Assembly (NCBI GenBank): GCA_022826245.1
Contig: JAJDVG010000012.1
Span: forward strand, 1 to 64,000
Length of the DNA: 64,000 nt
Reading direction: 5' to 3'
DNA from: Gammaproteobacteria bacterium
GTDB taxonomy: Bacteria; Pseudomonadota; Gammaproteobacteria; Steroidobacterales; Rariloculaceae
How positions within the stretch are numbered: position 1 is the first letter of the stretch; each line of letters opens with the position of its first letter. The position numbers and the translations under genes are program-made. Positions 1 through 64,000 of the stretch are shown here, piece after piece. The notes under the pieces were generated by a model. That model was not told where the DNA came from. It saw nothing but the letters and a program-made list of their open reading frames with translations, and made no database searches.

Positions 1-759
1 TTCGACAGTTGCTACCTGAGCTTCTGCCTTTACGGCGGCGATCCCAACGGCGAACTGGCGGACCGCGTGACGCTCAATGTCAACCACCGCGACATCGCCT
101 TCGAGGACAACGGCTCGTTCGAGATCCGCCTGACACCGAACCCGAACGGCACGAACGAGTTCCCCATCGACCCCGATTCAGTGACGCTTTTCACGCGCGA
201 GTACTTCTTCGACCGTGCGGCATCGCGCGAGAGCACGCTCGGCATCCGCAATGCCTCGCCGCAACCCGCCACGCTGCCGCTCGACGACGCCGAACTGGCG
301 CGACGAATCCGCACGATGGCGATGTTCTTCCAGTGCACGACATGGATCGCGCCGCTGCCGGTCGAGTTTCCGATCAACGAGTTCTGCCCGCCGTTCGAGT
401 TCGACGCGGAACAGGGCGGATGGGGAACCGTCGACAACATCTACTGCTTCAGCCGGTTCAGGCTCGACGAGGATCAATACCTCAAGATCACGTTCCGCTC
501 ACCGGAGGCCTGCTACTGGGGTCTGCAGACCTGGAACTACCTCATGCAGTCGACGAACTACGCCGACTTCCCGGTCTGCGTCAACAAGGCCAACGCGGTC
601 GCCGAGGATGACGGCAGCTACGCGATCTACCTGAGCCACCGACCGGCGCCGCGCAACTGGATCAGCACGGCCGGCTATCGCGAAGGCGTTCTTTTCGCGC
701 GCTGGCTGCTGGCCGAGGCAATGCCCGAAACGCCTGAAGTAGAACTCGGCGACTGGTGA
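1..759 (+). CDS. DUF1214-type protein, 5' end cut by window
   Basis: The frame is open from the first base of the window, so only the C-terminal ~252 residues are visible. The stretch YWGLQTWNYLMQSTNY followed by a DDGSY...HRPAPRNWISTAGY block and a closing RWLLAE segment matches the C-terminal pattern of DUF1214 proteins, a family of unknown function often found with DUF1254. No catalytic residues can be assigned and no membrane segment is visible. An internal ATG at 67 could be mistaken for the start, but the same frame continues upstream with protein-like sequence. The following 300 bp are non-coding, so this looks like the last gene of its transcription unit. Confidence 0.7.
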   Translation, partial: FDSCYLSFCLYGGDPNGELADRVTLNVNHRDIAFEDNGSFEIRLTPNPNGTNEFPIDPDSVTLFTREYFFDRAASRESTLGIRNASPQPATLPLDDAELARRIRTMAMFFQCTTWIAPLPVEFPINEFCPPFEFDAEQGGWGTVDNIYCFSRFRLDEDQYLKITFRSPEACYWGLQTWNYLMQSTNYADFPVCVNKANAVAEDDGSYAIYLSHRPAPRNWISTAGYREGVLFARWLLAEAMPETPEVELGDW

Positions 760-1072
760 GGCCCGATCGCCGACAAAACGAGGTCACAGGTCTCCAGGCG
801 ATTGGCAGCGCATGCGATTCTGTGTCCAGCGGTCGATCGCTGGCAGCGTTGTACACTATGACCGATACGCGATTGTTTGGCGCTAATAATTTAATTTATA
901 AACAATGTGTTATTTGATATTTCCATAAACAACATTAGAAAATAGGCGGCACGGGCATCTTTCGCGTTGGCCACAAGGCTTGACGACCCGGGCGGTGACG
1001 ACCTCCAGGAACCCGCGCTGCGATCTGTTGTTGTCCTTGCGAAACCTCTGAATCGAACCAGGAACGATGTTC
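760..1072. promoter_or_regulatory. Intergenic region with AT-rich promoter-like segment
   Basis: No convincing gene is present in these ~310 bases. Positions about 880-945 are strikingly AT-rich in a GC-rich genome, with runs such as AATTTAATTTATAAAC. This is the obvious place for the promoter of the amidohydrolase that starts at 1073. An AGGA sequence at 1060-1063 is the likely ribosome binding site. No clear rho-independent hairpin was seen after the upstream stop codon. Confidence 0.4.
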
Positions 1073-2575
1073 ATGAAACTTTGCATAAGCCATTGCCGTC
1101 AGGGTATGTTCCGCCGGGCGCTGTCGCTGCTATTGCTTGGCACGGTCGGCCTGACCGCTTGCGCTCAGCCCCCCGCTCCCGAATTCGACCTGGTCATCCA
1201 GGGCGGGCGTGTCATGGACCCCGAGACCGGGCTCGATGCCATACGCAATGTCGGGATTACCGACGGCACGATCGCCGCCGTCAGCGAGCAGGAACTGTCC
1301 GGCCGCGACACCATCGACGCTGCCGGCCTCGTGGTGGCTCCGGGCTTTGTCGATCTTCACGCGCATGGCCAGGATCCTGTCAGCAATCGACTGCAGGCTC
1401 AGGACGGCGTCACTACCGCGCTCGAAATGGAAGTCGGCGTCTACCCGGTAGCGCAATGGCTGGCTTCCCGGGAAGGGACGGCGCTGATCAACTACGGCGC
1501 CACGGTCGGCCACTGGCCGGCACGCGTCAAGCTCGTCGACGGCGCCGACGTTGGCCACTGGCCAACCCTCGCGCCCGAGGATTCGGTCCAGATGGACGCC
1601 GGGAACTATGCCTACGAGGTTCTCTCCGAAGATCGGATCGACGAACTCGGCCAGCTCATGGAGGTCGGGCTGCAGGAAGGCGGCCTGGGGTTCGGATTCG
1701 GGATCACCTACACGCCAGGAGCGTCCCGCGTCGAGATCATGAGGCTGTTCCAGCTTGCCGAACGGCACGGCGTGGCCGCATACGTTCATCTTCGCGCGGA
1801 GAGTTCGGGCGGCCTCCTTGAACCGTTTCAGGAAGTCATAGCCCTGGCGGCCAGCACCGGCGCCTCCCTCCACATCGTGCACATGAACAGCAGCTCCAAT
1901 GAAGACGCCGGGGTAGCGCTCGAAATGATCCGCGGCGCAGTGAGTCGCGGTCTGGACATCACCACCGAATCCTATCCCTACACGGCAGGCTCCACAGCGA
2001 TCGAATCGGCGCTCTTCGATGCCTGGGAGGGTCTGACCGACGCCGAATACGGGCTCCTGCAGTGGCCTCCCACCGGGGAGCGGCTGACTGCAGAGACTTT
2101 CGCCAGGTACCGCGAAGAAGGCGGCTGGGTCATCATCCACGGCCGCGAGGAAGACACGAACGAGTGGATCGTGGCTCAACCGGACGTCATGGTCGCCAGC
2201 GACGGCATCCCGTTTCTCTTCGGGCCCGCCCATCCTCGCGGCGCCGGTACTTTCGCCCGGGTGCTCGGCCATTACAGCCGCGACCGCGGCGCGCTGTCGC
2301 TGATGGACGCCCTGGGCAAGATGACCATCCAGCCCGCACGGCGTCTGGAAGCCGTGGCGCCGGTCATGCAAGGAAAAGGTAGGGTGCAGGAAGGCGCCGA
2401 CGCGGATCTGACGCTGTTCGATCCCGCAACCGTGATCGACCGCGCCACCTACACGCAGGGCGACGTCCCCTCCGAGGGAATCATGCACGTGCTCGTCGGC
2501 GGCACGCCGGTCGTTCGCGACGGACAGTTGGTGGAAGGCGTATTCCCAGGCCAGGCGATCACCCGAGCGCCTTGA
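1073..2575 (+). CDS. Exported N-acyl-D-amino-acid deacylase-like amidohydrolase (lipoprotein)
   Basis: A metal-dependent amidohydrolase of the D-aminoacylase group, expected to cleave N-acyl amino acids or a related amide. The core begins with a LVIQGGRVMDPETG strand, then FVDLHAHGQDP supplies the HxH metal motif near residue 98. Later HIVHMN and a C-terminal GADADLTLFD segment are typical of the composite beta-sandwich. The N-terminus has a signal peptide ending LTAC, a lipobox, so the protein is probably anchored in the envelope. ATG 1073 lies 9 bases after AGGA; ATG 1067 is an in-frame alternative with poorer spacing. The substrate cannot be told from sequence. Confidence 0.82.
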   Translation: MKLCISHCRQGMFRRALSLLLLGTVGLTACAQPPAPEFDLVIQGGRVMDPETGLDAIRNVGITDGTIAAVSEQELSGRDTIDAAGLVVAPGFVDLHAHGQDPVSNRLQAQDGVTTALEMEVGVYPVAQWLASREGTALINYGATVGHWPARVKLVDGADVGHWPTLAPEDSVQMDAGNYAYEVLSEDRIDELGQLMEVGLQEGGLGFGFGITYTPGASRVEIMRLFQLAERHGVAAYVHLRAESSGGLLEPFQEVIALAASTGASLHIVHMNSSSNEDAGVALEMIRGAVSRGLDITTESYPYTAGSTAIESALFDAWEGLTDAEYGLLQWPPTGERLTAETFARYREEGGWVIIHGREEDTNEWIVAQPDVMVASDGIPFLFGPAHPRGAGTFARVLGHYSRDRGALSLMDALGKMTIQPARRLEAVAPVMQGKGRVQEGADADLTLFDPATVIDRATYTQGDVPSEGIMHVLVGGTPVVRDGQLVEGVFPGQAITRAP

Positions 2576-2635
2576 AAAAATCGCCTCGATCCCGCATATC
2601 GTTTGACAAGCGATTCGCGTACTGGAGGACATCCC

Positions 2636-4057
2636 ATGCCGACGATGACACTGCCGCGCTACGCGGCGCTGCTGTTGTCCCTGGTGCTCGTCCACTCGAG
2701 CGCACAGGGTCAGATCCAACTTCCGGGCGAAGAGCGGCCGTCGCTCGCGCCCCTGCTCAGGGATGTGACGCCGAGCGTCGTCAACATCGCCGTCGTCACG
2801 CGCACGACCGCGACCCGAAACCCGCTCAACCCGTTTTTCGACGATCCGTTTTTCCGTCGTTTCTTCGAGTTTCCGCAAAACCCGGAGTCGATTCCCCGGC
2901 AAAGCGCGGGTTCCGGCGTCATCATCGACGCCGAGCAGGGCTATGTGCTGACCAATCACCACGTCATCGAGAACGCCGAAGAAATCGTCGTCACGCTGCA
3001 GGACCGTCGCACCTTCGACGCGGAGCTCGTCGGCAGCGACTCCGGGACCGACATCGCGATGCTGCGGATCGAGGCCGATGAGCTGACGGCCATCGAGATC
3101 GGCGACTCCAACAGTCTCGAGGTCGGCGACTTCGTCATCGCCATCGGCAACCCTTTCGGTCTCGGGCAGACGGTGACCTCAGGGATCGTCAGCGCGCTCG
3201 GCCGTACGGGGCTCGGCATCGTCGGCAGCAACGCCGATCAACCCGGAGCCCAGGCAGGCTACGAGTACTTCATCCAGACGGACGCATCGATCAATCCGGG
3301 CAACTCCGGCGGTGCGCTCATTGACCTGGACGGACAGCTCGTCGGCATCAACACGGCGATCGTCTCGCCGGCCGGAGGCAACGTCGGCATCGGCTTTGCC
3401 GTACCCGTCGCGATGGCCGGCAATATCGTCGAGCAACTGCTCGAATATGGCGAGATACAGAGGGGCAGGCTCGGAATCTTCATCCAGGACGTGACACCGG
3501 ATCTCTCCGAAGCGCTCGATCTCGGCGTCGACCGGGGTGCGCTGGTCAACCAGATCGAACCGGGCTCCGCGGCCGAACGGGCGGGCCTGCGCGAGGGCGA
3601 CGTCATCACGGAACTTGACGGCGAGCAGGTGGAGGGTGCGGCAGATCTGCGCAACAGGGTCGCGCTCGTACGCGTGGGCACCGAAGTCGAACTCTCGTTC
3701 ATCCGCGATGGCCGCCGAGAGACGCTGCGTGCGGCGGTCGGCGGTGCGCCCGAAATCGCGGCGGCCGAAGGGCCAGCCGAAGGTCAGACCATTGACAGGC
3801 TGCGCGGCGCGGAGTTTCGCGATCTCGATCCGGCGCACCCGAGATACGGCACGGTCGCCGGCGTGCTCGTCGCGAACGTTGCGCAAGGCAGCCCGGCAGC
3901 GCTCAACGGCCTGCGGCCCGGCGACATCATCATGGCCGTCAACCGGCGGCCCGTTAGTTCGGTTTCGGAGCTGTCCGTCGCGATGCGCGAGACGAGCGGT
4001 ACCTTCGCACTGAACGTGCTGCGCGACAACGCGCGTCTCTTCATAGTCATCCAGTAG
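2636..4057 (+). CDS. htrA: Periplasmic Do/HtrA-type serine protease
   Basis: A DegP/DegQ-like envelope quality-control protease that degrades misfolded periplasmic proteins. It has a signal peptide (cleavage near SSAQG), a trypsin-like domain with His109 in TNHHVIE, Asp139 in GTDIAML and Ser224 in NPGNSGGAL, then two PDZ domains at about residues 270-360 and 385-470. The chosen ATG follows GGAGGA with good spacing; an upstream in-frame ATG at 2603 would add residues before the signal peptide. The 473-residue length is normal. The stop lies 3 bases from the convergent hydrolase gene, so the two transcripts must share or overlap their ends. Confidence 0.93.
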   Translation: MPTMTLPRYAALLLSLVLVHSSAQGQIQLPGEERPSLAPLLRDVTPSVVNIAVVTRTTATRNPLNPFFDDPFFRRFFEFPQNPESIPRQSAGSGVIIDAEQGYVLTNHHVIENAEEIVVTLQDRRTFDAELVGSDSGTDIAMLRIEADELTAIEIGDSNSLEVGDFVIAIGNPFGLGQTVTSGIVSALGRTGLGIVGSNADQPGAQAGYEYFIQTDASINPGNSGGALIDLDGQLVGINTAIVSPAGGNVGIGFAVPVAMAGNIVEQLLEYGEIQRGRLGIFIQDVTPDLSEALDLGVDRGALVNQIEPGSAAERAGLREGDVITELDGEQVEGAADLRNRVALVRVGTEVELSFIRDGRRETLRAAVGGAPEIAAAEGPAEGQTIDRLRGAEFRDLDPAHPRYGTVAGVLVANVAQGSPAALNGLRPGDIIMAVNRRPVSSVSELSVAMRETSGTFALNVLRDNARLFIVIQ

Positions 4058-4060
4058 GCG

Positions 4061-4774
4061 TCAGCCGAGCACCTCCTCGAGAAAGCCGACCGTCGCGATC
4101 CATGAGCGGCGGTCGGCGTCCGCGTCGTACACCGTGCCCCTGTCGGGCGAATTCGCGTTCGGGTTCGTGAAAGCGTGCATCGCGTTTCCGTAGACGTGGA
4201 TCTGCCAGTCCGCGCCGGCCTCGGAGAGCTCAGCTTCGAGCGCATTGACGGCCTCGACGGGCACCATCGGATCATCGTGACCGTGCAGCGCAAGCACCTT
4301 GGCGCCGATGCTGACGCCGGACGTGTTGCCGGGCGAGTTGAAAAGTCCATGCAGACTCACGACGCCGCGCACGTCGCTGCCGGTGCGCGCAAGATCGAGC
4401 ACACACAGCCCGCCGAAGCAATAACCAATCGCGGCGGTGCGCTGTGCATCGACCTCATCCTGTCCACGCAGCGTCTCGAGCGCGGCTGAGATGCGGCCCT
4501 GCAGCATCGCCCGATCATCGAGGAACGGCTGCATGAGCTTGGCGTTTTCGTCGGGGCCGGAGCCCCTTACGCCCTTGCCGTAAACGTCAAGCGCGAAGCC
4601 GCAGTAGCCGAGTTCGGCGAGTTCGCGGGCTTTCGCGCACTCGAGGTCGCCGCGTCCGCCCCAGGCATGGGATACGAGCACACCCGGTCTCGGTCCCGGA
4701 CGCCTCTCGTCCCAGGCCATGTAGCCTTCGAGCACGTCGCCGTCATGGGTGTATTCGACATATCGCTCCGCCAT
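4061..4774 (-). CDS. Dienelactone hydrolase family protein
   Basis: An alpha/beta-hydrolase of the dienelactone hydrolase family, probably cytoplasmic because no signal peptide is seen. The nucleophile elbow is GYCFGG, with the cysteine nucleophile typical of the family. The acid is in LHGHDDPMVP and the histidine in NAMHAFTNP. About 237 residues is the usual size. ATG 4774 is preferred over GTG 4786 because GGGAG at 4790-4786 sits at a workable distance from it and overlaps the GTG. Members act on cyclic esters from aromatic degradation, but many have other ester or thioester substrates, so the substrate is open. Confidence 0.85.
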   Translation of the reverse strand: MAERYVEYTHDGDVLEGYMAWDERRPGPRPGVLVSHAWGGRGDLECAKARELAELGYCGFALDVYGKGVRGSGPDENAKLMQPFLDDRAMLQGRISAALETLRGQDEVDAQRTAAIGYCFGGLCVLDLARTGSDVRGVVSLHGLFNSPGNTSGVSIGAKVLALHGHDDPMVPVEAVNALEAELSEAGADWQIHVYGNAMHAFTNPNANSPDRGTVYDADADRRSWIATVGFLEEVLG

Positions 4775-4962
4775 TGATCCATTCACTCCCGTAGTTGTCG
4801 CGTCGTTGAAAACGAGCCTGCCGCCATCGCTGCCCGAGGCCGGCCGGCAAGCACGGAGGCCGAAGTTTACAGCAGAACCGGCACGCGGCTTTCGCGTTGC
4901 GTAGCTACCTGTCGTGCGGTAGAGTGCGTGCGCCTGCGACGTTCATCCATCTGGGGGCGCCT

Positions 4963-5916
4963 ATGGACCTGATTCCGGACACAGCACCACATTGGCACAT
5001 ATTCCTGACACACGTCCCGATCGTCGGAGCCATGTTCGGGCTTGCGCTTCTGATCGGGAGCTACGTCATCAAGAGCGACGACTTGAGGCGTGCGAGCCTC
5101 GTGACATTCGTGATCCTCGCGCTGCTCGTGATTCCGACATTCATCACCGGCTCCGCCACGCGATGGGAGATCGGCAACGATCCGGGGGTCTCCCTCGACC
5201 TCATTGCCGCACACCAGGATCTGGCCCTGTGGTCACTGATCTTTCTTGGCTTTACGGGCGTTCTGTCGTGGTTTGCGCTCTGGCAGTATCGGCGCTCGTC
5301 GGGGCCCCGGGAATGGCACATTCACACCATACTCGTGTTGGGCCTGATCTCGATGTTCGTGCTGGCAAACACGGGCAGCATCGGCGGCACGATCAGCCGC
5401 CCGGACATGCAGTCCGCGGAAGACCTTCAGACGGTTGCAGGCCAGGCCGAAGCCGGCATCAACGCCACGATCGAAAACGCCATCATCAGCGGCGCATGGG
5501 CCTGGCCGGCGATGGAAGCCGCGCATTTTGTCGGCATGGCGGTGCTCTTCGGTGTCGTGATCATCGTGACCCTGCGTACCCTCGGTGTCGCCACGGTCAT
5601 TCCATACTCCGCCGTGCATCGGCTCCTGCCGCTCGGCGTACTCGGCTTTTTCGTCAACACCGTGACCGGCATGCTGTTCTTTATCGCGGATTCGGGCCGG
5701 TATACGGCAATGACGAACAGTTTCTTCCCGAAAATCGCCCTGATCGTAATCGGCGGCGCCTGCGTCCTGTACTTCACGATGTTCGCCCGGCCGTGGAACA
5801 TACAGAAGGGAGACGACGGGCCGGTTCAGGCCAAGGCCATTGCCGCGCTGACACTGGTCCTGTGGGCCGGGGTTATCGTCTACGGCCGCTTGTTGCCCTA
5901 TCTGGAAGGAGGCTAG
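4963..5916 (+). CDS. Polytopic membrane protein, DUF2231-like N-half and DUF6644-like C-half
   Basis: An inner-membrane protein of 317 residues with about eight hydrophobic segments and no recognised catalytic motif. The first half starts HWHIFLTHVPIVGAMFG, with histidines in the first helix as in DUF2231 proteins. The second half (from AAHFVGMAVLFG) shares its pattern with the separate 6202-6675 gene downstream: HxVGxA, LRxLG, IPYxA and a TGM/TGV turn. The start ATG 4963 follows CTGGGGG. It forms a tight operon with the next two membrane genes. A haem or electron-transfer role is conceivable from the helix histidines but is not shown. Confidence 0.7.
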   Translation: MDLIPDTAPHWHIFLTHVPIVGAMFGLALLIGSYVIKSDDLRRASLVTFVILALLVIPTFITGSATRWEIGNDPGVSLDLIAAHQDLALWSLIFLGFTGVLSWFALWQYRRSSGPREWHIHTILVLGLISMFVLANTGSIGGTISRPDMQSAEDLQTVAGQAEAGINATIENAIISGAWAWPAMEAAHFVGMAVLFGVVIIVTLRTLGVATVIPYSAVHRLLPLGVLGFFVNTVTGMLFFIADSGRYTAMTNSFFPKIALIVIGGACVLYFTMFARPWNIQKGDDGPVQAKAIAALTLVLWAGVIVYGRLLPYLEGG

Positions 5917-5918
5917 AG

Positions 5919-6170
5919 ATGCTAGCGCTGATCATCGCCATCATCGGCCTGGGTGCGGTATTCGCTTCAATTTACCTCCCTGCGAGGTTCTATTCGCTGA
6001 TCCTTGGCCTGGTCGTGCTGCAGGTGGCCCTGGGCATCTTCGTCAACCAGGCCTGGCTGCTGCTCATAGTCATCGCCATCATCGGCGTACTGTTTACGGC
6101 GTTGATCGCCGTGAGCCACTTCTGCATCGACAGGGACGCCGAGCGCACGACCGAAGCAAACGCCCAGTAG
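5919..6170 (+). CDS. Small two- to three-helix membrane protein
   Basis: An 83-residue, very hydrophobic protein beginning MLALIIAIIGLG, with three closely packed hydrophobic stretches and a charged tail (DRDAERTTEANAQ). ATG 5919 is placed by GAAGGAGG just upstream, which overlaps the end of the preceding gene. No family is recognised. Its position between two related membrane proteins suggests an accessory subunit of the same complex. Confidence 0.72.
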   Translation: MLALIIAIIGLGAVFASIYLPARFYSLILGLVVLQVALGIFVNQAWLLLIVIAIIGVLFTALIAVSHFCIDRDAERTTEANAQ

Positions 6171-6201
6171 CTCCTTTCACGACAATACATCGGGAAACGT
6201 T

Positions 6202-6675
6202 ATGGCTTTTCTCACATGGTTGGAATCCACGGGCTATTCGGAGTGGATCCTCGTCTCATCGGTAGGCTGGCCGCTCATGCTGTGCGCTCACGCGGTCGGT
6301 CTTGCGATCATCGTCGGTATCGTGTTCTCCGTCGACCTGCGCCTGCTCGGCTTGTACAAGACGATTCCTTACACCGCACTCGACAAGATTCTGGCCTTCG
6401 CGTGGATCGGCTTCGCCCTGAACCTCTTTACCGGCGTTTCGCTGTACATGACCCAGGCGAGCACGTACACCGAGAGCGTCCCGTTCCTGATCAAGATCAC
6501 ATTGATCGCGCTCGGCACGGTCAACCTGCACAAGATGCAGAAGACCCTGCGCAGTGACGCAGAGAGCTGGGAGTCCGCACAGGCCGTGCCGCTGGTCGGC
6601 AGGCAGCTTGCCATCAGCTCCCTCGTGTTCTGGACGATCGCCGTCGTCACGGGCCGCCTGATCGCCTATCTCTGA
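6202..6675 (+). CDS. DUF6644-like membrane protein
   Basis: A 157-residue integral membrane protein with about four helices. Its segments CAHAVGLAIIVG, DLRLLGLYKTIPYTALD, GFALNLFTGV and a conserved internal HKM resemble the C-terminal half of the protein at 4963-5916, so the two are probably related by duplication. The family is uncharacterised. The gene follows the 83-residue membrane protein by 31 bases and closes the operon, running convergently into the SnoaL-repeat lipoprotein gene. Confidence 0.72.
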   Translation: MAFLTWLESTGYSEWILVSSVGWPLMLCAHAVGLAIIVGIVFSVDLRLLGLYKTIPYTALDKILAFAWIGFALNLFTGVSLYMTQASTYTESVPFLIKITLIALGTVNLHKMQKTLRSDAESWESAQAVPLVGRQLAISSLVFWTIAVVTGRLIAYL

Positions 6676-6707
6676 GCCCGGCGCCCGACAGAGAGCGAAA
6701 GGTCCGA

Positions 6708-8810
6708 CTACTCCCCGGTCCAGGTCACCTCATTCCCGGTCACGGGATTGGGATAGTGAAACGGCGGCAGGAACGCCGACGGATACATCTGGAAGGGATG
6801 CGTCGGCGGTGAATCCGGCGGATTGGACTCGCTGATGCCGGGAGGCGGGCGCGGCACGGCATCCTTCCAGCCGACCGCATACGGCACGAAATACGTGTTG
6901 AACACCTGGTCGCGCTGCATCTTCCAGATTCCGTCTTCCTTGACGTAGTCGTTCTCGTAGGTGCCGCCCATCCACATCGAATACGTCTCGTGCTCGCCCA
7001 TGATGCTGAACGCGCGCGAGCGCATCTTCGCGGTCTGCCCGTCCCCGGCGATGTGGATCACCGGCTGGTACTGCATGTGATTGTGCAGCAGGCCGTGATG
7101 AATACCGGCTTCGCCGTAGAGGTTGAGGTTGCGCCTGACGCTCGCCGAACCCGTATACACGCCGCGCAACGCGATCTCGATCGATCCGTCGCTTGCGAAT
7201 ATGCCGGCGAGGTTGTCCCACTGGTTGCGCGCGAGGTAATAGCCGTAGATCGCGTTGAGACGCTCGAGCGCGTCCATGTCTTCCAGGCGCACCACGCGCG
7301 TCTCGAGCGATTCGAGCGCGCTCTCGAGTTCGTCGCGGTCGGCCGGGATCTTGGCGGCGTCCTCCCTTGCCGATTCGGCATAAACGGGAGCGCCGGTTAC
7401 CGGATTGTCGTAGTGAAACGGCGCGACGAACACGGCCGGGTAAGCGGCGTGAGGAACGCTCGCGGGCCGGTCGGGCGGCAGCTCGTCGGACGGTCCGGGA
7501 TCGGGCAGCGCCGTCCTGCCCCAGCCATCCTCGTAGGGCGTCCTCATCGTGGAGTACAACTGCAGCCGCTGGATCTTCCAGACACCGTCTTCCCGGACGT
7601 ACTCGTTCTCGTAGACCCCCGTACCCCAATTCGCGTATTCGCCCCAGACCGCGTCCTGCTCGAACAGACGCCAGCGGCCCCTGGCGGTGGTTCGGTCGGG
7701 CGCGACGTGAACGATCGGTTGTAGCTGCATGCGGTCGGCGAGGCGCCCCTCCTGCGGGAATTCGGCGCCGCGCGTGCGCAGCCAGGCCAGCACGCGGTCC
7801 TTGCCGACGTAGACGCCGCTGTTGCCGATTTCGATCGTGCCGTCGTCCGCGAAGAGATCCGCGGCCTGGCTCCAGAGTCCCTTGTCTATGTAGAAGCCGT
7901 AAGTCCGCTGCAGGTTCTCGATCGCGTTCTCGTCTTCGAGGACGGCAATCTCGTGCTCGAGCCTGCCGGCCCGCGCGGACAGCGTCTCGAGCGATGCATC
8001 GCCGGCGATGAACTGCCGCTGCGCCATGAACTCCGTGAGCGGCGATTCGGCCCCGGCCACGGGATTGGGGAAGTGGAACGGCGGCAGATAAGTGCTTGGC
8101 CAGGTGTCGTACTCGATGGTCGACGGCCGGTCCGGCGGGAGCCGGTCGGACACCCACTTGCCGCCGTTGACGTCGTCGTTGACCTGCCAGCCGCCCTCGT
8201 ACGGCACGACGATGCTCTGGAACCAGTGGAGCTTGCTGAGCTTCCAGACGCCGTCTTCCTTGACGTATTCATTCTCGTAGGGCCCCTCGCCCCAGACGGC
8301 ATCGCCGCCGAGCTCGCCCGCCATGATGAGCGCCCGCCAGCGGCCCCTGGCCGTCATGCCGTCGGGCGCGACGGTGACGACGGGCATGAGCTGCATGTGC
8401 TCGTTCACCTGGCCTTCCCTCAGGCCCGAACGGCCGCCGCCCAACGCGTACAGGAACTCGCGGACGCGCTCCTTGCCGACATACACGCCGTCGAGCCCGA
8501 TCTCGATCGTGCCGTCGTCGGCGAAGAGGTCGACGATGTCGTCCCACATGGCCTCGTCGAGGTAGTAGCCATAGGCGCGCTGCAGGCGCTTGATGTCGGC
8601 GGCGTCCTCGACCAGCGTCTTGCGGTGCTGGAGTGCGCCGAGACGCTCGGCGAGCGAGATCAGGCCCGCGTCGCTTGCTCCGAGGCCACCGGCCTCTGAC
8701 GAAACCTCCGCCGGAGCCTGCCCGGCTTCCTGCGCCGCATCGCAGGCGACGAGCCCGAATGCCGAACCGGCCAAAAGACAAAAGAAGAATCTGAACTTGT
8801 TCACCAACAT
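6708..8810 (-). CDS. Lipoprotein with three tandem SnoaL/NTF2-like domains
   Basis: About 700 residues made of three copies of the same ~200-residue unit. Each unit begins with a short coiled segment (LEDxxAIExLxxxYGYY), continues with a SnoaL-like block (LFADDGTIEIGLDGVYVG) and MQLxPVxxVAPDGxTAxGRWR, and ends with ENEYVKEDGVWKLxxL and a proline-rich FHFPNPVTG linker. The signal peptide ends GLVAC, a lipobox, which fixes the start at 8810 rather than 8861. SnoaL folds can be cyclases, isomerases or ligand binders; no active site can be assigned. Triplication in one secreted chain is unusual. It may be co-transcribed with the amidohydrolase upstream, from which it is 98 bases away. Confidence 0.82.
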   Translation of the reverse strand: MLVNKFRFFFCLLAGSAFGLVACDAAQEAGQAPAEVSSEAGGLGASDAGLISLAERLGALQHRKTLVEDAADIKRLQRAYGYYLDEAMWDDIVDLFADDGTIEIGLDGVYVGKERVREFLYALGGGRSGLREGQVNEHMQLMPVVTVAPDGMTARGRWRALIMAGELGGDAVWGEGPYENEYVKEDGVWKLSKLHWFQSIVVPYEGGWQVNDDVNGGKWVSDRLPPDRPSTIEYDTWPSTYLPPFHFPNPVAGAESPLTEFMAQRQFIAGDASLETLSARAGRLEHEIAVLEDENAIENLQRTYGFYIDKGLWSQAADLFADDGTIEIGNSGVYVGKDRVLAWLRTRGAEFPQEGRLADRMQLQPIVHVAPDRTTARGRWRLFEQDAVWGEYANWGTGVYENEYVREDGVWKIQRLQLYSTMRTPYEDGWGRTALPDPGPSDELPPDRPASVPHAAYPAVFVAPFHYDNPVTGAPVYAESAREDAAKIPADRDELESALESLETRVVRLEDMDALERLNAIYGYYLARNQWDNLAGIFASDGSIEIALRGVYTGSASVRRNLNLYGEAGIHHGLLHNHMQYQPVIHIAGDGQTAKMRSRAFSIMGEHETYSMWMGGTYENDYVKEDGIWKMQRDQVFNTYFVPYAVGWKDAVPRPPPGISESNPPDSPPTHPFQMYPSAFLPPFHYPNPVTGNEVTWTGE

Positions 8811-8908
8811 CGCTCCCCGGCGTTCAATGCTCGCAACCTCCGGCAACGCCTCCGCAATCATTTGCCTTCAGCCGGCCCGGGCTGCCATCCCGGCCGCGCG
8901 GCGCAACA

Positions 8909-10567
8909 CTATAAGCCCTCGTCGTGCACGACCCGGCCGCCGACGATCGTCATGAGCGGCCGGATGTCGTTGATCTCGTCCGCCGGGATCGTCAGGTAGT
9001 CGCGGTCGAGCACGACCATGTCCGCGAGCTTGCCGGGCTGGATCGAGCCCAGATTGTCTTCCTGGAAAATCAGGTACGCATTCTTGCGCGTGTGCGCGAT
9101 CAGTGCGTCTTCGCGGCTTATGGTCTGCCGAAGCACAACCCGCCCGCCGACCATCTTGCCGGTCACGGACCACCAGAGCGTCGTGAACGGCAGGAGCTGG
9201 TTCGCGCGGCTGCCGTCGCTGCCGAATCCCCAGGTGATGCCGCTTTGTTGGATCGTTGCGAGCGGCGCCATGTCGGAGGCCTCGTCACCGAATACCGAGT
9301 GGTTGATGCCGCCGTTGATGACCGCCCAGGGATGCACGGCGGCGTACATTCCGAGCGCCTTCATGCGCTCGAGGTGGGGCGCTTCGATCTGATTGGCATG
9401 AGCGAAAGCCCAGCGCAGGTTGCGGACGGGATACTCCGCGTTGACGATCTCGATCTGGTCGAGGAATGCCGAGATCGTGTCGCGCAGGTTGGCGTGCACG
9501 TGCAGCGGGAGTCCGGCTCGAGCGATCGCGGAGATCATGCGCCGCCATTGCCCGAGTTCATCGGCGCCGTAGTTCGATTCGACCAGGAACATCGGGTCGT
9601 GCAGCGGCCGGTAGACGCTTTCGCCGAACGTGACGTGGTCGATGTACTCGTCACCCTGGAAGAGCTTCAGTTCCGCGATCCTCGGCAACACGGCGTCGAC
9701 CTGCTCCGGCGAGCCCGCCGACGCGCCCGTGATGCAGAAAACGCGCAGGCCGAGTTCGCCCCGGTCGGCCCAGCGCCGGTACATGGCAAGCACATCCGCA
9801 TTGCAGCCCGCGCTGCCGAACGCCGTGAGGCCCGCCGCATTGAGATACCGGATCATGGACCGCGTGCTCGTCTCGAGCGCGCTGCCCGATGCGGTCGGCA
9901 ACCGTGCGGCCAATGAGCGGATACCGGCTTCCCCGATTTCGCCGGTCGGCCGGCCGGAAGCGTCGCGCACGACCCAGGCGGGGCCGTCGGTGTTGTCGAG
10001 CCCGAAGGCTTCAAGCGCGAGGGAGTTCAAATACCCGCGGTAGTACGACTCCTGCATGAGCACCGGATGATCGGGAACGACCGCGTCGAGTTCCTCGCGC
10101 AGCAGCGGGCCGGAATCGTCCGCGAACTGCGCGATCGCCCAGCCGCCGAGCGTATAGATCCACTCGCCGGGTTCCGTGGCCGCGGCCTTCGCGCGCAGCA
10201 TATCGAGCGCCTCGCGGCGCGAGCCGACCCCGTCCCAGCGAACTTCGTAGGCCCACGTCGTACCGGCCCTGAGCAGGTGCATGTGGTTGTCAATGATGCC
10301 CGGTATCACCGCCCTGCCGCCGACATCAACCACTGCGGTTTCCGGCCCGCCGAGCGCGGCAATCTCCTCGCTGCTGCCGACCGCGACGATGCGCTCGCCC
10401 GCCACGGCAATCGCTTCGGCAATGGTAAAGCGCTCGTCGACGGTGATGATCTTGCCGTTCGTGAGCACGAGGTTCGGTGCGTTCTGTGCGCCGGCAAGCG
10501 ATACGGCGAACCCCGCCGCGGCAAGCGGCAGTAACGCCAACGCGCGATGCAGCTTTTTCGCGGTCAT
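8909..10567 (-). CDS. Exported YtcJ-like amidohydrolase (Amidohydro_3)
   Basis: A metal-dependent hydrolase of the YtcJ/amidohydrolase-3 group, about 552 residues. A Sec signal peptide (MTAKKLHRALALLPLAAAG, cleavage near AGAQ) is followed by NLVLTNGKIITVDE, the HxH motif in IPGIIDNHMHLLRAG, the long insertion typical of the group, and a C-terminal LGSIQPGKLADMVVLDRD segment. The start at 10567 is set by the signal peptide and GGAGGG upstream; a longer frame to 10747 would overlap the neighbouring gene. It lies 20 bases downstream of an alpha/beta hydrolase, suggesting an operon. The substrate is unknown. Confidence 0.86.
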   Translation of the reverse strand: MTAKKLHRALALLPLAAAGFAVSLAGAQNAPNLVLTNGKIITVDERFTIAEAIAVAGERIVAVGSSEEIAALGGPETAVVDVGGRAVIPGIIDNHMHLLRAGTTWAYEVRWDGVGSRREALDMLRAKAAATEPGEWIYTLGGWAIAQFADDSGPLLREELDAVVPDHPVLMQESYYRGYLNSLALEAFGLDNTDGPAWVVRDASGRPTGEIGEAGIRSLAARLPTASGSALETSTRSMIRYLNAAGLTAFGSAGCNADVLAMYRRWADRGELGLRVFCITGASAGSPEQVDAVLPRIAELKLFQGDEYIDHVTFGESVYRPLHDPMFLVESNYGADELGQWRRMISAIARAGLPLHVHANLRDTISAFLDQIEIVNAEYPVRNLRWAFAHANQIEAPHLERMKALGMYAAVHPWAVINGGINHSVFGDEASDMAPLATIQQSGITWGFGSDGSRANQLLPFTTLWWSVTGKMVGGRVVLRQTISREDALIAHTRKNAYLIFQEDNLGSIQPGKLADMVVLDRDYLTIPADEINDIRPLMTIVGGRVVHDEGL

Positions 10568-10587
10568 TGCCCTTCCCTCCGTGGAGC

Positions 10588-11514
10588 CTATTGTAGCCAC
10601 TCGCTGAACCAGCTCGCGGCCTCGCGGGCGGCGATCTCCAGGTGCGACAGGTTGCTGTACATACTCATGTGCGTGCTCTGCTGTTGCACGAAGAGTTTCT
10701 TCTTTGTCGTGGCGATCTCGCCGAACGCCGGAATCTCGCGCTCCCACATCGTCAGATCGTCGCCTTCCGCGACGATCATGAGGGTCGGCGTGTCGAGAAT
10801 CCGCGGCAGATAGGGCCTCACATCATAGCTCCACACGAGTTCCGTCGATTCGATCGTGCTGTAGTGTTCGTGGCGCGGCGCCGATTCGGCCTTGATCTTC
10901 ATGAAGACCGGCTTCGTCTCCGGATGCGGCCATGTGACGACTTCGGTCTTGGGATCACCCGAATGCGGGATATGACCGTGCACGCCGGTCAGGTAGCGCT
11001 TGCGCCGCTCCGCTTCGATCAGCGCCGTCAGCTCACGGAAGCCGACCGAGCCGTGGGCTCGCATCGAGTTGTACCAGCCCTCGATGATCGGGATCTGCGA
11101 GACGATGCACTTGACGCGCCAGTCGAGCGCGCCGACCGCGAGCGCGTGCCCGCCGCTGTAGGAAATCCCCCAGACCCCGATCCTCGCGGGATCGATCTCG
11201 TCGGCGAATTCGTCCAGGTAGCTCACGGCGTCGATCGCGCTTCGATAGTCGGCAATCTGCTTGCGCGGATCGAGGTGCTGGCGAGGTTCGCCGTCGCTCG
11301 CGCCGAGATGCCGGTAGTCGAAAATCAACGCGGCGCAGCCGGCGGCGACGAAGTACTCCGCGTACTCCGGCATGATGAGTTCCTTGACGTAGCACCAGCC
11401 TCCGCCCATGACGACGACGGGCCGCGGTCCCTGCCCGGTTTCGGGCAGGTACAGATCAGCGCGAATCATCTCGTCGCGGTTCTCGCTTGAAAATTCGACC
11501 TCTCGTTTCAGCAT
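10588..11514 (-). CDS. Alpha/beta hydrolase (dipeptidyl-peptidase/xylan-esterase-like)
   Basis: A ~308-residue alpha/beta hydrolase without a signal peptide. The core shows VVVMGGGWCYVKE (oxyanion region), GVWGISYSGGHAL (serine nucleophile elbow GxSxSGG), an aspartate in VAEGDDLTMW and a histidine near QSTHMSMY. It resembles bacterial proteins annotated as X-Pro dipeptidyl-peptidase-like or acetyl-xylan-esterase-like hydrolases. ATG 11514 follows GGAGGA; an ATG at 11568 is possible but lacks such a site. It heads a likely operon with the exported amidohydrolase and is divergent from the bufferin operon. Confidence 0.82.
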   Translation of the reverse strand: MLKREVEFSSENRDEMIRADLYLPETGQGPRPVVVMGGGWCYVKELIMPEYAEYFVAAGCAALIFDYRHLGASDGEPRQHLDPRKQIADYRSAIDAVSYLDEFADEIDPARIGVWGISYSGGHALAVGALDWRVKCIVSQIPIIEGWYNSMRAHGSVGFRELTALIEAERRKRYLTGVHGHIPHSGDPKTEVVTWPHPETKPVFMKIKAESAPRHEHYSTIESTELVWSYDVRPYLPRILDTPTLMIVAEGDDLTMWEREIPAFGEIATTKKKLFVQQQSTHMSMYSNLSHLEIAAREAASWFSEWLQ

Positions 11515-11763
11515 CGCGTCCTCCGTTATCGCGACCTCGACGGTCTGCGTCTGCGCCCGATCCGACACTATACGCGCGTACGGCCATCCGGCGGTCGGCG
11601 GGAACGGAGTTCGTTGGACCGATTACTGCGCACAACTCCCAATTGGGAGTAGAATCGATCACGGTCGGGAATATACGTCTCAAGGGGAGCGATCCAACCG
11701 CCAGGATCGACGTTCCCAACAAGGCTACCGGTCCGGCCCATGTCCTATCGATACGAGGTCGAG
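11515..11763. promoter_or_regulatory. Divergent control region between hydrolase and bufferin operons
   Basis: This ~250-base gap contains no convincing gene and must hold the promoters for both directions. On the plus strand about 11640-11690 there is an AT-richer patch including GGGAATATACGTCTCAAG. The CGTCTC element could be the -10 of an extracytoplasmic-function sigma promoter, which would fit known control of bufferin operons, but no clear -35 partner at the right distance was found. GAGG at 11755-11758 precedes the bufA start. Confidence 0.35.
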
Positions 11764-12045
11764 ATGATGAAGACAAGAAAAGACGCGTTGATAACTTCGG
11801 CGATCGGCAGCCTGCTGGCCGTGGGCGCTTTCACGCTCGCGAACCAGGGTGTTGCCCAGGACGCCGAGCAGGAACAGGAACGCTGCTACGGGGTCGTCAA
11901 GGCAGGCGCCAACGACTGCGCCGGTCCGGGCCACACCTGTCAGGGGCAGGCCAGCGAAGACGGCAGCCCGCAAGAGTACATCCTCGTTCCGGTCGGCACC
12001 TGCGAACGCCTGGTCAACGGCAGCACGACAGCCAGAACCGAGTAA
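11764..12045 (+). CDS. bufA: Bufferin precursor (DUF2282/BufA family)
   Basis: A 93-residue secreted RiPP precursor. The family is known from Caulobacter and others to be exported, oxidatively modified on cysteines to thiooxazoles, and to chelate copper. Here a Sec signal (MKTRKDALITSAIGSLLAVG, cleavage near GVAQ) is followed by a cysteine-bearing mature part: RCYGVVKAGANDCAG, HTC and VPVGTCE, with cysteines at 41, 52, 59 and 80. The CYGxxKAGxNDC signature is diagnostic. ATG 11764 or 11767 is preferred because GAGG lies just upstream. The TAA stop shares a base with the next start (TAATG), implying translational coupling to the modifying enzyme. Confidence 0.9.
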   Translation: MMKTRKDALITSAIGSLLAVGAFTLANQGVAQDAEQEQERCYGVVKAGANDCAGPGHTCQGQASEDGSPQEYILVPVGTCERLVNGSTTARTE

Positions 12046-12911
12046 TGACCCAAAGCGTCGCGGGCGACGCACGGCCGATTCCAGCCATTGCCGGCATCGG
12101 CCTGCGCGGCCCGCATCAGGCGCATTTCCTCAACGACAAGCCGGCTGCGGGCTGGCTCGAGGCGCACAGCGAGAACTATTTCGCCGAAGACGGCATCGCG
12201 CTGGCGACACTCGAGCGAATCCGGGCGGACTACCCGGTCAGCCTGCACGGCGTGGGGCTTTCGATCGGTTCCGTCGACCCGCTCGACACCGGGCACCTGA
12301 CCCGACTTGCCCGCCTCGTCGAACGCATCGAGCCCGGGCTCGTCTCCGAACACCTGTCCTGGGGCGCGGTCGACGGGCGCCACCTCAACGACCTACTGCC
12401 GCTTCCATACACCGGGGAAGCGCTCGCTCACGTTGCCGGGCGGATCGAGCAGGTGCAGGATCGTCTCGGGCGGCAGATCCTGATCGAGAACGTCTCGAGC
12501 TACCTGGAGTTCACGAGTTCGACGATGCCCGAATGGGAGTTTCTCGTCGAGACCGCCACGCGCAGCGGCGCGAAGATTCTGCTCGATGTGAACAACATCT
12601 ACGTGAACTCGCAGAACCACGGTTTCACGGCCAGCGACTACATCGAATCCATCCCGGTCGAGCTCGTCGGCGAGATTCATCTGGCCGGCCACACCGTGCA
12701 GCAGTACGACGGGCACGAGATTCTCGTCGACACCCACAACGCGCTCGTCTGCGACGCGGTCTGGACGCTCTACGCCGCCGCGATCGCCCGGTTCGGTCCG
12801 ACACCGACCCTGATCGAGTGGGATTCGGAACTGCCGCCCGTCGAGACGCTGCTCGCTGAAGCCGCGCGCGCCCAGCGAACCATGGACAGCTACGGTGAGC
12901 GCGCTGCATAG
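12045..12911 (+). CDS. bufB: DUF692 multinuclear non-haem iron oxidase (bufferin maturase)
   Basis: A 288-residue TIM-barrel enzyme of the DUF692/MNIO family, which carries two or three iron ions and oxidises cysteines of the precursor. Visible candidate metal ligands include LHGVGL (His68), SEHLSWG (Glu102, His103), LIENVSSYLEF (Glu148, Asn149), LLDVNNIYVN (Asp181), NHGF (His192), GEIHLAGH (Glu210, His212, His216), DTHN (His231) and IEWDSELP (Glu258). The start is inside a TAATG overlap with bufA; upstream in-frame codons are discarded because they overlap the precursor. It overlaps bufC by 17 bases. Confidence 0.93.
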   Translation: MTQSVAGDARPIPAIAGIGLRGPHQAHFLNDKPAAGWLEAHSENYFAEDGIALATLERIRADYPVSLHGVGLSIGSVDPLDTGHLTRLARLVERIEPGLVSEHLSWGAVDGRHLNDLLPLPYTGEALAHVAGRIEQVQDRLGRQILIENVSSYLEFTSSTMPEWEFLVETATRSGAKILLDVNNIYVNSQNHGFTASDYIESIPVELVGEIHLAGHTVQQYDGHEILVDTHNALVCDAVWTLYAAAIARFGPTPTLIEWDSELPPVETLLAEAARAQRTMDSYGERAA

Positions 12912-13665
12912 GCTGCAGCGCGACTGCGAGCGCGCGTTTCGGGGCGCGGCTGCTGCGCCGCTGCTGCCCGCTCTCGTCGGCAACGCGATACCCGCCGCAA
13001 CGCGCGTTGAGGTGTACCGCAACAACGCCCGGGAAATCTGCCGCAAGGCGCTCGGGAACTCCTGTCCCGTCGTCGAGCAGCTCGTCGGCGATGCCTGCTT
13101 CCGGTCGCTGGCACTTCAGTATCTCGACGAGCACCCGTCAACGAGCGGCGACCTGCAATACTTCGGCCGCGAGTTTCCCGCGGTCCTCGACACGCTGTAT
13201 GCGAAGTCGGAATACGGCTACCTCGGCGATGTCGCGCGGCTCGAGCTTGCGATCGAATCCGCGCTGCTCGCGCCCGAAGCCCGGACGCTCGATCTCGAGG
13301 CCCTCGCGGATGTGCCTGCGGACCGGCTCGGCGATGTCGTGTTCGCAACGGCGCCGTCGCTGCGCCTTGTCGAATCCCGGTATCCGGTGCTCTCGATCTG
13401 GCGCGCGCATCAGTCGGACGGCGAGGAAACAGTGGATCTTTGCAGCGGGGCCGAATACGTCGCGGTACGGCGCGCGGGCGACGAGGTCGAGCTGCGCCTG
13501 ATCGATCGACCGGCGCTCGAACTCGGCCGCGCACTGGACGGCCGTGCGAGCCTGTCTCAGGTATGGGATGAACTCCCGGACGACGTGCGCGACGCGCTGA
13601 CGGGCGCGCTCAAGTCGCTCGCGATCGCCGGCGGCCTGTCACACTTCTCCCTGCCGGGGCGCTGA
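12895..13665 (+). CDS. bufC: DUF2063 partner protein of the bufferin maturase
   Basis: A 256-residue protein with a DUF2063 N-terminal domain (about residues 5-100; VEVYRNNAREICRKALGNSCPVVEQLVG) and a less conserved C-terminal part. In bufferin and related MNIO systems this partner binds the precursor leader and delivers it to the DUF692 enzyme. The gene begins with GTG inside the end of bufB, so the two are coupled in translation and are expected at matched levels. No signal peptide is present, consistent with modification in the cytoplasm before export. Confidence 0.9.
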   Translation: MSALHRLQRDCERAFRGAAAAPLLPALVGNAIPAATRVEVYRNNAREICRKALGNSCPVVEQLVGDACFRSLALQYLDEHPSTSGDLQYFGREFPAVLDTLYAKSEYGYLGDVARLELAIESALLAPEARTLDLEALADVPADRLGDVVFATAPSLRLVESRYPVLSIWRAHQSDGEETVDLCSGAEYVAVRRAGDEVELRLIDRPALELGRALDGRASLSQVWDELPDDVRDALTGALKSLAIAGGLSHFSLPGR

Positions 13666-13698
13666 TACGGCGAGGGCCAGAAACGAAAGGACAAGATC

Positions 13699-14175
13699 AT
13701 GCTCGACAAAGCGACCCAATGGCTGGTCTATCTGCCGGCCACGCTGCTCAATCGCGTGCAGGATGTTTTCGCGCTGGCGATCCGCTTCTACGTGGGCTGG
13801 CAGTTCTTCAAGGCCGGTCAGCTCAAGATCAATTCCTGGAGCAACACGCTGCAGCAGTTCCAGTTCGATTTTCAGGTTCCGTTGTTGCCGCCCTACGCGG
13901 CCGCCGTCCTCGGGACGTTCGGCGAGATGTTCTTCCCCGTGCTGCTGTGGATCGGCCTCACGACCCGGCTCGCCGCGGTCGGGCTGCAGATCGTCAATAT
14001 CGTCGCCGTGATCTCGGTGCTGTACCTGTTCCCGAACGGGCTTTCCGACCCCGCATTCGGCGATCACTTCCTCTGGGGACTCATGATGCTCGGCCTGACG
14101 TTCTACGGTCCCGGCCGACTGTCGATCGACTATCTGTTGATCCGGCGCCGCCGTAACGTGTTTCAGGGCCTGTGA
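13699..14175 (+). CDS. DoxX-family membrane protein of the bufferin operon
   Basis: A 158-residue four-helix membrane protein of the DoxX family (FYVGWQFFKAGQLKI at the first helix, then LGTFGEMFFPVLLWIGLTTRLAA). DoxX proteins commonly form the last gene of bufA-B-C operons; their role there is unproven, with quinone-linked redox or a metal-related envelope function proposed. It starts 33 bases after bufC behind GAAAGGA. It runs convergently toward the short lipoprotein gene at 14245. Confidence 0.88.
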   Translation: MLDKATQWLVYLPATLLNRVQDVFALAIRFYVGWQFFKAGQLKINSWSNTLQQFQFDFQVPLLPPYAAAVLGTFGEMFFPVLLWIGLTTRLAAVGLQIVNIVAVISVLYLFPNGLSDPAFGDHFLWGLMMLGLTFYGPGRLSIDYLLIRRRRNVFQGL

Positions 14176-14244
14176 CCGCGGCGGGAGCACCGCGCCCCGG
14201 CCAACTTCGGCGCGACTCCTGGCGCGGCGTCCGGGGCGCGGCGC

Positions 14245-14532
14245 TCAGGCGCCTTCCGGCGCATCCCCCTGCGCTTCTTCCTCGAAGAAATCCGGCGGCG
14301 CCTCGAGACATTCGCCTTCCGCGCCCGCGCGCGCCGATCGCGCACCGGGCGGGATGACGAGCGACTCCGAATCGTCCGGGAATGACAGCCCTTCCGGCAC
14401 GCGCACCGGGGGGATGGAATCGCTCGTCGAATAGCGCGCCGGATCCTCGCAGCGCACTTCGCCGCGCCGCCCGCAACCGGCGATAACGCAAACGGCAAGC
14501 ACGACGGCCAGGAGAATCGATATTCGGGACAT
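14245..14532 (-). CDS. Short lipoprotein next to dapA, BamC N-terminus-like
   Basis: A 95-residue lipoprotein beginning MSRISILLAVVLAVCVIAGC, with the lipobox IAGC. After the cysteine the segment SIPPVRVPEGLSFPDDSESLVIPP recalls the unstructured N-terminal region of BamC, and dapA-bamC is a standard gammaproteobacterial gene pair. The large folded domains of BamC are absent and the tail is acidic (FFEEEAQGD). It lies 17 bases downstream of dapA. It may be a reduced BamC, or an analogue that occupies the same position in the outer-membrane assembly complex; this is inference from position and a short motif. Confidence 0.6.
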   Translation of the reverse strand: MSRISILLAVVLAVCVIAGCGRRGEVRCEDPARYSTSDSIPPVRVPEGLSFPDDSESLVIPPGARSARAGAEGECLEAPPDFFEEEAQGDAPEGA

Positions 14533-14549
14533 TTCCGGTTTCGAACGTC

Positions 14550-15437
14550 TCAAGCGGCAGCGGGTTCGATCCCGGCCTGGGCCATCGCCGCGAACACGGC
14601 GCCGCGATACTCCGCCGCCAACTCCGTCAACGGCAAGCGGATGCCGGGCCCGGCAAGTCCCATCCGTCCAACGGCCCACTTCACGGGAATCGGGTTGCTC
14701 TCGACGAAGAGCGTGTCATGCAGCCCCCTGAGATTGACATCGATACGCTCCGCGGCGGCGCGATCGCCGGCGCGCGCCATGTCGCACAGCGCCCGCATGG
14801 CTTGAGCGGCCACGTTGGCCGTGACGGATATCACGCCGTCGCCGCCCATCAGCATGAATTCGCAACTGGTCGCATCGTCGCCGCTCAGCAGGGAAAACCC
14901 GGGTCCGCACCCGTCTCTGAGCGTTGCGACCCGATCGAGTTCCGCCGTAGCGTCCTTGAGCGACGCGATATTACCGTGCGCGGACAGGCGAATCACCGTA
15001 CTCGAATGCAGGTCCACGCCCGTTCGACCGGGCACGTTGTACAGGATCAGCGGCTGGCTTACGGCATCGGCGACCGTGCAGAAGTGCCGGTACATGCCCT
15101 CCTGGGTCGGTTTGTTGTAGTACGGCGTAACCACGAGAAAGGCCTCGACCGGCAAGCCGTCGACAGCGCGCGAAAGGTTCAGCGTCTGCGCGGTCGAGTT
15201 CGAGCCCGTACCTGCGACGATCGGGACGCGGCCGCCGGCGAGTTCGCAGGCCGCCGCGATGAGTTCGATGTGCTCGTCGTGTTCGAGCGTGGCGGACTCT
15301 CCCGTCGTGCCGGCAATCACGAGCGCCTGCGTACCCGATTCGACGTGGAAGTCCATGAGCCGGCCGAGATCGGCATAATCGATGGCGCCGTCAGCGTTCA
15401 TTGGCGTTACGAGCGCAACCATGCTCCCGGCCAACAT
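14550..15437 (-). CDS. dapA: 4-hydroxy-tetrahydrodipicolinate synthase
   Basis: Condenses pyruvate and aspartate semialdehyde in the first committed step of lysine and diaminopimelate synthesis. The start MLAGSMVALVTPM aligns with the family N-terminus and follows GGGCGGGAG. AGTTGESATL, YYNKPTQEGMY, the catalytic tyrosine in ILYNVPGRTGVDL and the Schiff-base lysine in IASLKDATA are all present. 295 residues is normal. A longer frame to 15497 is disregarded because the known N-terminus begins at 15437. It is divergent from gcvR. Confidence 0.97.
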   Translation of the reverse strand: MLAGSMVALVTPMNADGAIDYADLGRLMDFHVESGTQALVIAGTTGESATLEHDEHIELIAAACELAGGRVPIVAGTGSNSTAQTLNLSRAVDGLPVEAFLVVTPYYNKPTQEGMYRHFCTVADAVSQPLILYNVPGRTGVDLHSSTVIRLSAHGNIASLKDATAELDRVATLRDGCGPGFSLLSGDDATSCEFMLMGGDGVISVTANVAAQAMRALCDMARAGDRAAAERIDVNLRGLHDTLFVESNPIPVKWAVGRMGLAGPGIRLPLTELAAEYRGAVFAAMAQAGIEPAAA

Positions 15438-15595
15438 CGACAACTCCCGCCCGGTAAAAAGGCGGTCGATGGTACTGAGCGGCCCGGACAGGCGCAACCG
15501 GCAACCCGCGGCTGAACGCCGCCTCGCGCCTCGTTACACGCCAACGAGTTCAGAGTAAACTGACGTGTTTTGCGTCCGGGTGAAACGTCCCGCGA

Positions 15596-16129
15596 ATGGA
15601 ACAGCTACTAGTTATCTCCGCCGTCGGCGGTGAACCCACAAACGTCATCAACGACGTCGCCCGCCTGATCCTCGACTGTGGCGGCAACATCAAGGAAAGC
15701 CGAATGGCCGCGCTCGGGTCCGAGTACGCCATCCTGCTGCTCGTTGCCGGGAACTGGCACACGATCGGGCGCCTCGAGCGCGACCTCGGCAAATTCGGCA
15801 AGAGCAACGGCTTGACCCTGCACTTCAGGCGGACCGAGCCGCGCACCATGGGCAAGGAACTGCTGCCGTTCGCGATCGATGTCGTCGGTCTCGATCAACC
15901 GGGCATCGTGCACAGCCTGAGCGAGTTCTTCGCGAGCCGAAAGGTCGAGATCGGCGAGATTTCCACGCGCAGCTACGCTGCCGCGCACACGGGCGCGCCG
16001 ATGTTCTCGGTACAGATGTTCATCAACATCCCGGGCGGCGTGCACATCGCGGGGCTCCGTGAGGAATTCATGTTGTTCTGCGATCAGCTCAACGTCGACG
16101 CGATCATGGAACCGGTCAAGCACTCGTAA
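15596..16129 (+). CDS. gcvR: GcvR-like ACT-domain regulator
   Basis: A 177-residue protein with two ACT domains (about 1-80 and 90-170; VVGLDQPGIVHSLSEFFASR is the second domain start). GcvR binds glycine and restrains GcvA activation of the glycine cleavage operon, acting by protein contact and not by DNA binding. Position between dapA (divergent) and bcp (downstream, 21 bases) is the standard gammaproteobacterial order, which supports the assignment. ATG 15596 follows the only reasonable spacing; no strong Shine-Dalgarno sequence is visible. Confidence 0.88.
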   Translation: MEQLLVISAVGGEPTNVINDVARLILDCGGNIKESRMAALGSEYAILLLVAGNWHTIGRLERDLGKFGKSNGLTLHFRRTEPRTMGKELLPFAIDVVGLDQPGIVHSLSEFFASRKVEIGEISTRSYAAAHTGAPMFSVQMFINIPGGVHIAGLREEFMLFCDQLNVDAIMEPVKHS

Positions 16130-16150
16130 GGACCAGGGCCCGTTCACACC

Positions 16151-16669
16151 ATGCGCGACAGCCCTGCCGAACCCCTGGTTTCGTCCGGCAAGACGGTACC
16201 CGCGGTCGGCGACCGGGCGCCGGCATTCGAAGCCGAAGCCACGAGCGGCAAGACCGTCTCCAGCGAACAACTGCGCGGGCGCGCGTTCGTGCTTTATTTC
16301 TACCCGCGCGACAGCACTCCCGGCTGTACGGCCGAGAGCAAGGATTTCCGGGATCGGCATGACGAGTTCGCGCGCCGCGGCGTCACCGTGTTCGGCGTGT
16401 CAAGGGACAGCCTGAGTTCTCACGAGAAATTCAGGTCGAAACACGGCTTTCCCTTCGAGTTGCTTGCGGACAGCGACGGGACGCTGTGCGACCTGTTCGG
16501 TGTGATCAGACCGAAGAACATGTTCGGAAGACTGTTAAGCGGAATCGAGCGCAGCACGTTCCTTATCGGCCCGGATGGGGTATTGTTAAGGGAGTGGCGC
16601 ACGGTCAGGATCAGGGGGCATGTCGATGAAGTGCTCGAAGCCGTCGAGGCACTGCAAGGCCGGGATTGA
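16151..16669 (+). CDS. bcp: Bcp/PrxQ-type peroxiredoxin
   Basis: A thiol peroxidase reducing hydrogen peroxide and organic peroxides with electrons from thioredoxin. The thioredoxin fold spans about residues 18-168; the peroxidatic cysteine is Cys59 in RDSTPGCTAES. The resolving cysteine found five residues later in E. coli Bcp is replaced (the residue is Lys64). One other cysteine occurs in GTLCDLFG, so either that one or an external thiol completes the cycle. 172 residues is slightly long at the N-terminus. Confidence 0.93.
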   Translation: MRDSPAEPLVSSGKTVPAVGDRAPAFEAEATSGKTVSSEQLRGRAFVLYFYPRDSTPGCTAESKDFRDRHDEFARRGVTVFGVSRDSLSSHEKFRSKHGFPFELLADSDGTLCDLFGVIRPKNMFGRLLSGIERSTFLIGPDGVLLREWRTVRIRGHVDEVLEAVEALQGRD

Positions 16670-16771
16670 CGCCGTGCATGGCCTGAGCCTCGAATCCGCC
16701 CGGTCGCTGCGCCATTGGTGGTACAGTCCCCGCACGGGAACGGTGCGCGTTTGAGCGAGTCCAATCAGGCG

Positions 16772-18259
16772 ATGAAGTTCCGGCAGAAAATCGTATTCGC
16801 TGTCTGTGCGCTGCTGAGCTGGCAGGCGACGGGCCTCGCTCAGACGACGCGCGAGTTGCCCGACTTCGGGAGCCCCGCCGACACGATCCTGAACCGCAGC
16901 AAGGAAGCCCAGCTCGGCCGCAGCGTCATGCTGCAACTCAGGAACGCAGGCGTCATCGTCGAGGACCCCCAGCTCACCGAGTACATCAGAATCCTCGGTT
17001 CCCGGCTTGCGAGCCAGGCCAACAACGGCGACTTCACGTTCAACTTCTTCGTCATCGACGACAACCAGATCAACGCCTTCGCGATGCCGGGCGGCCACAT
17101 CGGCGTGCACACCGGGCTCATACTTGCGAGCGAGAACGAGAGCGAACTCGCCGGCGTCCTTGCCCACGAGGTATCTCACGTCACGCAGCGGCACATCGCC
17201 CGCTCGATCTATGACAATCAGCGCATGAGCGTCGTCTCGATCGCTACGATGCTTGCCGCGATACTGATCGGCGCGGTCGCCGACTCGCCCGACGCGACCC
17301 AGGGCCTGCTCATGGGCTCGCAAGCCGCGCAGTTGCAGCGGCAGATCAACTTCACGCGATCGAACGAGCATGAAGCGGACCGCATCGGCATGGGCGTGCT
17401 CGCGGCCGCCGGGTTCGATCCGAACGGCATGGCGACGTTCTTCGAAAAACTGCAGATCCGCTACGGCGTGGCCAGGCAGAACATCCCCCAGATGCTGCAG
17501 ACACATCCCGTAACGGGCTCCCGGATTGCCGAAGCGCGCGGCCGCGCGCGGCAACTGCCGCAGGTGGATCACGTCGACAGCATCGGCTACAGCCTCGCCA
17601 AGGCGCGGATCATGGTGCTCGACGCCGCCACGCCCGAAGCCGCGCTCGCAAGCTTCGACAGGATGGACGACGCGTCACCCGCCAAACGCTATGGCCGTGC
17701 GCTCGCACTGTCGCGCATGACGTTGAACGACAACGCCGAACGGGAGTTTCGTGCGCTGGTCGCGGAGTATCCCACCGTCATCGCCTATCGCATCGGCCAC
17801 GCCGAAGCGCTCATGGAAAGCGGCTACACGAGCCTCGCGATGGAAGTGTACGGCGATGCGACCGAGCTCTTCCCGCGCAACGTGCCGCTCACGATCAGCT
17901 ACGCCGAAGCCCTGATCGAGGCCGGCCGGCCCGCCGCCGCGCATGATCTGCTGCTCGATCTGCTGAACAACGTGCCGCCGACGCCGGCCCAGATCCAGCT
18001 CATCGCCCGCGCCGCGAACGCCGAAGGCGATGTCGGCAATGCCCAGTACTACATGGGCGAGTACTGGATCTCCGTAGGGAACCTGCCGCTCGCCATCGAA
18101 CGGATCAGGATGGCGCTCGAAGCTCCGGGCGTCGACAGGATCGACAAGGCGCGATACGAAGCCAAGCTCGAACTGTGGCGCTCCTGGATGCCCGAGCAGG
18201 AGCCGCGACGCCGACCGCGCCGCAGCGACGACGAAGACGGCGGGCGATCCCGCGGATAA
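16772..18259 (+). CDS. bepA: BepA/YfgC-type periplasmic M48 metalloprotease with TPR domain
   Basis: A 495-residue periplasmic chaperone-protease that supervises outer-membrane protein and LptD assembly. A signal peptide (cleavage near TGLAQ) precedes an M48 domain with zinc motif HEVSH at 132-136 and the third-ligand segment NEHEADRIGM. The C-terminal half (about 290-480) is helical TPR sequence. The start at 16772 gives a normal signal peptide; in-frame codons from 16715 are not needed. The tail is basic and disordered (EQEPRRRPRRSDDEDGG). It faces the convergent aldolase gene. Confidence 0.92.
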   Translation: MKFRQKIVFAVCALLSWQATGLAQTTRELPDFGSPADTILNRSKEAQLGRSVMLQLRNAGVIVEDPQLTEYIRILGSRLASQANNGDFTFNFFVIDDNQINAFAMPGGHIGVHTGLILASENESELAGVLAHEVSHVTQRHIARSIYDNQRMSVVSIATMLAAILIGAVADSPDATQGLLMGSQAAQLQRQINFTRSNEHEADRIGMGVLAAAGFDPNGMATFFEKLQIRYGVARQNIPQMLQTHPVTGSRIAEARGRARQLPQVDHVDSIGYSLAKARIMVLDAATPEAALASFDRMDDASPAKRYGRALALSRMTLNDNAEREFRALVAEYPTVIAYRIGHAEALMESGYTSLAMEVYGDATELFPRNVPLTISYAEALIEAGRPAAAHDLLLDLLNNVPPTPAQIQLIARAANAEGDVGNAQYYMGEYWISVGNLPLAIERIRMALEAPGVDRIDKARYEAKLELWRSWMPEQEPRRRPRRSDDEDGGRSRG

Positions 18260-18275
18260 AGGACGACCGTCGACT

Positions 18276-19298
18276 TCAGGCCGCGACGGCCTCCATCGAA
18301 GCCTCGTAACTGCCGGTTCTCGCGAGCCCGTTGAGCCGGGCGCGCAGCGCGAAGGCAGACTGGCCGGCCGTGTAGTTCTCGGCCTTTCCGGACCACGCGC
18401 CGAGCGCCGCCGCCTGCAGCGCGCGGCCGTACGAGAACGACAGCTCCCACGGGTGCGGGCCGAGCCTGTTCATCGCATTCAGATGCGCCGTCGCATCGAC
18501 GTCGCTCTGTCCGCCGGACAGGAACGCGATCCCGGGCACGTCCGCCGGAACGTTCGCGGTCAGGCACTCGACCGTCGCCTCGGCAACCTCCTCGACCGTC
18601 GCCTGCCGGGCGCACTTCATGCCTGAAATCACCATGTTGGGCTTGAGCACGATGCCGTCGAGGGCGACCCGGTGGGCTTCGAGTTCGGCGAACGTTCGCT
18701 CGAGAGTTCGATTCGTGACCTCGGCGCAGCGCTCGATGTCGTGGGCGCCGTCCATGAGCACTTCAGGCTCGACGATCGGCACGATACCGGCCTCCTGGCA
18801 CAAGGCCGCATAGCGCGCGAGCGCATGGGCGTTGGCGTGAATGCAGAAATCGCTCGGCATGTCCGCATCGATATCGATGACGGCGCGCCACTTGGCGAAC
18901 TGCGCGCCGAGTTCCCGATACTCCGCGAGGCGTTCGCGCAGCCCGTCGAGCCCCTCGGTGACCTTCTCGCCGGGATACCCGGCCAGCGCCTTGGCGCCCT
19001 TGTCGACCTTGATGCCCGGAACCATGCCCCGCTCGGCGAGATACACGGGAAACGGCGTGCCGTCCGACGTGCTCTGGCGCAGGGTCTCGTCGAACAGGAT
19101 CACGCCGCTGATGTGGTCTGCCGCGCCGGGCGTCGTGAAGAGCATCTCCCGGTAGCTGCGGCGGTTTTCCTCTGTCGATTCGGTCGAGATCGTGTCGAAC
19201 CGCTTCTTGATCGTCGGCGTGCTTTCGTCCGCCGCAAGGATGCCCCTGCCCGGCGCAACCATTGCGCGAGCCACGGCGTTCAGTTGCCTGCCACTCAT
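18276..19298 (-). CDS. Class I fructose-bisphosphate aldolase
   Basis: A glycolytic and gluconeogenic aldolase of the Schiff-base class, closer to the eukaryotic-type enzymes than to the metal-dependent class II aldolases. GRGILAADESTPTIKKRF, EPEVLMDG and the catalytic lysine in GIVLKPNMV (Lys219), then FLSGGQSD, are all characteristic. 340 residues from ATG 19298, which is preceded by GCGGAGGT. The frame continues upstream to 19490 without family similarity and is disregarded. Confidence 0.96.
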   Translation of the reverse strand: MSGRQLNAVARAMVAPGRGILAADESTPTIKKRFDTISTESTEENRRSYREMLFTTPGAADHISGVILFDETLRQSTSDGTPFPVYLAERGMVPGIKVDKGAKALAGYPGEKVTEGLDGLRERLAEYRELGAQFAKWRAVIDIDADMPSDFCIHANAHALARYAALCQEAGIVPIVEPEVLMDGAHDIERCAEVTNRTLERTFAELEAHRVALDGIVLKPNMVISGMKCARQATVEEVAEATVECLTANVPADVPGIAFLSGGQSDVDATAHLNAMNRLGPHPWELSFSYGRALQAAALGAWSGKAENYTAGQSAFALRARLNGLARTGSYEASMEAVAA

Positions 19299-19524
19299 TG
19301 AGACCTCCGCTGGCGCTGTCGCTGGATAACCATACGCGGGGAATCCCGCGCGCTCGGGCGACAAGGATAGCCAGTTTTGGACTCCCGGGCGATACCGGCG
19401 GTGCGCCATCCCGGCGAGTGGCGCTGCCGTGCCGGTCGACGAACGACTCTTCGCCCGGTGTCCTGCTGACGGCAACGATTTTTTGCGCAACCTGACGCCC
19501 GGAACTTTGCGGCATCCCCTGAAT

Positions 19525-19550
19525 CGGTACTAAAATAGTCCCCTATAAAA
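19525..19550 (+). promoter_or_regulatory. Candidate promoter/operator of the suf operon
   Basis: Just upstream of the Rrf2-type regulator lies an AT-rich sequence with the near-palindrome ACTAAAATAGT (19529-19539) followed by CCCCTATAAAA. Related ACT-AT-rich-AGT dyads are bound by Rrf2-family repressors in front of suf and isc operons. Its position 30-40 bases before the first ATG suggests autoregulation of the whole operon in response to Fe-S status. Confidence 0.5.
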
Positions 19551-19568
19551 CGAGAAGCGGAAAATGAC

Positions 19569-20027
19569 ATGCTGAAGATGAGCAAATTGACCGACTACGG
19601 CACGCTGGTGCTCGCTCAGTTGGCATCGGAAACCGACGATCTCTGCTCCGCCGGGCAACTCGCGGACGCGACCCATATCGGCCGCCCGACGGTAAGCAAG
19701 TTGTTGAAATCCCTGACCCGCGCCGGGCTCGTCGTATCGGCGCGCGGCGCGCGCGGCGGGTATGCCCTGGCGCGCTCTCCGGAACGGATCAGCGCTGCTG
19801 AAATCATCGATGCGCTCGAAGGGCCGGTCGCGATCACCGAGTGCAGTTCGGTCGACGGAGCCTGCGAACTGGAACCGTTCTGCCGCGTCGGCTGGGCCTG
19901 GCAACGGATCAACCGCAGCATCCGCAGATCGCTGCAGCAGGTCAGCCTCGCCGACCTGGCGCTCGATCCCGAACCGCTGCCGGGGCTCGACCTCAAGGGC
20001 GACCTGACGGCAACGGCCGCGCAATAA
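19569..20027 (+). CDS. Rrf2-family SUF operon regulator (IscR-like)
   Basis: A 152-residue Rrf2 transcription factor. The winged helix spans about residues 5-75 ([43 protein letters not shown]). Three cysteines in ECSSVDGAC and EPFCR (C-x6-C-x5-C) are the probable Fe-S cluster ligands. It heads the suf operon, as in many gammaproteobacteria where this protein is annotated as the SUF system regulator. It most likely represses sufB and downstream genes when its cluster is loaded. Confidence 0.9.
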
Positions 20028-20053
20028 CACTGCAATCGGAATCTGGAACGGCA

Positions 20054-21502
20054 ATGGCTACGCAACAGAAAGAGATCACCGACCTCGTCAAGCGCAAGTA
20101 CGAGCACGGCTTCGTCACCGATATCGAGCAGGAGTTCGTCCCGCCGGGCCTCGACGAGGACGTGATCCGCCTGATCTCGCAAAAGAAGGGGGAGCCTGAG
20201 TTCCTGACGGAGTGGCGTCTGAAAGCCTATCGTCACTGGCTGACGATGACGGAACCCGAATGGGCGCACGTGCGCTACGAGCCGATCGACTACCAGTCGA
20301 TCTCCTACTACGCGGCGCCAAAGAGCCAGGAAAACGCGCCCAAGAGCCTCGACGAAGTCGACCCGAAGCTGCTTGAAACCTACGACAAGCTCGGAATACC
20401 GCTGCACGAACGCGCGCGCCTGGCCGGCGTCGCCGTCGACGCCGTTTTCGACAGCGTGTCGGTCGCAACGACGTTCAAGGAAAAGCTTGCCGAAGCCGGC
20501 GTCATCTTCTGCTCGTTCTCCGACGCCGTGAAATCTCACCCCGAACTCGTGCGCAAGTATCTGGGCACGGTCGTCCCCTACCGGGACAACTTCTTCGCGG
20601 CTCTGAACTCCGCCACGTTCAGCGACGGCTCGTTCGTGTACGTGCCGAAGGGCGTGCGCTGTCCGATGGAGCTGTCGACCTATTTCCGGATCAACGCGGC
20701 CAATACCGGCCAGTTCGAACGCACGCTCATCGTCGCCGACGAAGGCAGCCACGTAAGCTACCTCGAAGGCTGCACGGCGCCGATGCGCGACGAGAACCAG
20801 CTCCATGCCGCCGTCGTCGAGCTCGTCGCGCTCGAGGGCGCCGAGATCAAGTACTCGACCGTGCAGAACTGGTACCCGGGCGACGAGAACGGCGTCGGCG
20901 GCATCTACAACTTCGTGACGAAACGCGGCGAGTGCCGCGGCGCGAATTCGAAGATTTCCTGGACCCAGGTCGAGACCGGTTCGGCCATCACGTGGAAATA
21001 CCCGAGCTGCGTGCTGCGCGGCGAGAACTCCGTCGGCGAGTTCTACTCGGTCGCGGTCGCGAACAACTACCAGCAGGCCGACACGGGCACGAAGATGCTT
21101 CACATCGGCGCGAACACGCGCAGCACGATCATCTCGAAGGGCATTTCCGCGGGGCATGGGCAGAACGCCTATCGTGGCCTCGTCCGCGTCCTGCCGACGG
21201 CCCGCGACGCGCGCAACTACACCCAGTGCGACTCGCTGCTGCTCGGCGACAAGTGCGGCGCGCACACGTTTCCGTATATCGAGTCGCGCCAGCGCAGCGC
21301 CCGGGTCGAGCACGAGGCGACCACCTCGAAGATCAGCGAAGACCAGCTCTTCTACTGCCGGCAGCGCGGACTGTCCGAGGAAGATGCCGTGAACATGATC
21401 GTGAACGGTTTCTGCCGCGAGGTATTCAAGGAACTGCCGATGGAATTCGCCGTCGAGGCGCAGAACCTGATGAACGTGACGCTCGAAGGCGCCGTCGGCT
21501 AG
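20054..21502 (+). CDS. sufB: Fe-S scaffold SufB
   Basis: Core scaffold subunit of the SufBCD complex on which new Fe-S clusters form. 482 residues, the normal length, starting [49 protein letters not shown] and the C-terminal [15 protein letters not shown] block, with the conserved cysteine in FYCRQRG, are family hallmarks. The start ATG 20054 lies 26 bases after the regulator stop, so an upstream in-frame start inside the regulator gene is rejected. Confidence 0.98.
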
Positions 21503-21568
21503 CACACATGAATGCCGTGCGCGACAGTCTTTCGACGCTCAGAGGCATTTGACGCAGGGAAGCACACC

Positions 21569-22324
21569 ATGTTGAAGATCGAAAACCTCCACGTCAGCGT
21601 CGACGAGCGCAAGATCCTCAAGGGCCTCGACCTCAGCGTCAACGCCGGCGAAGTTCACGCGATCATGGGCCCGAACGGCTCGGGCAAGAGCACGCTGGCC
21701 CAGGTACTGGCCGGCAAGGACAACTACGACGTCACGCGGGGACGCGTCGTTTACCGCGGCGAGGAACTGCTCGAGATGGAACCCGAAGAGCGCGCACGCC
21801 AGGGCGTCTTCCTCGCGTTTCAGTATCCGACCGAGATCCCGGGCGTGAACAACGCCTACCTGCTCAAGGCGGCGGTCAACGCCCAACGCGACGCCAACGG
21901 CGAACCGCAGGTCGACGCCTTCGAGTTCATGCGGCTCATCAGGAGCAAGATGGAACTCATGAACATCTCGAAGGAATTCCTCAATCGCAGCGTGAACGAA
22001 GGGTTCTCCGGCGGCGAGAAGAAGCGTAACGAAATCCTGCAGATGCTCGTGCTCGAACCGAGCCTGGCAATACTCGACGAGACGGATTCCGGCCTCGATG
22101 TCGATGCGCTCAAGATCGTCGCGGCCGGCGTCAACAGCCTGCGCAGCAAGGATCGGGCCATGGTGCTCGTCACGCACTACGAGCGGCTGCTCGAGCTCAT
22201 CGTTCCGGACCATGTGCACGTGCTGTCCGACGGCCGCATCGTCAAGTCGGGCGACCGCGAACTCGCCCGCGAACTCGACGCACGCGGCTATGACTGGGTC
22301 CAGCAGGAGGCGGCGAGAGCGTGA
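21569..22324 (+). CDS. sufC: SufC ATPase
   Basis: ABC-type ATPase powering conformational change in SufBCD. 251 residues with Walker A GPNGSGKST, signature SGGEKKRNEILQM, Walker B LAILDETDSGLDVDAL and the switch histidine in VTHYERLL. The start at 21569 matches the family N-terminus (MLKIENLHV) and follows CAGGGA. Its last four bases overlap sufD (GTGA), indicating coupled translation. Confidence 0.98.
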   Translation: MLKIENLHVSVDERKILKGLDLSVNAGEVHAIMGPNGSGKSTLAQVLAGKDNYDVTRGRVVYRGEELLEMEPEERARQGVFLAFQYPTEIPGVNNAYLLKAAVNAQRDANGEPQVDAFEFMRLIRSKMELMNISKEFLNRSVNEGFSGGEKKRNEILQMLVLEPSLAILDETDSGLDVDALKIVAAGVNSLRSKDRAMVLVTHYERLLELIVPDHVHVLSDGRIVKSGDRELARELDARGYDWVQQEAARA

Positions 22325-23631
22325 CCGGCGAAAGTTCAAACGGGCGTTTCGCGGCGGGGCTCGACCGCCTGCCCGGGTCGGCCGAAACGGCCGCGCTGCG
22401 GGCCGCCGCGCTCGAAGCCTTTTCGGCGACCGGATTTCCGACCCGCAGGAACGAGCAGTGGCGCTACACCGATCTCGCGCCGCTCTCCAGCGCCGATCTC
22501 GATTTTGCGCCGCAACCGCCCGCGGAGGAGCTGATCTCGCGTGTGGCCGCGATGCTCGACGAGGCCGGTTTCGACCCGGCGGCGCCCCGGCTCGTTTTCA
22601 TCGACGGCGGCTATTGCGAAACGCTGTCGCAAACCGGCGCTGCCGCCGGACTCAGCATCGCGAGCCTTGCATCGTGCGGTGCGGCCGACGTGCCCGCTCG
22701 CACCCACGCCGCGCTCGACGGCCACCCGCTCGCCACGCTCAACGCCGCGCTAGTCAGCGACGGTGCGGTGATCGCGGTCGATGACGGCGCCGAGGCGCCT
22801 GAGCCGATCGAACTCATATTCGTGGCCGGCGGGCAGTCGGACCTTGCCGCCCACCCCCGCATCATGATCGATCTCGGCCGGGATGCCGAACTCACGCTGG
22901 TTCAACACGTCCTCGACCTCGAAGCCGCCAGCGGCTGGTTCAACGTCGTGACCGAAATCGTCCAGGCTCCAGGCTCGACACTCACGCTCTACCGCCTGCA
23001 GGATCACGGCAAGCTCAGGTTCCACACCGCACTGCTACGCGCCGAACTCGCCGAGGACGCGAAGCTTGCCTGCGGCTGGTTCGATCTTGGCGGGCAGCTC
23101 GTTCGCAACGACTTCGATATCAGGCTCGAGGGATCCGGCGCCGAAGCGGACCTCTACGGCATCTTTCTCGCTTCGTCGGGCCAGCACACCGACAACCACA
23201 TCCGCATGGACCACATCGCGCCCCGGACGAAAAGCGGGGAAGCGTTTCGCGGCATCATCGGCGAGAGCGGCCACGGCGTATTCAACGGCAAGGTCGTCGT
23301 GCACCGCGACGCCCAGCACATCGATGCGCGTCAGAGCAGCGACAACCTGCTGCTGGCCGACAACGCCGAAATCGACACGAAACCGGAGCTTGAGATCTAC
23401 GCCGACGACGTCAAGTGCAGCCATGGCGCGACGATCGGCGAAATCGACGAGGAGCAGTTGTTCTACCTGCGCGCCCGCGGGCTCGACGAGGACGAGGCCC
23501 GGGATCTGTTGACCTTCGCGTTCGCGAATGCCGTGCTCGAGCGCGTCGAGTTGCCGGAACTGCGCGAGCGCATCGCCGACCGCGTGGCCGTGCACCTGGC
23601 TGACGGTGAAGCCGCGGGAGAGCATCCGTGA
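22321..23631 (+). CDS. sufD: SufD
   Basis: Partner of SufB in the SufBC2D scaffold complex, needed for iron entry. 436 residues; the right-handed beta-helix core and the C-terminal block DNAEIDTKPELEIYADDVKCSHGATIGEID-like sequence (from about residue 340) are characteristic, followed by EEQLFYLRARGLDEDEA. GTG start overlapping the sufC stop by four bases, and the same kind of overlap with sufS at the other end. Confidence 0.96.
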   Translation: MTGESSNGRFAAGLDRLPGSAETAALRAAALEAFSATGFPTRRNEQWRYTDLAPLSSADLDFAPQPPAEELISRVAAMLDEAGFDPAAPRLVFIDGGYCETLSQTGAAAGLSIASLASCGAADVPARTHAALDGHPLATLNAALVSDGAVIAVDDGAEAPEPIELIFVAGGQSDLAAHPRIMIDLGRDAELTLVQHVLDLEAASGWFNVVTEIVQAPGSTLTLYRLQDHGKLRFHTALLRAELAEDAKLACGWFDLGGQLVRNDFDIRLEGSGAEADLYGIFLASSGQHTDNHIRMDHIAPRTKSGEAFRGIIGESGHGVFNGKVVVHRDAQHIDARQSSDNLLLADNAEIDTKPELEIYADDVKCSHGATIGEIDEEQLFYLRARGLDEDEARDLLTFAFANAVLERVELPELRERIADRVAVHLADGEAAGEHP

Positions 23632-24884
23632 GCGCCGCGGTGAAGACAAGCGCGGCCCTTGCGCCGATCACCGACATCGCGTCGCTGCGCGGCGATTTTC
23701 CGGCCCTGCGGCAACGCGTCCACGGTCATCCGCTTGCGTATCTCGACAGCGCCGCTTCCTCGCAGTGCCCGCAAGCCGTCATCGATGCGATCGCCCGGCA
23801 GCAAAGCCTCGACCATGCGAACGTGCACCGCGGCGTGCACCAGCTCAGCGAACGCGCGACGCTGGCTTACGAATCCGCGCGCGAGCGCGTACGCGACTAC
23901 ATCAATGCCGCGAGCGAGCACGAGATCGTGTTCACCCGCGGTACGACGGAATCGATCAACCTCGTCTGCTCGAGCCTCGGCGGGCGCCTGCTGTCCTCAG
24001 GTGACGAAGTGCTCATCACCTGGATGGAACACCATTCCAATATCGTTCCGTGGCAGATGCTCTGCGAGCACGTCGGCGCGCGCCTCGTCCCGGTTCCGAT
24101 CACCGATGCCGGCGAACTCGATCTCGAGGCATTCGACCGCCTGCTCACGGACCGGACCCGGATCGTCGCCTTCGTGCATGTCTCGAACGCACTCGGCACC
24201 GTCAATCCGGCGCGCGAGCTCATCGCGAAGGCCCACGCCGCCGGCGCCGTCGTCGTCGTCGACGGCGCTCAGGCGATGCCGCACAAGCGAATCGACGTGC
24301 GCGATCTGGACTGCGATTTCTACGCGTTCTCGGGCCACAAGATGTTTGGCCCGACCGGCATCGGCGTGCTCTACGGCAAGGAACGCCTGCTCGACACCAT
24401 GCCGCCCTGGCAGGGCGGCGGCGAGATGATCCTCACGGTCGACTTCGACAGGACGACCTTCAACGCCCTCCCCTACAAGTTCGAAGCGGGTACACCCAAC
24501 ATCGCGGGCGCGGTCGGGCTCGGCGCTGCCGTCGATTACCTGTCGCGCATCGACTTTCCGGCGCTCGAGGCTCACGAATCCGCGCTGCTCGAGCACGCGA
24601 CGGAACGTGTCGCTGAAATCGACGGCGTCCGGATCGTCGGCACCGCGGCGGAGAAGGCCAGCGTGCTGTCGTTCGTCATCGACGGCATCCACGCGCACGA
24701 TGTCGGCACGATCGTCGATGGCGCGGGCGTTGCCGTCAGAACGGGCCACCATTGCGCCATGCCCGTCATGGACCGTTTCGGCGTGCCGGCCACTGCACGG
24801 GCTTCGTTCGCGCTCTACAACAACGAGGACGATGTCGATCAACTGATCGTGGGACTCAGGCAAGCGGTGGAGCTTTTCCGGTGA
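23628..24884 (+). CDS. sufS: SufS-type cysteine desulfurase
   Basis: PLP-dependent enzyme that removes sulfur from cysteine as a persulfide and passes it to SufU for cluster assembly. 418 residues; RGTTESINLV, the aspartate in VDGAQAMPH, PLP lysine in FSGHKMFGPTG, and the active-site cysteine in VRTGHHCAMP mark a group II desulfurase. GTG start in a 4-base overlap with sufD, and GTGA overlap with sufU downstream. Confidence 0.97.
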   Translation: MSAAVKTSAALAPITDIASLRGDFPALRQRVHGHPLAYLDSAASSQCPQAVIDAIARQQSLDHANVHRGVHQLSERATLAYESARERVRDYINAASEHEIVFTRGTTESINLVCSSLGGRLLSSGDEVLITWMEHHSNIVPWQMLCEHVGARLVPVPITDAGELDLEAFDRLLTDRTRIVAFVHVSNALGTVNPARELIAKAHAAGAVVVVDGAQAMPHKRIDVRDLDCDFYAFSGHKMFGPTGIGVLYGKERLLDTMPPWQGGGEMILTVDFDRTTFNALPYKFEAGTPNIAGAVGLGAAVDYLSRIDFPALEAHESALLEHATERVAEIDGVRIVGTAAEKASVLSFVIDGIHAHDVGTIVDGAGVAVRTGHHCAMPVMDRFGVPATARASFALYNNEDDVDQLIVGLRQAVELFR

Positions 24885-25327
24885 ACGAACTGCAGGAGCT
24901 TTACCGGGAAGTCATTCTCGACCACAACCGGCAACCGCGGAATTTCGGAGAAATCGACGATGCCGACCGGGTGATCGACGGCGTCAACCCCCTGTGCGGC
25001 GACCGGATGACGCTCTATCTCAAGCTCGACGGGAAGACCGTCGAGGACGTGCGCTTCAGGGGCAGCGGCTGCGCGATCTCCGTGGCGTCCTCATCGCTCA
25101 TGACCGAACGCATCAAGGGCGCATCGATCGACGAGACGATGGGTCTGTTCGAGATGGTGCACGAAATGCTCACGAACGACGCGGACGAACCGCCCGACGA
25201 GCTCGAAAAACTCGTGGCGCTCGCCGGCGTTCGCGAATACCCGAGCCGGGTCAAGTGCGCGAGTCTCGCCTGGCACGCGCTCAGGGCCGCGCTGACCGGC
25301 GCCGATCACGAGGTTTCGACGGAGTAG
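24881..25327 (+). CDS. sufU: SufU sulfur-transfer/scaffold protein
   Basis: A 148-residue IscU-fold protein that takes persulfide sulfur from SufS. Three conserved cysteine sites are present: NPLCGDR, GSGCAIS and VKCASLAWH, and the long insertion between them is typical of SufU rather than IscU. GTG start overlapping sufS by four bases. Its presence in place of SufE indicates that this organism uses the SufS-SufU relay. Confidence 0.95.
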   Translation: MNELQELYREVILDHNRQPRNFGEIDDADRVIDGVNPLCGDRMTLYLKLDGKTVEDVRFRGSGCAISVASSSLMTERIKGASIDETMGLFEMVHEMLTNDADEPPDELEKLVALAGVREYPSRVKCASLAWHALRAALTGADHEVSTE

Positions 25328-25330
25328 CCG

Positions 25331-25882
25331 ATGTATTACCCGCAGAACGAACCCGTGACATTCTCAAGAGACTGCGACGCGGTGCTCATACCCGTCGGCG
25401 AAGCCGTCGTGCTGCACGAAGGGCTGACCGGCTTCATCACCCAGTCGCTCGGCGGCAGCTTCACGGTCTACATCGAGGGCAATCTGTTCCGCGTTGCCGG
25501 TATCGATGCCGATGCGATCGGCAAGGAACCGATCAAACCGCCCGACGTGCCCGACGATGCGACCGAAGACGAGATCGAAACGGTCGTCTGGCAACAGATG
25601 CGAACCTGTTACGATCCGGAGATACCGATCAACATCGTCGACCTCGGCCTGATCTACGAATGCGAGATCGACCGTGAAGACTCGGGCGAGCGCGTCGTGG
25701 ACGTCAAGATGACGCTGACCGCACCGGGCTGCGGCATGGGCGACATCCTCATGGCGGACGTGCGCGACAAGCTCGAGATCATTCCAACCGTCGCGCGCGC
25801 CAACGTCGAACTTGTGTTCGACCCGCCATGGAACCAGTCGATGATGTCCGAGGCGGCGCGGCTCGAGACGGGTCTGTTCTAG
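25331..25882 (+). CDS. sufT: SufT (DUF59/MIP18 family) Fe-S maturation protein
   Basis: A 183-residue protein: an N-terminal extension (about 1-80) followed by a MIP18/DUF59 domain with QQMRTCYDPEIPINIVDLGLIY and LTAPGCGMGDILMADV. SufT assists delivery of Fe-S clusters to client proteins. It follows sufU by 3 bases and ends the suf operon. Its order sufBCDSUT matches other gammaproteobacteria and supports the whole assignment. Confidence 0.94.
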   Translation: MYYPQNEPVTFSRDCDAVLIPVGEAVVLHEGLTGFITQSLGGSFTVYIEGNLFRVAGIDADAIGKEPIKPPDVPDDATEDEIETVVWQQMRTCYDPEIPINIVDLGLIYECEIDREDSGERVVDVKMTLTAPGCGMGDILMADVRDKLEIIPTVARANVELVFDPPWNQSMMSEAARLETGLF

Positions 25883-25938
25883 CGGCAAGGCTCGCACCAC
25901 CCGCGCGTCGCAACGTCCGACCGGAGGCAAGCTGCTCG

Positions 25939-26454
25939 ATGAAACGCCTGATGCTTGTCCGACACGCGAAATCAAGCTGGAGCGACCCGTATGCGGCCGA
26001 CCACGACCGGACGCTTGCACGGCGCGGCGAGCGCGATGCGCCGCGCATGGGGCGCAGGCTTCGCGCCCGTAACGTTCGACCGTCGCTGATCCTGAGCAGC
26101 ACGGCCGTTCGCGCGATCGAGACCGCGAGAATCCTTGCTCACGAGCTTGGGCTTTCGCGGACATTCCCCGAGACCGATCGCGAGCTCTACCACGCCGACG
26201 CGTACACGCTGCTCGATATCGTCCGGCGCCAGGACGAGACCTGCTCCGATCTCATGCTCGTCGGTCACAATCCGGGGATGACCCGGGTCGTCAACGTGCT
26301 GCTACCGGAGTATCCGCTCGACAATCTGTCGACGGCGGGCATCGTCGCGATCGACCTCGACATCGAAACCTGGCAGGACGCCGAACCGTCCGCGGCGACA
26401 CTGGCCTTCCACGACTATCCGAAGAACCGCGCCGCCGTGCCCGGCGAGGGCTAG
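25939..26454 (+). CDS. sixA: SixA-like phosphohistidine phosphatase
   Basis: A 171-residue member of the histidine phosphatase superfamily, short and single-domain as in SixA. The catalytic LVRHAKSSW is near the N-terminus (His8-Arg-His variant as RHA), with the partner LVGHNPGMT histidine and the conserved ETARIL arginine region. SixA-type enzymes dephosphorylate phosphohistidine proteins. The start 25939 follows GGAGG; earlier in-frame codons overlap sufT and are discarded. Confidence 0.88.
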   Translation: MKRLMLVRHAKSSWSDPYAADHDRTLARRGERDAPRMGRRLRARNVRPSLILSSTAVRAIETARILAHELGLSRTFPETDRELYHADAYTLLDIVRRQDETCSDLMLVGHNPGMTRVVNVLLPEYPLDNLSTAGIVAIDLDIETWQDAEPSAATLAFHDYPKNRAAVPGEG

Positions 26455-26556
26455 ACGCTCCGCGGATTCGATACAATGCCCGACGGGTCGGCGACGGCCC
26501 TGCCCTGCAAGGCGCCGGCGCGCCGGCGTCGTGCCAGCCGGTTACGGAGTGGATGC

Positions 26557-27411
26557 ATGCCCCGGATCCTGAAGCAAGCCGACGCGCCAGCGCCCCTCGA
26601 TGTCAGACCTTATTCGCCCGTGCTCGGCGCCGAAGTCAGGGGCATCGATCTCGCGAGCGGCCTTGACAAAGCGGCGTACGAGCAGGTCCGGGCGGCCCTG
26701 CTCAGCCACCAGGTCCTGTTCTTCAAGGAACAGAGGGAGATTCCGCCGCAGACCCAGATCGAGTTCGGCCGGATGTTCGGCGAACTTCACATGCATCCGG
26801 CCGCGCCGCAGATGGACGGCTACCCCGAGATCTTCGAAATCCACGTCGACCGGGACTCGAAGATCGCCAACGGCGAGTTCTGGCATTCGGACGTGTCGTG
26901 CGACGAAGTGCCGCCGCTCGGCACGATCCTGCAACTGCACACGCTGCCCGAAGTCGGCGGCGACACGCTGTTCGCCAACATGTACGCGGCGTACGACGCC
27001 CTGTCCGAGCCGATGAAGAGGATGCTCGCGGGGCTCACCGCCCGTCACGAGTCCGAGCACGTCTACCGCGAACGCTATTCCGACCGCGGCGTCGACGACA
27101 CCGGCAAGCAGTATCCGCAGGCCAGCCATCCCGTCATCCGCACGCATCCGGAAACAGGAGCGAAGGCGCTCTACGTTAACCGCACGTTCACGACCCGGAT
27201 CAACGAACTGGAGCAGGCCGAAAGCGAAGCGGTACTCGGCTACCTGTTCGATCACTGCGAAAGCATCGACTTTCAGATCAGGTATCGCTGGGAGCGCAAC
27301 GATGTCGCCTTCTGGGACAACCGCTGCGCGATGCACCGGGCGATCTGGGACTACTGGCCCGCCGAGCGAAAGGGCCGGCGCGTCACGATCAAGGGCGACA
27401 GGCCTGCATGA
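26557..27411 (+). CDS. TauD/TfdA-family Fe(II)/2-oxoglutarate dioxygenase
   Basis: A 284-residue non-haem iron dioxygenase. The iron triad is visible as WHSDVS (HxD) and the distal histidine in CAMHRAIWDY; the 2-oxoglutarate arginine is in RRVTIKG. The family hydroxylates sulfonates, phenoxyacids and many other substrates; none can be assigned here. ATG 26557 follows CGGAG with good spacing, whereas the upstream ATG at 26476 gives an Arg-rich extension unlike the family. It lies 45 bases before an anion transporter, which might import its substrate. Confidence 0.86.
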   Translation: MPRILKQADAPAPLDVRPYSPVLGAEVRGIDLASGLDKAAYEQVRAALLSHQVLFFKEQREIPPQTQIEFGRMFGELHMHPAAPQMDGYPEIFEIHVDRDSKIANGEFWHSDVSCDEVPPLGTILQLHTLPEVGGDTLFANMYAAYDALSEPMKRMLAGLTARHESEHVYRERYSDRGVDDTGKQYPQASHPVIRTHPETGAKALYVNRTFTTRINELEQAESEAVLGYLFDHCESIDFQIRYRWERNDVAFWDNRCAMHRAIWDYWPAERKGRRVTIKGDRPA

Positions 27412-27456
27412 GCCCGCTGCTCCGGCGCGCCGTCTGAGCGGGCGCGGCCAAACGAA

Positions 27457-28860
27457 ATGACCCGAGCTGGCGGTCTCTACCGGAACGGTTTGCTCATCGC
27501 CGGCCCCGTGCTCGCGGCCATCGTCTGGTTCGCCCTGAGATCGGCCGGGCTTGAGCCCGCCGCCTGCTGGTGCGGCGCGGTGACGGCCTGGTGTGCGCTA
27601 TGGTGGGCATTCGAAGCCGTGCCCCTGCCCGTTACCGCCCTGATTCCTTTCGCCGTCCTGCCGCTCGGCGGCGTGCTCACGCACCGCGAGGTCGCGGTCG
27701 CCTACGGCGATACGCTGATCCTGCTCATGCTCGCAGGATCGATTATCTCCACGGCCATCGAAAAGAGCGGCGCCCATCGGCATATCGCCGTCGGCATGGT
27801 CAGACTCGTCGGCGCGCGCGGCGACCGGCGCATCGTGCTCGGGTTTCTTCTGGCTTCGGCGGTGCTGAGCATGTGGATCTCGAACACGGCGACGGTCGTG
27901 ATGCTGCTGCCCGTCGCGCTCGCGGTGCTCGACGGCGCGCCCGACCGCGAACGGCTCACCGCGCCGCTGCTGCTCGCCGTCGCCTACGGAGCCGCGATCG
28001 GCGGCAGTGCAACGCCCGTGGGCACGCCGCCCAACCTGATCTTCATCCAGAACTACAACGCGGCGACGGGTACCGAGATCGGTTTCCTCGAGTGGATGCG
28101 GATCGGCGTTCCGGTCGTCGTGCTGATGCTGCCGCTTGCCTGGCTCTGGCTGACGCGGAACTTCGGCCGCGAATCGACCGCGTTCGAGCTGCCCGAACCC
28201 GGCCGCTGGCAGCCGGACCAGAAGCGCGTCATGGCCGTGCTCGCGCTGACGGCACTCGGCTGGCTCACGCGCAGCGCGCCCTTCGGCGGCTGGAGCGGCT
28301 TGATCGGCGCCGAAGCCTACGCCGGCGACAGCACCGTGGCGCTCATTGCCGTCGCCGTACTCTTCGCCCTGCCGTCAGGGCGCGGCGACCGCAGCCGGCT
28401 GCTCGACTGGCAGACGGCGGCGTCGATTCCCTGGGGCGTATTCATCATGATCGGCGGCGGTGTGGCGATCGGCCTCGCGTTTCGCGAGTCGGGCCTCGGC
28501 GCCGCGCTCGGCGAGGCGCTGACCCCCGTGGCCGGGCTGCCGCTGCTCTTGATGATGCTCGCGCTCTGCCTGCTCACGACCTTCTTCACCGAAATCACGA
28601 GCAACACGGCGGTCGCCAACATCCTCATGCCGGTCATGGCGGCCACGGGCACGGCGGCAGGCATCGATCCGGTCCTGCTCATGGTTCCCGTGACGCTCGG
28701 GACGAATTTCGCCTTCATGCTGCCCGTCGCGACGGCGCCGAACGCGATCGTGCACGGAACCGGCAAGGTACGCGTCGCGCGGATGATGCGCGAAGGGGTG
28801 GCGCTGAACGTGCTCGGCGCCGTCCTGATCACCGGCGTGTGCTACCTGATCCTGCGCTGA
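27457..28860 (+). CDS. DASS (SLC13-type) sodium:anion symporter
   Basis: A 467-residue inner-membrane transporter of the divalent anion:Na+ symporter family. The two SNT motifs that bind sodium and carboxylate are present as WISNTAT and EITSNTAV, with the partner turns ATPVGTPPN and ATAPNAIV. About eleven helices and two hairpins are expected. Substrates in the family are di- and tricarboxylates or sulfate. It may be co-transcribed with the dioxygenase upstream. Confidence 0.9.
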   Translation: MTRAGGLYRNGLLIAGPVLAAIVWFALRSAGLEPAACWCGAVTAWCALWWAFEAVPLPVTALIPFAVLPLGGVLTHREVAVAYGDTLILLMLAGSIISTAIEKSGAHRHIAVGMVRLVGARGDRRIVLGFLLASAVLSMWISNTATVVMLLPVALAVLDGAPDRERLTAPLLLAVAYGAAIGGSATPVGTPPNLIFIQNYNAATGTEIGFLEWMRIGVPVVVLMLPLAWLWLTRNFGRESTAFELPEPGRWQPDQKRVMAVLALTALGWLTRSAPFGGWSGLIGAEAYAGDSTVALIAVAVLFALPSGRGDRSRLLDWQTAASIPWGVFIMIGGGVAIGLAFRESGLGAALGEALTPVAGLPLLLMMLALCLLTTFFTEITSNTAVANILMPVMAATGTAAGIDPVLLMVPVTLGTNFAFMLPVATAPNAIVHGTGKVRVARMMREGVALNVLGAVLITGVCYLILR

Positions 28861-28956
28861 GGACCTGCCCGGCGCGCGCGCCCGTCAGCCTCTGCAGCAA
28901 ACCTGCATCGCTACCCGGCGCACGCGCCGCGGACGCTACGATCGTGAACGACCGCC

Positions 28957-30819
28957 TCAGCGCACGTCGCAGAAGCAATAGGCGTAGATTCCGCGCGGGT
29001 CGTTGAACTGCTCGACGAAGGCCAACGGTTCGCTGGCCGCTTCGAGCAGCACCGCGAGCGCGCGCGGCATGTGCGCCTCGTAGCCGAGCGCCGCGATCGC
29101 CGGCGAAGCCATGCGCATCATGTTGAGCAGGAAGCGGTCGAAGAAGTTCAGCGGGGGCTCGAAGTACTCGATCGAGTAGGCATCCTCCTCCAGCCCCGCA
29201 AGCAGCGCCGCTGAAGCAATCGCGTCGTCGAGATCGCCGAGCTCGTCGACGAGCCCGCGCGCGTGCGCTTCGCTGCCGACCCAGACGATGCCGCGTGCGA
29301 TCCGGTCGACTTCGTCGATGCTCATGCCGCGATTCGCGGCCACCTTGCCGATGAACTCGTCGTAGATGTAGCCGACGCTCTCCTGCATCATGCCGCTGAA
29401 ATCATCGCCCAGGCCGCGCAAGGGGTCGGACTGTCCGGCCAATGCGGTCGTGCCGAGGCCGTCGACGTGGATGCCGATACGGTCGAGCGTGCGCTGAAAC
29501 GTCGGGAACATCGCGCCGACGCCGATCGAACCGGTCAGGGTCGTCGGGCTCGCCCAGATCTCGTCGGCCGTCATCGAGATCCAGTACCCGCCCGAAGCCG
29601 CGACGCTGCCCATCGAGACGACCACGGACCGGCCGGACTCCTGGAAGACCTCGATCTCCCTCTGGATCAGTTCCGAAGCGAACGCGCTGCCGCCGCCGCT
29701 GTCGACGCGCAGCACGAGCGACTTGATGTCTTCGTTCTCGGTGGCTTGCCGGATGACTTGCGCCGTCGATTCGCCGCCGATGGAACCCGCCGGTTGCACG
29801 CCGTCCAGAATGTTGCCGGACGCGACGATGACGCCGATCCGGTCGTCCTGCTGCGATGGGGTCTCGAGCTGCCGGATCGCGGCGAGGTAGTCCTCGTGGC
29901 CTATCCGGGCGTAATCGTCGCCGGGGCTCCACGGCGGCGTCTCACCGACGAGCTCGCCGATGTGGGATCGCATGGCATCGCGCGTCATGAGTTCGTCGAC
30001 CAGACCGTAGTCGAGCGCGAGTTGACCCGTGTCGCCTGCCACGCCGCGCACGAGCGTCAGGGAGTCGTCCGCGTACCGCTGCATGCTGTCCGCATCGAGC
30101 CCGCGGGCCGTGGTCACGCCGTGCTGCCAGGCATCCCAGAGCGCGTTGAGGTAAGCCCCGGCCGCCTCGCGATCTTCCGGAGACATGTCGTCGCGTGTCA
30201 CGGGTTCGACGAAGGATTTGTACTCGCCGACCGTCCAGACGTTGTAATCGACGTAGAGCGCGTCGAGCGCCGACTTGTAGTACGGCATGTAGCGGCTGTA
30301 ACCGTCGACGAACACCATGCCCATCGGGTGCATGAATATCTCGTCGGCCTGCGCGGCGAGGTAGTACTGCGTTTCGTTGAACGAATCGCCGAGCGCGATC
30401 ACGGGCTTGCCGCTCTCCTTGAACGCCGCGATTTCGTCGGCCAGTTCCTCGAGCTTGCTGAGCCCGGATCCGCTCAGACCGTCGAGATCGAGCACGAGCA
30501 CCTCGATCCGTTCGTCGTCGCGTGCCTCGCGGAGCACGTCGACGAGACCCTTGAGCAGGGTCTCGGCCACGGCGAGCCCCTGCGCCCTGGCTAACGCGCG
30601 ATCGAAACTGTTGCCCGACAGTTGATCGACGATTACGCCCTGCGGCGCAAGCACCAGAGCCGCCTCGTTCGGCACGGGCGTTGCGTCGGGCGCCAGAGAC
30701 GCCGCCGCGAGGATCACGATGATCAACAGGATGGAAAGGTGCAGCACCCTCCGGATGCGGTCGAGCCCGCGCCAGATGGACCTGAGAATGCGCAAGACGA
30801 CAGGAGTCTGGTCACTCAT
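28957..30819 (-). CDS. sppA: Signal peptide peptidase SppA, 67K type
   Basis: An inner-membrane protease that cuts released signal peptides. 620 residues, the long two-domain form as in E. coli. One N-terminal membrane anchor (about 25-45). The catalytic lysine is in VGEYKSFVEP (Lys201) and the serine nucleophile in SMGSVAASGGYW (Ser409). It is 30 bases downstream of dctM in the same direction, so it may be the last gene of the TRAP operon. Convergent with the DASS transporter. Confidence 0.95.
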   Translation of the reverse strand: MSDQTPVVLRILRSIWRGLDRIRRVLHLSILLIIVILAAASLAPDATPVPNEAALVLAPQGVIVDQLSGNSFDRALARAQGLAVAETLLKGLVDVLREARDDERIEVLVLDLDGLSGSGLSKLEELADEIAAFKESGKPVIALGDSFNETQYYLAAQADEIFMHPMGMVFVDGYSRYMPYYKSALDALYVDYNVWTVGEYKSFVEPVTRDDMSPEDREAAGAYLNALWDAWQHGVTTARGLDADSMQRYADDSLTLVRGVAGDTGQLALDYGLVDELMTRDAMRSHIGELVGETPPWSPGDDYARIGHEDYLAAIRQLETPSQQDDRIGVIVASGNILDGVQPAGSIGGESTAQVIRQATENEDIKSLVLRVDSGGGSAFASELIQREIEVFQESGRSVVVSMGSVAASGGYWISMTADEIWASPTTLTGSIGVGAMFPTFQRTLDRIGIHVDGLGTTALAGQSDPLRGLGDDFSGMMQESVGYIYDEFIGKVAANRGMSIDEVDRIARGIVWVGSEAHARGLVDELGDLDDAIASAALLAGLEEDAYSIEYFEPPLNFFDRFLLNMMRMASPAIAALGYEAHMPRALAVLLEAASEPLAFVEQFNDPRGIYAYCFCDVR

Positions 30820-30849
30820 GATCGAAATCCCCGAAAAAGCGATACGGTT

Positions 30850-32106
30850 TCAGCCGAGAAGCAGCAATGATAACTCCGGGACATAGGCGATGATCGCGAC
30901 ACATACCGTCAATACGAGCAGAAATGGCAGTGTCGCCCGGTAGACCGCGACGATGTCCCGATCGAAGCGATAGCTTGATATGAACAGGTTCAGACCGATC
31001 GGCGGCGTCAGGTAGCCCAGTTCCATCGCCGCCAGGAACACGATGCCGAGGTGGATCGGGTGAATCCCGAACTGCGCGGCGACCGGCACGATGAGCGGCA
31101 CGACGAGCACGATGGCGGAGAAGATGTCGAGGATGGCGCCGAGCACGAGCAGGAACACGAGCAACGCCGCCAGAAACGCTCCCCGGCCTGAGACGTGTTC
31201 GTTGATGAGCTCGAACATGCGCTGCGGCACGCCGATATCGATCAGGTAGTTCGTCGATGCGAGCGACATCCCGAGAATGAGCAGGATGGCGCCGACGAGC
31301 ACCATCGAATCGCGCACGATACGCGCAGCGCTGCGCCACGGGACTTCGCGCAACATCACGAACTCGACGATCGCGACGTATACCACCGTGACGGCCGCCG
31401 CTTCGGAAACCGCGAAGTAACCGCTGTAGATGCCGCCGAGCACGACGAACGGCAGCGGCAACTCCCACCTGGCGTCGCGGATCGCCGCAAGCACGGCCTT
31501 CGCCGAGCCCGGTTCGCGCTCACCGGCCGGCTTGCGGTTCATCCAGTACCCGTAAAGCGCAAGCGCCACTAGCATGAGCGTGCCGGGCAGGATTCCGGCG
31601 ATAAACAGATCGTCGATCGGCGCCTCGGCGACGACGCCGTAGAGGATCAGCGGCAGCGACGGCGCGAACAGCAGGCCGAGACTTCCGGATGCGGTCACGA
31701 GCCCGAGGCTGAACCGTTCGCTGTATCCGGCCTGCACGAGGGCCGGAAAGAACAACGCGCCGAGTGCGACGATCGTTACGCCTGAAGCCCCGGTAAACGC
31801 GGTAAAGAGCGCGCAGGCAGCGAGCGAGATCATCGCGAGCCCGCCCGGCAACCAGCCGAGCAGCGCCTGCGACAGGCGCACGAGCCGCTGCGGCGCACCG
31901 CCCTCGCTGAGCAGGAATCCCGCGAAGGTGAACAACGGAATGGCAACGAGCACGGGCGTTTCGGCGATGCCGAAGAACTCGATCGCCGTGACGGACAGGT
32001 CGATGCCCTCGCGCGAGAAACCGAGCATCGCGCTCGCGGCGATCACGGCGAAGAGCGGCGCGCCGAGCAGCGCCAGAATCGCGAGCAGGATTCCCGGGGC
32101 GAACAT
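30850..32106 (-). CDS. dctM: TRAP transporter large membrane subunit DctM
   Basis: The 418-residue channel subunit of a tripartite ATP-independent periplasmic transporter, driven by a sodium or proton gradient. About twelve hydrophobic segments; ALFTAFTGASGVTIVALGALFFPAL and the C-terminal PPIGLNLFISSYRF are typical. The ATG overlaps the dctQ stop by one base (TGATG). An upstream frame to 32169 is discarded because it lies inside dctQ. Confidence 0.94.
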   Translation of the reverse strand: MFAPGILLAILALLGAPLFAVIAASAMLGFSREGIDLSVTAIEFFGIAETPVLVAIPLFTFAGFLLSEGGAPQRLVRLSQALLGWLPGGLAMISLAACALFTAFTGASGVTIVALGALFFPALVQAGYSERFSLGLVTASGSLGLLFAPSLPLILYGVVAEAPIDDLFIAGILPGTLMLVALALYGYWMNRKPAGEREPGSAKAVLAAIRDARWELPLPFVVLGGIYSGYFAVSEAAAVTVVYVAIVEFVMLREVPWRSAARIVRDSMVLVGAILLILGMSLASTNYLIDIGVPQRMFELINEHVSGRGAFLAALLVFLLVLGAILDIFSAIVLVVPLIVPVAAQFGIHPIHLGIVFLAAMELGYLTPPIGLNLFISSYRFDRDIVAVYRATLPFLLVLTVCVAIIAYVPELSLLLLG

Positions 32107-32615
32107 CAGGGTTCCGCGCGCGGCCGGGACACGAACCGGGACAGGAATCGCAACGCGTACCGGTAGCACAAGAGCGCGAAACCGATCGGCAGGATCGACT
32201 GAAAGATCCAGGCAGGCCAGTTTCCGAGCAGCACGTCCCCGAAGGCGAACGAGTCGCGCACGAAACTCAGCGCGTGCCAGGCGAGCAGCCCCGCGACGGC
32301 GGCGGTAAAGAGTTCCACGAGGGCATTGACCGGCCGGCGCACCCGGTCCGGCAGCAGGCGCCCGGCAAGATCGATCGCGATGTGCCTGTCGTCGCGGCTC
32401 GCTGCGATCGCGGCGATCACTGCAAGCCAGAGCACTGCGAGCCGGATGACGCCGTCGGCCCAGGGCAGGCCGATCGAGAACACGTTGCGCAGCACGATCT
32501 GCGCCAGGGCCAGAGCGCCGAGACCGCCGAGCAGCGCGATGAGCAGCGCGTTCTCCAGCGCTCGCCCGAACTGCTCGGCGCGCAGCAGCCAGGGATGCCG
32601 CGAGGCCGGTTCCAG
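32106..32615 (-). CDS. dctQ: TRAP transporter small membrane subunit DctQ, probable CTG start
   Basis: The small four-helix subunit that partners DctM. The frame from GTG 32495 gives only 129 residues and lacks the first helix, yet the sequence upstream in the same frame continues the family pattern (RAEQFGRALENALLIALLGG, then LAQIVLRNVF). No ATG, GTG or TTG occurs upstream. A CTG at 32615 preceded by GGAG at seven bases gives 169 residues, the normal family length. I annotate that start; a sequencing error or a non-standard start elsewhere is possible. It lies 4 bases after dctP. Confidence 0.72.
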   Translation of the reverse strand: MEPASRHPWLLRAEQFGRALENALLIALLGGLGALALAQIVLRNVFSIGLPWADGVIRLAVLWLAVIAAIAASRDDRHIAIDLAGRLLPDRVRRPVNALVELFTAAVAGLLAWHALSFVRDSFAFGDVLLGNWPAWIFQSILPIGFALLCYRYALRFLSRFVSRPRAEP

Positions 32616-32619
32616 GGCC

Positions 32620-33690
32620 CTACTCCGGGCGAACTGGCGCGGCGCCGTCGTTGGCGCGGAAATCGTCGAGCAGGCCGAGCAACTCGTCGAGCAGCGGCGC
32701 GTCGATGTCCGGCCGTTGGCGGAGCTCCGGATAGATGGTCTCGACGGTGCTGCGCCACTCGCCGATATCGGCCGCGTTCACGCTGACCGGTTCCACACCG
32801 ATGTCTGTCATCACCAGCGCGGCCTCGAGATTGTCCTCGCGCGCAGCGCGGTCGATGCGCGCCATCGCATCGCCCATGACGTCGCGCACGACGCGGCGAT
32901 CCCCGGCGCCCAGGGCGTTGAAGGCCCTCGCGTCGAGGGCGAGGATGCCCATCGTATAGGCGACCGGAAGTTCCGTGCGGTAGCGGACATTCGTATGCCA
33001 CTGCAGCGTCAGCGCCGCGGACGGCGATGCCGCCACGACATCGAGCAGACCCGTCTGCAGGCCCGTCAACACGTCGGTCAGCGGCAGGACGACCGGCGAC
33101 AGGCCAAGCGCTTCCATTGCGATGAAGCCCAGCGGGTCGCCTTCCGGAACCCAGACCTTGCGCCGCTGCAGGTCCTCGACGCGGCTGACCGGCTCGTTGG
33201 CCATGAGCTCTGCGAATCCGCCCTCGCTGAAGCCGAGGCTGACGAAACCGGCCTGCTCGAGGCCCGCCTCGAGCTTCGGATCGAGACGCTCGCGAACGTA
33301 GTCGACTTCGTCGAGGGAGCGAAACAGCAGCGGAATCCCGTAGAGCGTGAGCGCCCGGTAGCGCTCGGCCAGCCCGCTCGCGGCGAATGCGCCGCCATGC
33401 AGTTGCCCGATCCGGATCCTTCTGAGCACCTGCGCGTCGTTGCCCATGACGCCGCCCGGGTAGAACCTGATTTCGACGCGGCCATCGGTGAGCTCGCGGA
33501 CCCGGTCTGCTCCGGCGCGCATTTCGCGCATCCATTCGGAGCCGTCCGGCGCGAGCGTCGCAAGCTTGATCTCTTGCGCCGAGACAGCTCCCGTGACGCA
33601 GCCAAGCGCGCACAGCGAAAGCGCCACGCCCCAGGCCCTGGCAACACGTGCAACGCGCCGGGCAACGGCTACCGAGCGAATCGGCCGCAT
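32620..33690 (-). CDS. dctP: TRAP transporter substrate-binding protein DctP
   Basis: A 356-residue periplasmic binding protein with a signal peptide (cleavage near AVSAQE). The mature start IKLATLAPDGSEW, FYPGGVMGNDAQVLRRIRIGQLHGG, and the ELPVAYTMGILALD region identify the DctP family; the arginine that fixes a carboxylate is expected near the PVVLPLTDVLTGLQTGLLD region. The substrate is probably an organic acid. The ATG shares one base with the stop of tatT. Confidence 0.92.
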   Translation of the reverse strand: MRPIRSVAVARRVARVARAWGVALSLCALGCVTGAVSAQEIKLATLAPDGSEWMREMRAGADRVRELTDGRVEIRFYPGGVMGNDAQVLRRIRIGQLHGGAFAASGLAERYRALTLYGIPLLFRSLDEVDYVRERLDPKLEAGLEQAGFVSLGFSEGGFAELMANEPVSRVEDLQRRKVWVPEGDPLGFIAMEALGLSPVVLPLTDVLTGLQTGLLDVVAASPSAALTLQWHTNVRYRTELPVAYTMGILALDARAFNALGAGDRRVVRDVMGDAMARIDRAAREDNLEAALVMTDIGVEPVSVNAADIGEWRSTVETIYPELRQRPDIDAPLLDELLGLLDDFRANDGAAPVRPE

Positions 33691-34550
33691 CAGAAGTACC
33701 CCGGCGACGAAGCCAGCAGCTCGCGGGCTTCGCGTTGGGCAAGCACGTTGAAGAGCGTATAGCCCGGAACCTCGACCGGCGCGGCGAGGACTTCCATGAG
33801 CAGCCTGTCGTGCAACTCCCGGTCGAACACGAGCCGCGCATGGCGGCGCGCGTACTCGACCTTGACCGACAGGTCGCGTCCCCCGGAAAGCTCGATCGCC
33901 CGTTCGAAGTGAGCCCGAGCGACATCGGGTTGCCCGCCAAGCGCCGGCGGGCGAAGCGAGTTCAGAATCCCGAGGTAGCCGTGCAGCGCTCCCTGCTCGT
34001 AGCTTTCGTCCAGTTCCAGCGTCCGTTCCAATGCCGCTTCCACCCAGGGCAACTCCGCTACGGCGCTCCAGTCCTCGCTCGTGGCGTCCAGATAGCTCAA
34101 CCAGCTCACCGAATACGCATAAAGATAATCGATATCCCGGTTGCCGACCTCACCCAACTCCCCGACGAATACGTCGTACGGCAACCCTCTCCAGGCGCAG
34201 GCCGGGGGGTGCGCAAGGCAAATGGCGCGCCGGCCGTAGTCGCGGGCCTTGCCCGTCAACCCGGCCATGCGGCTCGCGTCGGTCTCGAACCTCGAACCGT
34301 ACAGGGCGAAGATCTGCGCACCGACCGCGAGCAGGTCCTCGTCCTCGGGGCTCTGCGAGATCAGCCCGTCGACGAGCAGCAGCCACGCCGGTACGCCGCT
34401 CTCGATCAGCGCGGGATCGTTCTGGTTCAGGATGGCCGCGGTCAGCGTATCGGAGGCGATGGAACCGATCAGGTTGGTGCAGCCGCCGAGCATGCCCGCG
34501 GCCAACAGGCATGCGGCGAACGCGCCACGTCGAGCATGGCGAAGGGACAC
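33690..34550 (-). CDS. tatT: TatT: TRAP-associated TPR lipoprotein
   Basis: A ~286-residue lipoprotein with a helical, TPR-like body (LLVDGLISQSPEDEDLLAVGAQIFALYGSRF onward). In the TatT-P-Q-M class of TRAP systems first studied in Treponema, this protein trimerises and binds the substrate-binding subunit. The lipobox GMLGGC is about residue 24 from a GTG start at 34550, chosen because the frame upstream runs into rplS. It overlaps dctP by one base, and lies 40 bases after rplS. Confidence 0.78.
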   Translation of the reverse strand: MSLRHARRGAFAACLLAAGMLGGCTNLIGSIASDTLTAAILNQNDPALIESGVPAWLLLVDGLISQSPEDEDLLAVGAQIFALYGSRFETDASRMAGLTGKARDYGRRAICLAHPPACAWRGLPYDVFVGELGEVGNRDIDYLYAYSVSWLSYLDATSEDWSAVAELPWVEAALERTLELDESYEQGALHGYLGILNSLRPPALGGQPDVARAHFERAIELSGGRDLSVKVEYARRHARLVFDRELHDRLLMEVLAAPVEVPGYTLFNVLAQREARELLASSPGYF

Positions 34551-34590
34551 GCGCCCGCGTTCCGCGCGACAGCCGCCTGCGCGGCCGGAA

Positions 34591-34935
34591 TCAGATCTTT
34601 TCCTTGATACGCGCGGACTTCCCGCTGCGTTGCCGCAGGTAATATAGCTTCGCTCGCCGCACATCACCGCGCCGCTTGACCTTGACGCCCGCCACGGCCG
34701 GGCTGTGAACCTGGAAGACCCGCTCGACGCCTTCGCCGTGAGAGACCTTGCGTACCGTGAACGATGAATTGAGCCCGCGGTTGCGTTTGGCGATCACGAC
34801 GCCTTCATAGGCCTGCAGCCGCTCGCGTTGGCCTTCCTTCACGCGGACCTGAACGATGACGGTATCGCCGGGCGAGAAGTCGGGGAACTCCGGCTTCATC
34901 TGTTCCCTTTCCAATTCTTCGATGACTCTGGACAT
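34591..34935 (-). CDS. rplS: 50S ribosomal protein L19
   Basis: A 114-residue ribosomal protein at the 30S-50S interface. [26 protein letters not shown]-type N-terminus, [20 protein letters not shown] and [19 protein letters not shown] are all conserved. Fourth gene of the rpsP-rimM-trmD-rplS operon; 79 bases separate it from trmD. Confidence 0.98.
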
Positions 34936-35014
34936 GGCTTGATCCTCTCAACCGGGATTCCGCAGCGCGGTATTGTACGACGCGGAAGCCGGACTACGAT
35001 ATTCCGCTGCTTCG

Positions 35015-35761
35015 TTACGCGGAACCGGCTTCCAGACGGTATTCGGCGAGCAGCTCACGCTCCTCGTCGCTCAGGACGCGCGCCTCGAGCAGGTCGGGCC
35101 GCTTGCGCCAGGTCCGTCCCAGTGCATGCTTGAGGCGCCAGCGCCTGATCCTGTCGTGATCGCCGCCGAGCAGCACCTCGGGGACGGCCATCCCGTCGAC
35201 GACCTCCGGCCGCGTGTACTGCGGATAACCGAGCAGTCCGTCCATGTGCGAATCGCGCTCCCCGGACTCCTCGTGACCGAGCACGCCGGGCAGCAGCCTC
35301 GCGACCGCATCGATGACGACGGCGGCGGCAAGTTCGCCGCCGCTCAGCACGTAGTCGCCGATCGACACTTCCTCGAGCGCCTCGGCCTCGATGATCCGCT
35401 CATCGAGCCCCTCGTAACGCCCGGCGACGAGCAGCAACCCGGGCGCGGCGGCGAGTTCGCGCGCGAGCGCGCCGTTGAAGCTGCGGCCTCGGGCGCTCAG
35501 GACGAGAGCGCGGCTGTCTTTCGGGAGACAGGTGCGCAGCGCGCCGATCGCGCCGCACATGGGCTCGTAACTGAGCACCATGCCGGGCCCGCCGCCGTAG
35601 GGCCGGTCGTCCACCGTCCGGTGCCGGTCCGTCGTGAAGGCGCGCGGCGACTCGTGCCGGAGCTCGACGAGCCCCCGCTCGCAGGCGCGGCCGACGACAC
35701 CGTGCCGCGCAACGGGATCGATGAGCTCTGCAAACAGCGAAACCACGCCGATCCGATACAT
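35015..35761 (-). CDS. trmD: tRNA (guanine-37-N1)-methyltransferase
   Basis: Methylates G37 of tRNAs to prevent frameshifting. 248 residues of a SPOUT enzyme: MYRIGVVSLF start, TVDDRPYGGGPGMV, GRYEGLDERI and the SAM-knot loop IGDYVLSGGELAA are all present. It is separated from rimM by a single base (stop 35763 side), which indicates coupled expression. Confidence 0.98.
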   Translation of the reverse strand: MYRIGVVSLFAELIDPVARHGVVGRACERGLVELRHESPRAFTTDRHRTVDDRPYGGGPGMVLSYEPMCGAIGALRTCLPKDSRALVLSARGRSFNGALARELAAAPGLLLVAGRYEGLDERIIEAEALEEVSIGDYVLSGGELAAAVVIDAVARLLPGVLGHEESGERDSHMDGLLGYPQYTRPEVVDGMAVPEVLLGGDHDRIRRWRLKHALGRTWRKRPDLLEARVLSDEERELLAEYRLEAGSA

Positions 35762-35762
35762 G

Positions 35763-36284
35763 TCACTCTTCCCAGTAGTCCGCTTCCCAGTCGACCACGA
35801 TCACGCGCTGCTCGAGATCGACCTCGCGTACAACCTGTCCGGTCACGAACGGGATCAGCCGCTGTGAGCCGCCCTTGAGCACGAGCATGTCGTGGGCGCC
35901 GCCGGCGAACAGGTAATCGACAACGCCAAGGGATTCGCCGCGGGTGTTGCGTACGGCCAGCCCCTCGAGATCCGTCCAGTAATACTCCCCCGGCTCGCAG
36001 GCCGGCAATGCCGTGCGCGCCACGGCGATTTCCGCGCCGATCAGGGCGAGCGCCGCATCCCTGTCCTCGATGCCGCGCAGCTTCGCACGCACCTTGCCGC
36101 TTGCACCGTTACCGCCATCGACCACGACTTCGCGACGTTCTCCGTCCTGCAGGAGCATCCAGCGATCGAACCCGATGACGTTGGCGCGAGGTTCCGTGTA
36201 CGAGTGGACCTTGACCCAGCCCTTGATACCGTGCGCTCCGGAAATCCGGCCGAGGGTCACCAGCTTGTCTTCAGTCGCACTCAC
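35763..36284 (-). CDS. rimM: Ribosome maturation factor RimM
   Basis: A 173-residue 30S assembly factor with an N-terminal RimM beta-barrel (VTLGRISGAHGIKGWVKVHS) and a C-terminal PRC-barrel domain (YYWTDLEGLAVRN, MLVLKGG, LIPFV). It acts with S19 in 16S rRNA 3'-domain assembly. It is 27 bases downstream of rpsP. Confidence 0.97.
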   Translation of the reverse strand: MSATEDKLVTLGRISGAHGIKGWVKVHSYTEPRANVIGFDRWMLLQDGERREVVVDGGNGASGKVRAKLRGIEDRDAALALIGAEIAVARTALPACEPGEYYWTDLEGLAVRNTRGESLGVVDYLFAGGAHDMLVLKGGSQRLIPFVTGQVVREVDLEQRVIVVDWEADYWEE

Positions 36285-36311
36285 TGCAAGTCTGCAGGGG
36301 CGCCGTCCGGA

Positions 36312-36569
36312 TCAGGCAGGCTGCGGCGTGCCCCGGTACTGCTTGATCAGGCTCGTCACGCGATCGGAGGCCTGAGCGCCGTTCGACAACCAGTACTCGG
36401 TACGCTCAAGATCGATCTTGAGCGGCGTTTCGTTGCCGGACGCAATGGGATTGAAGAACCCGAGCCGCTCGATGTAGGCGCCATCGCGGCGCTTGCGCCC
36501 GTCCGTCACCACGATGTGGTAGTAGGGCCGCTTGCTTGCGCCGGCACGCGATAAGCGAATCCTGACCAT
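36312..36569 (-). CDS. rpsP: 30S ribosomal protein S16
   Basis: An 85-residue ribosomal protein ([34 protein letters not shown]). First gene of the rpsP-rimM-trmD-rplS operon. A -10-like TAGAAT lies at 36633-36628 on the minus strand about 60 bases upstream. Confidence 0.98.
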
Positions 36570-36627
36570 TGAAGCGAAATCCTCGGAAAGCTTGAGCTGC
36601 CGTCCGGGCCGCTCGCGGAAGCGCGCA

Positions 36628-36656
36628 ATTCTACCCGGTTCGCCGGCAAAAATTAA
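36628..36656 (-). promoter_or_regulatory. Candidate promoter of the rpsP operon
   Basis: Read on the minus strand, TAGAAT (36633-36628) lies downstream of an AT-rich TTAATTTTT segment (about 36656-36645) at roughly sigma-70 spacing. It precedes rpsP by about 60 bases. This is assigned by eye and not verified. Confidence 0.4.
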
Positions 36657-36707
36657 TAGCCGCGCCCGCTTGCAGACGCCTGTGGCCGCAGGCCGGAGCC
36701 GGACGGG

Positions 36708-38057
36708 CTATCGTTGCCAGTGGCCGCCCCTGCCCCGCTGGGCCTGGGCCAGCATGCGCTCCATGCCTCCCCTGGCGGCCTGCTTCATGGCCTTGGCGAG
36801 CCTGCGGTGCTGCTTGAGCAGCCGGCTGACGTCCTGCACCGCGAGCCCGGCGCCAGCCGCGATCCGGCGCTTGCGCGAGCCGTCGATGATCGCCGGGTAG
36901 CGCCGTTCGCGCGGCGTCATCGAATCGATCAGCGCCATCTGCCGCCGAACGACGCGATCGTCGAAGCCCGTGGCGGCGAGCGCGCCGGGCTTGATGCCGG
37001 GCAGCTTGTCGAGGACGCTGTCGAGCCCGCCGAGATTGCTGAGCTGTTCGAGCTGCGCCCGAAAGTCGACGAGATTGAGCTCGCGGCCCCGTTTGACCTT
37101 GCGCGCCACCCGCTCGACCGACTCGCGGTCGACCCTGCTTTCGACCTGTTCGACGAGACCGATCACGTCGCCCATGCCGAGAATGCGCGAGGCGAAGCGC
37201 TCCGGGACGAACGGCTCGAGCGCGTCGAGCTTCTCGCCCGTGCCGAGGAGCTTGATCGGCAGCCCCGTGACCTCGCGTACGGAAAGCGCCGCGCCGCCGC
37301 GTGCGTCGCCGTCGGCCTTGGTCAGGATGACTCCGGTCAGCGGTAAAGCGTCATTGAACGCGCGCGCGGAGTTCACGGCATCCTGACCGGCCATCGCGTC
37401 GAGCACGAACAGCGTCTCGGCGGGTTCGACAGCGGAGTGGATCGATCCGGCTTCGGCCATGAGCGCCTCGTCGATATGCAGCCGTCCCGCAGTATCGAGA
37501 ATCAGCCAGCGGCAGCCGCGCCGGACAGCCTCCGCGCGCGCCTCGGCCGCGATGGCGGCAGGATCCGACCGTTCCGGCTCGAAGAAACCGGCGCCGAGTT
37601 GCCCGGCAAGCCTGCCGAGCTGCTCGCGCGCCGCCGGACGATAGACGTCCGTGCTCACGAGCAGGATTTCGCCGTTCGACCCCCTGGCGAGCATCGGCAC
37701 GAGCTTGCCCGCGGTCGTCGTCTTGCCCGCGCCCTGCAGCCCCACGAGCATGAGCACGGAAGGCCGTCCCTTCGCGGCGATGGGCTGCGCGTCGCCACCG
37801 AGAATCGTGACGATTTCGTCGTGGACGATCCTTACGAAAACCTGGCCCGGGTTCAGGCTCCTCGCCACTTCCCGGCCGCTCGCGCGCTCGCGCACGCGCT
37901 CGACCAGCGTCCGGACGACGGGCAGGGCGACGTCCGCTTCGAGCAGCGCCATGCGTATCTGCCTGACGGTATCGCGGACGTTGTCGTCGGTGATGCGGCC
38001 GCGTCCGGTGACCTGCCGTACGGCGTGACCGAGGCGTTCTGACAGCGATTCGAACAT
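36708..38057 (-). CDS. ffh: Signal recognition particle GTPase Ffh
   Basis: Binds signal sequences with 4.5S RNA and targets ribosomes to FtsY at the membrane. 449 residues: N domain, GTPase domain with GLQGAGKTTTAGKL, LDTAGRLHIDE and TKADGDARGG, then the methionine-rich M domain from about 300 (MGDVIGLVEQVE, GMERMLAQAQ). The start MFESLSERL is the family N-terminus; ATG 38057 sits six bases from a TACAAT, so the message may be leaderless. Confidence 0.97.
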   Translation of the reverse strand: MFESLSERLGHAVRQVTGRGRITDDNVRDTVRQIRMALLEADVALPVVRTLVERVRERASGREVARSLNPGQVFVRIVHDEIVTILGGDAQPIAAKGRPSVLMLVGLQGAGKTTTAGKLVPMLARGSNGEILLVSTDVYRPAAREQLGRLAGQLGAGFFEPERSDPAAIAAEARAEAVRRGCRWLILDTAGRLHIDEALMAEAGSIHSAVEPAETLFVLDAMAGQDAVNSARAFNDALPLTGVILTKADGDARGGAALSVREVTGLPIKLLGTGEKLDALEPFVPERFASRILGMGDVIGLVEQVESRVDRESVERVARKVKRGRELNLVDFRAQLEQLSNLGGLDSVLDKLPGIKPGALAATGFDDRVVRRQMALIDSMTPRERRYPAIIDGSRKRRIAAGAGLAVQDVSRLLKQHRRLAKAMKQAARGGMERMLAQAQRGRGGHWQR

Positions 38058-38063
38058 CCGGCT

Positions 38064-38069
38064 ATTGTA
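38064..38069 (-). promoter_or_regulatory. Candidate -10 element of ffh
   Basis: TACAAT on the minus strand, six bases before the ffh ATG. If functional, transcription would begin at or next to the first codon. No convincing -35 element at 17 bases was found. Confidence 0.35.
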
Positions 38070-38168
38070 GGAAAAAGCGCGTCTTGACACCCCGTTTTGG
38101 CGTTCGTTCAACCCCCGGAGCCCGCTGACGCTGCCTGAGTCCGGTCGAACATCCGGAATCGCGCGTCG

Positions 38169-39524
38169 TCAGTGCGCAAACGCGCGCTCTACCGCGTCGC
38201 CGAGCCGCTCGACGGCGGTCGCCTCGATCCCGGTCTGCCCGCGCGGCCGGTTGGCGCGCGGCACGAGCGCGCGGCGGAAGCCATGTTTCGCCGCCTCCGC
38301 CAACCGCTCTTCGCCGAACGGAACGGGCCTGATCTCGCCGGTCAGGCCGGCCTCGCCGAAAACGACGAGATCCTTGCCAACCGGCTGTTCGCGGAAGCTC
38401 GACAGCACCGCGAGAGCGACCGCGAGGTCCGACGCCGTTTCCGTCACGCGCAGGCCGCCGACGATGTTGGCGTAAACGTCGCTGTCGCCGATCGAGATGC
38501 CGCAATGCCGGTGCAGAACGGCGAGCAGGAGTCCGAGCCTTTGCGGATCGAAGCCGTGGGCGATGCGCCGGGGCTGCTGGCTCAGGCTCTGGTCGACAAG
38601 GGCCTGGACCTCGACGAGTACGGGGCGGGTACCCTCGCGCGTGACGAGCGTCACGCTACCCGGAACCGGTTCGGTCCGTTTGGCGAGAAATATCGCCGAG
38701 GGATTCCTGACCTCCCTGAAGCCGCCCTCGGTCATGACGAAGAACCCCATCTCGTTGGCCGCGCCGAAGCGGTTCTTGATGGCGCGAATGATCCTGAAGC
38801 GGCTGCCGGCGTCGCTTTCGAAGTAGAGCACCGTATCGACCATGTGCTCGAGCACGCGGGGACCCGCCAGCGTGCCCTCCTTCGTGACGTGGCCGACGAG
38901 TACAGTCGCGACGTTGCGGGTCTTGGCGAACCTCACGAGCTGCGCCGCGCTCTCGCGCAACTGGCTCACCGAGCCCGGCGCCGATTGCAGTTCGGCGCTG
39001 TAGAGCGTCTGGATCGAGTCGATGACGAGCAGCGCCGGAGGCGAACTCTCGAGCTGGTCGATGATGGTTTCGACGCAGGTTTCGGCGAAGAGGCCGACCG
39101 GCGCCGATCCGGCATCGAGACGGCGCGCCCTGAGGCCAATCTGGTCGAGCGATTCCTCGCCCGTCACGTAACAGGTTTCAACCCGGGCCGCGACGTTGGC
39201 GAGGGCCTTGAGCAACAGGGTCGACTTGCCGATCCCGGGGTCGCCGCCGATGAGGACGACCGAACCGGGAACCAGACCGCCGCCGAGCACGCGATCGAGT
39301 TCGCCGAGCCCGCTTTCGATCCGCTCGACGGCGCCCGCCTCCACGCTGTCGAGCCGGGTCAGTTCGATGCGGCCGGAATACTGGGCCTGCCGCGCCCGCC
39401 GATCCGGCGCCGCACGCGTCTCGTTCAGCGTATTCCAGGCGCCGCAGTCGGGGCATTGGCCCTGCCACTTCGGGTGCCGGGCGCCGCAGGCGTCGCAACA
39501 GTAGACGGGTTTACTCTTCGCCAT
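38169..39524 (-). CDS. radA: DNA repair protein RadA
   Basis: A RecA-like helicase that helps process recombination intermediates. 451 residues: a C4 zinc finger (CDAC, CPDC at residues 10-27), Walker A GDPGIGKSTLLL, the RadA-specific KNRFG motif, and a C-terminal Lon-protease-like domain. The start MAKSKPVYCCDACG is the standard N-terminus. Between its start and dnaB there are 193 bases with an AT-rich patch (39645-39675) that may hold the promoter. Confidence 0.97.
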   Translation of the reverse strand: MAKSKPVYCCDACGARHPKWQGQCPDCGAWNTLNETRAAPDRRARQAQYSGRIELTRLDSVEAGAVERIESGLGELDRVLGGGLVPGSVVLIGGDPGIGKSTLLLKALANVAARVETCYVTGEESLDQIGLRARRLDAGSAPVGLFAETCVETIIDQLESSPPALLVIDSIQTLYSAELQSAPGSVSQLRESAAQLVRFAKTRNVATVLVGHVTKEGTLAGPRVLEHMVDTVLYFESDAGSRFRIIRAIKNRFGAANEMGFFVMTEGGFREVRNPSAIFLAKRTEPVPGSVTLVTREGTRPVLVEVQALVDQSLSQQPRRIAHGFDPQRLGLLLAVLHRHCGISIGDSDVYANIVGGLRVTETASDLAVALAVLSSFREQPVGKDLVVFGEAGLTGEIRPVPFGEERLAEAAKHGFRRALVPRANRPRGQTGIEATAVERLGDAVERAFAH

Positions 39525-39717
39525 CGCCGGTCAGGACAGCCGGGCGTGGCGCGACACCACGCCGCGCGAGGATGCAGCGCGGCACTCGCCGCCGTCCCTT
39601 GCCGTGACCGCGCGATTCGCGGAAGGTGCACGGTTGAAGGCGTAACTTATTATTCTATATGATATTTTTAAGCCTGCTGCTCAAGCTGGACCGATGCCGC
39701 AACAGCGGTACGGCACA

Positions 39718-41115
39718 CTAAGCGCCGTACACGCCCTCGCCGTAGTCGTCGCTGACGAAGTCCTCGAAGCGGGTGTGTTCGCCGAGAAACGTGAGCTGGA
39801 AATCTCCGGTCGGACCGTTGCGCTGCTTGCCGATGATGATATCCGCGATGCCCTTGCGCGGCGTCTCCTGGTTGTAGTACTCCTCCCGGTAGATCAGCAC
39901 GACCATGTCTGCGTCCTGCTCGATCGATCCCGAGTCGCGCAGATCCGACATGAATGGTTTCTTGTCGGTGCGCAATTCCACACCCCGGTTGAGCTGAGAG
40001 AGCGCTATGACGGGCAGGTCGAGTTCCTTCGCCAATGCCTTCAAGGCCCTTGAGATCTCCGACATTTCGGCCACGCGGTTCTCGGCGGCGCCAGCGACCC
40101 GCATGAGCTGCAGATAGTCGATCACGACCAAACCGATCTTGTGCTCGCGCTTGAGCCGCCGGGCCCGGGCGCGCACTTCCGTCGGCGTCATCGCGGCCGT
40201 GTCGTCGATGAAGATCGGCGCCTCCGACAACAAGCCCACGGCCGACTCGATCCGCGATGCGGTCACGGGAGTGAATTGCTCCTTCCTGAGGTCGTTGTCC
40301 TTGACGCGCCCGACCGACTTGATCATGCGAAACGCCAACTGTTCGGCCGACATCTCCATGCTGAAAATCGCCGTGGGCACCTTGTTGCCGATCGCCGCGT
40401 TCTCGGCGATGTTGACCGCGAGCGCCGTCTTGCCCATCGACGGCCGGCCGGCGATGACGACGAGTTCCCCGGGCTGCAATCCGCCGGTCAGCGCGTCCAT
40501 TTTGTCGAAACCGGTCGTGAGTCCCGTGATCCCCCCGTCGGAATGGGTCAGGGTATCGATCACATCGAGCGCATCCGGCAACACATCCTCAACCTTGACG
40601 AACTCGGCGTTTCGGCCCTGGCCACGATCGGCGATCTCGAAAACGCGCGATTCCGCCCGGTCGACGAGTTCGTCGACGGTAGATCCTTCGCCGTCAAAGA
40701 CGCTCGAAGCGATAGCGCCGCCGACTTCGACCAATTGCCGCAGAATGGAGTTTTCCCGCACGATCGCCGCGTAGGCGCGGATGTTCGCCGCGCTCGCCGT
40801 CGCCTCGACGATTTCCACGAGATAGGCGTGCCCGCCCGCGTCGTCGAGTGCGTTTTGCCGCGCAAGCTGGTCGCCGACGGCAACCGCATCGAGTTCCTGG
40901 CCTCGGTCGACGAGCTTCGCCAGGGCCTTGTAGATCAGGCGGTGATCGGCTCGGTAGAAGTCGTTCGCCGTAACAACGTCGGCGACGCGGTCCCATGCTC
41001 CGGGATCGAGCATGACCCCACCGAGCAGGGATTGTTCCGCCTCGACGGAGTGCGGCGGCTGGCGCAGTCCCGCCGCCCTGCGGGAGATGTCCGTCGTCGC
41101 GGCGACTTCAGCCAT
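39718..41115 (-). CDS. dnaB: Replicative DNA helicase DnaB
   Basis: Hexameric helicase at the replication fork. 465 residues: N-terminal domain (PPHSVEAEQSLLGGVMLD), linker, and RecA-like motor with AGRPSMGKTALAVNIAENAA, the Walker B in LVVIDYLQLM and SQLNRGVE. Located 46 bases after rplI, as in many gammaproteobacteria where it follows the rpsF-rpsR-rplI operon. Confidence 0.98.
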   Translation of the reverse strand: MAEVAATTDISRRAAGLRQPPHSVEAEQSLLGGVMLDPGAWDRVADVVTANDFYRADHRLIYKALAKLVDRGQELDAVAVGDQLARQNALDDAGGHAYLVEIVEATASAANIRAYAAIVRENSILRQLVEVGGAIASSVFDGEGSTVDELVDRAESRVFEIADRGQGRNAEFVKVEDVLPDALDVIDTLTHSDGGITGLTTGFDKMDALTGGLQPGELVVIAGRPSMGKTALAVNIAENAAIGNKVPTAIFSMEMSAEQLAFRMIKSVGRVKDNDLRKEQFTPVTASRIESAVGLLSEAPIFIDDTAAMTPTEVRARARRLKREHKIGLVVIDYLQLMRVAGAAENRVAEMSEISRALKALAKELDLPVIALSQLNRGVELRTDKKPFMSDLRDSGSIEQDADMVVLIYREEYYNQETPRKGIADIIIGKQRNGPTGDFQLTFLGEHTRFEDFVSDDYGEGVYGA

Positions 41116-41161
41116 TGTGACTCCGATGGATGCCGTCGCAGCTTAGCACGTCGGAGTCAGC

Positions 41162-41869
41162 TCAGGACTGTTCCGATTCGCCGTCGCCCTCCTCGTGCGC
41201 ACCGCCCGCTTCGGCATCGCCGGACTGACCGGAATCAGGGTCCCCGTCCCCGCCGGCCGAAGCGGCCGCAACGTCGTCGGACTGCCCGGAATCGGCGTCC
41301 TCGCCCGCGTCGGCCGGGGCGGCTTCAGCCTCGTCGGAATGACCGGAATCCGCGCCCTCAACCTCATCGGCTGCCGCCTCCCTGGCCGCCTGGGCCGCCT
41401 CCAGTTCCGCCTGGTAAGCGGGGTCGTTCGATGCCACGACGACCTTCAGGGGGATGTGTACGTCGGCATGCAGGTGCAGTTCGATCAGGTGCTCGCCGAC
41501 GACGCGCAAGGGCCCGTCCGGCAGGCGGACCCGGCTGCGCTCGACCGGCACGCCGAGTTGCTCGCATGCATCGGCGATATCGATCGACGTCACCGAGCCG
41601 AACAACTTGCCCTCGGCGCCGACCTGCGCCTCGATCCGGACGGCCAGACCCTCGAACTTGTCCGCCTGCCCGCGGGCGGCCGCGACCTCGGCATCGGCCT
41701 TCGCCTCGAGCTCGGCGCGCATCGCCTCGAATCTGACGATGTTCTCCGGCGTCGCGAGCGCCGCCTTACCCTTCGGGATCAGATAGTTGCGTGCGTAACC
41801 CGGCTTGACCTGGACGCGTTCGCCAATGCGTCCGACGTTGTCTATCGTCTCCAGCAGAAAGATTTCCAT
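41162..41869 (-). CDS. rplI: 50S ribosomal protein L9 with long acidic C-terminal tail
   Basis: Residues 1-147 are a complete L9 (MEIFLLETIDNVGRIGERV, NYLIPKGKA, GSVTSIDIADA). Residues about 148-235 are an extra Ala/Glu/Asp/Gly/Ser-rich tail, DNA 41162-41428, containing three related DSG[HQ]S[DG] units. Standard L9 has ~149 residues, so the tail adds about 60% and would be disordered and strongly acidic, opposite to the usual basic ribosomal protein. It sits 18 bases before the DUF2232 gene stop. Confidence 0.95.
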   Translation of the reverse strand: MEIFLLETIDNVGRIGERVQVKPGYARNYLIPKGKAALATPENIVRFEAMRAELEAKADAEVAAARGQADKFEGLAVRIEAQVGAEGKLFGSVTSIDIADACEQLGVPVERSRVRLPDGPLRVVGEHLIELHLHADVHIPLKVVVASNDPAYQAELEAAQAAREAAADEVEGADSGHSDEAEAAPADAGEDADSGQSDDVAAASAGGDGDPDSGQSGDAEAGGAHEEGDGESEQS

Positions 41870-41886
41870 GGCTCATTTCCTCCCAG

Positions 41887-42762
41887 TCACGAAGGTGCGC
41901 TGAGCGGCGCACGCAAGTCGAATATATTGTCCACCAGACCGATCCCGCTCAAGCCCAGGACTCCGAGCGGCATCAACGGCGGAATCAGCAGTATGTAGGC
42001 CGTGCTCGTCAGCATCGGATGCCACTGGCGCGCATGCGCCCAGGCATGCACGACTGCAAGACCCTGAAACAGGAAACAGAACACGATCAGCGGGGATATG
42101 TCCTGTACAGCCGTAATCGTGGGAATCATGCCGAGCACGAGCAGCACCATCGCCGTGATGCCGAGGACCCGTCCCAGTCTGAGTGCGCGAAACGCAGCAC
42201 CGAAACCCGTCGTGTCGCGCACGAGAGTGACCCACCAGTAGCCGAGCAACAAGGCCCCGAGCGCCTGCAGCAGCAGGGTCGCCATGATCACGCGGAACAG
42301 CATCGGCGCCCCCGCCGCAAGCGCGGTGAGGTCCTGCTGGCTCGCCCCGCTCTCGCGGAAGGCCTCGACGAGCCGGTCGATCATCGGCGCCAGCCAGACG
42401 TTCGGGTCGGGACCGGCGAGGCTCGCCGCAAGCGCGGCGACGACGCAGATCGCCACGGTGCCCTGAAACGCGAGCGCCAGCGTCCCGGACCAGCGCAGCA
42501 ACGCGCCCATGCCGACGCCGGCAAGCATCGCCACGGCCGCGAGCATCATGAGGTAAGGCATCGCATCGCCAACGATGACGCCAATGATCGCAACGCCCGC
42601 TATTCCGGCTGCGGCACTCACCATACCTCCCAGGAGACCTCGACGGGCCGTCTCGAGCACGAACAGGGCGGAAGTCACGAACGGAAACAGCGGCGTTGCG
42701 GCCACGGCCACGGCGACGAGCAGATATCGCCGTGCCAGTATCCGTCGAATCAGTGTCTTCAT
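41887..42762 (-). CDS. DUF2232 membrane protein of the S18-L9 operon
   Basis: A 291-residue polytopic membrane protein with about eight helices. DUF2232/YybS-like proteins are often located between rpsR and rplI in gammaproteobacteria, as here. It has the family pattern GLLGGMVSAAAGIAG and LGYWWVTLV in the middle and a PxxxPLGVLGLSGIGLVDN-type end. Its function is unknown; in other bacteria such genes are linked to envelope and spore development, but nothing similar can be concluded here. Confidence 0.82.
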   Translation of the reverse strand: MKTLIRRILARRYLLVAVAVAATPLFPFVTSALFVLETARRGLLGGMVSAAAGIAGVAIIGVIVGDAMPYLMMLAAVAMLAGVGMGALLRWSGTLALAFQGTVAICVVAALAASLAGPDPNVWLAPMIDRLVEAFRESGASQQDLTALAAGAPMLFRVIMATLLLQALGALLLGYWWVTLVRDTTGFGAAFRALRLGRVLGITAMVLLVLGMIPTITAVQDISPLIVFCFLFQGLAVVHAWAHARQWHPMLTSTAYILLIPPLMPLGVLGLSGIGLVDNIFDLRAPLSAPS

Positions 42763-42828
42763 GACCCGCGCCGGATCACCGCGTATGCCGGTGAAACTCG
42801 GGCCATGTGCGTGCCCGGCTTCGGCTGT

Positions 42829-43053
42829 TCAGTGATGATCCGTGTACGGCAACAGCGCCAGAAACCGCGCTCGCTTGATCGCGGTTGCGAGCTGACGCTG
42901 ATAAGGCGCTCTCGTACCCGTGATCCGGCTCGGGACGATCTTGCCCGTTTCGGTGATGTGCTGCTTCAGAGTCGCCAGATCCTTGTAGTCGATCTCCTCG
43001 ACGCCTTCCGCGGTAAACCTGCAGAATTTCTTCCGACGGTAATACCTGGCCAT
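42829..43053 (-). CDS. rpsR: 30S ribosomal protein S18
   Basis: A 74-residue protein of the small-subunit platform, which pairs with S6. [52 protein letters not shown] are the conserved parts. Located 2 bases after rpsF. Confidence 0.98.
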
Positions 43054-43055
43054 GT

Positions 43056-43997
43056 TCAGTTCCCCTGTTTTTCGGATTCGTCCGCTGCCGTGTCGGGCGG
43101 GTCCTCATCCGTACTGTCTGCTTCTGACTTCGCCTCCGTCTCGGCTTCAGGCTGTGCCTTGGCTGCGGGCTTCGCTTTCGCCTTGGGCTTTGCCTTGGCC
43201 TTGGGTTTCGCTTTGGCTTTGGGCTTTGCCTCAGCTTCTGGCTCTGCCTCGGCTTCAGGCTCCGCCTCCGCCTCGGGTTTCTCCTTGGGTTCAGGCTTCG
43301 CCTCGGACCTGGGCTTCGCTTTGGCTTTGGCCTTCGCCTTGGGTTTTGCCTCGGGTTCCGGCTCTGCCTCGGCTTCGGACTCCGCTTCGACATCGGGCTT
43401 TGCCGTGGCTTTGGCTTTGGCCTTCGCCTTGGGTTTTGCCTCGGGTTCCGGCTCTGCCTTCGCTTCGGGTTCCGCCTTGGCTTCTGGCTCTGCCTCGGCT
43501 TCAGGCTCTGTCTTGGCTTCCGGCTTCTCCTTCGCTTCGGACTCGGCCTTGGCTTCGGCCTTCTCCCTGGACTTGGGCTCGGGCTTGCTCTCGGAGGCTG
43601 CCTTCGCCCGAGTGGCCGTCTCGGCGCGCGAACGACGGTCGCGTTCGGCGGCCTGCGCTTCCTTCGCCTTTTCTTCCGCGTAGGCCTGCGCCATGACCGA
43701 GGGCTCGGTCACCGCCTTGTCGCGGCGAATCACGAGGTGCCGCAATACGGCATCGCTGAAGCGGAATGCGCCGATGAGTTCGTCGAGCGCCGCCTTTTCG
43801 CACTCGACGTTGAACAACGCGTAGTGCGCCTTGTGAACCTTGCTGATCGAATGTGCGAGTTGCCGGCGCCCCCAGTCCTCTTCGCGGTGAACCGTGCCGC
43901 CGCCGCCCTCGATCATGCTGCGGTAGCGCTGCAGCATCGCGGGCACCTGCTCGCTCTGGTCAGGATGAACCAGAAAAACGACTTCGTAGTGTCGCAT
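43056..43997 (-). CDS. rpsF: 30S ribosomal protein S6 with ~205-residue low-complexity tail
   Basis: Residues 1-107 are a complete S6 ([50 protein letters not shown]). From about residue 108 to 313 (DNA 43056-43676) the protein is composed of repeating Glu-Pro-Glu-Ala and Lys-Pro-Lys-Ala blocks, first acidic, then basic, then acidic, ending [17 protein letters not shown]. Usual S6 proteins have 95-160 residues; E. coli has a short Glu tail added post-translationally. This tail makes the protein roughly three times its normal length. First gene of rpsF-rpsR-DUF2232-rplI-dnaB. Confidence 0.95.
43130..43560 (-). repeat. Degenerate short tandem repeats coding the S6 tail
   Basis: About 430 bases within rpsF built of repeated 6-12 base units (codons for AEPE and AKPK in alternation). 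Units are imperfect, with synonymous and occasional amino-acid changes, so the region is a decayed tandem repeat that could expand or shrink by slippage or recombination. The opposite strand is open for a long distance only because of this composition. Confidence 0.8.
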
Positions 43998-44019
43998 CGG
44001 GACTCCCTTCGGTTATTCA

Positions 44020-44041
44020 GCCTCCCGTCCGGCGGTGAGGC
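44020..44041 (-). promoter_or_regulatory. Candidate S6:S18-binding leader hairpin
   Basis: In the rpsF leader, on the minus strand, the bases GCCTC-A-CCG-CCGGA-CGG-GAGGC form a stem of five and three pairs around a bulged A, 22 bases before the ATG. S6-S18 autoregulatory leaders in bacteria have a hairpin with a conserved CCG element. The match is by eye and short, so it is tentative. Confidence 0.35.
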
Positions 44042-44086
44042 AAGGAGCGGACTGATTGTTCGGCTCATCGAGCCACAGAGCGCGGC

Positions 44087-44115
44087 ATGCTACTCGACCG
44101 CCGGCCCAAGCTCAA
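44087..44115 (-). promoter_or_regulatory. Sigma-70-like promoter of the rpsF operon
   Basis: On the minus strand TTGAGC (44115-44110) and TAGCAT (44092-44087) are separated by exactly 17 bases. Transcription would start about 80 bases before rpsF and include the hairpin at 44020-44041. It lies in the 159-base gap between rlmB and rpsF, so rpsF can be expressed separately from rnr-rlmB. Confidence 0.55.
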
Positions 44116-44156
44116 GCCAGGTTCCGCCCTCGCCGCGGCGCGAAATCTCCCGACAG

Positions 44157-44915
44157 TTACGGATCCCCGGCAGGGCACTGACGCAGCAGCTCGTACAGCG
44201 CAACGCCGCAGGCGACCGATACGTTGAGACTCGCGACGGCGCCATGCATCGGTATGGAAACGAGTTCGTCGCACGATTCGCGCGTCAGGCGGCGCAGTCC
44301 GCGTCCTTCGCCGCCGACGACGATGGCGAGCGGGGTTCGCAACTCCGACTCATACAGGGAGCGGTCCGCCGAAGCGTCGGCGCCGACGATCCAGACACCG
44401 GCCCCCTTGAGCCAGGCGAGCGTGCGTGCGAGGTTCGCGGCGCGGTGCAGCGGCACGGTCTCCGCTGCGCCGGTCGCGGCCTTTCGGGCGGCTGGCGTGA
44501 GCCCGGCGGAGCGCGTTCTCGGAACGATGACCGCGTCGATGCCCGCTGCATCGGCCGTCCGCAGACAGGCGCCGAGATTGCGCGGATCCTCGACGCGGTC
44601 GAGCGCGAGCAGCCGCAGCGCCCGGCCGCGCTCGACGACCAGCGCCTCGAACTCGCGCACGGTAAATTCGCGCGCTGCCCGGACCTCGATGACGACGCCC
44701 TGATGCGCGCCGCCGTTCACCTTCAGATCGAGCGTCGACCGGGAAGCACGCCTGATCTCGACGCCGCTCGCCTCGATCGCTGCCGCGACGCCCGCTAGCC
44801 GGTCGCCGGCCGAGTGTTCCTGCAGCCAGGCGGCGACAATGGCCTCGGGCCGCCTGTCCAGCACGGTCTTCACGGCATGCAGGCCGTAGACGAACCGTTC
44901 TCGCGAATCAGCCAT
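44157..44915 (-). CDS. rlmB: 23S rRNA (guanosine-2251-2'-O)-methyltransferase
   Basis: SPOUT-class methyltransferase for Gm2251 in the peptidyl-transferase loop. 252 residues: N-terminal substrate-binding domain (VYGLHAVKTVLDRRPEAIV) and C-terminal TrmH-like knot with DRVEDPRNLGACLRTADAAG, VVGGEGRGLRRLT, SIPMHGAVASLNVSVACGVALYE. The first eight bases overlap the end of rnr. Order rnr-rlmB-rpsF is the common gammaproteobacterial one. Confidence 0.96.
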   Translation of the reverse strand: MADSRERFVYGLHAVKTVLDRRPEAIVAAWLQEHSAGDRLAGVAAAIEASGVEIRRASRSTLDLKVNGGAHQGVVIEVRAAREFTVREFEALVVERGRALRLLALDRVEDPRNLGACLRTADAAGIDAVIVPRTRSAGLTPAARKAATGAAETVPLHRAANLARTLAWLKGAGVWIVGADASADRSLYESELRTPLAIVVGGEGRGLRRLTRESCDELVSIPMHGAVASLNVSVACGVALYELLRQCPAGDP

Positions 44916-46482
44916 GGCGGCGGCGCCTCCTGCGGTCGGAGCGCTTCGAACGCCCGGTCGTCGCGAGCGGCATGAAATCGATCTTGCGCTCCTCGACGTT
45001 CACGCTCGCAAGCCGCACTTCGAGCGTATCGGCGAGGCGAAAGCGAATGCCGCCACGCTCGCCCTCAAGCATCGTCCCCGACGCGTGGCGGCGGTAGTAG
45101 TCGCGGGGCAGCGCACTCGCATGGACAAGACCGTCGATCTGAAGTTCGGGCACGCGTACGAACAGGCCGAACGCTGCGATGCCCGTGACGACTACGGTGA
45201 AGGGCTCCCCGACCCTGCTCTTCATGTACGCGCACTTGAGCTGCTCCTCGACATCCCATACGGCCTCGTCGGCGCGCCGCTCGGTGCGTGAGCAATGCTC
45301 GCCGAGCGAATCCATTTCCGTCAGCGCGTACGGATAGTCCTTGTGCCCGCCGTGCCTGGACGACCGGCTGAGCGACCACTTGATGGCCCGGTGAACGAGC
45401 AGGTCGGGGTAACGGCGAATCGGCGAGGTGAAATGGGTGTAAGCGCCGAGCGCCAGACCGAAGTGGCCGATGTTCTTCGGTTGATAGCGCGCCTGATTCA
45501 TCGAGCGCAGCACCAATGTCTCGATAAGTTGCGCTTCGGTGGTGCCGGCAACGCTCCCGATCAGCCGGCTGAACCGCCGGGCCTCCGGTTTGCCGGGCGG
45601 CAGCGGGTCCAGATTCAGCATCCGAAGCACGCCCGCAAGTTCCTCGAGGCGATCGGGATCCGGGTCTCCATGCACGCGGTACAGGCTCGGCAGACGCGAG
45701 CGGCGCAGCAGCTTCGCGGCTTCGACGTTCGCGGCGATCATGCACTCCTCGATGATCCGGTGCGTCACGAGGCGCTTCGCCGGGCGCACGCTCGTGACCC
45801 TGCCTCGGTCGCTGAGCTCGATCACGGTTTGCGGCAGGTCGAAATCGATCGCTCCGCGGTGACGGCGATCCTGCTCCAGCGCTTGCCAGACGCCGTGCAG
45901 GTGCTGGAGCCGCGACTTGAGCTTACGGCGCTTGCTTCTCTTTCGGTCGCCGCGCAAAAGGTCTGCGCTCTCGCTATAGGTCAGCCGCGCCGCGGAGCGC
46001 ATCACGGCCTCGAAAAACCGTGACCGCGCGACGCGGCCGTGGGCAGAGACCTCCATCTCGCACGCAAGACACAGGCGATCGACACGCGGCCTGAGTGAAC
46101 AAAGGCCGTTCGACAAGGCTTCGGGCAGCATCGGCACGACCCGGTCCGGGAAATAGACCGATGTGCCGCGTAACCGCGCTTCGCGCTCGATCGCGGACCC
46201 CGGCTCGACGTAGTGGCTGACGTCGGCGATGGCGACGATCAGGCGCCAGCCGTCGTCGCGCGGCTCGCAGTAGACGGCATCGTCGAAGTCCTTCGCATTG
46301 GCGCCGTCGATCGTGACCAGATCGAGTCCGCGAAGGTCCTCGCGACCCTTTTTGGCTCTCGGTCGGACGAAACTCGGCAGTTTGTCCGCCGCTTCTACGA
46401 CCGCGTCGGGCCACTCGCTCGGGATGCCGTGGGCAAGGATCGCGGTGTCGGTCCGACTGCCGGATTCGTGAGCCGCGACCAT
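44908..46482 (-). CDS. rnr: RNase R lacking its N-terminal RNA-binding domains
   Basis: A 3'-5' exoribonuclease of the RNB family. The visible 524 residues start at the end of the second cold-shock domain region (ALAHGIPSEWP corresponds to the usual ALRTHEIPY) and contain the complete RNB catalytic domain with DGANAKDFDDAVY (four acidic metal ligands), the S1 domain (VGEPFTVVVTGIAAFGLFV) and a basic tail. Normal RNase R has about 750-850 residues with helix-turn-helix and two cold-shock domains first. A TAG stop lies 36 bases upstream in frame and the next gene is 86 bases away, so the 5' half is gone, not merely mis-started. It may be active but altered in RNA capture. Confidence 0.88.
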   Translation of the reverse strand: MVAAHESGSRTDTAILAHGIPSEWPDAVVEAADKLPSFVRPRAKKGREDLRGLDLVTIDGANAKDFDDAVYCEPRDDGWRLIVAIADVSHYVEPGSAIEREARLRGTSVYFPDRVVPMLPEALSNGLCSLRPRVDRLCLACEMEVSAHGRVARSRFFEAVMRSAARLTYSESADLLRGDRKRSKRRKLKSRLQHLHGVWQALEQDRRHRGAIDFDLPQTVIELSDRGRVTSVRPAKRLVTHRIIEECMIAANVEAAKLLRRSRLPSLYRVHGDPDPDRLEELAGVLRMLNLDPLPPGKPEARRFSRLIGSVAGTTEAQLIETLVLRSMNQARYQPKNIGHFGLALGAYTHFTSPIRRYPDLLVHRAIKWSLSRSSRHGGHKDYPYALTEMDSLGEHCSRTERRADEAVWDVEEQLKCAYMKSRVGEPFTVVVTGIAAFGLFVRVPELQIDGLVHASALPRDYYRRHASGTMLEGERGGIRFRLADTLEVRLASVNVEERKIDFMPLATTGRSKRSDRRRRRRHG

Positions 46483-46568
46483 AACGGTGATCAGATCCCT
46501 GTGACCCGTCAGCTACTGCGACTCTGTTGCCGGCGGTCAGGAATCCCGACGCAGCCGACGTCGCGGAC

Positions 46569-47561
46569 TCAGTCGCCTTCGGCGCCCCCTTCCTCGGCCG
46601 CTGCGGCCTCCTCGGCGCGCGCCGCGCTCAGGATGTTCGCGAGCGCATGATTGCCTTCGTGGCACTCGTAAGGCAGCACCCGGTAGCCGGGCTGGTTCGT
46701 GATCGGTAAGGCGATCGTGAACGGCGCCGTGTAGAGCCCCGGATCGTTGACCGTGACCTCGTAGTCGATCCGGTGCTCGGCGACGCGCGTGAAACGCTCC
46801 GTGAGCGTGATCTCCGGCGTCGTCGGCAACCCGCCGCCGTTGAGCCCGATGCCGGTCTCACCGCGGAAGTTCGTGGTCTCCACGACCAGCGTATCGCCGT
46901 CCCAGCGACCCACGGGATCGCCCATGAAGCTGCGGATCGCGTCGTCGACATGCGGACGGCCGTCCAGGTGGATGATGCGTGCCTCGTGAACCATCTCGTG
47001 GTTGATCACGACGGCGTCCGGAGTCTGGAAAATCCGCAAGCCGTTGCCATAGATGACTGGCAATACCGAACCGACGACGCCGCGGGTGATGCAGCGGTCG
47101 TAGAGCCTGAGATCGAGCCAGGTTGCGGGCGGTGGAGCCTCGCCGCGCGCGGGCCTCGAGGCAGCGACGGCTTCGCCTTCCGGTGTCAGCGCGGGGAAGC
47201 GGCCGTTGGGCGGATCGACGATGAGCGATGTCTGCCGGTAGCTGCGGATGCCGCGCTCGGACAGGAACGGCGTGCCGCCCTCGTCGAGCCGCGCGACCTC
47301 CGCGTCGTTGCGTTCCTGGCGCTCCGCGAATTCTTCGTCGGTGAGGTAGAGCCGGTCGCCCAACTCCTCCGGGCGCTGCAGCGGCACGCCGCGCATGTCG
47401 TCGCTCGAAAACGTGCCGGTAAGGTCCGGATGTCCCCAGGGCGTGCGTGGAACGGTCCAGTTCGGGTCGATGTCTTCGTCCTGGGCGAACGACGTGCCGG
47501 GAGTGTGGATGGCGGCCAACGTCAGCAGGCCCAAAGAGAGTATTGCAAATGCCCGATTCAT
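46569..47561 (-). CDS. Exported protein of the GRWDGDTLV family
   Basis: A 330-residue secreted protein. Signal peptide MNRAFAILSLGLLTLAAIHT with cleavage near TSFAQ. After a WTVPRTPWGHPDLTGTFSSDDMRG opening, the domain has MGDPVGRWDGDTLVVETTNF at about 225-245, then TERFTRVAEHRIDYEVTVNDPGLYTAPFTI and a closing YECHEGNHALANI. The same pattern recurs in other genes of this window. No catalytic residue or named family is recognised. ATG 47561 is preceded by GGGGAA; an upstream ATG at 47624 would precede the signal peptide. Divergent from the next family member. Confidence 0.75.
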   Translation of the reverse strand: MNRAFAILSLGLLTLAAIHTPGTSFAQDEDIDPNWTVPRTPWGHPDLTGTFSSDDMRGVPLQRPEELGDRLYLTDEEFAERQERNDAEVARLDEGGTPFLSERGIRSYRQTSLIVDPPNGRFPALTPEGEAVAASRPARGEAPPPATWLDLRLYDRCITRGVVGSVLPVIYGNGLRIFQTPDAVVINHEMVHEARIIHLDGRPHVDDAIRSFMGDPVGRWDGDTLVVETTNFRGETGIGLNGGGLPTTPEITLTERFTRVAEHRIDYEVTVNDPGLYTAPFTIALPITNQPGYRVLPYECHEGNHALANILSAARAEEAAAAEEGGAEGD

Positions 47562-47655
47562 CGTGTTTTCCCCGAGCGATCGTGTGCGGACAGAGTATAC
47601 GCCTTCAGTTATCATGGCGGACAATCAGACAATCCAAAATTTCTCTGGGGACTCA

Positions 47656-48492
47656 ATGCCGATGACATGTCTTTCGCTACGACCTCGGGCGTCGATCGCG
47701 GTTATCGCGGCATCAATTGTCTGCGTTGCGTGCACCGACGCGCAAGACCAGCCCGAGGCAGCAGACAGCACGCCGGAGGCAAGCGCGGCCGGTCCTCCCG
47801 ACCTGAACGGCGTATGGCAGGCCATGGGCACGGCCCACTGGAATATCGAGGCACACTCCGCCGAGGCACTGTCCGCGTTCTGGCAGCTCGGCGCGGTCGC
47901 CGCGATTCCGGCCGGTCAGAGCTATGTCACGGCAGGCGAGATCCCCTACCTGCCCGAAGCGCTCGCCCAGCGTGAAGCGAACCAGGCCGGCTGGCCGGCC
48001 AACGACCCCGAAGCCAAGTGCTACCAGCCGGGCATTCCCCGGGCAACCTACCTGCCGTATCCGTTTCGCATCGTGCAGGGTGTCGGCGACATGCTGTTCG
48101 CCTACGAATTCGCAAGCGCGAACCGCGTCGTCCACATGGACGAAGTCGTCGACTCGCCCATCGACAGCTACATGGGATGGTCGAACGGCCGCTGGGACGG
48201 CGATACGCTGGTCATCGACGTGACCGATTTCAACGGGCTGACATGGTTCGATCGGGCCGGCAACCATCACAGCGACGCGCTCGAGGTCACCGAGCGGTAT
48301 ACGCTGATTGGCCCGAACCACATCCGCTACGAAGCGACCATGACGGACCCGAACACCTTCTCGGAACCCTGGACGATCTCGATGCCGCTGTATCGCCGCG
48401 TCGAGGAAAACGCGCAGATACTCGAGTACAAGTGCGTCGAGTTCGCCGAGGAGTTGCTCTACGGACACCTGAAGAGAGTCGAGGAAGAATGA
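47656..48492 (+). CDS. Lipoprotein of the GRWDGDTLV family, paired with DUF6152
   Basis: A 278-residue lipoprotein: MPMTCLSLRPRASIAVIAAS with lipobox CVAC. PPDLNGVWQA opens the mature part; the family core SYMGWSNGRWDGDTLVIDVTDFNGLTWFD follows at about 168-195, then TERYTLIGPNHIRYEATMTDPNTFSEPWTI and ILEYKCVEFAEE. The start at 47656 is supported by GGGGA upstream; the ATG at 47614 is not. The stop overlaps the DUF6152 gene start by four bases (ATGA), so the two are translated together. Confidence 0.75.
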   Translation: MPMTCLSLRPRASIAVIAASIVCVACTDAQDQPEAADSTPEASAAGPPDLNGVWQAMGTAHWNIEAHSAEALSAFWQLGAVAAIPAGQSYVTAGEIPYLPEALAQREANQAGWPANDPEAKCYQPGIPRATYLPYPFRIVQGVGDMLFAYEFASANRVVHMDEVVDSPIDSYMGWSNGRWDGDTLVIDVTDFNGLTWFDRAGNHHSDALEVTERYTLIGPNHIRYEATMTDPNTFSEPWTISMPLYRRVEENAQILEYKCVEFAEELLYGHLKRVEEE

Positions 48493-48929
48493 GTTCGACC
48501 GGGAGATTGACCATGCGAGCCAGACTGTTGAGTTGCATTGCGGGCGCGGCCTGCGCCGTCGCGGGCGTCGTTGCGGCGAATGCCCACCATGCGTTTTCCG
48601 CCGAGTTCGACAACACCAAGCCGATCCGTCTCGAGGGCACCGTGACCAAGTGGGAGTGGATCAACCCGCACGCCTGGGTCAACCTCGATGTCGTCAACGA
48701 GGCCGGCGAGGTCGAGCAATGGCGCGTCGAGGGCGGAGCGCCCAACGCCCTGATCCGCCGCGGCTGGACCAAGGATTCGCTGCCGCCCGGCACCGAGATC
48801 ATCGTCGAAGGCTTCCTCGCCCGCGACGGCTCGATGCGTGCGAGCGGGCGCGACATCACGTTCACGGATGGTACGTCGCTGTTCCTCGGATCCACCGGCA
48901 TCGGGGCGCCACCGGGGCGCGAAGAGTAG
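48489..48929 (+). CDS. DUF6152 exported protein (mature form starts His-His)
   Basis: A 146-residue protein with a Sec signal peptide (RARLLSCIAGAACAVAGVV, cleavage after ANA). The predicted mature chain begins HHAFSAEFDNTKPIRLEGTV, followed by INPHAWVNLDV and a small beta-rich domain ending LFLGSTG. The family has no established function. ATG 48489 overlaps the previous stop; ATG 48513 with GGGAGA upstream is an equally good start and gives 138 residues. A free N-terminal His plus further histidines resembles copper-site architecture, which is inference only. Confidence 0.8.
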   Translation: MSSTGRLTMRARLLSCIAGAACAVAGVVAANAHHAFSAEFDNTKPIRLEGTVTKWEWINPHAWVNLDVVNEAGEVEQWRVEGGAPNALIRRGWTKDSLPPGTEIIVEGFLARDGSMRASGRDITFTDGTSLFLGSTGIGAPPGREE

Positions 48930-48942
48930 CCGCCACAGCCGT

Positions 48943-48971
48943 TTGACACTCTCCACCGCGCCCGATACATT
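48943..48971 (+). promoter_or_regulatory. Strong sigma-70 promoter of tRNA-Leu
   Basis: TTGACA (48943-48948) and TACATT (48966-48971) are separated by 17 bases. The G/C-rich discriminator CGGGCG and the start about 15 bases before the tRNA fit stable-RNA promoters under stringent control. Confidence 0.75.
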
Positions 48972-48991
48972 CGGGCGCCTCCCGGCCCCTT

Positions 48992-49078
48992 GCCCAGGTG
49001 GCGGAATTGGTAGACGCGCATGGTTCAGGTCCATGTCTACGCAAGTAGGTGGAGGTTCGAGTCCTCTCCTGGGCACCA
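48992..49078 (+). tRNA. tRNA-Leu(CAG)
   Basis: An 87-base cloverleaf with acceptor stem GCCCAGG/CCTGGGC, discriminator A and encoded CCA (49076-49078). The anticodon stem CATGG/CCATG encloses the loop TTCAGGT, giving anticodon CAG at 49026-49028, which reads CUG. A long variable arm, typical of class II leucine tRNAs, and TTCGAGT in the T loop are present. Confidence 0.97.
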
Positions 49079-49234
49079 GCGCTCTTTCCCGGAAAGTACC
49101 CGCTTTTCCCGATTTGCGCGAAGCGACCCATTCGACAAGCGTCTCGCCCTGATGGAGTCCCGAGCGGCGTACTTGACGGGTCGATGGGCGACATGAGCTT
49201 GCGACCGAATGCGACTCGCATGGGAGGAAGCGAA

Positions 49235-49534
49235 TTGACATCAACCGGGCGGCTGCATAGGCTAAGACATGTGCTCGACAGCCAACGCAGAAAGGACGCA
49301 CCAAAGCGCCACGCGCGCCTGTTTCGGAACGGGCGCAACCAGGCGCTTCGGATCCCTCGGGACTTCGAACTTGCCGCGGACGAGGTGATCATCTATCGGG
49401 AGGATCACTGCCTGGTTGTCGAGCCGGTCCAGAGGACCCCCTCCCTGGCTCGAGTGCTGTCTGAACTGAAGCCTCTGGAAGAGCGCTTCCCGCCCATCGA
49501 CGACCCGCCTTCCGACCCGGAAGATCTGCTCTAG
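49235..49534 (+). CDS. vapB: VapB-type AbrB-fold antitoxin
   Basis: A ~99-residue antitoxin. The SpoVT/AbrB strand-swap core is visible as ARLFRNGRNQALRIPRDFEL and DEVIIYREDHCLVVEPV, followed by an acidic toxin-wrapping tail (RFPPIDDPPSDPEDLL). TTG 49235 is chosen because GGGAGGA lies six bases upstream; a GTG at 49271 would give 87 residues. The stop is one base before the toxin start, the usual VapBC arrangement. The N-terminal part before RHARL has no AbrB similarity. Confidence 0.78.
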   Translation: MTSTGRLHRLRHVLDSQRRKDAPKRHARLFRNGRNQALRIPRDFELAADEVIIYREDHCLVVEPVQRTPSLARVLSELKPLEERFPPIDDPPSDPEDLL

Positions 49535-49535
49535 G

Positions 49536-49940
49536 GTGGCGGACTTGCGTTACATGCTGGACACGAATGTCGTGTCCGATTTGGTTCGCAAGCCGAATGG
49601 CAACGTTGCAAGTCGCGTGATCGCGCTGGAGCAAGGCACTTTCGGTATCAGTATCGTTGTGGCCGCCGAACTGCATTACGGGGCAGCGCGCAGCGGCTCT
49701 TCGCGTCTGAGACAGCAACTCGCCGCCGTCCTGTCCGCGATCGAAACGGTGCCGCTGGACGAGCCAGCAGATCAACACTACGGAATGATCCGGTCCGAAC
49801 TTGAGCGCGTCGGTCGTCCCATCGGCCATAACGACCTGCTGATTGCAGCACATGCCCGAGCGCTCGGCGCGACTCTGGTCACGAACAACACACGTGAGTT
49901 TGGCCGCGTCCCTGACCTGGAAGTCGAGGATTGGCGGTGA
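49536..49940 (+). CDS. vapC: VapC PIN-domain toxin
   Basis: A 134-residue PIN-domain endoribonuclease. Acidic residues of the active site are visible in MLDTNVVSDL, AAELHYGA, GHNDLLIAAHA and TNNTREFGRV. VapC toxins cut tRNA or rRNA and are held inactive by VapB, which also represses the operon. GTG start immediately after the antitoxin. The pair sits just behind tRNA-Leu, a usual landing site of mobile DNA. Confidence 0.92.
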   Translation: MADLRYMLDTNVVSDLVRKPNGNVASRVIALEQGTFGISIVVAAELHYGAARSGSSRLRQQLAAVLSAIETVPLDEPADQHYGMIRSELERVGRPIGHNDLLIAAHARALGATLVTNNTREFGRVPDLEVEDWR

Positions 49941-50040
49941 CAACTCAAATCCCAATGCCGGGCGGCGACTGAGATCGTCAGACGCACGATCGGCAGGTTG
50001 CGGTGGCGGATTAAATCAATAGCTTGGATGCAGGCGCGAG

Positions 50041-51342
50041 CTAGACGCGCCGCTTGCTCACCGCAGCCCTTGATCGAAGCCTGTTCCAGATCCACAGCAC
50101 CGCCATCCCCGTCAGCAACGTGTCGATTGCGGTCACGCTCGTGAGACTCCAGTCGCCCGCTCTCTCGGCGAAGCCGACCGCGCAACCGATGCTCCACGCT
50201 GCCATTGCGTCCCAGCGGTAATCGGGAACTGCGTCGGTTCGATTCGCGTCGATTCGGGTCTCACGGAGCAGGAAGTAGTCCGCCAGGTAGACGCCGGCAA
50301 TGGGCGGGACGATGATGCCGAGCAGGATCAGGAACTCCACGAAGAGATCCATGATCCCGGCAAGCGCCAACAGCGTGCCGATCGCGCCCGAGACCAGGGT
50401 GATCACCCAGTCCCGGACCCTGGGCATCATCCGGGCGATGCTCAGCGAGGCGGAGTACAGGTTGTTGATGTTCGTGGTCCAGGTCGCGAAGACCATCACG
50501 ATGAGCACGGGAATGCCGAGGCCGAGGCTCGTCATGGAAGTGATCAGGTCCGGTTCGGCGGAGACCAGGACCGGCAATCCGGCCAGCAACAGGACCAGGG
50601 GGAATCCCAGGCCGTAACTCAGGAACGAGCCGGTGACGGCATCGCGGCGCCCGCGTGCGAAGCGGGCCAGGTCCGGAACCAGCGTGACGCCGACGAAGAA
50701 GCTGCCGATCACGATGGAAATCCCTGCGGAAACCGTTGCAAGCGCGTCGTTGGGCTGCCCTGCCACGCTGCTCAGTTCCGCGAGGCTCGCGCCGTCCAGT
50801 ACGCGCCAGACGCCGTACAGCAGCAATGCGGCAAGCAGGGGCACGGCGATGCGGCTGAGACGGTTGATGGCGCGAAAACCGTAGATGGTCGTGGCCACCA
50901 TCAGCACACCGCCGGCGACGGTGAAGATCGGATGCGGCACGAGCACGCCGAACGCATCGTCCACCGCCTGGGAAAGCGCGCGGCCGAACAGTGCCGCGGT
51001 CACGCCGTACCAGCCGAACAGGGTGGTGGCCAGGATCAGGTTGACCGCGCGCGACCCGACCCCGCCAAAGCAGAACCGGATGATGTTGTAGGTCGAAAGC
51101 CGGGTCGCAGTGCCCACGCGCATGGTCAGATAGCCGATACAGGCCGTCAGGAATCCGCCGATGAAGATGGCCAGGACACCCTCGACCAGCCCCAGCGCCG
51201 CCATCAGTTCGGTTCCGACGAGAAACGCCGGCAGGGTGATGCTCACGCCGATGATGACGACGGCGATGGCCGTGCCGCTGACCGATTCGGCGGCCGGTAC
51301 CGGGCCTCGGGAGTGATTGTCTGTCAGACGTTGGGGCGTCAC
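50041..51342 (-). CDS. NCS1-family nucleobase/hydantoin permease
   Basis: A 433-residue membrane transporter with about twelve helices, of the NCS1 (CodB/PucI) family. ISITLPAFLVGTELM, a GVGSRAVNLILATTLFGWYG core and WTTNINNLYSASLSI are characteristic. Genes beside it (DUF917 and HyuA) are often found with hydantoin or purine-like transport, so the substrate is probably a cyclic amide or nucleobase. GTG start at 51342; the neighbouring gene ends 38 bases upstream. Confidence 0.85.
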   Translation of the reverse strand: MTPQRLTDNHSRGPVPAAESVSGTAIAVVIIGVSITLPAFLVGTELMAALGLVEGVLAIFIGGFLTACIGYLTMRVGTATRLSTYNIIRFCFGGVGSRAVNLILATTLFGWYGVTAALFGRALSQAVDDAFGVLVPHPIFTVAGGVLMVATTIYGFRAINRLSRIAVPLLAALLLYGVWRVLDGASLAELSSVAGQPNDALATVSAGISIVIGSFFVGVTLVPDLARFARGRRDAVTGSFLSYGLGFPLVLLLAGLPVLVSAEPDLITSMTSLGLGIPVLIVMVFATWTTNINNLYSASLSIARMMPRVRDWVITLVSGAIGTLLALAGIMDLFVEFLILLGIIVPPIAGVYLADYFLLRETRIDANRTDAVPDYRWDAMAAWSIGCAVGFAERAGDWSLTSVTAIDTLLTGMAVLWIWNRLRSRAAVSKRRV

Positions 51343-51380
51343 GCGCTTTGCCCATTGCTGCGGGCGCTTGCCACGAGAAG

Positions 51381-52496
51381 CTAGAGCCCCGCCAGTTCAG
51401 TTAGGGGACGATACGCGTGTTTCATGCCGAACGCCTCCGGCCCCACCACCTTCAACGCGCGTTCGGTCCGGAAGACGGGGTGGCAGGAGAGCCCCAGCGC
51501 CGTCACCCTCTGGCCGTAGCGGATATCCGGCGTCGGGATCGGCTCGGCGGTCTCGCTGTCAACGACCGAGATCAGGTCGGGCGTCAGCGCCCGCGGTACG
51601 CCGTCGAGCGTCAGCGCCAGGTACTCGTTTCGAAATTCGATATGGGCGCGATGACTTGCCCCGTCCAGCGGCGCCAGGTCAACCCAGCCGATCGCGAATC
51701 CCCGCTCGGTCGAGCGCCAGACGTCGGCGACCTTGCCGTCGAAAAGCCGGACCACGTCGATGTCTGCGGCGTTGGCGCGAATGCCCTCGACCAGCGATTC
51801 GATCGGGGAGGCGTCGCTTCCTGCGTTCTCGATGGCCCGGCCCAGTTCAAGCGCCAGGGTGACCGTATCGGGTATGGCGACGCGCTTCGCATTGCTGCCG
51901 CTCATCGGGTAGGCCGCCAGGATGCAGAACACGCCCATTCCCATGCACACGGCTCGGGCGATCGCTTCTCCCTTCGTGTCGTCCCTGCTATGGCAAATGA
52001 CGGTATTCAGGTGCTCGTCGGCCATGACGAAAGGCGAGGCAGAGACCCCGTTGATCGAGAAGCTCGTCATCTGCAGTTCGGGGAAGGCCCGCCGCATGCC
52101 GTCGCCATCGATGACGGGGAGTCCGCACGCGGCCGCGGCCACGATCGGGACCAGCGAATTGCTCCCGCCCATTTCGGCGGGGATCAATGCATCGGCCTTG
52201 CGCCCGATGTGCTCCTCGAGCGTCCGAACGGCGTGCACGACATGCGGCAGTTCGAACAGGCGTTCTTTCTCGACTGTCGGGGCGCCGAAGCCGGCGACGC
52301 AGATGACCTGAGCATCATCGTCGAGGTCGGCGAGCCCGATCAGGTTTGCGTGACCGCCGCCCTGCGCATGAAACTGGCGGGCGGCGAGCAGGGAAATGTA
52401 GGGGTCGCCCCCGCCCCCCGCGCCGAGCAGCGTCGCGCCCATGGCGATTCGCGCTACTTGGTCGATATCCAGTTTCCGGAGGTTATCCCCATGCAT
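51381..52496 (-). CDS. DUF917-family protein
   Basis: A 371-residue protein of the DUF917 family, which shares ancestry with S-methyl-thiohydantoin-desulfurase-like proteins. ATLLGAGGGGDPYISLLAARQF, the PAEMGGSNSLVPI block and GDGMRRAFPELQMTSF are typical. DUF917 genes are regularly adjacent to hydantoinase/oxoprolinase-A genes; the two probably form one enzyme or function consecutively. ATG 52496 follows GGAGAA. The frame continues upstream to 52565 without family similarity. Confidence 0.88.
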   Translation of the reverse strand: MHGDNLRKLDIDQVARIAMGATLLGAGGGGDPYISLLAARQFHAQGGGHANLIGLADLDDDAQVICVAGFGAPTVEKERLFELPHVVHAVRTLEEHIGRKADALIPAEMGGSNSLVPIVAAAACGLPVIDGDGMRRAFPELQMTSFSINGVSASPFVMADEHLNTVICHSRDDTKGEAIARAVCMGMGVFCILAAYPMSGSNAKRVAIPDTVTLALELGRAIENAGSDASPIESLVEGIRANAADIDVVRLFDGKVADVWRSTERGFAIGWVDLAPLDGASHRAHIEFRNEYLALTLDGVPRALTPDLISVVDSETAEPIPTPDIRYGQRVTALGLSCHPVFRTERALKVVGPEAFGMKHAYRPLTELAGL

Positions 52497-52566
52497 CACA
52501 GTTCTCCGCGAACGAGTCGGTGTCCTTGTCCGCCGCCTTCGGGAAATTGAGAGTTCCGGACGCACA

Positions 52567-54126
52567 TCACACGCTGCCGCTCGACAGCGCCAGTTCGCCG
52601 GCGGCCTTGACTCGCAACCGCACCAGGGCGCCCGGTACGTAGCTCAGCGGGATTTCTTCCACGTTGGTGATCTCTATGGTCCCGGGTCGGGCGCCGGCGT
52701 CGACCGCTGACTGACTGGCCCGTTCCCGGGCCGCCTCCATCGCCGCGTCGCGTCCCATGGCCTCATACGAATAGACCGCGTCGACCTCCCCTCCCGCCAA
52801 CGCAATCGACGCCCCGACGGCGTTGGCCACCGCGGCGCTCTCCGGGACGATGACGTCGGAAACGCCCGGGATGTCCTCTGAGATGAGCACCGAGCCGCCA
52901 CCGACCAGGATCAGCGGCACCGGTTCGGCACTGGTTTTCATCCGGTCCACACCATCGGCGAGCATCCGATGGGTTTCTGAGACCGCAAGGCGCACGGTCT
53001 CCCGCGGCAAGTCGGCAACCAGGGACGGGGCGCCCATCTGCGCGTGTCCCGCGGCGACGGCCACATCGCTCGCGGTCAGCGTCTTGCCGCCGAACACAAG
53101 CGCTTCCTCAAGCAGGCGGTAACCTACCGACCGCGGACCAATCGTCAGGCCGGTCCCGCCCTCCGTTACCAGGCTGCCGCCGCCGAGGCCCAGCGCCAGG
53201 ATGTCGGGCATCCGAAAGTTGGTTCGAACGCCGCCGATATCCACCGTGACCGACGACTCTCGCGGAAAGCCGTTGCTCAGCATGCCGATGTCCGTCGTGG
53301 TGCCGCCGATGTCCGCGACCAGCGCATCGGTCGCGCCGGACAGAAAAGCCGCGCCTCTCATGGAGTTGGTGGGCCCGGAGGCGAAGGTCAGCACGGGGTA
53401 GCGCTCCGCCACGTCGGCCTTCATCAGCGTGCCGTCGTTCTGGCTCAGGAAGAACGGCGCTTCGACTCGCAGTTGCCGCAACGCTCGTCGAATGGACCTC
53501 ACGACCCGGGTCGACAGCTCAACTAGGCTGGCGTTCATGAGGGCGGCGTTTTCCCGTTCGAGCAGCCCCAGGCTGCCGATCGCCGATGAACGGGTGACGG
53601 TGACATCGGGCATCTCGTTTCTGACGATGTCTTCGGCGCGCTTTTCCATGTCATCGTTGACGGGCGAGAAAAGCGCGCTGATGGCCACGGACTTCAAGCC
53701 GTTCCCGCGGAAACCTCTGGCCGCGTCACGTACCGCAAGTTCGTCCAGTTCGGAGTCGACGCTGCCGTCCACGTGGTAGCCGCCGCCCACGAGAATCATG
53801 TTATCGCCGACGGCCCGAGCCAGGTCCGGCGGCCAGCCGCTGGTGGGCAAGACTCCCGACGATGCCGGGAGCGCAATGCGGACGAGACCGACCTTCAACA
53901 GCCCTTCGCGCGCGACGAACGCGTTGGTGAAATGCGTGGTGCCGATCGCGACGCACTGGATGCGGTCGGTCGACACATCGGAGTCTTTCAGGACCGATTG
54001 GATGGCGCTGACGATACCGTCGCCGACGTCGGGAGTTGTCGGCAACTTCATCGAGGCGATCAGCGTCCTGCCGTCCATGAGCACGGCGTCCGTGTTGGTG
54101 CCTCCTACGTCAACGCCGAGGATCAT
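52567..54126 (-). CDS. hyuA: Hydantoinase/oxoprolinase family A-subunit-like protein
   Basis: A 519-residue ATP-dependent hydrolase of the HyuA/oxoprolinase family. The actin-like ATP site opens LGVDVGGTNTDAVLMDG; a second phosphate motif is VADIGGTTTDIGML, and LGLGGGSLVTEGG follows. Stand-alone HyuA of this length with DUF917 next door is a recurring pair. No B subunit (HyuB) gene is present here, consistent with DUF917 replacing it. First gene of the HyuA-DUF917-permease operon. Confidence 0.88.
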   Translation of the reverse strand: MILGVDVGGTNTDAVLMDGRTLIASMKLPTTPDVGDGIVSAIQSVLKDSDVSTDRIQCVAIGTTHFTNAFVAREGLLKVGLVRIALPASSGVLPTSGWPPDLARAVGDNMILVGGGYHVDGSVDSELDELAVRDAARGFRGNGLKSVAISALFSPVNDDMEKRAEDIVRNEMPDVTVTRSSAIGSLGLLERENAALMNASLVELSTRVVRSIRRALRQLRVEAPFFLSQNDGTLMKADVAERYPVLTFASGPTNSMRGAAFLSGATDALVADIGGTTTDIGMLSNGFPRESSVTVDIGGVRTNFRMPDILALGLGGGSLVTEGGTGLTIGPRSVGYRLLEEALVFGGKTLTASDVAVAAGHAQMGAPSLVADLPRETVRLAVSETHRMLADGVDRMKTSAEPVPLILVGGGSVLISEDIPGVSDVIVPESAAVANAVGASIALAGGEVDAVYSYEAMGRDAAMEAARERASQSAVDAGARPGTIEITNVEEIPLSYVPGALVRLRVKAAGELALSSGSV

Positions 54127-54231
54127 GGATCGGGTGGGCCCGGAGATACGAACCCGATATCGCCGCCCGGGCGCCGGCGTCGTTGCAACACGCGGAATTG
54201 CCGGCGGCTGCTGGCGAGAGCCGGATAGCGC

Positions 54232-54636
54232 TTACTGTGACCCGCCCCGTTCCCGCGAGCCCTCGAACAGCGTGCGGCCGTCAGCGAGCGTCGCGCTGGC
54301 GAGGCTCGCCGTGGGCGTGCCATCCCGCGCCCGGTAGGCCTCTACAACGAGGACGGTGCCGGCGGCGAGGTCGCCGGGTCTCCAGCCCCGACGAATCAGC
54401 CGATTCGCGGCGCGCGTTTCCACAGCCCAGTTGACGACGTTGCCGGCCTCATCCTCGACGTCCAGGTAGATCCAGGCATGGGGATTGGCCCACGTCATTT
54501 CGGTCACCCTGCCCTCGAGGCGCACGGGGCTGTTGATATCGAACTCGGCGGCGAACGAGTGATGCGCCAGACCGCTGCCTGTCCCGAAGGTCAAGCCAAG
54601 ACTCATGCATATCGTTGCGCTTCGTAACCGGGTCAT
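54232..54636 (-). CDS. DUF6152 exported protein, second copy
   Basis: A 134-residue homologue of the protein at 48489. The signal peptide (MTRLRSATICMSLGLTFGTG, cleavage after GLA) leaves a mature N-terminus HHSFAAEFDINSPVRLEG, and ANPHAWIYLDV follows. It lies 2 bases downstream of a GRWDGDTLV-family gene, exactly as its homologue does at 48.5 kb. The two copies are clearly diverged, so the pairing was not produced by a recent duplication. Confidence 0.82.
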   Translation of the reverse strand: MTRLRSATICMSLGLTFGTGSGLAHHSFAAEFDINSPVRLEGRVTEMTWANPHAWIYLDVEDEAGNVVNWAVETRAANRLIRRGWRPGDLAAGTVLVVEAYRARDGTPTASLASATLADGRTLFEGSRERGGSQ

Positions 54637-54638
54637 TT

Positions 54639-56207
54639 TCAGTCTCCCTGACTCTGTGTGGCGCGAAATTCGTCGCGGACCTCCCGCAGGTGCTGCAGGT
54701 CGCGATTGTCTTCGAGGCAGGCCACCTCCAGAAGCTCATCGTCGGAACGGTTGAGGGGCATCTCGATGGTCCACGGCCGCGTGTAGGCGATCGGGTCCGA
54801 TACCGTGGCCCGGTAGATCACCTGGTTCGGAGCGACCGGGGTAAACGTCTCAACGACCGTTTGCGCGTGGGTCACCACGTCGCCGAACTCGTTGAGCCAG
54901 GCCTTGCCGTTGAAGTTACGCGACTCCACGACCAGCGTGTTGCCGTCCCAACGCCCCACGGAATGCCCCTGCCACAGACGGATTGGGTCCGGCAGAAAGT
55001 CGCGGCCGTCGAGAAAGACCTGCCGCCAGGACATGCGCTCGTGCAGCAGGACGATGTGGCCCTCCGGCTGCAGCACGTAGAACGGCGCGGGCACGTACGT
55101 GGACCGCGGCACGCCCGCCACGAAGCAATGCGCGGTCGGGTCGTCGTACCCGCGGTGCGGGAATCCCCGATCGATTTGCTCCGCTCGCGCCCAGGCCTGG
55201 TAAGGAAGTGTCCCGTCAGCCGGGTCAATGACCTGGCCGCGACTCGGCGGCATCAGGTCGTCGCTCTCGCGCGCTTCCAGGCCGTAGTTGGCCCCACCTG
55301 CGTCGGCCTGGTAATAGCCGCTGATATCGGGCGATCCGTCCGCGAGTCGGGGCACATCCGTAAGGCTGGCGAGAACCGGAAGTTGCCCGCCCGCGTCGGC
55401 ATCGAACGAAACGTTGTCCGCAGGAATCGGCGCGGGATACCAGGTGCGCTCGTCACGCTCGAAGTCGCCGTTGGCTTCTTCTTTCTCGGCCTGGCACTGG
55501 TACTCGAGAATCCGGTCGAACTGTGTTTGCCGCTTCAGCACCAGGCGAAGCGTCCATGGCCGCGTGAAGACCTCAGGGTCGTCAATCGTGGCTTCGTAGT
55601 CGATGGTATCGGCGTCACGCAGGCTGTAACGCTCGGTGACGTGCATCGCATTGCTGTGAAAGTTTCCCGCTGCGTCGAGCCAGGTACGATCGTTCTGGTC
55701 GGTAACCGAGACGACCAGCACGTCGTCTTCCCAGCGCCCCCGGGAGTTGCCCATCCACGACTCGACGCCAGCGTAACGCGGCGGTTCCGTGTCGATATAG
55801 ACGAGCCGATAGACCTGCTGCCACCCGAATGTAATCGCCACGTGCTCGTCGGTCTGGAAAATATGGAAGGGATGCTCCAGGGCCATGACCCGGGGCACGC
55901 CCGGCAGGAAGCAGCTTTCGAGTGGATCCGCCGTGGCGCGTGTTTCGAAATTGGCCTGCCGTTGCTCTATCGCCCAGGGTTGATAGGGAATCGTCCCTCC
56001 ATCAACGACGCTGCGCCCGGCCGGCATGTCATGGCGCGCCGGGTGATCCTCGAGATCGTATGCGGCCCGGTTCACCGCCATCCAGATGCCCTGCAGGTTC
56101 GGCCGACCATCCTCGGCAAGGGAAAGCGTTTGCGCCGTCGCGACCCCGACGAGCAAATACGACACCGCTGTCGCCATCCAAACCGTCAGAAAGCTGTATT
56201 TCGTCAT
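54639..56207 (-). CDS. Exported protein with two GRWDGDTLV-family domains
   Basis: A 522-residue secreted protein: signal peptide MTKYSFLTVWMATAVSYLLVG (cleavage near ATAQ) and two tandem copies of the family domain. Copy 1 has SWMGNSRGRWEDDVLVVSVTDQ then TERYSLRDADTIDYEATIDDPEVFTRPWT; copy 2 has LWQGHSVGRWDGNTLVVESRNF then VETFTPVAPNQVIYRATVSDPIAYTRPWT. Each copy opens with a G-T-I/L-PYQxWA segment and a CFxxGVPR segment. The ATG at 56207 is set by the signal peptide. It is paired with the DUF6152 gene downstream. Function unknown. Confidence 0.78.
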   Translation of the reverse strand: MTKYSFLTVWMATAVSYLLVGVATAQTLSLAEDGRPNLQGIWMAVNRAAYDLEDHPARHDMPAGRSVVDGGTIPYQPWAIEQRQANFETRATADPLESCFLPGVPRVMALEHPFHIFQTDEHVAITFGWQQVYRLVYIDTEPPRYAGVESWMGNSRGRWEDDVLVVSVTDQNDRTWLDAAGNFHSNAMHVTERYSLRDADTIDYEATIDDPEVFTRPWTLRLVLKRQTQFDRILEYQCQAEKEEANGDFERDERTWYPAPIPADNVSFDADAGGQLPVLASLTDVPRLADGSPDISGYYQADAGGANYGLEARESDDLMPPSRGQVIDPADGTLPYQAWARAEQIDRGFPHRGYDDPTAHCFVAGVPRSTYVPAPFYVLQPEGHIVLLHERMSWRQVFLDGRDFLPDPIRLWQGHSVGRWDGNTLVVESRNFNGKAWLNEFGDVVTHAQTVVETFTPVAPNQVIYRATVSDPIAYTRPWTIEMPLNRSDDELLEVACLEDNRDLQHLREVRDEFRATQSQGD

Positions 56208-56256
56208 CAGTGAGACCCGATCCAACGCGCGGGGCGAAACATAGCACGCGAGCAGC

Positions 56257-57408
56257 CTAAACGACCGGATGGTTGGGTTCCAGGCCGACCTGTCCTCGAC
56301 CGTACAACTCGCGGCAGACATACCAATCCCAGAATGCGTGAACGCTCAGGGAATTGATATCGCGAAACCAGGCCTGTATCGGCGACTTGTTGTCGAAGCT
56401 ACTGGCGCCTGCATCGTGAATGAGTTCGTTCACAGACGCGCGGCAGTGATTGGCGATCGTGCCGGCGTCCAGTTTGAGCCGCAACCTGTCCTCGAGCGTG
56501 AACTCGCGCGTCGTCTGTATCTGGACCGTCTCGCCGATAAGCGCATCCATGAGCGTGCCCGCCGTCCTCGACCTCGAGGCAGCTTCACCGATCTTCACGT
56601 GTACAGAGGGCATTTCGGCGAGCTTGCCGGGGCTGTATGCCGGGTCACGACCCTGCACCATCTCGATGTAGTGCCGGGTGGCGCCCTCCAGTCCGCCGAC
56701 CATGACGCTGATCACCTGGGTATACATGAATGGCAGCATGGGCATCGTATACAGCGGATTGCCGAAGCGCCTGTTGCTCTCGCTTCCTCCCTGAAAGAAC
56801 GCCGACCTGTCCAGCGTGCGATGCGCCGGGACGAATGTCCCGTCGCAGATCATGTCGTTGCTGCCCGTGCCTTCCATGGCGGCCGCGTCCCAAACGACAT
56901 CGATTTCGTAGTCGCCGGTTTTGACGAGTGCGACCTTGTGCTCTTCATCCCCGACGTCGAGCCCGGTGAGGACCCAGTCCGCATGCATGATTCCGGAGTT
57001 CCAGGTGGACCGACCGCTGAGCTCATACCCGCCTGTAACGGGCCTGGCCTTGTGCATCGGACGGATCTGGCCCGGGATCTTCGGGTGCGGGTTGTCGCGC
57101 AAGACATCGTCCTGAGCCTTCTCGTCGAACCGCGTGACCATCCAGTTGTGACCCATGAAGAAGCCCATGACCCAGGCGGTGGACATGCAACCGCGTGCGA
57201 GTGTCCGGGAAATATCGGACATCGTATCGACGTTGAGTTCGAAGCCGCCGTAGTGCTTCGGTACCACCGTCCGCATGATCTCGGCCTGCTCGAGTTCCCT
57301 GACGGTGTCCGGATGCAGCAGGCCATGTTCCGTCACGTAGGCTCTACGGGCCGCTATGCCCGGTACCAGGGACTCAACCCGTTCAAGTAATACTTCTCTC
57401 GTAGCCAT
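56257..57408 (-). CDS. Acyl-CoA-dehydrogenase-fold flavin monooxygenase
   Basis: A 383-residue enzyme of the group D flavin-monooxygenase type, related to HsaA and hydroxylases that use reduced FMN. ILPD-like MRTVVPKHYGGFELNVDTM at the N-terminus, an STAWVMGFFMGHNWM flavin region, TWNSGIMHADW and the C-terminal DINSLSVHAFWDWYV segment match this group. It needs a separate flavin reductase, not encoded here. The start 57408 follows GGGAGA. The substrate is probably an aromatic or steroid-like compound, by analogy. Confidence 0.78.
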   Translation of the reverse strand: MATREVLLERVESLVPGIAARRAYVTEHGLLHPDTVRELEQAEIMRTVVPKHYGGFELNVDTMSDISRTLARGCMSTAWVMGFFMGHNWMVTRFDEKAQDDVLRDNPHPKIPGQIRPMHKARPVTGGYELSGRSTWNSGIMHADWVLTGLDVGDEEHKVALVKTGDYEIDVVWDAAAMEGTGSNDMICDGTFVPAHRTLDRSAFFQGGSESNRRFGNPLYTMPMLPFMYTQVISVMVGGLEGATRHYIEMVQGRDPAYSPGKLAEMPSVHVKIGEAASRSRTAGTLMDALIGETVQIQTTREFTLEDRLRLKLDAGTIANHCRASVNELIHDAGASSFDNKSPIQAWFRDINSLSVHAFWDWYVCRELYGRGQVGLEPNHPVV

Positions 57409-57540
57409 CGTTTCTCCCTCAAGCCACCTGCCGTTGACCCCACAGCTACACATCATGTCCCGGATGGCGATTATTCTAATGGACTACCCGTGGATTGCGG
57501 GCCGCTTGACTGAGCAGGTTTCGCGCGGCATCGTTCGGCC

Positions 57541-58290
57541 ATGAGCAAGGTCATGTTCCGGTTGGTGGGCGTACCTGTCCTTACGCTATTCGCCGCAGCG
57601 TCGGTCTGGGGCCAACAGCCGGATGCGCAGCAGCGAGCCCCGATCGATCTGACTGGCTACTGGGTTTCGGTGGTCACCGAGGACTGGCGCTGGCGCATGA
57701 TCACGCCGCCGCCGGGCGATTACGCGAGCATGCCCATGACGCCCGCGGCGCGCGAAGTCGCTGACCGGTGGGACCGGGAAGCCGACGCGCGCGACGGCAA
57801 CGCCTGCCGACCCTACGGTGCGGGCGGCATCATGCGGGTACCGACCCGGCTGCGGGTCTCATGGCTTGATCCGGACACGCTGCAGGTTGAAACCGACGCG
57901 GGCACACAGACGAGGCAATTCCATTTCGCGGACTTCGAGCCTGTCGCCGAACCCGACTGGCAAGGCAACTCGGTGGCCGAGTGGGAGTTGACCGGCGGGC
58001 GCGGCGGCGTGACCGGAGGGAATCTGAAGGTCGTGACGACGGGCTTCCGGGCGGGATACCTGCGCTGGAACGGCGTGCCCTACAGCGAGCAGGCGGTCGT
58101 GACCGAGTACTTCGATCGATACGGGGCCTTCGGTCAGGAATGGATCACGGTCACGACGGTCGTCGAGGACCCGCTCTACTTCACGGAACCGGTCATCGTG
58201 ACGTCGGACTTTCGCAGGGAAGCAGACGGCTCCGCCTGGAATCCGACGCCTTGCGTGACGGATCCGCCAGTTATCGGGACGGCGAACTGA
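57541..58290 (+). CDS. Exported protein, divergent GRWDGDTLV-family member
   Basis: A 249-residue protein with a signal peptide (MFRLVGVPVLTLFAAASVWG, cleavage near VWGQ). PIDLTGYWVSVVTEDW begins the mature part. The core is an altered version of the family pattern: DWQGNSVAEWELTGGRG and LKVVTTGFRAGYLRWNGVPYSEQAVVTEYFDR then VVEDPLYFTEPVIVTSDF. The GRWDGD element is rearranged, so this is the most distant member. Its last 20 bases overlap the convergent metallo-beta-lactamase-fold gene. Confidence 0.7.
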   Translation: MSKVMFRLVGVPVLTLFAAASVWGQQPDAQQRAPIDLTGYWVSVVTEDWRWRMITPPPGDYASMPMTPAAREVADRWDREADARDGNACRPYGAGGIMRVPTRLRVSWLDPDTLQVETDAGTQTRQFHFADFEPVAEPDWQGNSVAEWELTGGRGGVTGGNLKVVTTGFRAGYLRWNGVPYSEQAVVTEYFDRYGAFGQEWITVTTVVEDPLYFTEPVIVTSDFRREADGSAWNPTPCVTDPPVIGTAN

Positions 58291-59293
58291 GGCTCAGGTA
58301 GACGGCTTCGATGAACATCTCGGCGGTCCAGTCGTCCCGCCGCCCGTAACGCGACTCGTATTCGAACGCCGGTTCCGCCTGCCTGATCTCGTCGAGGCTC
58401 ATGCCGCGATCCATCCAGGTGCGGATGCGATCCCGGATTACGGTCACCATGTCCCGGTAGCGAACGAGGTCGCCCTCATCGCAGATACGGCCGCGACCGG
58501 GCACGATCAGGGTACCGCCCTCCGAGAGCGTATCGGCAACAGCCAGATCCACGAGGTCGTTGAGCGAATCGAGGACACCGTCGATGCTGCCGCCGTTGTC
58601 GAGATCGATGTAGGGCCAGGAATCGAGGCGAAACACATCGCCGGCCGCGATAACGTCGGAACGGCGGAAATGAACGATCAAATTCGTATCGTCGATGGCG
58701 TTCGGCTGGTGAATCACCTCAACGGGTTCGCTATTGAAATAAAGATCGAACCGGGGCACAAAAAACGTTTCGGTGGGTTGCAGACCTGCGTCGTAATCGG
58801 CGTCGAGCACCATGCGCAGCATCAGGTTCTCGTGGCCGATCACGGCCGCGCCCACGTCGACACCCCCGATCTGCGTGGCGTTGCCTCCGGTGAACGTGTC
58901 GCCGGCCGCCCTGAGCGCGGCATTGCCGCCGACGCGGTCCGGATGCAATCGGGTATTGACGATGTAGCGGATGGTACCGTCGGAAATGCTCTCGATCTCC
59001 TGAAGCAGGTCGGCGCTGTATTCGGCGGAACCGGAGTCGACCAGCAGAATGCCGTTGTCGCCGGCGGACACGACCACGTTGCCCCCGGCGCCGCTGATGA
59101 GCCAGATCGGGCCTTCGACATGGGTCGTGCGCAGCGACTGCCCCATAGCCGGCGAGCAAGCGAGTATGGCCATGCAGGCAAGTACACCGCCGATCAGGCA
59201 ATCGATCGCGGCGTGTGGTCGCGCCGGTCCCGGTGCTTCCCGCAACTTTCGCCACGGGCTGCCAGTCCGGCGATTGAACGTTGCCGCCGTCAA
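58271..59293 (-). CDS. Metallo-beta-lactamase-fold protein with lost metal ligands
   Basis: A 340-residue exported protein of the MBL superfamily (VEGPIWLISGAGGNVVVSAGDNGILLVDSG). The usual HxHxDH motif reads NTRLHPDRVGG: the first and last histidines are arginine. The later GHG region reads VPGRGRIC, again with arginine, and the HTxxD region reads NAIDDTN. Only one His, the two Asp and IGHEN remain. It may bind one metal ion or none. TTG start at 59293 overlaps the stop of the next gene (TTGA). A signal sequence around ACMAILACSPAMG is present. Confidence 0.8.
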   Translation of the reverse strand: MTAATFNRRTGSPWRKLREAPGPARPHAAIDCLIGGVLACMAILACSPAMGQSLRTTHVEGPIWLISGAGGNVVVSAGDNGILLVDSGSAEYSADLLQEIESISDGTIRYIVNTRLHPDRVGGNAALRAAGDTFTGGNATQIGGVDVGAAVIGHENLMLRMVLDADYDAGLQPTETFFVPRFDLYFNSEPVEVIHQPNAIDDTNLIVHFRRSDVIAAGDVFRLDSWPYIDLDNGGSIDGVLDSLNDLVDLAVADTLSEGGTLIVPGRGRICDEGDLVRYRDMVTVIRDRIRTWMDRGMSLDEIRQAEPAFEYESRYGRRDDWTAEMFIEAVYLSLSSPSR

Positions 59294-60132
59294 CGCGATT
59301 CCCCGGAGCTCAGAAGTTCCCTGAGCCGCTCACGATACTCTGGCAAGGTCGTCGCCGCCCCGCCGAGCGCCGCCTCGGCTGGAATCCCGTGGTTCTTCTG
59401 GTAGGTTTCCATGAACGGGTTCTCGCCGGGCAGGAAGTGCGGCACAAGGCCCCGGGGCCGATCGATCTCGACGGTTCCGCGGCACGGGTACGGGCGCATC
59501 CTCTGATTCGTGTTGAGCACGAAGTTGCGCGTGTGGATATAGGGCTCTTCGAGCGAGTGCGGATCGTTGAGAATGCTGATGAGCGTCAGGATTTCGCCGT
59601 GCCGGGTCAGGAACTCGACGAGCACGGCTTCGTCGCTGTGCTCGACGCCGTTGCGCCTGATGCGCGACTCCTTCATGTCGGTGGTCGTGATCTCAAGTGC
59701 GTTGCCGACCCAACGGCCCGTCGAGAATCCCTGCCAGGTGTGGCGCTCGTCGTCGCCGGGACGTGGGCGGCCATCCATGTAGACGACCCGGAACCGGTTG
59801 TAGGACTCATGCAGCAGATGCCAGGCAATGGTTTCGAGGCTCTGCGGATCCACTTCCTTCCAGATTCTGAGGTTGCTGTGCATGGCGGCGTAGTTGGCGG
59901 GATGCGGCGTGCACTGATGCTCAGGCACCGTCAGCAGAGACGCGCTCCAGCTCAGTCCGCGCCGGCGACCGGCTTCGTTGAGCGGAAGTCCGGTGAAATC
60001 GCCGATTTCAGGGCCGGGCGCCCGCTCGATCCGGTCCTCGTGGTATATGACGCGCCAGTCGCCGACAAGGTCGACCTGCGCCGCGGCCGCGCCGGACAGT
60101 ACAAGCAACGCCATGCAAATTACGCTTTTCAT
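59290..60132 (-). CDS. Exported protein of the GRWDGDTLV family
   Basis: A 280-residue protein with a signal peptide (MKSVICMALLVLSGAAAAQ). DLVGDWRVIYHEDR opens the mature chain; the family core is TWQGFSTGRWVGNALEITTTDM followed by LVEFLTRHGEILTLISILNDPHSLEEPY. Its C-terminal extension (RGLVPHFLPGENPF, QKNHG) is not shared by the other members. The ATG 60132 is chosen over 60195 because it directly precedes the signal peptide. It forms an operon with the MBL-fold gene downstream. Confidence 0.75.
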   Translation of the reverse strand: MKSVICMALLVLSGAAAAQVDLVGDWRVIYHEDRIERAPGPEIGDFTGLPLNEAGRRRGLSWSASLLTVPEHQCTPHPANYAAMHSNLRIWKEVDPQSLETIAWHLLHESYNRFRVVYMDGRPRPGDDERHTWQGFSTGRWVGNALEITTTDMKESRIRRNGVEHSDEAVLVEFLTRHGEILTLISILNDPHSLEEPYIHTRNFVLNTNQRMRPYPCRGTVEIDRPRGLVPHFLPGENPFMETYQKNHGIPAEAALGGAATTLPEYRERLRELLSSGESR

Positions 60133-60396
60133 CCGCAAACGAACTCCAACGCGTCGAAACTCACCCACGCCTCTCCGGCCTTGCTCGGGACGCACCGTGA
60201 CAGGCGCTCCCGCCGATTCAGGATACTGTAACTGATCGCGCGTGCGGTGGCATCACCGGCGAAACGCGGCTATGGTTGACCGCGCCGCACGCTCTGCAGC
60301 CACCGTGGCTTTCGCTGCCATATTCGTTGTTGAGCGAACCCGAACCGCACCATTCGTACCGCCGACAACCCACTCCCGATACCGCTCGTTGTTCCG

Positions 60397-62613
60397 ATGA
60401 CCAGACTCCTCGCGGCCAGCCTCTGCATCGCGTATTGCGGTTCCGCGCTCGCACAGCCGGGCAGTTCCGCTGCGCCCCGTACGTTCACCGATCCCGGACA
60501 GAAGATCGTCCGTATGCAAAGAACGGATTCCGCGCCCGCAATCGACGGGCTCCTCGATGAGGAAGTGTGGCGGAACGCCGCCGTCGTAGACAATCTGCAC
60601 CAGTTGGAGCCGGTCGAATACGCCGAACCGTTCGAGCCGACGACGATCCTGCTTCTTTACGATGACGATGCGCTTTATGTCGGCGCCCGTCTCTACGATT
60701 CGAGTCCTGACGAGATCTCCGCCCTCAACCTCAGGCAGAGCGACCGCATAGGCACCGACGACAACATATTTGTCCTGCTCGACCCGTTCAACAGTCAGCG
60801 CAATGGCTATTTTTTCGGAGTGAATTCGAACAGCGTTCGTCACGATGGCCTGTTTCAGAATGCGACGGACGCCTACAGCGAATGGGACGGCATCTACCGC
60901 GCACAGGCCAGCCGCTTCGAGGATGGCTGGATCGCGGAGTTCGAAATCCCGTTCAAGACGATCTCCTTCGATCAGACGACAGATACCTGGGGCATGAACT
61001 TCGTTCGAAACATGCCGAGGCTCAATTCACGCAGCGCCTGGATGTCCCGCAACCGTGAATTCGGTCCGAGTACCTTCGGGCTCGCGACCGGATTTGAGGG
61101 TATGCAGCAGGGTATCGGCCTCGACATCGTCCCGTCCGTCATAAGCCGCCGCAACAAGTCGTTCGATTCCGGCGCCACGACTTCCGACTTCGAACCTTCG
61201 CTCGACGTGGCTTACCGATTGACTCCGTCTCTCAATGCTTCGCTAACCTTCAACACGGATTTTTCGGCAACGGAAGTCGATGATCGTCAGGTCAACCTGA
61301 CGCGCTTCGGCCTGTTTTTTCCCGAAAAGCGCGATTTTTTTCTGCGTGAATCGGACATTTTCGAGTTCGGAAACATCGGTGTCCCGAACGGCGCCGTCTA
61401 CGGTTTCGGCCCGGGAGGGCAGAACGGTCGGCCATTCTTCTCGAGGCGTATCGGTCTCAGCCCGACCGGACAACCCATCGATCTCGAGTACGGCGCCAAG
61501 CTCAGCGGGCGCATCGGCGCCTGGGAACTTGGTTTGCTGTCCGTTCGCCAGGACGAATTCGCCAGTACGGACGCCGGCGCCCTGTCGGTCGCCCGAGCGA
61601 AGCTCGGCGTGTTGCGCGAATCGAGTATCGGCGTGATCGCCACCGAAGGCGACCCGGGATCGAATCTCGACAACTCGGTCGCCGGGTTCGATTTTCTCTA
61701 TCGCAACTCGCGTTTGCCCGGTGGGCGCCGCCTCGAAACGGAACTCTGGTACCAGAGCAGCGAAACGCAAGGCAGGGTCGGTGACGACTCCGCTTACGGC
61801 CTGGGGATCCGCGTACCGAGCGCCGAGGGGGTTCGCGGTGGCGTGCAGTTGCGTCGCTACGAACAGAACTTCAATCCGGCGCTCGGCTTTCTGAATCGCC
61901 CCGGAGTCACCGATACCACGTTCGATGTCGGCTACACGCTCTGGCCGCGGGAGACGCCGCTGCAAAGCTGGCTGATCACGCTCGACGGGCAGCGGATCGA
62001 CCGTATCGATGCCGGATTGCAGTCGCAATCGCTGAACTTCAGACCCGTCGACCTGACCACTCGCACAGGGGACGGGTTCAACGTGATCAATCGCGTGTAC
62101 AAGGAAAACCTGCTGAAGCCCTTCGAGATTTCGCCCGGCGTCGTGATTCCGTACGGCGCCTACGCGTTTCGCGACACGGGGTTTCAGATCACCGCCGCCG
62201 ACTACCGCAGGGTGTCCGGCATGCTGCGCTTCATCGACGGATCGTTCTACGACGGCGATCGGACAGAAATATTGTCGAGCCTGACCTGGATACCCTCAGC
62301 ACGATTTCGCGCCAGTCTGAGCTACCACTACAACGACGTCAGATTGCCGCAAGGCGAGTTCGAGACCCGCCTCGCGTCCGTCGGCGTCGACTATGTCTTC
62401 TCGTCGACGCTGTCCTGGGTCAATCTGATTCAGTACGACAACATTACCGAGACGATCGGCGCCAACATGCGCGTGCACTGGATTCCCGAAGCCGGCCGCG
62501 AACTCTACTTCGTGATCAATCACAACCTGCAGGATCGTTTCGATCGCGACAACACATTCGAGTCCGAGCGCGCTGACATCTCGATCAAGTACACACACAC
62601 TTTCAGGTTCTGA
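60397..62613 (+). CDS. DUF5916 outer-membrane protein with CBM9-like N-terminal domain
   Basis: A 738-residue protein: signal peptide (MTRLLAASLCIAYCGSALAQ), a CBM9-like beta-sandwich from about 40 to 230 (PAIDGLLDEEVWRNA, LYDDDALYVGARLYD, VLLDPFNSQRNGYFFGVN) and a DUF5916 beta-barrel region to the end. The last residue is phenylalanine after THTFR, the usual BAM recognition signal. DUF5916 proteins are often located with surface sugar or peptide degradation genes. Divergent from the 60132 gene across a 264-base region. Confidence 0.88.
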   Translation: MTRLLAASLCIAYCGSALAQPGSSAAPRTFTDPGQKIVRMQRTDSAPAIDGLLDEEVWRNAAVVDNLHQLEPVEYAEPFEPTTILLLYDDDALYVGARLYDSSPDEISALNLRQSDRIGTDDNIFVLLDPFNSQRNGYFFGVNSNSVRHDGLFQNATDAYSEWDGIYRAQASRFEDGWIAEFEIPFKTISFDQTTDTWGMNFVRNMPRLNSRSAWMSRNREFGPSTFGLATGFEGMQQGIGLDIVPSVISRRNKSFDSGATTSDFEPSLDVAYRLTPSLNASLTFNTDFSATEVDDRQVNLTRFGLFFPEKRDFFLRESDIFEFGNIGVPNGAVYGFGPGGQNGRPFFSRRIGLSPTGQPIDLEYGAKLSGRIGAWELGLLSVRQDEFASTDAGALSVARAKLGVLRESSIGVIATEGDPGSNLDNSVAGFDFLYRNSRLPGGRRLETELWYQSSETQGRVGDDSAYGLGIRVPSAEGVRGGVQLRRYEQNFNPALGFLNRPGVTDTTFDVGYTLWPRETPLQSWLITLDGQRIDRIDAGLQSQSLNFRPVDLTTRTGDGFNVINRVYKENLLKPFEISPGVVIPYGAYAFRDTGFQITAADYRRVSGMLRFIDGSFYDGDRTEILSSLTWIPSARFRASLSYHYNDVRLPQGEFETRLASVGVDYVFSSTLSWVNLIQYDNITETIGANMRVHWIPEAGRELYFVINHNLQDRFDRDNTFESERADISIKYTHTFRF

Positions 62614-62616
62614 ACC

Positions 62617-63558
62617 CTACCGCCCGCCCGAGGCGTCGCTTTGCGCCGTCCGCTCGAAGACCGTGGTGGCCGCGCCGATCATCGACGCGACGTCGCTGAG
62701 ATTCGCGGGCACGATCAGGGTATTGCCTTCCTTGGCCAGATTCCCGAACCGCTCCAGATAGTCCTCCGCGACCCGTAGCTGCATCGCCTTGTCGCCGCCC
62801 TCTTCGTTGAGCGCCGCCGCGACCTTGCTCAGGCCTTCGGCCGTCGCCTCGGCGACCGCGAGGATGGCCGCGGCCTCGCCCTCGGCCTCGTTGATCTGCT
62901 GCTGCTTGGCGGCTTCGGATTCCTTGATGACCCGCTGCTTCTCGCCCTCGGCCTCGTTGATTTTCGCGTCCCGTACACCTTCGGACTCGAGCACCGTCGC
63001 GCGCTTCTCCCGCTCGGCGCGCATCTGCTTCTCCATGGCCGTCAACACGTCGTGGGGCGGGTTGATGTTCTTGATCTCGTAGCGCAGTACCTTCACGCCC
63101 CAGGGGTTCGATGCCTGGTCGAGTTCCTCCACGACCCGCACGTTGATGTGGCTGCGTTCCTCGAAGGTCTTGTCGAGTTCGATCTTGCCGATCTCCGAAC
63201 GCAGCGTCGTCTGGGCAAGCTGCGCTATCGCGAAGAGATAGTCGCCGATGCCGTAAGACGCCTTGCTCGCCTCCATCACTTGCAGGTAAAGCACGCCGTC
63301 GACGCCCACCTGGACGTTGTCCGACGTAATGCAGATCTGCTCCTCGACATCGATGGCCTGTTCCTTGAGCGTGTGACGGTAGGCCACCCGTTCCAGGAAG
63401 GGAATGAGGATGTGGAAACCCGCCCCCAGCGTTCTCGAGTACTTGCCGAGACTCTCGACGATGTAGGCGTTCTGCTGCGGCACGACGACCGCCGTCTTGA
63501 TGATGACGATGATGGCCACGATGGCGATCGCCAGGGCCACGATGAGACCAAAATCCAT
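62617..63558 (-). CDS. qmcA: SPFH-domain paraslipin (QmcA-like)
   Basis: A 313-residue membrane-anchored SPFH/stomatin protein that forms large oligomeric cages and is often linked to the FtsH protease. One N-terminal helix (VALAIAIVAIIVIIKTAVV), SPFH domain (VVPQQNAYIVESLGKYSRTL) and a coiled-coil rich in EAEGEKQRVIKESEAAKQQ. ATG 63558 follows AAGGAGC. It pairs with nfeD upstream, the standard arrangement. The long upstream frame lies inside nfeD and is disregarded. Confidence 0.92.
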   Translation of the reverse strand: MDFGLIVALAIAIVAIIVIIKTAVVVPQQNAYIVESLGKYSRTLGAGFHILIPFLERVAYRHTLKEQAIDVEEQICITSDNVQVGVDGVLYLQVMEASKASYGIGDYLFAIAQLAQTTLRSEIGKIELDKTFEERSHINVRVVEELDQASNPWGVKVLRYEIKNINPPHDVLTAMEKQMRAEREKRATVLESEGVRDAKINEAEGEKQRVIKESEAAKQQQINEAEGEAAAILAVAEATAEGLSKVAAALNEEGGDKAMQLRVAEDYLERFGNLAKEGNTLIVPANLSDVASMIGAATTVFERTAQSDASGGR

Positions 63559-63572
63559 TTGATGCTCCTTCC

Positions 63573-64000
63573 TTAGTTCGAGGGATCGGTGACCGGATCG
63601 TCGGGCATCGCTTCGATGCCCAACTCCACGCCGTCGGCCGCCACGACACGCGCTTCGGAGCCCGACTCTATCGGCGCCCCGCCCACGTTGACGGCCGTCC
63701 ACTGTGAGCCGCGCAGCCTGACGCGCGTGCGGCCGTCGGGCGGTACGTTTTCGTTCACCGACACCCGGGCGCCGACGGAGTTGCCCTGAAATTCCTTCGT
63801 CCGGCCGCGCAGTTTGTCGTAGAGCCGCTGCCGGAACAACACCATGGAGGCGATGCCGAGCACGGCGAACAACAGCCACTGCCCCCAGACGGGCAACGAA
63901 ACGCCGGCGAACTCGACCAGGCCGACGCAGATGGCCGCAGCGCCGACGAAGATCAGGTAGAACGCCGCATCGACCGCGAACAGTTCCGCGCCCATGAGCA
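63573..64000 (-). CDS. nfeD: NfeD-like protein, 5' end beyond window
   Basis: A short NfeD-family protein, partner of the paraslipin. Two membrane helices (FAVDAAFYLIFVGAAAICVGLVEF and VWGQWLLFAVLGIASMVLF) and a C-terminal OB-fold (GNSVGARVSVNENV, GSQWTAVN, VVAADGVELGIEA) are visible. An ATG at 63995 starts within what should be the first helix region, so the real start probably lies outside the window. Confidence 0.82.
   Translation of the reverse strand, partial: LMGAELFAVDAAFYLIFVGAAAICVGLVEFAGVSLPVWGQWLLFAVLGIASMVLFRQRLYDKLRGRTKEFQGNSVGARVSVNENVPPDGRTRVRLRGSQWTAVNVGGAPIESGSEARVVAADGVELGIEAMPDDPVTDPSN

Follow-up and report, generated by a model that had tools for sequence, protein, structure and literature searches.

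A Buf1-type bufferin operon from an uncultured gammaproteobacterial lineage

Gene order at the bufA-bufB-bufC-doxX locus

In this work, the genes bufA, bufB, bufC and doxX and their surroundings were analysed in a gammaproteobacterial window, i.e. the whole stretch of 64,000 nucleotides under study (Table 1). An earlier note on this DNA had proposed a complete four-gene bufferin operon, and this holds: the four frames are intact at the positions in the table, all lie on the forward strand, and the Pfam score of every product exceeds its cut-off. The gene order, bufA-bufB-bufC and then doxX, is the canonical order of bufferin (Buf1) operons. The junctions were said to consist of a TAATG and overlaps, and this is so for two of the three: bufA and bufB have a TAATG in common and the last 17 nt of bufB overlap the start of bufC, whereas bufC and doxX are separated by 33 nt. 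An AAAGGA-like ribosome site of its own precedes doxX. The whole genome contains one MNIO gene and one DUF2282 gene, which are adjacent to each other.

Table 1. Features of the locus, with Pfam scores and dN/dS against the operon of a congener.
Feature	Position	Strand	Start; stop	Pfam match (cut-off)	dN/dS	Remarks
Palindrome upstream of bufA	11635-11650				 	perfect, 16 bp, runs into TAGAAT box; possible operator
Alpha/beta hydrolase gene	10588-11568	-				divergent from bufA
bufA, DUF2282 (Buf1) bufferin precursor, 93 aa	11764-12045	+	ATG 11764; TAA 12043-12045	DUF2282, PF10048, 72.1 bits (22.4)	~0.07	four Cys
bufB, MNIO (DUF692) bufferin maturase, 288 aa	12045-12911	+	ATG within TAATG at 12045; TAG 12911	MbnB_TglH_ChrH, PF05114, 350.7 bits (25)	~0.19	NF050167; AlphaFold model
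bufC, DUF2063 partner protein (PME type 1), 256 aa	12895-13665	+	GTG 12895; TGA 13665	DUF2063, PF09836, 70.1 bits (27.2)	~0.19	
doxX, DoxX/HvfX-like membrane protein, 158 aa	13699-14175	+	ATG 13699; TGA 14175	DoxX, PF07681, 56.2 bits (23.6)	~0.18	
dapA	14550-15497	-				downstream, among oppositely oriented genes

Family assignment, selection and relatives

Almost all of the sequence features that can be tested support the assignment of the locus to the Buf1 (DUF2282) bufferins. BufB passed the NCBI BufB equivalog model NF050167 (MNIO_BufB) with 384.1 bits against a cut-off of 310. The DUF2063 domain is present in the partner protein encoded after the MNIO gene, and the length of BufC fits a partner with an RRE-type C-terminal domain; its residues 35-234 matched the HvfC (RRE) model NF050145 with 32.9 bits, below the cut-off of 142. 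No relative of BufC with a solved structure was reached by sequence, either with the single sequence or with a 35-row profile. DoxX scored 57.7 bits on the HvfX model NF050144, under its cut-off of 80. The precursor reached 102.9 bits on its profile, and 1000 shuffles of its mature part reached at most 30.9 bits; the signal region was left intact in this control, and the shuffle scores of up to 31 bits probably stem from it. The Pfam scores, the dN/dS of 0.07-0.19 in four genes and the precursor score compared with the shuffles therefore exclude a chance origin of the operon.

A close comparison was provided by an operon of the same genus in a public genome (JAJEGN010000012.1; L033/L053), which contains the same four genes in the same order and with the same flanking genes. 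By comparing the two operons, all four genes were found to be under purifying selection, which is strongest on bufA (Table 1). BufA is 95% identical, and in its mature part (the 62 residues that follow the probable cleavage site) the sole change is Ser64 to Thr. BufB is 84% identical, and 16-20% of the sites of the maturases are changed, so the precursor is the most constrained product of the four genes. The congener differs in that its bufC starts with ATG instead of GTG and that its upstream palindrome is imperfect. The downstream dapA, ACT-domain, peroxiredoxin and M48 genes are kept in the congener. Furthermore, the dapA, ACT-domain regulator and M48 peptidase genes also lie beside the operon in L034, a genome of another genus. 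The retention of these neighbours outside the genus suggests vertical inheritance, with the locus kept across two or more genera of the same family.

A DUF2282 match was found in 65 of 246 genomes drawn from the order and in 9 of the 22 listed genomes of the host's family, incomplete drafts included; the other 13 are without one. In a set of about 121 related loci, bufA-bufB-bufC is the dominant order. In 40 of them doxX directly follows bufC, and many of the other loci are cut short; all were found through their own DUF2282 or BufB match, so the counts give no unbiased frequency. Three genomes of the host's family (L006, L007 and L012) carry a different precursor (CYGISLAG-NDC-AGPGTTCAGTS...). 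There is thus more than one Buf1 precursor type within the family, which suggests an exchange of precursor types inside it. Other arrangements were also observed: in L081:1874-4961, three DUF2282 precursor genes lie upstream of a single bufB-bufC-doxX set, and in L056:1060-1948 bufA and doxX form a pair some 3 kb ahead of bufB-bufC, and no bufA match immediately precedes bufB.

The palindrome ACTCCCAATTGGGAGT separates bufA from the divergent hydrolase gene, and a genome search that allowed up to one mismatch gave no second copy. In the congener it is partly conserved: TAGAATCGAT is fully kept there, and GTAGAATCGAT and an imperfect inverted repeat are retained. No palindrome-like site was seen by eye upstream in the relatives of other genera. 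With one genome copy and no such site in those genera, a regulon-wide operator was rejected. As a weak lead, the palindrome may be an operator of the bufferin genes, or it may equally serve the divergent hydrolase gene.

Conserved residues of BufA and BufB

The N-terminus of BufA, read by eye, consists of the basic stretch MMKTRKD, a hydrophobic stretch at residues 8-26 and a plausible cleavage site GVA-QD, which gives a Sec-like signal region of about residues 1-31. Cys41, Cys52, Cys59 and Cys80 are conserved in 100% of 93 Buf1-like sequences, and the numbering of Cys52 and Cys59 in the earlier note is correct. That note also held that the C-terminal half differs from the commonest version. 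This is true of residues such as Tyr72, where 67% of the Buf1 members carry Trp; structurally it does not stand, as the Cys spacing is normal, no Cys is changed and every residue of this half is present in other Buf1 members. The less common residues and their frequencies in Buf1 members are Arg40 (5%), Ala49 (8%), Ser68 (6%), Tyr72 (6%) and Val77 (5%). Ala49 lies just ahead of the C-terminal half, at a position usually occupied by Lys or Gln (Lys in 40%).

The stretch CAGPGHTCQGQA...EYILLPAGTC is mostly shared by three genomes of the same family (L026, L030 and L034, the last with EFILLPAGTC), and AGPGHTCQGQ…EYILLPAGTC is likewise common to relatives in this family. The difference of the precursor is therefore a lineage signature and not a new type, because same-family relatives have most of it. 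An unusual precursor type was ruled out by the invariant Cys pattern together with the occurrence of all C-terminal residues elsewhere in Buf1. The suggestion that the precursor may be undescribed likewise finds no support of any consequence, since a near-identical copy is present in the public genome of the congener and the variation is an ordinary one. The AlphaFold model of the precursor (pLDDT 71) was of too low confidence for use.

Among 77 relatives of BufB, no variation was seen at H68, H103, E148, D181, N184, H212, D229, H231 and E258, and N183 and D260, the latter the proposed catalytic base, are nearly invariant. The AlphaFold model of BufB (pLDDT 95.3) matched 3BWW best (E 4e-22), followed by TglH and MbnB. 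Alignments place the invariant residues on conserved positions of 3BWW, and most of them also on TglH and MbnB. These positions correspond to known MNIO iron ligands and are hence candidate ligands. The earlier note had made its reading depend on conserved iron ligands; in the alignments and the model, the candidate ligands are conserved and the predicted fold is that of an MNIO. It was reported that N175, D242 and H244 are essential in HvfB (PMC13419390), and they align with N183 or N184, D229 and H231 of BufB, respectively. In FonB, D249 was proposed as the catalytic base and the adjacent F250 as a specificity residue (PMC12668002); they align with D260 and Ser261 of BufB. Conservation of the F250 site was reported to be lacking in DUF2282 enzymes (PMC12668002), and Ser261 is consistent with this. 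Residue 176 of BufB (12570-12572), which is no predicted ligand, is Ala here and in the congener and Cys in at least 90% of the BufB relatives.

Proposed function and alternative readings

We consider it very probable, by analogy with characterised systems, that the locus is a Buf1-type bufferin operon whose modified, exported peptide buffers periplasmic copper excess. The proposed mechanism is that of the characterised bufferins and captophorins, which is the best supported one, and its chemistry is taken from these relatives (PMC12452194, PMC13097082/PMC12668002, PMC13419390). From them we infer, on sound grounds, the modification chemistry, the export, the copper binding and the induction by copper. 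BufA would be made with a Sec-type signal peptide, and BufB, with a multinuclear iron site, would form a cytoplasmic complex with BufC, which would present the peptide. This complex would oxidise each of Cys52 and Cys59 to a 5-thiooxazole, with a loss of four electrons and 4 Da per residue. The peptide would be exported by Sec, its signal removed and a Cys41-Cys80 disulphide formed; in the Buf1 bufferins characterised, the two inner Cys are modified and a disulphide links the outer pair (PMC12452194). For cleavage after Ala31, the calculated monoisotopic mass of the mature peptide would be 6508.93 Da without modification, 6500.87 Da with two thiooxazoles and 6498.85 Da with the disulphide in addition. 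The mature peptide would bind periplasmic copper and so buffer its excess, and DoxX, which is part of the core of Buf1/DUF2282 gene clusters (PMC12452194), would have an accessory membrane role.

The operon is a real but ordinary case of the already described bufferin family. Bufferin 1 of Caulobacter vibrioides (PMC12452194) likewise has a four-Cys DUF2282 precursor, an MNIO and a DUF2063 partner in the order A-B-C. A signal-type N-terminus is probably shared as well, and the host precursor differs from it in sequence within the normal range of the family. Caulobacter has an NrsF anti-sigma factor gene, whereas none was found in the host genome, which rules out an NrsF/ECF sigma type of control like the one in Caulobacter. 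Oxazolin/HvfABC of Haemophilus influenzae and the fontiphorin FonABC (captophorins) also combine an MNIO with a DUF2063 partner, and the 5-thiooxazole chemistry would be shared. Their precursors carry EGKCG repeats, which BufA lacks, and BufB scored 245.6 bits against the HvfB cut-off of 360; an oxazolin or EGKCG captophorin was ruled out on these grounds. A Buf2 bufferin was also rejected, since these have six or twelve conserved Cys and BufA has four, and the BufA2 model gave 24.8 bits against a cut-off of 60; this model also matches 58 of 76 aligned Buf1-type members (E up to 0.001). The operon is one more clean, minimal bufferin example, in an uncultured gammaproteobacterial lineage, and opens no new question.

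It is unlikely that, with the same family and chemistry, the main metal or stress is one other than copper, such as gold, mercury or oxidative stress. In Cupriavidus metallidurans and Legionella pneumophila, the GIG operons, which encode the same four protein families, were shown to respond both to gold and to copper (PMC5413113). MerC fusions occur in the bufferin family (PMC12452194), and the scan of the flanking genes gave neither a copper gene nor a known metal regulator. However, copper binding is known from the characterised bufferins and from related 5-thiooxazole peptides. We regard it as very unlikely that the clade-specific precursor (acidic, with Ala49 and Tyr72, and under tighter conservation than its maturases) has become adapted to another metal or another partner than those of the characterised bufferins.

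Still less probable is that BufB-BufC install the isomeric oxazolone/thioamide pair of the methanobactin type and not the 5-thiooxazole. The mass loss of the two is identical, they are readily mistaken for one another, and the first assignment of oxazolin was of this kind, but every characterised enzyme with a DUF2063 partner has been assigned to 5-thiooxazole. The methanobactin system MbnABC has the MNIO fold and iron site in common with BufB; on the other hand, BufB scored 54.8 bits on the MbnB model against a cut-off of 325, BufA has a putative signal-type N-terminus, and no MbnC-type partner was found. A methanobactin operon was ruled out by the MbnB score and the missing MbnC match. Decay or loss of function has a negligible probability: the host is known solely from a draft assembly and 13 of the 22 family genomes are without a DUF2282 match, but the four reading frames are intact, their dN/dS is low and the active-site residues are invariant.

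Elsewhere in the window, the reverse strand at 6708-8861 encodes a protein of 717 aa that carries three SnoaL_4 domains, an unusual triple arrangement. Its gene lies next to an amidohydrolase gene, and the protein is kept in the congener with 84% identity over 634 aa.
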